Positions 1-11,308 of a stretch of DNA of 11,308 nt are shown in pieces. The first letter of the stretch is position 1. Every line of letters begins with the position of its first letter. The notes beneath the pieces were generated by a model. It was not told the origin of the DNA and did not search any database. It saw nothing but the letters and a program-made list of their open reading frames with translations. Both the position numbers and the translations under genes were made by a program. The stretch is from Prevotella sp. (GTDB taxonomy: Bacteria > Bacteroidota > Bacteroidia > Bacteroidales > Bacteroidaceae), in contig JAFXZF010000022.1 in NCBI GenBank assembly GCA_017541365.1, positions 1-11,308 on the forward strand, read 5' to 3'.

Positions 1-498
1 GATATTGCCTTGCCTTGCTGCTACTATATGGTCTTCAACAGTGGAGAGAATCTCGACATCGGGCGACAGTGCCTTGTGGATATAGGGAGCACGGATAAAA
101 GTCATGGGGAAGTCGGGGGCTATGCCCTTGACTTCTCCTTTTGCATTGAAGCTGCCCAACTGCCTGCCGTAGGCGTTGCGGCGCACATCGATGTCCATGG
201 CACCCAAAGCTCCTGTGCGTGGCTTGCCGTCCTCCTGCTTTGCCAAAAGTATAAGTCCGGCGCAGGTGGCGAAAACGGGCAGACCGCCGAGGATGTCATG
301 ACGGATGGGCTCCATAAGTCCCAACTCACGCATTAGCTTTGCCTGCACGGTGCTCTCACCGCCTGGCAGTATAAGACCGTCCTTAGACTGTTGCCAGTCG
401 CTGAACTGTCTTATCTCGAAACTCTCTACACCGAGCCGGTGAAGCATCTGCTCATGTTCTATGAATGCCCCTTGCAGGGCAAGTACTGCTATCCTCAT
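1..498 (-). CDS. pdxT: PdxT, glutaminase subunit of pyridoxal 5'-phosphate synthase (partial)
   Basis: PdxT releases ammonia from glutamine and channels it to PdxS for direct synthesis of pyridoxal 5'-phosphate in the cytosol. The reading frame begins at ATG (498-496), directly after the pdxS stop codon with no spacer, and stays open to the window edge, giving 166 residues. The N-terminus MRIAVLALQGAFIEH, the oxyanion motif LPGGEST (residues 44-50) and the nucleophile motif FATCAGLI with Cys79 are typical of the class I amidotransferase fold of PdxT. The visible part ends in DHIVAARQGNI. The family is about 190 residues, so roughly 25 residues including the His and Glu of the catalytic triad lie outside the window. 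The zero spacing to pdxS suggests translational coupling, which fits the stoichiometric PdxS-PdxT complex. Identification is firm. Confidence 0.96.
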   Translation of the reverse strand, partial: MRIAVLALQGAFIEHEQMLHRLGVESFEIRQFSDWQQSKDGLILPGGESTVQAKLMRELGLMEPIRHDILGGLPVFATCAGLILLAKQEDGKPRTGALGAMDIDVRRNAYGRQLGSFNAKGEVKGIAPDFPMTFIRAPYIHKALSPDVEILSTVEDHIVAARQGNI

Positions 499-1374
499 CT
501 ATTTTCCGCGCTCTGCCATGAGCAGTTCTATTTCCTGTTCGTTGATACCTACCATAGCCTCACCGAGGTCCGCAGAGAGTTCTGCCAGTAGCTTGGCATC
601 CTTGTAGTTGGTGACGGCCTGCACTATAGCAGCAGCACGTTTAGCAGGATTTCCGCTCTTGAATATTCCACTGCCAACGAACACTCCCTCAGCACCAAGT
701 TGCATCATTAGGGCTGCATCGGCAGGAGTTGCCACACCGCCTGCGGCAAAGTTGACTACGGGAAGTTTACCGTTTTCGTGAACATAGCGCACAAGGTCGA
801 GTGGTGCCTGCAACTGCTTTGCCGCCTCAAAGAGTTCATCTTCGCTCATTGAGACAAGACGACGTATCTCGCTCTGCATCATGCGCATGTGGCTCACAGC
901 CTGCACCACGTCACCTGTGCCCGGCTCACCCTTTGTCCTTATCATCGTCGCACCCTCGGCAATACGACGAAGAGCCTCGCCGAGATTTTTTGCACCGCAA
1001 ACGAAGGGCACGTCAAATTGCATCTTGTCGATATGGTAGATATTGTCAGCAGGCGACAGAACCTCACTCTCGTCGATATAGTCTATCTCTATTGCCTGCA
1101 ATATCTGAGCTTCAGCAATATGTCCAATACGGCACTTTGCCATAACAGGAATACTCACCGCCTCCTGAATACCGCGTATCATCTTAGGGTCACTCATTCT
1201 TGACACTCCCCCTGCGGCACGTATGTCAGCAGGGATGCGTTCCAATGCCATCACCGCGCAGGCACCAGCAGCCTCAGCTATCTTTGCCTGTTCGGGCGTG
1301 GTAACGTCCATGATCACTCCGCCTTTCAGCATCTGTGCCAACTGGCGGTTAAGTTGTTGTCTGTCTTTGTTCAT
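499..1374 (-). CDS. pdxS: PdxS, synthase subunit of pyridoxal 5'-phosphate synthase
   Basis: PdxS condenses ribose 5-phosphate (or ribulose 5-phosphate), glyceraldehyde 3-phosphate and ammonia from PdxT into pyridoxal 5'-phosphate. The 291-residue product is full length for this TIM-barrel family. Key residues are in place: Asp23 in [13 protein letters not shown], the Schiff-base lysine Lys80 in [10 protein letters not shown], and the second lysine Lys148 in [11 protein letters not shown]. The phosphate-binding segments [15 protein letters not shown] and [11 protein letters not shown] and the C-terminal MAERGK are also typical. The ATG at 1374-1372 lies inside the end of the upstream ThiD-AraC gene (26-nt overlap), and the stop codon abuts the pdxT start, so the three genes form one tight operon. 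No Shine-Dalgarno sequence is visible; the region before the start is A/T rich, as is usual in Bacteroidota. Confidence 0.98.
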
Positions 1375-2275
1375 TTGTGTTTGTATTATTGTATTTATAT
1401 TCTGTAGGCGAGATGCCCTTATGCTTTTTGAAGAAACGCGAGAGGTGTGCCTGCGACGAGAAGCCGAGACGCTGTGCTATATCCTTTAGGGGATAGTTGG
1501 TAGCAGTAAGCATAGTGGCAATCTCGCTGACTATGCGCTCGTCAATGATATACTTAGGCGAACGGCCGGCTATGTTTCGCGTAACCTGAGCAAGGTAGCG
1601 TGGACTCACATTGAGTTGCTCGGCATAAAATGATACATCAGCATAGTGGCTGTAGTATCTATCTACCTCGTCAAGGAAACGGTTGTAGAGTTCCTCGCTG
1701 CGGCTGTTGCCCTCGGCGTATGCAGCAGGCAACTGCTTGAGAAAGGTGCGTGCATGGAGCATAGCATCGGCTATCTCCTCGTCTTGGCTGAGATAGAATG
1801 CCACTGCCGATGACAGTTGGTTGGCATGACCGTGACGGCGTGATGCCTCGGGCAGGTCGGAGGGCTCAAGCACCACAGTGCATAGAGGTATGAGCAACCG
1901 CTGGATTGCATCATATACATCGGGTGACACGAGTTTGTCGCCATGCGTGGAACGCAGCACGGGGGCATAGATGATGTGACGCGGCTTGTAATGGCTGAGC
2001 ACCTCTGCCAAGGTCTCTACGACATCGATACGTCGCAGCAGACCAATCTTGACAACCTGCGGCTGTAAGTCATTGATGATAGCCTCCACCTGCTGTCGGA
2101 CCACGGCGGCAGGGAGATCATAGAATTCTTGAATGCCGAGCGTGTTCTGCACCGTTATTGACGTGACCGCCGATGCTGCTATACCACCCAACTCACCTAT
2201 GAGACGTATGTCTGCCTGCACACCTGAACCTCCGGTACCGTCGCTACCTGTTATCGTAAGTATTGTATTGCGCAT
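1349..2275 (-). CDS. Fusion of degenerate ThiD/PdxK-like kinase domain and AraC-type DNA-binding domain; putative pdxST regulator
   Basis: The 308-residue protein has two parts. Residues 1-185 resemble the ThiD (hydroxymethylpyrimidine/pyridoxine kinase) fold: [16 protein letters not shown] (8-22), the substrate-side motif TVQNTLG with Gln43 (41-47), VVKIGLL (74-80) and THGDKLV (110-116). Normal ThiD is about 260-270 residues. Here LEPSDLPEA (136-144, the usual PNLPEAE) runs straight into [18 protein letters not shown], where ThiD has HGTGCTLSSAIA. About 60-70 residues and the anion-hole/catalytic GTGC are therefore missing. Residues 199-295 are a standard AraC double helix-turn-helix ([20 protein letters not shown] and [20 protein letters not shown]). 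It is the first gene of the pdx operon and overlaps pdxS by 26 nt. I infer a kinase-derived vitamer sensor controlling pdxST rather than an active kinase. Domain calls are firm; ligand and target are inferred. Confidence 0.88.
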
Positions 2276-2305
2276 GTTACTTTACGTTTGCGGATGCAAA
2301 GTAAC
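2276..2305. promoter_or_regulatory. Inverted repeat GTTACTTT-N14-AAAGTAAC overlapping the pdx promoter; candidate operator
   Basis: The arms GTTACTTT (2276-2283) and AAAGTAAC (2298-2305) are perfect inverted copies. The right-hand arm covers the predicted -7 box, and the left-hand arm abuts the ATG of the ThiD-AraC gene. A second, slightly offset short palindrome TTTGC-GGAT-GCAAA lies inside (2287-2300). If the promoter call is right, one arm is not in the RNA, so the repeat would act at the DNA level, for example as a binding site for the AraC-type protein encoded just downstream. Regulator binding is inferred. Confidence 0.45.
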
Positions 2306-2327
2306 AAAAAAATACAGAAACTGGCAA
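2276..2327 (-). promoter_or_regulatory. Predicted promoter of the ThiD-AraC/pdxS/pdxT operon
   Basis: On the minus strand a -7-like box TTACTTTG (+ strand 2297-2304) lies 20 nt after a -33-like TTG (2325-2327). This approximates the Bacteroidota consensus TTTG / TAnnTTTG with one mismatch in the -7 box. The implied transcript would start near 2290 and have a leader of only about 15 nt before the ATG at 2275. It sits between the lepB terminator and the regulator gene, where a new promoter is needed. Inference from consensus only. Confidence 0.5.
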
Positions 2328-2366
2328 GATTATTTCCTTTTATGTAAAAAGAATATGCAATTTTGC

Positions 2367-2406
2367 AAAACAGCCGAGATGCATCAGTCATTTGCATCTC
2401 GGCTGT
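2367..2406 (-). terminator. Intrinsic terminator after lepB
   Basis: A perfect 14-bp inverted repeat (2370-2383 with 2393-2406, arms built on CAGCCGAGATGCA) closes a 9-nt loop. It begins 32 nt downstream of the lepB stop codon. On the minus strand the stem is followed by TTTTGC. The + side also carries TCTTTT, so it could work in both directions, but no + strand gene reaches it. It separates the lepB transcript from the pdx operon. Confidence 0.85.
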
Positions 2407-2437
2407 CTTTTATTCCCATTAAAAGTTAACGATAGTG

Positions 2438-3880
2438 TTACTTTATATTGTCAACCATACGGAAGAGGCGGTTCCACCTCACTCCGTTGAAGCCACGACG
2501 GTCAGGGTCGCTTGACCACCAAATGAAGATGGGTTTGCCTACGATGTGGTCTTCCGGCACAAATCCCCAATAGCGTGAGTCGGCACTATTGTGACGGTTG
2601 TCACCCATCATCCAGTAGTAGTCCATCTTGAATGTATATTCCTTAGCCACCTTGCCATTGATGAGTATCTTGCCATCGCGAGTCACCTCAAGGTCGTTGC
2701 CTTCATACACTCGGATAGGACGCTCGTAGATGGGGAGATTCTCCAGCGTCAGCTTCACGCTCTTACCCTTCTGAGGTATCCACACTGGACCATAGTTGTC
2801 ACGAGTCCAGCCATAACGGGCATTGAGCGGATATATATCGCCAACGGTCTGTTCGAGGTTTGGCTTGATGGATGCCACGAGGTCCTTACGCTTGCTGAGC
2901 TCAGCCACAGCACGCTTGGTGAGCGGCATATAGCCAAATTGGTTGAGCTGCGTGATATCCTCCTGTGATATACCGAGTTCCTTCATGAGGTCATCAGGCA
3001 ACATGTTATTGAGCTTCACGAAGTAGGTATATTGCACGTTGTCTGGCTCCTTGTTTGCCTTACCGTCGATATACACTATGTGGTTCTTTATCTGGAGGGT
3101 TTGCCCTGGCAGTCCTACACAACGCTTGACGTAGTTCTCACGACGGTCAACAGGACGTGAGATGAGTTTGCCATACTCCTGTGGGTCGGACAAGATATAC
3201 TGTCTGCCTGCCTGATAAGCCAGTTCGTAGTAGTGACGCAGGTCCATGGGTTTGAGACTGTCGAGCTGCACATTGATGCCTTGCTGCATAAGTATCTGCT
3301 GACCGTAGCCATAGCACATCTGATAGTAGTCCTGGGGTTGCCAACGTGGCTCGCTCACCACGGTATCACCTGCTGGGTAATTGAACACCACGATATCATT
3401 TAGCTGTATCTTTCCCAAGCCAGGCGCACGGCGGTAGTCCCATTGCGGCCATTCTATGTACGACTTGATATTGCCTACTGGCAACGTATGCTGCGTAAGC
3501 GGCATGGTGAGAGGGGTCTGCGGAATGCGAGGTCCGTAGCTCACCTTGCTTACGAAGAGGTAGTCGCCGGTGAGTAGTGACTTCTCCAAGGAACTTGACG
3601 GTATGACGTAGTTCTGGAAGAAGAACAGGTTGATGAAATAAACCGCCACGAGGGCGAATACCAGGGCATCGACCCACGACATAAGCATGCGTGGAAAACT
3701 GTCGAGGTCTTTCCACCAGTCCCAACGTATCTTCTTTGAAATGTAGGCGTCATAGATGAACGGAACAACAATAAGTCCGAGCCAGCTCTTGAGCCACCAC
3801 AGGAATGCGAGGTATAGCACGAGGACGATGACGAACTTCGTCCACTGCACCTTCATATTTGGTTGATTCTTCTTACGCAT
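2438..3880 (-). CDS. lepB: Signal peptidase I (leader peptidase)
   Basis: This inner-membrane Ser/Lys protease removes signal peptides from exported proteins. The 480-residue product has hydrophobic N-terminal segments at about 15-43 and a transmembrane segment at about 70-88 (WVDALVFALVAVYFINLFFF) before the catalytic domain. The nucleophile motif VIPSSSLEKSLLTGD places the catalytic Ser at residue 97. NDIVVFNYPAGD (161-172) is box C. YVKRCVGLPGQ carries the general-base Lys252. MMGDNRHNSADSRYWGFVP (about 424-442) is box E. The Ser-Lys distance is about 155 residues, against 55 in E. coli LepB, because of inserts in the periplasmic domain; long forms are usual in Bacteroidota. The ATG lies 3 nt after the dapB stop, so the two are co-transcribed and a strong terminator follows. 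Confidence 0.97.
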   Translation of the reverse strand: MRKKNQPNMKVQWTKFVIVLVLYLAFLWWLKSWLGLIVVPFIYDAYISKKIRWDWWKDLDSFPRMLMSWVDALVFALVAVYFINLFFFQNYVIPSSSLEKSLLTGDYLFVSKVSYGPRIPQTPLTMPLTQHTLPVGNIKSYIEWPQWDYRRAPGLGKIQLNDIVVFNYPAGDTVVSEPRWQPQDYYQMCYGYGQQILMQQGINVQLDSLKPMDLRHYYELAYQAGRQYILSDPQEYGKLISRPVDRRENYVKRCVGLPGQTLQIKNHIVYIDGKANKEPDNVQYTYFVKLNNMLPDDLMKELGISQEDITQLNQFGYMPLTKRAVAELSKRKDLVASIKPNLEQTVGDIYPLNARYGWTRDNYGPVWIPQKGKSVKLTLENLPIYERPIRVYEGNDLEVTRDGKILINGKVAKEYTFKMDYYWMMGDNRHNSADSRYWGFVPEDHIVGKPIFIWWSSDPDRRGFNGVRWNRLFRMVDNIK

Positions 3881-3883
3881 CTT

Positions 3884-4600
3884 TTAGAACTTAAACATAT
3901 CGTCAATAGTCAGCAAGCCTTCGTGCTCCGCAGTGTATTCGGCAGCGAGTACGGCACCGAGTGCAAAGCCCTGACGTGAGTGAGCATCGTGAGTGATGGT
4001 TATCATATCAGCAGGCGAGTCGTAACTGATGCTATGGATGCCTGGCACCTCGCCACGACGCACATCGTCAATGCGCAACACATCGGGAGATGTCTCATGA
4101 AGTCCCCACTTGCTCTTGCGGTCGAGACGGTCAACAATTTGCTCGGCAAGGGTGATGGCGGTGCCTGACGGTGCATCAAGTTTGTGCACATGGTGGGTCT
4201 CCACCATATTGACATCATACTGTGGAAACTGGTTCATTATCTTTGCCAGATACTTGTTGACAGCAGAGAAGATTGCCACGCCCACTGAGAAGTTCGATGC
4301 CCAGAAGAGAGTCTTGCCCTCGTTGGCACAGGCATTGCGCACCTCGTCACCATGGTCTTTGAGCCATGCCGTAGTACCGCTGACAACCTTCACACCAGCC
4401 TTCCATGCCTTGAGGTAGTTGTCGTAAGCCACCTTGGGGTTGGTAAACTCTATTGCAACGTCAGCACTGGCAAAGGCTGCAGACTCAAAGTCCTGCTGGT
4501 TGTCAATGTCAATGATACTTACTATCTCGTGACCACGAGAAAGGGCAATCTGCTCTATCATTTTGCCCATCTTACCATATCCTATTAATGCTATCTTCAT
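3884..4600 (-). CDS. dapB: 4-hydroxy-tetrahydrodipicolinate reductase
   Basis: DapB reduces hydroxy-tetrahydrodipicolinate to tetrahydrodipicolinate with NAD(P)H, on the way to meso-diaminopimelate and lysine. The 238-residue product starts with the Rossmann motif IALIGYGKMGKMIE (3-16). It contains the VSGTTAW segment and the catalytic signature ETHHVHKLDAPSGTA, with His136 as proton donor and Lys140. Near the end are GEVPGIHSISYDSPADMITITHDAHSR and GFALGAV, as in the family. It is somewhat shorter than E. coli DapB (273), as is common in Bacteroidota. lepB follows after 3 nt; rnc lies upstream across a 73-bp spacer without a clear terminator or promoter, so dapB may belong to the fabF-rnc transcript. 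Confidence 0.97.
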   Translation of the reverse strand: MKIALIGYGKMGKMIEQIALSRGHEIVSIIDIDNQQDFESAAFASADVAIEFTNPKVAYDNYLKAWKAGVKVVSGTTAWLKDHGDEVRNACANEGKTLFWASNFSVGVAIFSAVNKYLAKIMNQFPQYDVNMVETHHVHKLDAPSGTAITLAEQIVDRLDRKSKWGLHETSPDVLRIDDVRRGEVPGIHSISYDSPADMITITHDAHSRQGFALGAVLAAEYTAEHEGLLTIDDMFKF

Positions 4601-4605
4601 ATATT

Positions 4606-4644
4606 TAAGGGAGTTAAAGGAATTAAAAAATTAAAGGAGTTAAG
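4606..4644. repeat. A/T-rich repeats in the dapB leader
   Basis: The 73-bp rnc-dapB spacer contains two direct copies of TTAAAGGRRTT-like sequence (4614-4624 and 4631-4641, offset 17 bp). They are flanked by further TTAAGG/GTTAAG pieces. The nearest end is 6 bp before the dapB ATG. I recognise no known element; it may affect translation initiation of dapB or simply be slippage-derived spacer DNA. Confidence 0.4.
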
Positions 4645-4665
4645 ACAATACATGAGTGCCTCACT

Positions 4666-4686
4666 CGTAACTATTAACTGCGAACT
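4666..4686. repeat. Three degenerate 7-bp units (nnDAACT) across the rnc stop codon
   Basis: The units CGTAACT (4666-4672), ATTAACT (4673-4679) and GCGAACT (4680-4686) are in perfect 7-bp phase. They span the rnc stop codon (4676-4674). They resemble the cleaner GTGAACT/ATGAACT array at 9242-9269. Because the last unit is coding, the final residues of RNase III are partly made from repeat sequence. Confidence 0.4.
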
Positions 4687-5765
4687 GAATAAGCTTCTGC
4701 CTCGGCCTCGGCTATGATGTCCTCGCGAGACTTCCGTTTCATTCTTACGTCAACATCCTCAAGGGTGAGATCATCAACTTCACGCTCTGCTTCACTCGTC
4801 ACTTCATCATTATTGACATCGTTGATATCCTTTACAATCACGAGGTCATCACTGGGTGATTCTACATCAGGTGCCACGCTGACAGGCATCTCCTCCATCT
4901 GTGTGCGAGCGGTCTTTGCTGCAAAGATTCTGTCGATAAACTTACCATCGGAACGTAGTTTCTTGAGTGTCATCTCGCAAGCGTGCTGTTGGCTCTCTTT
5001 CTTAGAAAATCCTTCTGCAGAACATCCGTCGATATCCTCCAATACCACGGTATAGACAAACTTTGGTGAGCCATTCTCATCCTGCGACTGATCATCTAAG
5101 CGGAAGCTTAGATTGATGCGGTTCTTCTGCGACCATTCCAGTATCTTTGACTTGAAGTTGACCTCCGTATAAGCTATCCTATCAACATTCATGTACTTGC
5201 CCATGACACGCTTCTCCCAAAACTGACGACATGCGTCATAGCCACGATCGAGATACACAGCTCCCACGAGAGCCTCAAAAGCGTTGCCGCCGATATAGCT
5301 GTTATGGCTCACGTTGCGTCCACTCGCCATTATGAGTTTTGATAGTCCCATCTGCTGCGCCAGCTTGCCGAGTGCATCACGCTGCACCATCTTGGAACGT
5401 GCATTAGTAAGAAATCCCTCTGACTTACCGGGGAAATATCTGTAGGCTACAGCGCCCACGACAGCATCAAGTATGGCATCGCCAAGAAACTCCAGACGCT
5501 CGTTATTGAGAGGGCGACCCAATTTCTTGCCTTTCCTTGCGTCCGCTTTCCCTCTGTCTTTTCCCTTGGCATTCTTAACCATTGACTTAGCCAGTACCTT
5601 CATCTCTTTCTCAGTTGCCCGATGTCCAAGGCTCTTGTGCATAAGAGCTATCTTGTAGAAGGTGATGTTGCGTGGAAAGAATCCCAGTATATTATATAAA
5701 GCAAGATAAAGCTCCTTCTCCTTACGGAAAGGGAGCTTTATCCTATCTATTATATTACTCAGCAT
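4674..5765 (-). CDS. rnc: Ribonuclease III
   Basis: RNase III cleaves double-stranded RNA during rRNA processing and mRNA turnover. I chose the ATG at 5765 (363 residues, MLSNIIDRIKLPFRKEKELY), which overlaps the fabF end by 11 nt; an in-frame ATG at 5807 would run 53 nt into fabF. The signature NERLEFLGDAILD (88-100) carries the Glu89, Glu92 and Asp96 equivalents of E. coli E38, E41 and D45. GGNAFEALVGAVYLD has Glu164 (E. coli E117) but Asn161 where E. coli has D114. A dsRNA-binding domain covers about 204-270. Two additions stand out: a Lys/Arg-rich insert at about 60-84 just before the signature, and a tail of about 80 residues, largely acidic. A long hairpin lies in the first codons. The acpP-fabF-rnc order is common in bacteria. 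Confidence 0.96.
   Translation of the reverse strand: MLSNIIDRIKLPFRKEKELYLALYNILGFFPRNITFYKIALMHKSLGHRATEKEMKVLAKSMVKNAKGKDRGKADARKGKKLGRPLNNERLEFLGDAILDAVVGAVAYRYFPGKSEGFLTNARSKMVQRDALGKLAQQMGLSKLIMASGRNVSHNSYIGGNAFEALVGAVYLDRGYDACRQFWEKRVMGKYMNVDRIAYTEVNFKSKILEWSQKNRINLSFRLDDQSQDENGSPKFVYTVVLEDIDGCSAEGFSKKESQQHACEMTLKKLRSDGKFIDRIFAAKTARTQMEEMPVSVAPDVESPSDDLVIVKDINDVNNDEVTSEAEREVDDLTLEDVDVRMKRKSREDIIAEAEAEAYSVRS
5702..5745 (-). promoter_or_regulatory. Long hairpin at the start of the rnc coding region
   Basis: On the minus strand an 11-bp perfect inverted repeat, GATAAAGCTCC (5742-5732) with GGAGCTTTATC (5715-5705), continues inward. There is one C-A mismatch, then five more pairs including one G-U, to a GTAA loop (5725-5722), a GNRA-type tetraloop. 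Three weaker pairs extend it outward, giving about 20 positions of near-continuous duplex at codons 7-22 of rnc. That length suits an RNase III substrate. Structure is seen; function is inferred. Confidence 0.5.
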
Positions 5766-7014
5766 ACTTCTTGAATATAACGCAGGCATTGTGACCGCCG
5801 AAGCCAAACGTGTTGCTCAGAGCGGCACGAACCTCGCGCTTCTGTGCCTTGTTAAAGGTGAAGTTCATATTGTAGTCTATCTCCTCATCGTTGTCACCAT
5901 CCTCATGGTTGATGGTAGGCGGTATGATATCTTCCTCTACAGCTTTCACGCATGCCATAGCCTCTACAGCGCCTGCAGCACCGAGGAGGTGACCTGTCAT
6001 AGACTTGGTAGAGGATATATTGAGCTTGTAAGCCCACTCGCCGAAGAGGTCCTTGATGGCTTTTGCCTCAGAGCGGTCACCTACAGGAGTTGATGTGCCA
6101 TGAACGTTGATGTAGTCAATATCTTCCGGCTGCATCTCTGCATCCCTCAGTGCCTCTGCCATGACAATCTTAGCACCCAAGCCTTCTGGATGTGATGCTG
6201 TGATGTGATGTGCATCGGCTGACATGCCTGCACCTACCATCTCACAGTATATCTTAGCACCACGTGCCTTGGCATGCTCCAGTTCCTCGAGGATGAGACA
6301 GGCCGAACCCTCACCCATCACAAAACCGTCGCGACTGCCAGAGAACGGACGACTTGCCTTCTGTGGCTCGTCATTGCGTGTTGACAAGGCGTGCATAGAA
6401 CAGAAGCCGCCCAAGCCAGGGTCGGTGATAACAGCCTCAGCACCGCCAGCCACGATGATATTTGCCTTGCCCAGACGTATGAGGTTGAAAGCGTCTGCGA
6501 GAGCATTTGTAGATGATGCGCACGCACTGGTGGTCGCATAGTTGGGTCCATGGAAGCCATAGCGTATAGAGATATGACCTGGTGCGATATCACCAATCAT
6601 CTTAGGAATGAAGAAAGGACCGAACTTTGGCTGATCCTTATGCTCAGAATAATATTCGAGCTCTTCCTGCATTGTCTTCAGACCACCGATACCCACACCG
6701 TAGATAACACCTACGCGGTCCTTATCGATTGTCTCAAGATCCATACCAGAATCCTTTATTGCCATGTCAGCTCCTGCAATAGCCATCTGACAGAATTTGT
6801 CCATCTTACGTGCTTCCTTCCTGTCAATCCATACCGTTGGGTCGAAGTCCTTCAGTTCACAAGCAAAGGTAGTCTTGTAACGTGAAGCATCAAACTGCTT
6901 GATAGTATCAGCACCGCTTACGCCTGCAAGCATATTCTTCCATGTCTCCTCGGCAGAAAGTCCCAGTGGTGTAACGGCACCCAAGCCTGTCACTACAACT
7001 CTTTTTAATTCCAT
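5755..7014 (-). CDS. fabF: 3-oxoacyl-[acyl-carrier-protein] synthase II
   Basis: FabF condenses malonyl-ACP with acyl-ACP in the elongation cycle of type II fatty acid synthesis. The 419-residue product is the usual length. The thiolase-fold Cys-His-His triad is complete: Cys165 in TTSACASSTN, His305 in NVHGTSTPVGD and His342 in TKSMTGHLLGAAGAVEA. RVVVTGLGAVTPLG at the N-terminus and NTFGFGGHNACVIFK at the C-terminus are diagnostic of KAS II rather than FabB or FabH. acpP, its substrate carrier, lies 149 bp upstream behind a terminator. rnc follows with an 11-nt overlap. No consensus promoter is visible in the spacer, so fabF may depend on read-through from the acpP promoter. The leader contains repeats described separately. 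Confidence 0.98.
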   Translation of the reverse strand: MELKRVVVTGLGAVTPLGLSAEETWKNMLAGVSGADTIKQFDASRYKTTFACELKDFDPTVWIDRKEARKMDKFCQMAIAGADMAIKDSGMDLETIDKDRVGVIYGVGIGGLKTMQEELEYYSEHKDQPKFGPFFIPKMIGDIAPGHISIRYGFHGPNYATTSACASSTNALADAFNLIRLGKANIIVAGGAEAVITDPGLGGFCSMHALSTRNDEPQKASRPFSGSRDGFVMGEGSACLILEELEHAKARGAKIYCEMVGAGMSADAHHITASHPEGLGAKIVMAEALRDAEMQPEDIDYINVHGTSTPVGDRSEAKAIKDLFGEWAYKLNISSTKSMTGHLLGAAGAVEAMACVKAVEEDIIPPTINHEDGDNDEEIDYNMNFTFNKAQKREVRAALSNTFGFGGHNACVIFKKYAE

Positions 7015-7033
7015 TGTCGTTTATTTTTCTTTT

Positions 7034-7078
7034 CTGAATAATCCGATTATTCTGAATGTTCTGAATACTCCGATTATC
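7034..7078. repeat. Repeats and palindrome in the fabF leader
   Basis: GAATAATC-C-GATTATTC (7036-7052) is a perfect 8-bp-arm palindrome. The 18-bp segment 7034-7051 recurs with two differences at 7061-7078, offset 27 bp. A third CTGAAT (7052-7057) lies between them. The cluster lies 20 bp or more before the fabF ATG, between the acpP terminator and the gene. It could be an operator or a structured leader; I cannot assign a factor. Confidence 0.45.
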
Positions 7079-7088
7079 TCTTTAAAAT

Positions 7089-7128
7089 AAAAAAGTGATG
7101 GATAAGTGATTTCTCACCTAACCATCAC
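7089..7128 (-). terminator. Intrinsic terminator between acpP and fabF
   Basis: On the minus strand GTGATGGTTAGGTG (7128-7115) pairs with CACTTATCCATCAC (7108-7095) over 14 positions. There is one T-T mismatch and one G-U, the loop is AGAAAT, and six T follow (7094-7089). It starts 35 nt after the acpP stop codon. It would give a short acpP mRNA and lower expression of fabF-rnc by partial read-through. Confidence 0.82.
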
Positions 7129-7163
7129 CCATGTATCATACGGATTCACGCATGCAAGGATTA

Positions 7164-7400
7164 TTACTTGCCAGCGTTCTCGATGTAAGCAATAGCATCG
7201 CCTACAGTCTGGATCTTCTCTGCGTCAGAGTCAGGAATTGTTACGCCGAATTCCTTCTCGAGTTCCATGATAAGTTCTACTGTGTCGAGAGAGTCAGCAC
7301 CGAGGTCGTTAGTGAAAGAAGCCTCTGGCTTTACCTCAGCTGCATCAACACCCAGCTTGTCAACGATAATCTCTACTACTTTTGATTCAATTTCAGACAT
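7164..7400 (-). CDS. acpP: Acyl carrier protein
   Basis: AcpP carries growing acyl chains on a 4'-phosphopantetheine arm in fatty acid synthesis. The start ATG at 7400-7398 gives 78 residues beginning [17 protein letters not shown], the standard ACP length and start. An in-frame ATG at 7472 would add 24 residues with no ACP character. The attachment motif [18 protein letters not shown] has Ser37. The protein is acidic and ends in [14 protein letters not shown], as in the family. It has its own consensus promoter about 90-120 bp upstream and an intrinsic terminator right after, which fits the high abundance of ACP. fabF, a main user of ACP, is next. Confidence 0.98.
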
Positions 7401-7451
7401 GATTTTTAATGTTTTTGATTTGTTTTTAAATTGTCTATTCTTGTTGATAAA

Positions 7452-7466
7452 TTCCCTTAGGGGGAA
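7452..7466 (-). promoter_or_regulatory. Small hairpin in the acpP leader
   Basis: TTCCC (7452-7456) and GGGAA (7462-7466) form a 5-bp stem with a 5-nt loop about 52 nt upstream of the acpP start. It would lie within the predicted leader of about 85 nt. It is too small and not T-tailed, so not a terminator; a minor leader structure at most. Confidence 0.25.
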
Positions 7467-7491
7467 CACCAATATTTTATAAATTCGGGTG

Positions 7492-7522
7492 CAAAATTAC
7501 TAATAATCTATCAATTGACAAA
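7492..7522 (-). promoter_or_regulatory. Promoter of acpP (Bacteroidota sigma-ABfr type)
   Basis: On the minus strand TTTG (+ strand 7519-7522) is followed after exactly 19 nt by TAATTTTG (7492-7499). This is a perfect match to the Bacteroidota -33 TTTG / -7 TAnnTTTG consensus. The implied transcript starts near 7485 and has a leader of about 85 nt before the acpP ATG at 7400. The surrounding A/T-rich spacer fits a strong promoter. Confidence 0.8.
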
Positions 7523-7604
7523 ACATTTTTGAGAAAAAAGCATTTTCTTGTGCACACTTGACTATCCTTTGTGCATTATTTTGCCCAAAAACAAGGGTAT
7601 TTTG

Positions 7605-9239
7605 CTATTTCAGTTGTTCTAAAGCACAATTTACGACATCACTGTGTGCGTTTACAATACGGAAATACTCTGTCATCGTCCATAAGTCGCGAGCTATCAG
7701 TGCTTTCAGTTGCATAGAGATACTTTCGTCTGTCTTTTTTACCATCTCGCTGTCCTCTGGACGCTTTACCTTTTGCTTGTCGCCCTCGGCATATATATTG
7801 TCAATGAGAGAGCGTGGCACCTCATAGTCACTGTCAAACTCTTCAAAGGTCTTGTACTGTCTGAGCAACGACTTACGGTTCTTGGATGCGTACTTCAGGT
7901 TTGCATTGATAATGATGCCTTTGGCTGCCAGTTCACGATGGTACTTGGTATATTTCGTAGTATCGAGTGGCACGAAGTAATCGGGCATGATACCTCCGCC
8001 ACCATACACTGTGCGATGTTTCTTCAACGTCTGAAACTTCAGCGAGTCAGCGAAGTGTATGCTATCGGCATTGGTAAACTCGCCATGCTTGTATCGGTTG
8101 TCGATATCCATGGCATAGTCTTTGAGTTCGCCCTTCTTATAAGGCTTCTGTATGCATCGTCCTGATGGTGTGTAGTAGTGTGCTACGGTGAGACGTATCA
8201 TAGAGCCATCGGGCAGGTCAATTGGTCTTTGCACCAGTCCCTTACCAAATGTGCGACGACCTACCACGACACCTCGGTCCTGGTCTTGCAGTGCGCCCGA
8301 CACTATCTCTGCAGCTGAGGCAGAGTACTCATTGACAAGTGCCACTACTCTGCCCGTGCGGAAAATGCCGTTGCCCTTAGCACGAAATTCCTGGCGTCTC
8401 GTTCTCCTGCCCTCTGTATATACTATGAGGTCATCATCATCAAGCAGTTCATTGAGCACATCGACAGCAGCCTGCAAGTATCCACCTCCATTCTCCTGCA
8501 GGTCGATGATGAGATCTCTCAGCGGTGTGCCCATGCTGGTGCCTTGCTCTTGAAGTTTCTTTATACCATCGACAAACTCCTGATGGGTGGTAGCACCAAA
8601 GGATGATATACGTATATAACCTATGCCAGGACGTATCATGTAGAGCGCATCAACGGTATTGAGAGGTATCTTGTCGCGTGTGACTGTAAAAAACACCGTT
8701 TCATCAACTCCCTGGCGCTTCACGCCGATCTTCACCTTTGTCCCCTTCGGACCACGAAGACGCTTCATGATGTCTTCTTTAGACATCTTTACACCAGCTA
8801 TGATCGTATCATTGACACTGACAAAGCGGTCACCTGCCACTATGCCCACCTTCTCCGACGGGCCATCATTGATAGTTTGCACCACGAGGAGCGTATCCTC
8901 CAACATATTAAACTGCACACCTATTCCCTCAAAGTTTCCCTGAAGCGGTTCGTTCAGTGCTTTCACCTCCTTTGGTGTAGCATAACTGGAGTGAGGGTCA
9001 AGTTTCTCAAGCATGCCGCGTATAGCGTCCTCCACGAGTTTATTCTCATCAACACTATCTACATACAGATTTACAGTGGCCATCTCAGCAATGGCGAGTT
9101 TGCGAAGTGCCGACTCACTATTGCCACCGATACGCATCTGCGCACTGAGCGGCATACTAAAAAGGAGCACCAGCTGAACTAACAACAGTCTGTTCTGCCA
9201 TGCCCCCCTACACCTTATTATATTATATATGTGTCTCAA
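7605..9239 (-). CDS. S41 family C-terminal processing protease (PDZ-containing)
   Basis: This is an exported serine protease of the CtpA/Prc type, which trims or degrades envelope proteins from their C-termini. The 544-residue product has an Arg-rich start, a hydrophobic core (LLLVQLVLLFSMPLSA, about 18-33) and a likely cleavage site near Ala33-Gln34. A PDZ domain lies at about 100-190 (GIGVQF, GPSEKVGIVAGDRFVSVND). The S41 catalytic core follows: NEYSASAAEIVSGAL with Ser308 and RTFGKGLVQ with Lys333, the same 25-residue spacing as E. coli Prc Ser430-Lys455. The best start is TTG at 9239: the frame is open back to a stop at 9290, no upstream ATG exists, and the first internal ATG (residue 29) would destroy the signal peptide. 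parE ends 28 bp upstream, so they are probably co-transcribed. Confidence 0.93.
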   Translation of the reverse strand: MRHIYNIIRCRGAWQNRLLLVQLVLLFSMPLSAQMRIGGNSESALRKLAIAEMATVNLYVDSVDENKLVEDAIRGMLEKLDPHSSYATPKEVKALNEPLQGNFEGIGVQFNMLEDTLLVVQTINDGPSEKVGIVAGDRFVSVNDTIIAGVKMSKEDIMKRLRGPKGTKVKIGVKRQGVDETVFFTVTRDKIPLNTVDALYMIRPGIGYIRISSFGATTHQEFVDGIKKLQEQGTSMGTPLRDLIIDLQENGGGYLQAAVDVLNELLDDDDLIVYTEGRRTRRQEFRAKGNGIFRTGRVVALVNEYSASAAEIVSGALQDQDRGVVVGRRTFGKGLVQRPIDLPDGSMIRLTVAHYYTPSGRCIQKPYKKGELKDYAMDIDNRYKHGEFTNADSIHFADSLKFQTLKKHRTVYGGGGIMPDYFVPLDTTKYTKYHRELAAKGIIINANLKYASKNRKSLLRQYKTFEEFDSDYEVPRSLIDNIYAEGDKQKVKRPEDSEMVKKTDESISMQLKALIARDLWTMTEYFRIVNAHSDVVNCALEQLK

Positions 9240-9241
9240 CT

Positions 9242-9269
9242 GTGAACTGTGAACTATGAACTTTGAACT
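9242..9269. repeat. Four tandem 7-bp repeats between parE and the protease gene
   Basis: GTGAACT, GTGAACT, ATGAACT and TTGAACT follow one another without interruption (9242-9248, 9249-9255, 9256-9262, 9263-9269). Only the first base varies. They fill essentially the whole 28-bp spacer, touch the parE stop codon (9268-9270), and end 3 bp from the TTG start of the protease gene. Confidence 0.85.
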
Positions 9270-11205
9270 AAAAGACCTCCTCTTCCCTTACGAGGTCTTC
9301 CTCTATCACCAGGTTGTCTATGATAAAGTTTTGGCGCTCCATAGTGTTCTTACCCATATAATACGCAAGAAGCTTATCCACCTCATCGCTCTTTTGCAGT
9401 GTAACTTGCTCAAGGCGTATATCGGGACCTATGAAGCCAGCAAACTCGTCGGGCGAAATCTCTCCCAGACCTTTAAATCGCGTTATCTCGGGGTCAGGGC
9501 CAAGAGCCTCTATGGCATTTACGCGGTCCTCCTCGCTGTAGCAATAACGTGTTATGAAGTCCTTCGGTTTCTCACCACGTTCCTTAAGTTTCTCATCCTC
9601 CGCAGCGATAATCTTCTTGTCCTTTATCTTCGTGCGGCGGTTTCTCACACGAAAGAGAGGCGTCTGCAGCACATACACGTGGCCCTTCTTTATCAGTTCA
9701 GGGAAGAACTGCAGGAAGAATGATATGAGCAACAGACGGATGTGCATGCCATCGACATCGGCATCGGTAGCCACTATGACTTTATTATAACGCAGATTAT
9801 CAAGTCCGTCTTCTATGTCAAGAGCAGCCTGAAGCAGGTTAAACTCCTCATTCTCATATACTATCTTCTTGGTGAGTCCGTAGCAGTTGAGCGGTTTGCC
9901 ACGCAGTGAGAACACCGCCTGTGTGTTTACATCGCGACTCTTAGTGATAGAACCGCTGGCAGAGTCACCCTCGGTAATGAATATGCTCGATTCCTCCTTA
10001 CGGTTATTCTTAGCATCAGAGAAATGTATGCGGCAATCGCGTAGCTTACGGTTATTGAGGTTTGCCTTCTTGGCACGCTCGCGTGCCAGTTTTGCCACAC
10101 CAGCCATCGCCTTACGTTCGCGCTCGCTCGCCTTTACCTTCTCTTCTATTATCTCCGCTATGTCATGGTTACGGTGCAGGTAGTTGTCCACCTCTGTCTT
10201 CACAAAGTCGCCCACATACTTGTTTACCGACACACCATCAGGTGACATCGTCAGCGAACCCAGCTTAATCTTTGTCTGCGACTCGAAGATTGGCTCCTCT
10301 ACATTTACCGCTATGGCAGCCACGAGTCCATTGCGTATGTCTCCATATTCGTATTTTCCGAAATACTCCTTGATGGTCTTGGCTATATGCTCTTTAAACG
10401 CGCTCTGATGAGTACCACCCTGCGTGGTATGCTGACCATTGACAAATGAGTCATACTCCTCGCCGTTCTGGTTGGTATGTGTAAAGGCTATCTCTATGTC
10501 CTCCCCCTTCATGTGCACGATAGGATAGAGCGGTTCGCTCGTCATCTGATCACGCAGCAAGTCCTGAAGTCCGTTTCGCGATACTATCCTCCTGCCATTG
10601 AACATTATCGCCAGCCCCGTATTGAGGTACGTATAGTTGCGCAGCATCGTCTCCACTATATCATCGTGGAACGAATAGTTCTTAAACAGACTGTCATCAG
10701 GCTCGAAGTATATGTACGTACCCGTCTCGTCGGTGGTGGGTTCCGTGGTGTCGCTTACCAGTTTTCCATACTCAAACTTTGCCGTACGCACATTACCGTC
10801 GCGGTAGCTTCTCACCTCAAACTTTGTTGACAGGAAGTTCACAGCCTTGATACCCACGCCGTTCATACCCACCGACTTCTTGAAAGCCTTTGAGTCATAC
10901 TTACCGCCGGTGTTCAGTTGGCTGACAGCAGCAATCATCTTGCCCTGTGGTATGCCACGTCCGTAGTCACGCAGTGATATCGCCTTCTGCTCATGCAGAT
11001 CCACCTCTATACGCTTGCCGGCATTCATCCTGAACTCATCGATACTATTGTCTATCGCCTCCTTCAGCAGTACGTATATACCATCCTCTGCATACGAGCC
11101 ATCGCCCAGCCTACCTATGTACATACCAGGCCTGCTGCGCACATGCTCTACATCACTCAGCTTTCGGATGTTTTCGTCATCATATTTTATGATTTCCTCT
11201 TCCAT
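9268..11205 (-). CDS. parE: DNA topoisomerase IV subunit B (GyrB/ParE family)
   Basis: This is the ATPase/TOPRIM subunit of a type IIA topoisomerase, which with ParC decatenates daughter chromosomes. The 645-residue product contains the GHKL ATPase motifs [10 protein letters not shown] (Glu49, Asn53), DYGRGIP (80-85) and GGKYDS...[13 protein letters not shown] (100-123), plus the transducer Lys in QTKIKLGS (310-317). The TOPRIM motifs are EGDSASGS (412-419) and [10 protein letters not shown] (481-490). RFKGLGE is at 576-582. It lacks the long insert of proteobacterial GyrB, and its [10 protein letters not shown] and C-terminus look like the Bacteroidota ParE type, so I prefer ParE over GyrB. 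The ATG overlaps the stop codon of the preceding gene (TAATG), implying translational coupling. Confidence 0.93.
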
Positions 11206-11308
11206 TATATCGTTTTCTTATAGCTACGTAATCGTTTTACCGTTTTTGCATCGAAATACTGCCAGGCAGAGAGTACTCCGTCGTTGGTCTCCATCATGGC
11301 GAGGGTGA
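11205..11308 (-). CDS. C-terminal end of an unidentified protein (partial)
   Basis: A frame open from the window edge encodes 33 residues starting [18 protein letters not shown] and ending in [10 protein letters not shown]. It stops at TAA (11207-11205), whose last base is the first base of the parE ATG. The overlap, the minus-strand direction shared by all neighbours and the basic C-terminus make it likely to be a real gene end. The other two minus-strand frames contain stops here. I do not recognise the family from so short a piece. Confidence 0.55.

Follow-up and report, generated by a model that had tools for sequence, protein, structure and literature searches.

Several regulators of vitamin metabolism are derived from enzymes, among them the archaeal ThiN-HTH thiamine regulator, RbkR, BirA and NadR, all of which join an enzyme domain from a cofactor pathway to a DNA-binding domain. 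Proteins of the AraC and RhaS type carry a C-terminal double-HTH, recognise repeats spaced by 21 bp at sites beside the -33/-35 element, and usually sense through a cupin-like domain. For pdxST, the accessible part of a survey of MocR regulators describes PdxR, whose apo form activates these genes and for which PLP is an anti-activator; there, PdxR is placed mostly in Proteobacteria, Firmicutes and Actinobacteria, PdxW/PdxQ occur less commonly in Bacteroidetes, and AraC is not mentioned (PMC5320631). The accessible part of a second paper names PdxR for B6 (PMC6593275), and that of a third has no mention of AraC, fusion or Bacteroid- (PMC9997740). In the literature searched, which comprised papers outside subscription and some sources in part, we found no pdxST regulator described for Bacteroidales and no description of a ThiD-AraC fusion.

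Such a fusion heads the pdxS-pdxT operon in a contig of Prevotella sp., of which a stretch of 11,308 nucleotides, here called the window, was analysed as a whole. On balance we favour the reading that it is a ThiD-derived pseudokinase transcription factor for pdxS and pdxT, which would have lost its kinase activity, would sense a B6 vitamer in its pocket and would activate in the apo state. The features of the window that bear on this are as follows.

1..498, minus strand: pdxT, incomplete at the window edge (reading frame; named from sequence and position)
499..1374, minus strand: pdxS, PLP synthase subunit (504 bits to NF003215)
1349..2275, minus strand: fusion gene, predicted pseudokinase plus AraC domain, ATG start, 308 aa (ORF, Pfam, homologous loci)
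1394..1627, minus strand: AraC-type DNA-binding domain (HTH_18), residues 217-294 (Pfam)
1721..2275, minus strand: ThiD/PdxK-like domain, about residues 1-185 (Pfam; VIA-align ranges 1-185 to 1-195)
1832..1867, minus strand: residues 137-148, that is 11 residues and the H of HGHAN, against 56-81 in ThiD (alignment)
2297..2304, minus strand: TTACTTTG, promoter-like box (alignment, sequence)
2334..2363, minus strand: predicted operator, conserved 30-bp motif, score 24.4 (motif matrix)
2370..2406, minus strand: inverted repeat ACAGCCGAGATGCA / TGCATCTCGGCTGT and then TTTT, probably terminating transcription of the upstream gene (sequence)

The original prediction had described a ThiD/PdxK-like half joined to an AraC domain and overlapping pdxS by 26 nt, and both the coordinates and the Pfam matches agree with it. 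The first half matches Phos_pyr_kin with 136.6 bits against a cut-off of 27, residues 12-136 covering model positions 1-124 of 246, and this homology together with a predicted ribokinase-like fold places it in the ThiD superfamily; the second half matches HTH_18 (73.8 bits, cut-off 33.6) and HTH_AraC (51.9 bits, cut-off 26.6), as expected of an AraC double-HTH. The ATG of pdxT, which runs off the window, directly follows the pdxS stop, and the terminator-like repeat probably separates the upstream gene from the fusion operon. Like PdxR, the fusion is an enzyme-derived sensor with an HTH that adjoins pdxST and is predicted to be a B6-vitamer switch; PdxR, however, combines a GntR-type HTH with an aminotransferase-like domain, neither of which is among the Pfam matches of the window fusion up to E 1, and the two architectures have no Pfam family in common. 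ThiN-HTH, RbkR, BirA and NadR likewise differ in their enzyme and HTH families and in their vitamins, and where AraC and RhaS usually have a cupin-like sensor the fusion has a relic of a ThiD-type kinase. An assembly artefact, or a fusion by chance, is excluded because 80 homologous loci, the best 80 of 137 from one scan of genome contigs and some of them near-copies, share 59-91% identity. An ordinary ThiD is ruled out by a TIGR00097 score of 122.5 bits, below the curated cut-off of 204.95, and by a further, separate ThiD-type match, present in 10 of the 12 genomes checked (among the matches listed for the other two, G008 and G010, there is none); a known RNA switch was rejected as well, the window having no Rfam match at gathering thresholds.

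In the kinase half the substrate side has been kept and part of the ATP side lost. The substrate-side motifs, including Gln43 and KIGLL, are present in the window fusion, as had been claimed, and over 75 aligned fusions (a selection of 40 non-redundant short forms, 34 others and the window) G10, S11, D12, G18, D22 and G78 are invariant and Gln43 nearly so. The HGTGC motif reads HGHAN in the window, again as first noted, and its cysteine is found in none of the 75 fusions and in all 8 ThiDs, a count that leaves out two fetched ThiD-type proteins with NGTGD. These two (L195 and L196, from G012 and G011) also lack the ThiD glutamine and perhaps have another substrate. Between residues 136 and 148 the window fusion retains 11 residues, compared with 56-81 in 8 ThiD proteins; the resulting loss of about 45-70 agrees with the 60-70 originally thought to be gone after LPEA. 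In short, the fusion resembles the HMP/HMP-P kinase ThiD and the pyridoxal kinase ThiD2/PdxK in sequence, in the predicted fold of residues 1-195 and in the substrate-side motifs, and differs from them in the absent catalytic cysteine, the missing segment, the TIGR00097 score and the added AraC domain. From the missing residues we predict that kinase activity has been lost.

The deletion, which a survey of homologues had been proposed to look for, is indeed common among them, and the window type is the short end of a graded series: the segment before the HGTGC position has 67-79 residues in 14 of the 75 rows, 20-45 in 13 and 7-13 in 48. The long forms retain most of the Phos_pyr_kin model, and 9 of the 14 have HGVGG or HGIGG at the HGTGC position. 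In a tree built without the segment and the HGTGC columns, the branch between fusions and ThiDs has an SH-aLRT of 100, and an 11-row group of long forms departs at the unresolved first fork of the fusions. Since the starred branches of this tree require the short form to have arisen at least twice, the segment was shortened in two or more lineages. Full-length fused forms already without the cysteine exist, implying that the cysteine was probably lost first and the ATP-side segment later.

The fusion gene travels with pdxS. In 77 of the best 80 of 137 loci pdxS was found, and in 73 it lies directly downstream on the same strand with a gap of -7 to 143 nt, so the homologues adjoin pdxS and not unrelated genes, an outcome that favours the original prediction. 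In L042, L050, L052 and L053 it lies 0.7-3.3 kb from the fusion, with reverse-strand genes in between in L042; it was not found at the fusion loci L016 and L029, nor at L041, where the contig runs out. Both L016 and L029 have the fusion gene relocated beside a tRNA-Leu, near 4830-4992, away from pdxS. No thiamine gene occurs among the fusion neighbours looked at, and each of the 12 genomes checked has one full-length fusion. Two side observations concern copy number: the assembly RUG13499 (G596) holds two fusions and two pdxS genes (L009 and L077), possibly as a mixed bin, and L168 (G657) has a free-standing AraC domain of 111 aa (3792-4127, plus strand; HTH_18 76 bits) just upstream of pdxS, with a whole fusion about 7 kb away, either a split or a second copy.

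The structure prediction and superposition that had been suggested gave a confident model that matches ThiD as well as PLP- or pyridoxal-bound relatives. The closest solved relatives of residues 1-195, by sequence and by fold, are HMP-P kinases, and the nearly invariant Gln43 is presumably an HMP-side residue of ThiD, both of which speak for a regulator of the same pdxST genes whose ligand is HMP, HMP-P or another ring compound, tying B6 synthesis to thiamine metabolism. We consider this unlikely, because the gene is linked to pdxS, with no thiamine gene among the neighbours looked at, and because the fold also has relatives that bind PLP or pyridoxal (4ywr, 4c5l). Less likely still is a regulator of pdxST that needs no ligand, in which the kinase relic serves only for dimerisation or for contact with a partner such as PdxT, or which activates constitutively; the strong loss in the kinase segment would suit it, but across 75 fusions the substrate-side residues have remained invariant and the ATP side has been lost. 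By analogy, then, the fusion probably senses a B6 vitamer. Since its gene keeps company with those for B6 synthesis and with a conserved motif at their promoter, the fusion is likely to be a B6-sensing switch of B6 production.

The distribution of the fusion follows that of pdxS in the genome sets sampled, in which kinship of genomes inflates all counts and 5-6 candidates were scored per genome in each of the family, order and phylum samples. The family sample of 399 genomes includes 86 with pdxS (E 1e-60). At 1e-45, profile A1 did not pick up long forms, and it admitted 13 genomes judged ThiD-only (the five of these that were fetched have plain ThiD); after these were dropped it gave a fusion in 56 pdxS genomes, and profile A3 added 18, all long forms, among the 30 others, making 74 of 86. 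With A3 alone, over 339 family genomes, the fusion is present in 62 of 72 with pdxS and in 0 of 267 without. The order sample listed 7 of 393 genomes, namely the centre genome G002, five other fusions and the ThiD-only G071; in the phylum sample 117 of 395 were listed at 1e-45, both domains being matched only in G002.

Upstream of the fusion stands a 30-bp motif that reads AAAcTGcAtTTTcTTTTATCATAAnnGGAA (34 bits), learned from 63 non-redundant of 78 fusion-upstream regions (L055 and L078 have no clear fusion start); the window has no other match above -4.7. Its direct-repeat signal is modest, with a z of 3.3 at 21 bp, the highest of 23 offsets, and also 2.4 at 22 and 2.8 at 27, and the motif has inverted symmetry as well. 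A distance of 21 bp is the spacing of the araI half-sites. From the end of the motif to TTACTTTG there are 29 bp in the window, and the alignment keeps this spacing to within a base or two; the -7 consensus of Bacteroidetes is TAnnTTTG. The motif would thus end just before the expected -33 element, which suggests a class II activator; the double-HTH is shared with AraC and RhaS, and the predicted site, with its repeat signal and this position, would resemble theirs.

The site stays with pdxS where the two genes part. Among 78 loci (without L016 and L029) the best plus-strand match precedes the fusion in 58 and pdxS in 20, and in all of these 20, whose pdxS-side DNA was not in the training set, fusion and pdxS are at least 98 nt apart. 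Such a gap separates the two genes in 23 loci. Two of these, L042 and L053, carry a site before each gene, and L072, with 112 nt, carries one only before the fusion. Site scores run from 8.0 to 31.2 against a best off-target match of 6.9, the pdxS-side sites of L042, L050, L052 and L053, at only 8.0, lying just above it. In L016 and L029, of the Xylanibacter brevis type, there is no site at the fusion beside tRNA-Leu, and pdxS, on another contig, carries its own, at 134 nt with a score of 25.4 and at 131 nt with 28.8, respectively. A sequence-only model built from 32 sites has its best match at the pdxST-fusion promoter in 13 of 13 genomes, of which four supplied training rows, with 150 candidates scored per genome; 12 genomes score 43-72 bits and G012 only 26.5, within the background of other genomes. 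With this model, the genome of P. communis (G002) shows a second, full operator-like site in L213 (1501-1575, 49.3 bits), seen in 1 of the 13 genomes, with the gene of a short-chain dehydrogenase (765-1475, minus strand; PF00106 142 bits) beginning about 25 nt further on; this gene is divergent from thyA-folA-like genes and possibly encodes a B6-vitamer reductase.

A related motif precedes pdxS in 16 of 17 long-form genomes, in-sample; in four of these 16 the fusion lies at a distance of 4-6 kb or on a different contig. It was trained on 17 of the 18 long-form genomes, the left-out L168 scoring 7.0, and L162, within the training set, has no site (-2.2). Leave-one-out scores are 15.0-30.9 in the six cases tried, against shuffled maxima of up to 7.0. 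Among divergent fusions the short-form matrix reaches 8 in 10 of 28 loci; L122 scores 13.9 outside the stretch scanned, some of the remaining loci resemble the motif by eye, and about nine have no clear site with either matrix. Of the divergent genomes, four carry pdxS and the fusion on different contigs; one of them has a clear long-form-like site (L182, 15.3) and the other three do not. Drift of the operators, or other targets of the regulator, may account for the divergent loci. Linkage to pdxST and a conserved predicted operator, as in PLP-responsive pdxST regulators, are thus both found here, the divergent loci partly excepted.

The motif might instead be a conserved promoter or the site of another regulator: it could simply track the ancestry of pdxS, and divergent fusions match it only in part. 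This we regard as very improbable, as the motif also stands before the fusion gene in 58 loci and all 12 fusion-less pdxS genomes lack it (no score above -1.4 for the short-form matrix or -0.1 for its long-form counterpart). Two of these are sister genomes that fall within the long-form part of the pdxS tree and look like one joint loss of fusion and motif at most, genome incompleteness being possible. That the fusion is still a working kinase for HMP-P or pyridoxal, as the largely retained Phos_pyr_kin model of the long forms might imply, is most unlikely given the cysteine absent in 75 of 75, the segment lost in the window form, the low TIGR00097 score and the separate ThiD-type matches.

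The fusion thus very probably regulates pdxST through the 30-bp motif, as judged from comparative sequence data, and the original proposal of a ThiD-derived regulator of these genes gains support from the pdxS linkage, the common deletion and the motif that stays with pdxS. We infer the ligand, whether B6 vitamer or pyrimidine, the loss of phosphotransfer and the regulatory effect. In the proposed mechanism the AraC domain would bind the motif, as comparison suggests, and the old substrate pocket would, by analogy, hold pyridoxal, pyridoxine or PLP. By analogy with PdxR, the protein would activate its own operon and pdxST when no B6 vitamer is present, and activation would stop once one is bound; an activator in the apo state is therefore rather likely.

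A fuller history is possible, and we advance it tentatively. A new and independent control of PLP synthesis may have arisen in Prevotella-type Bacteroidales when a ThiD was captured once by an AraC domain, losing first the cysteine and then, in at least two lineages, the ATP half, to leave a minimal B6 sensor; its operator would have changed along with it and would remain at pdxS even when the sensor acts in trans, and at least one species may also have a short-chain dehydrogenase in the regulon, maybe a B6-vitamer reductase. The family offers a graded natural series from kinase to sensor, with a segment of 79 down to 7 residues, and a predicted operator ready for reporter tests. Its carriers are Prevotella-type bacteria, which are abundant in gut and rumen and which pdxST lets make B6, so a B6 switch of this kind would bear on vitamin sharing there.
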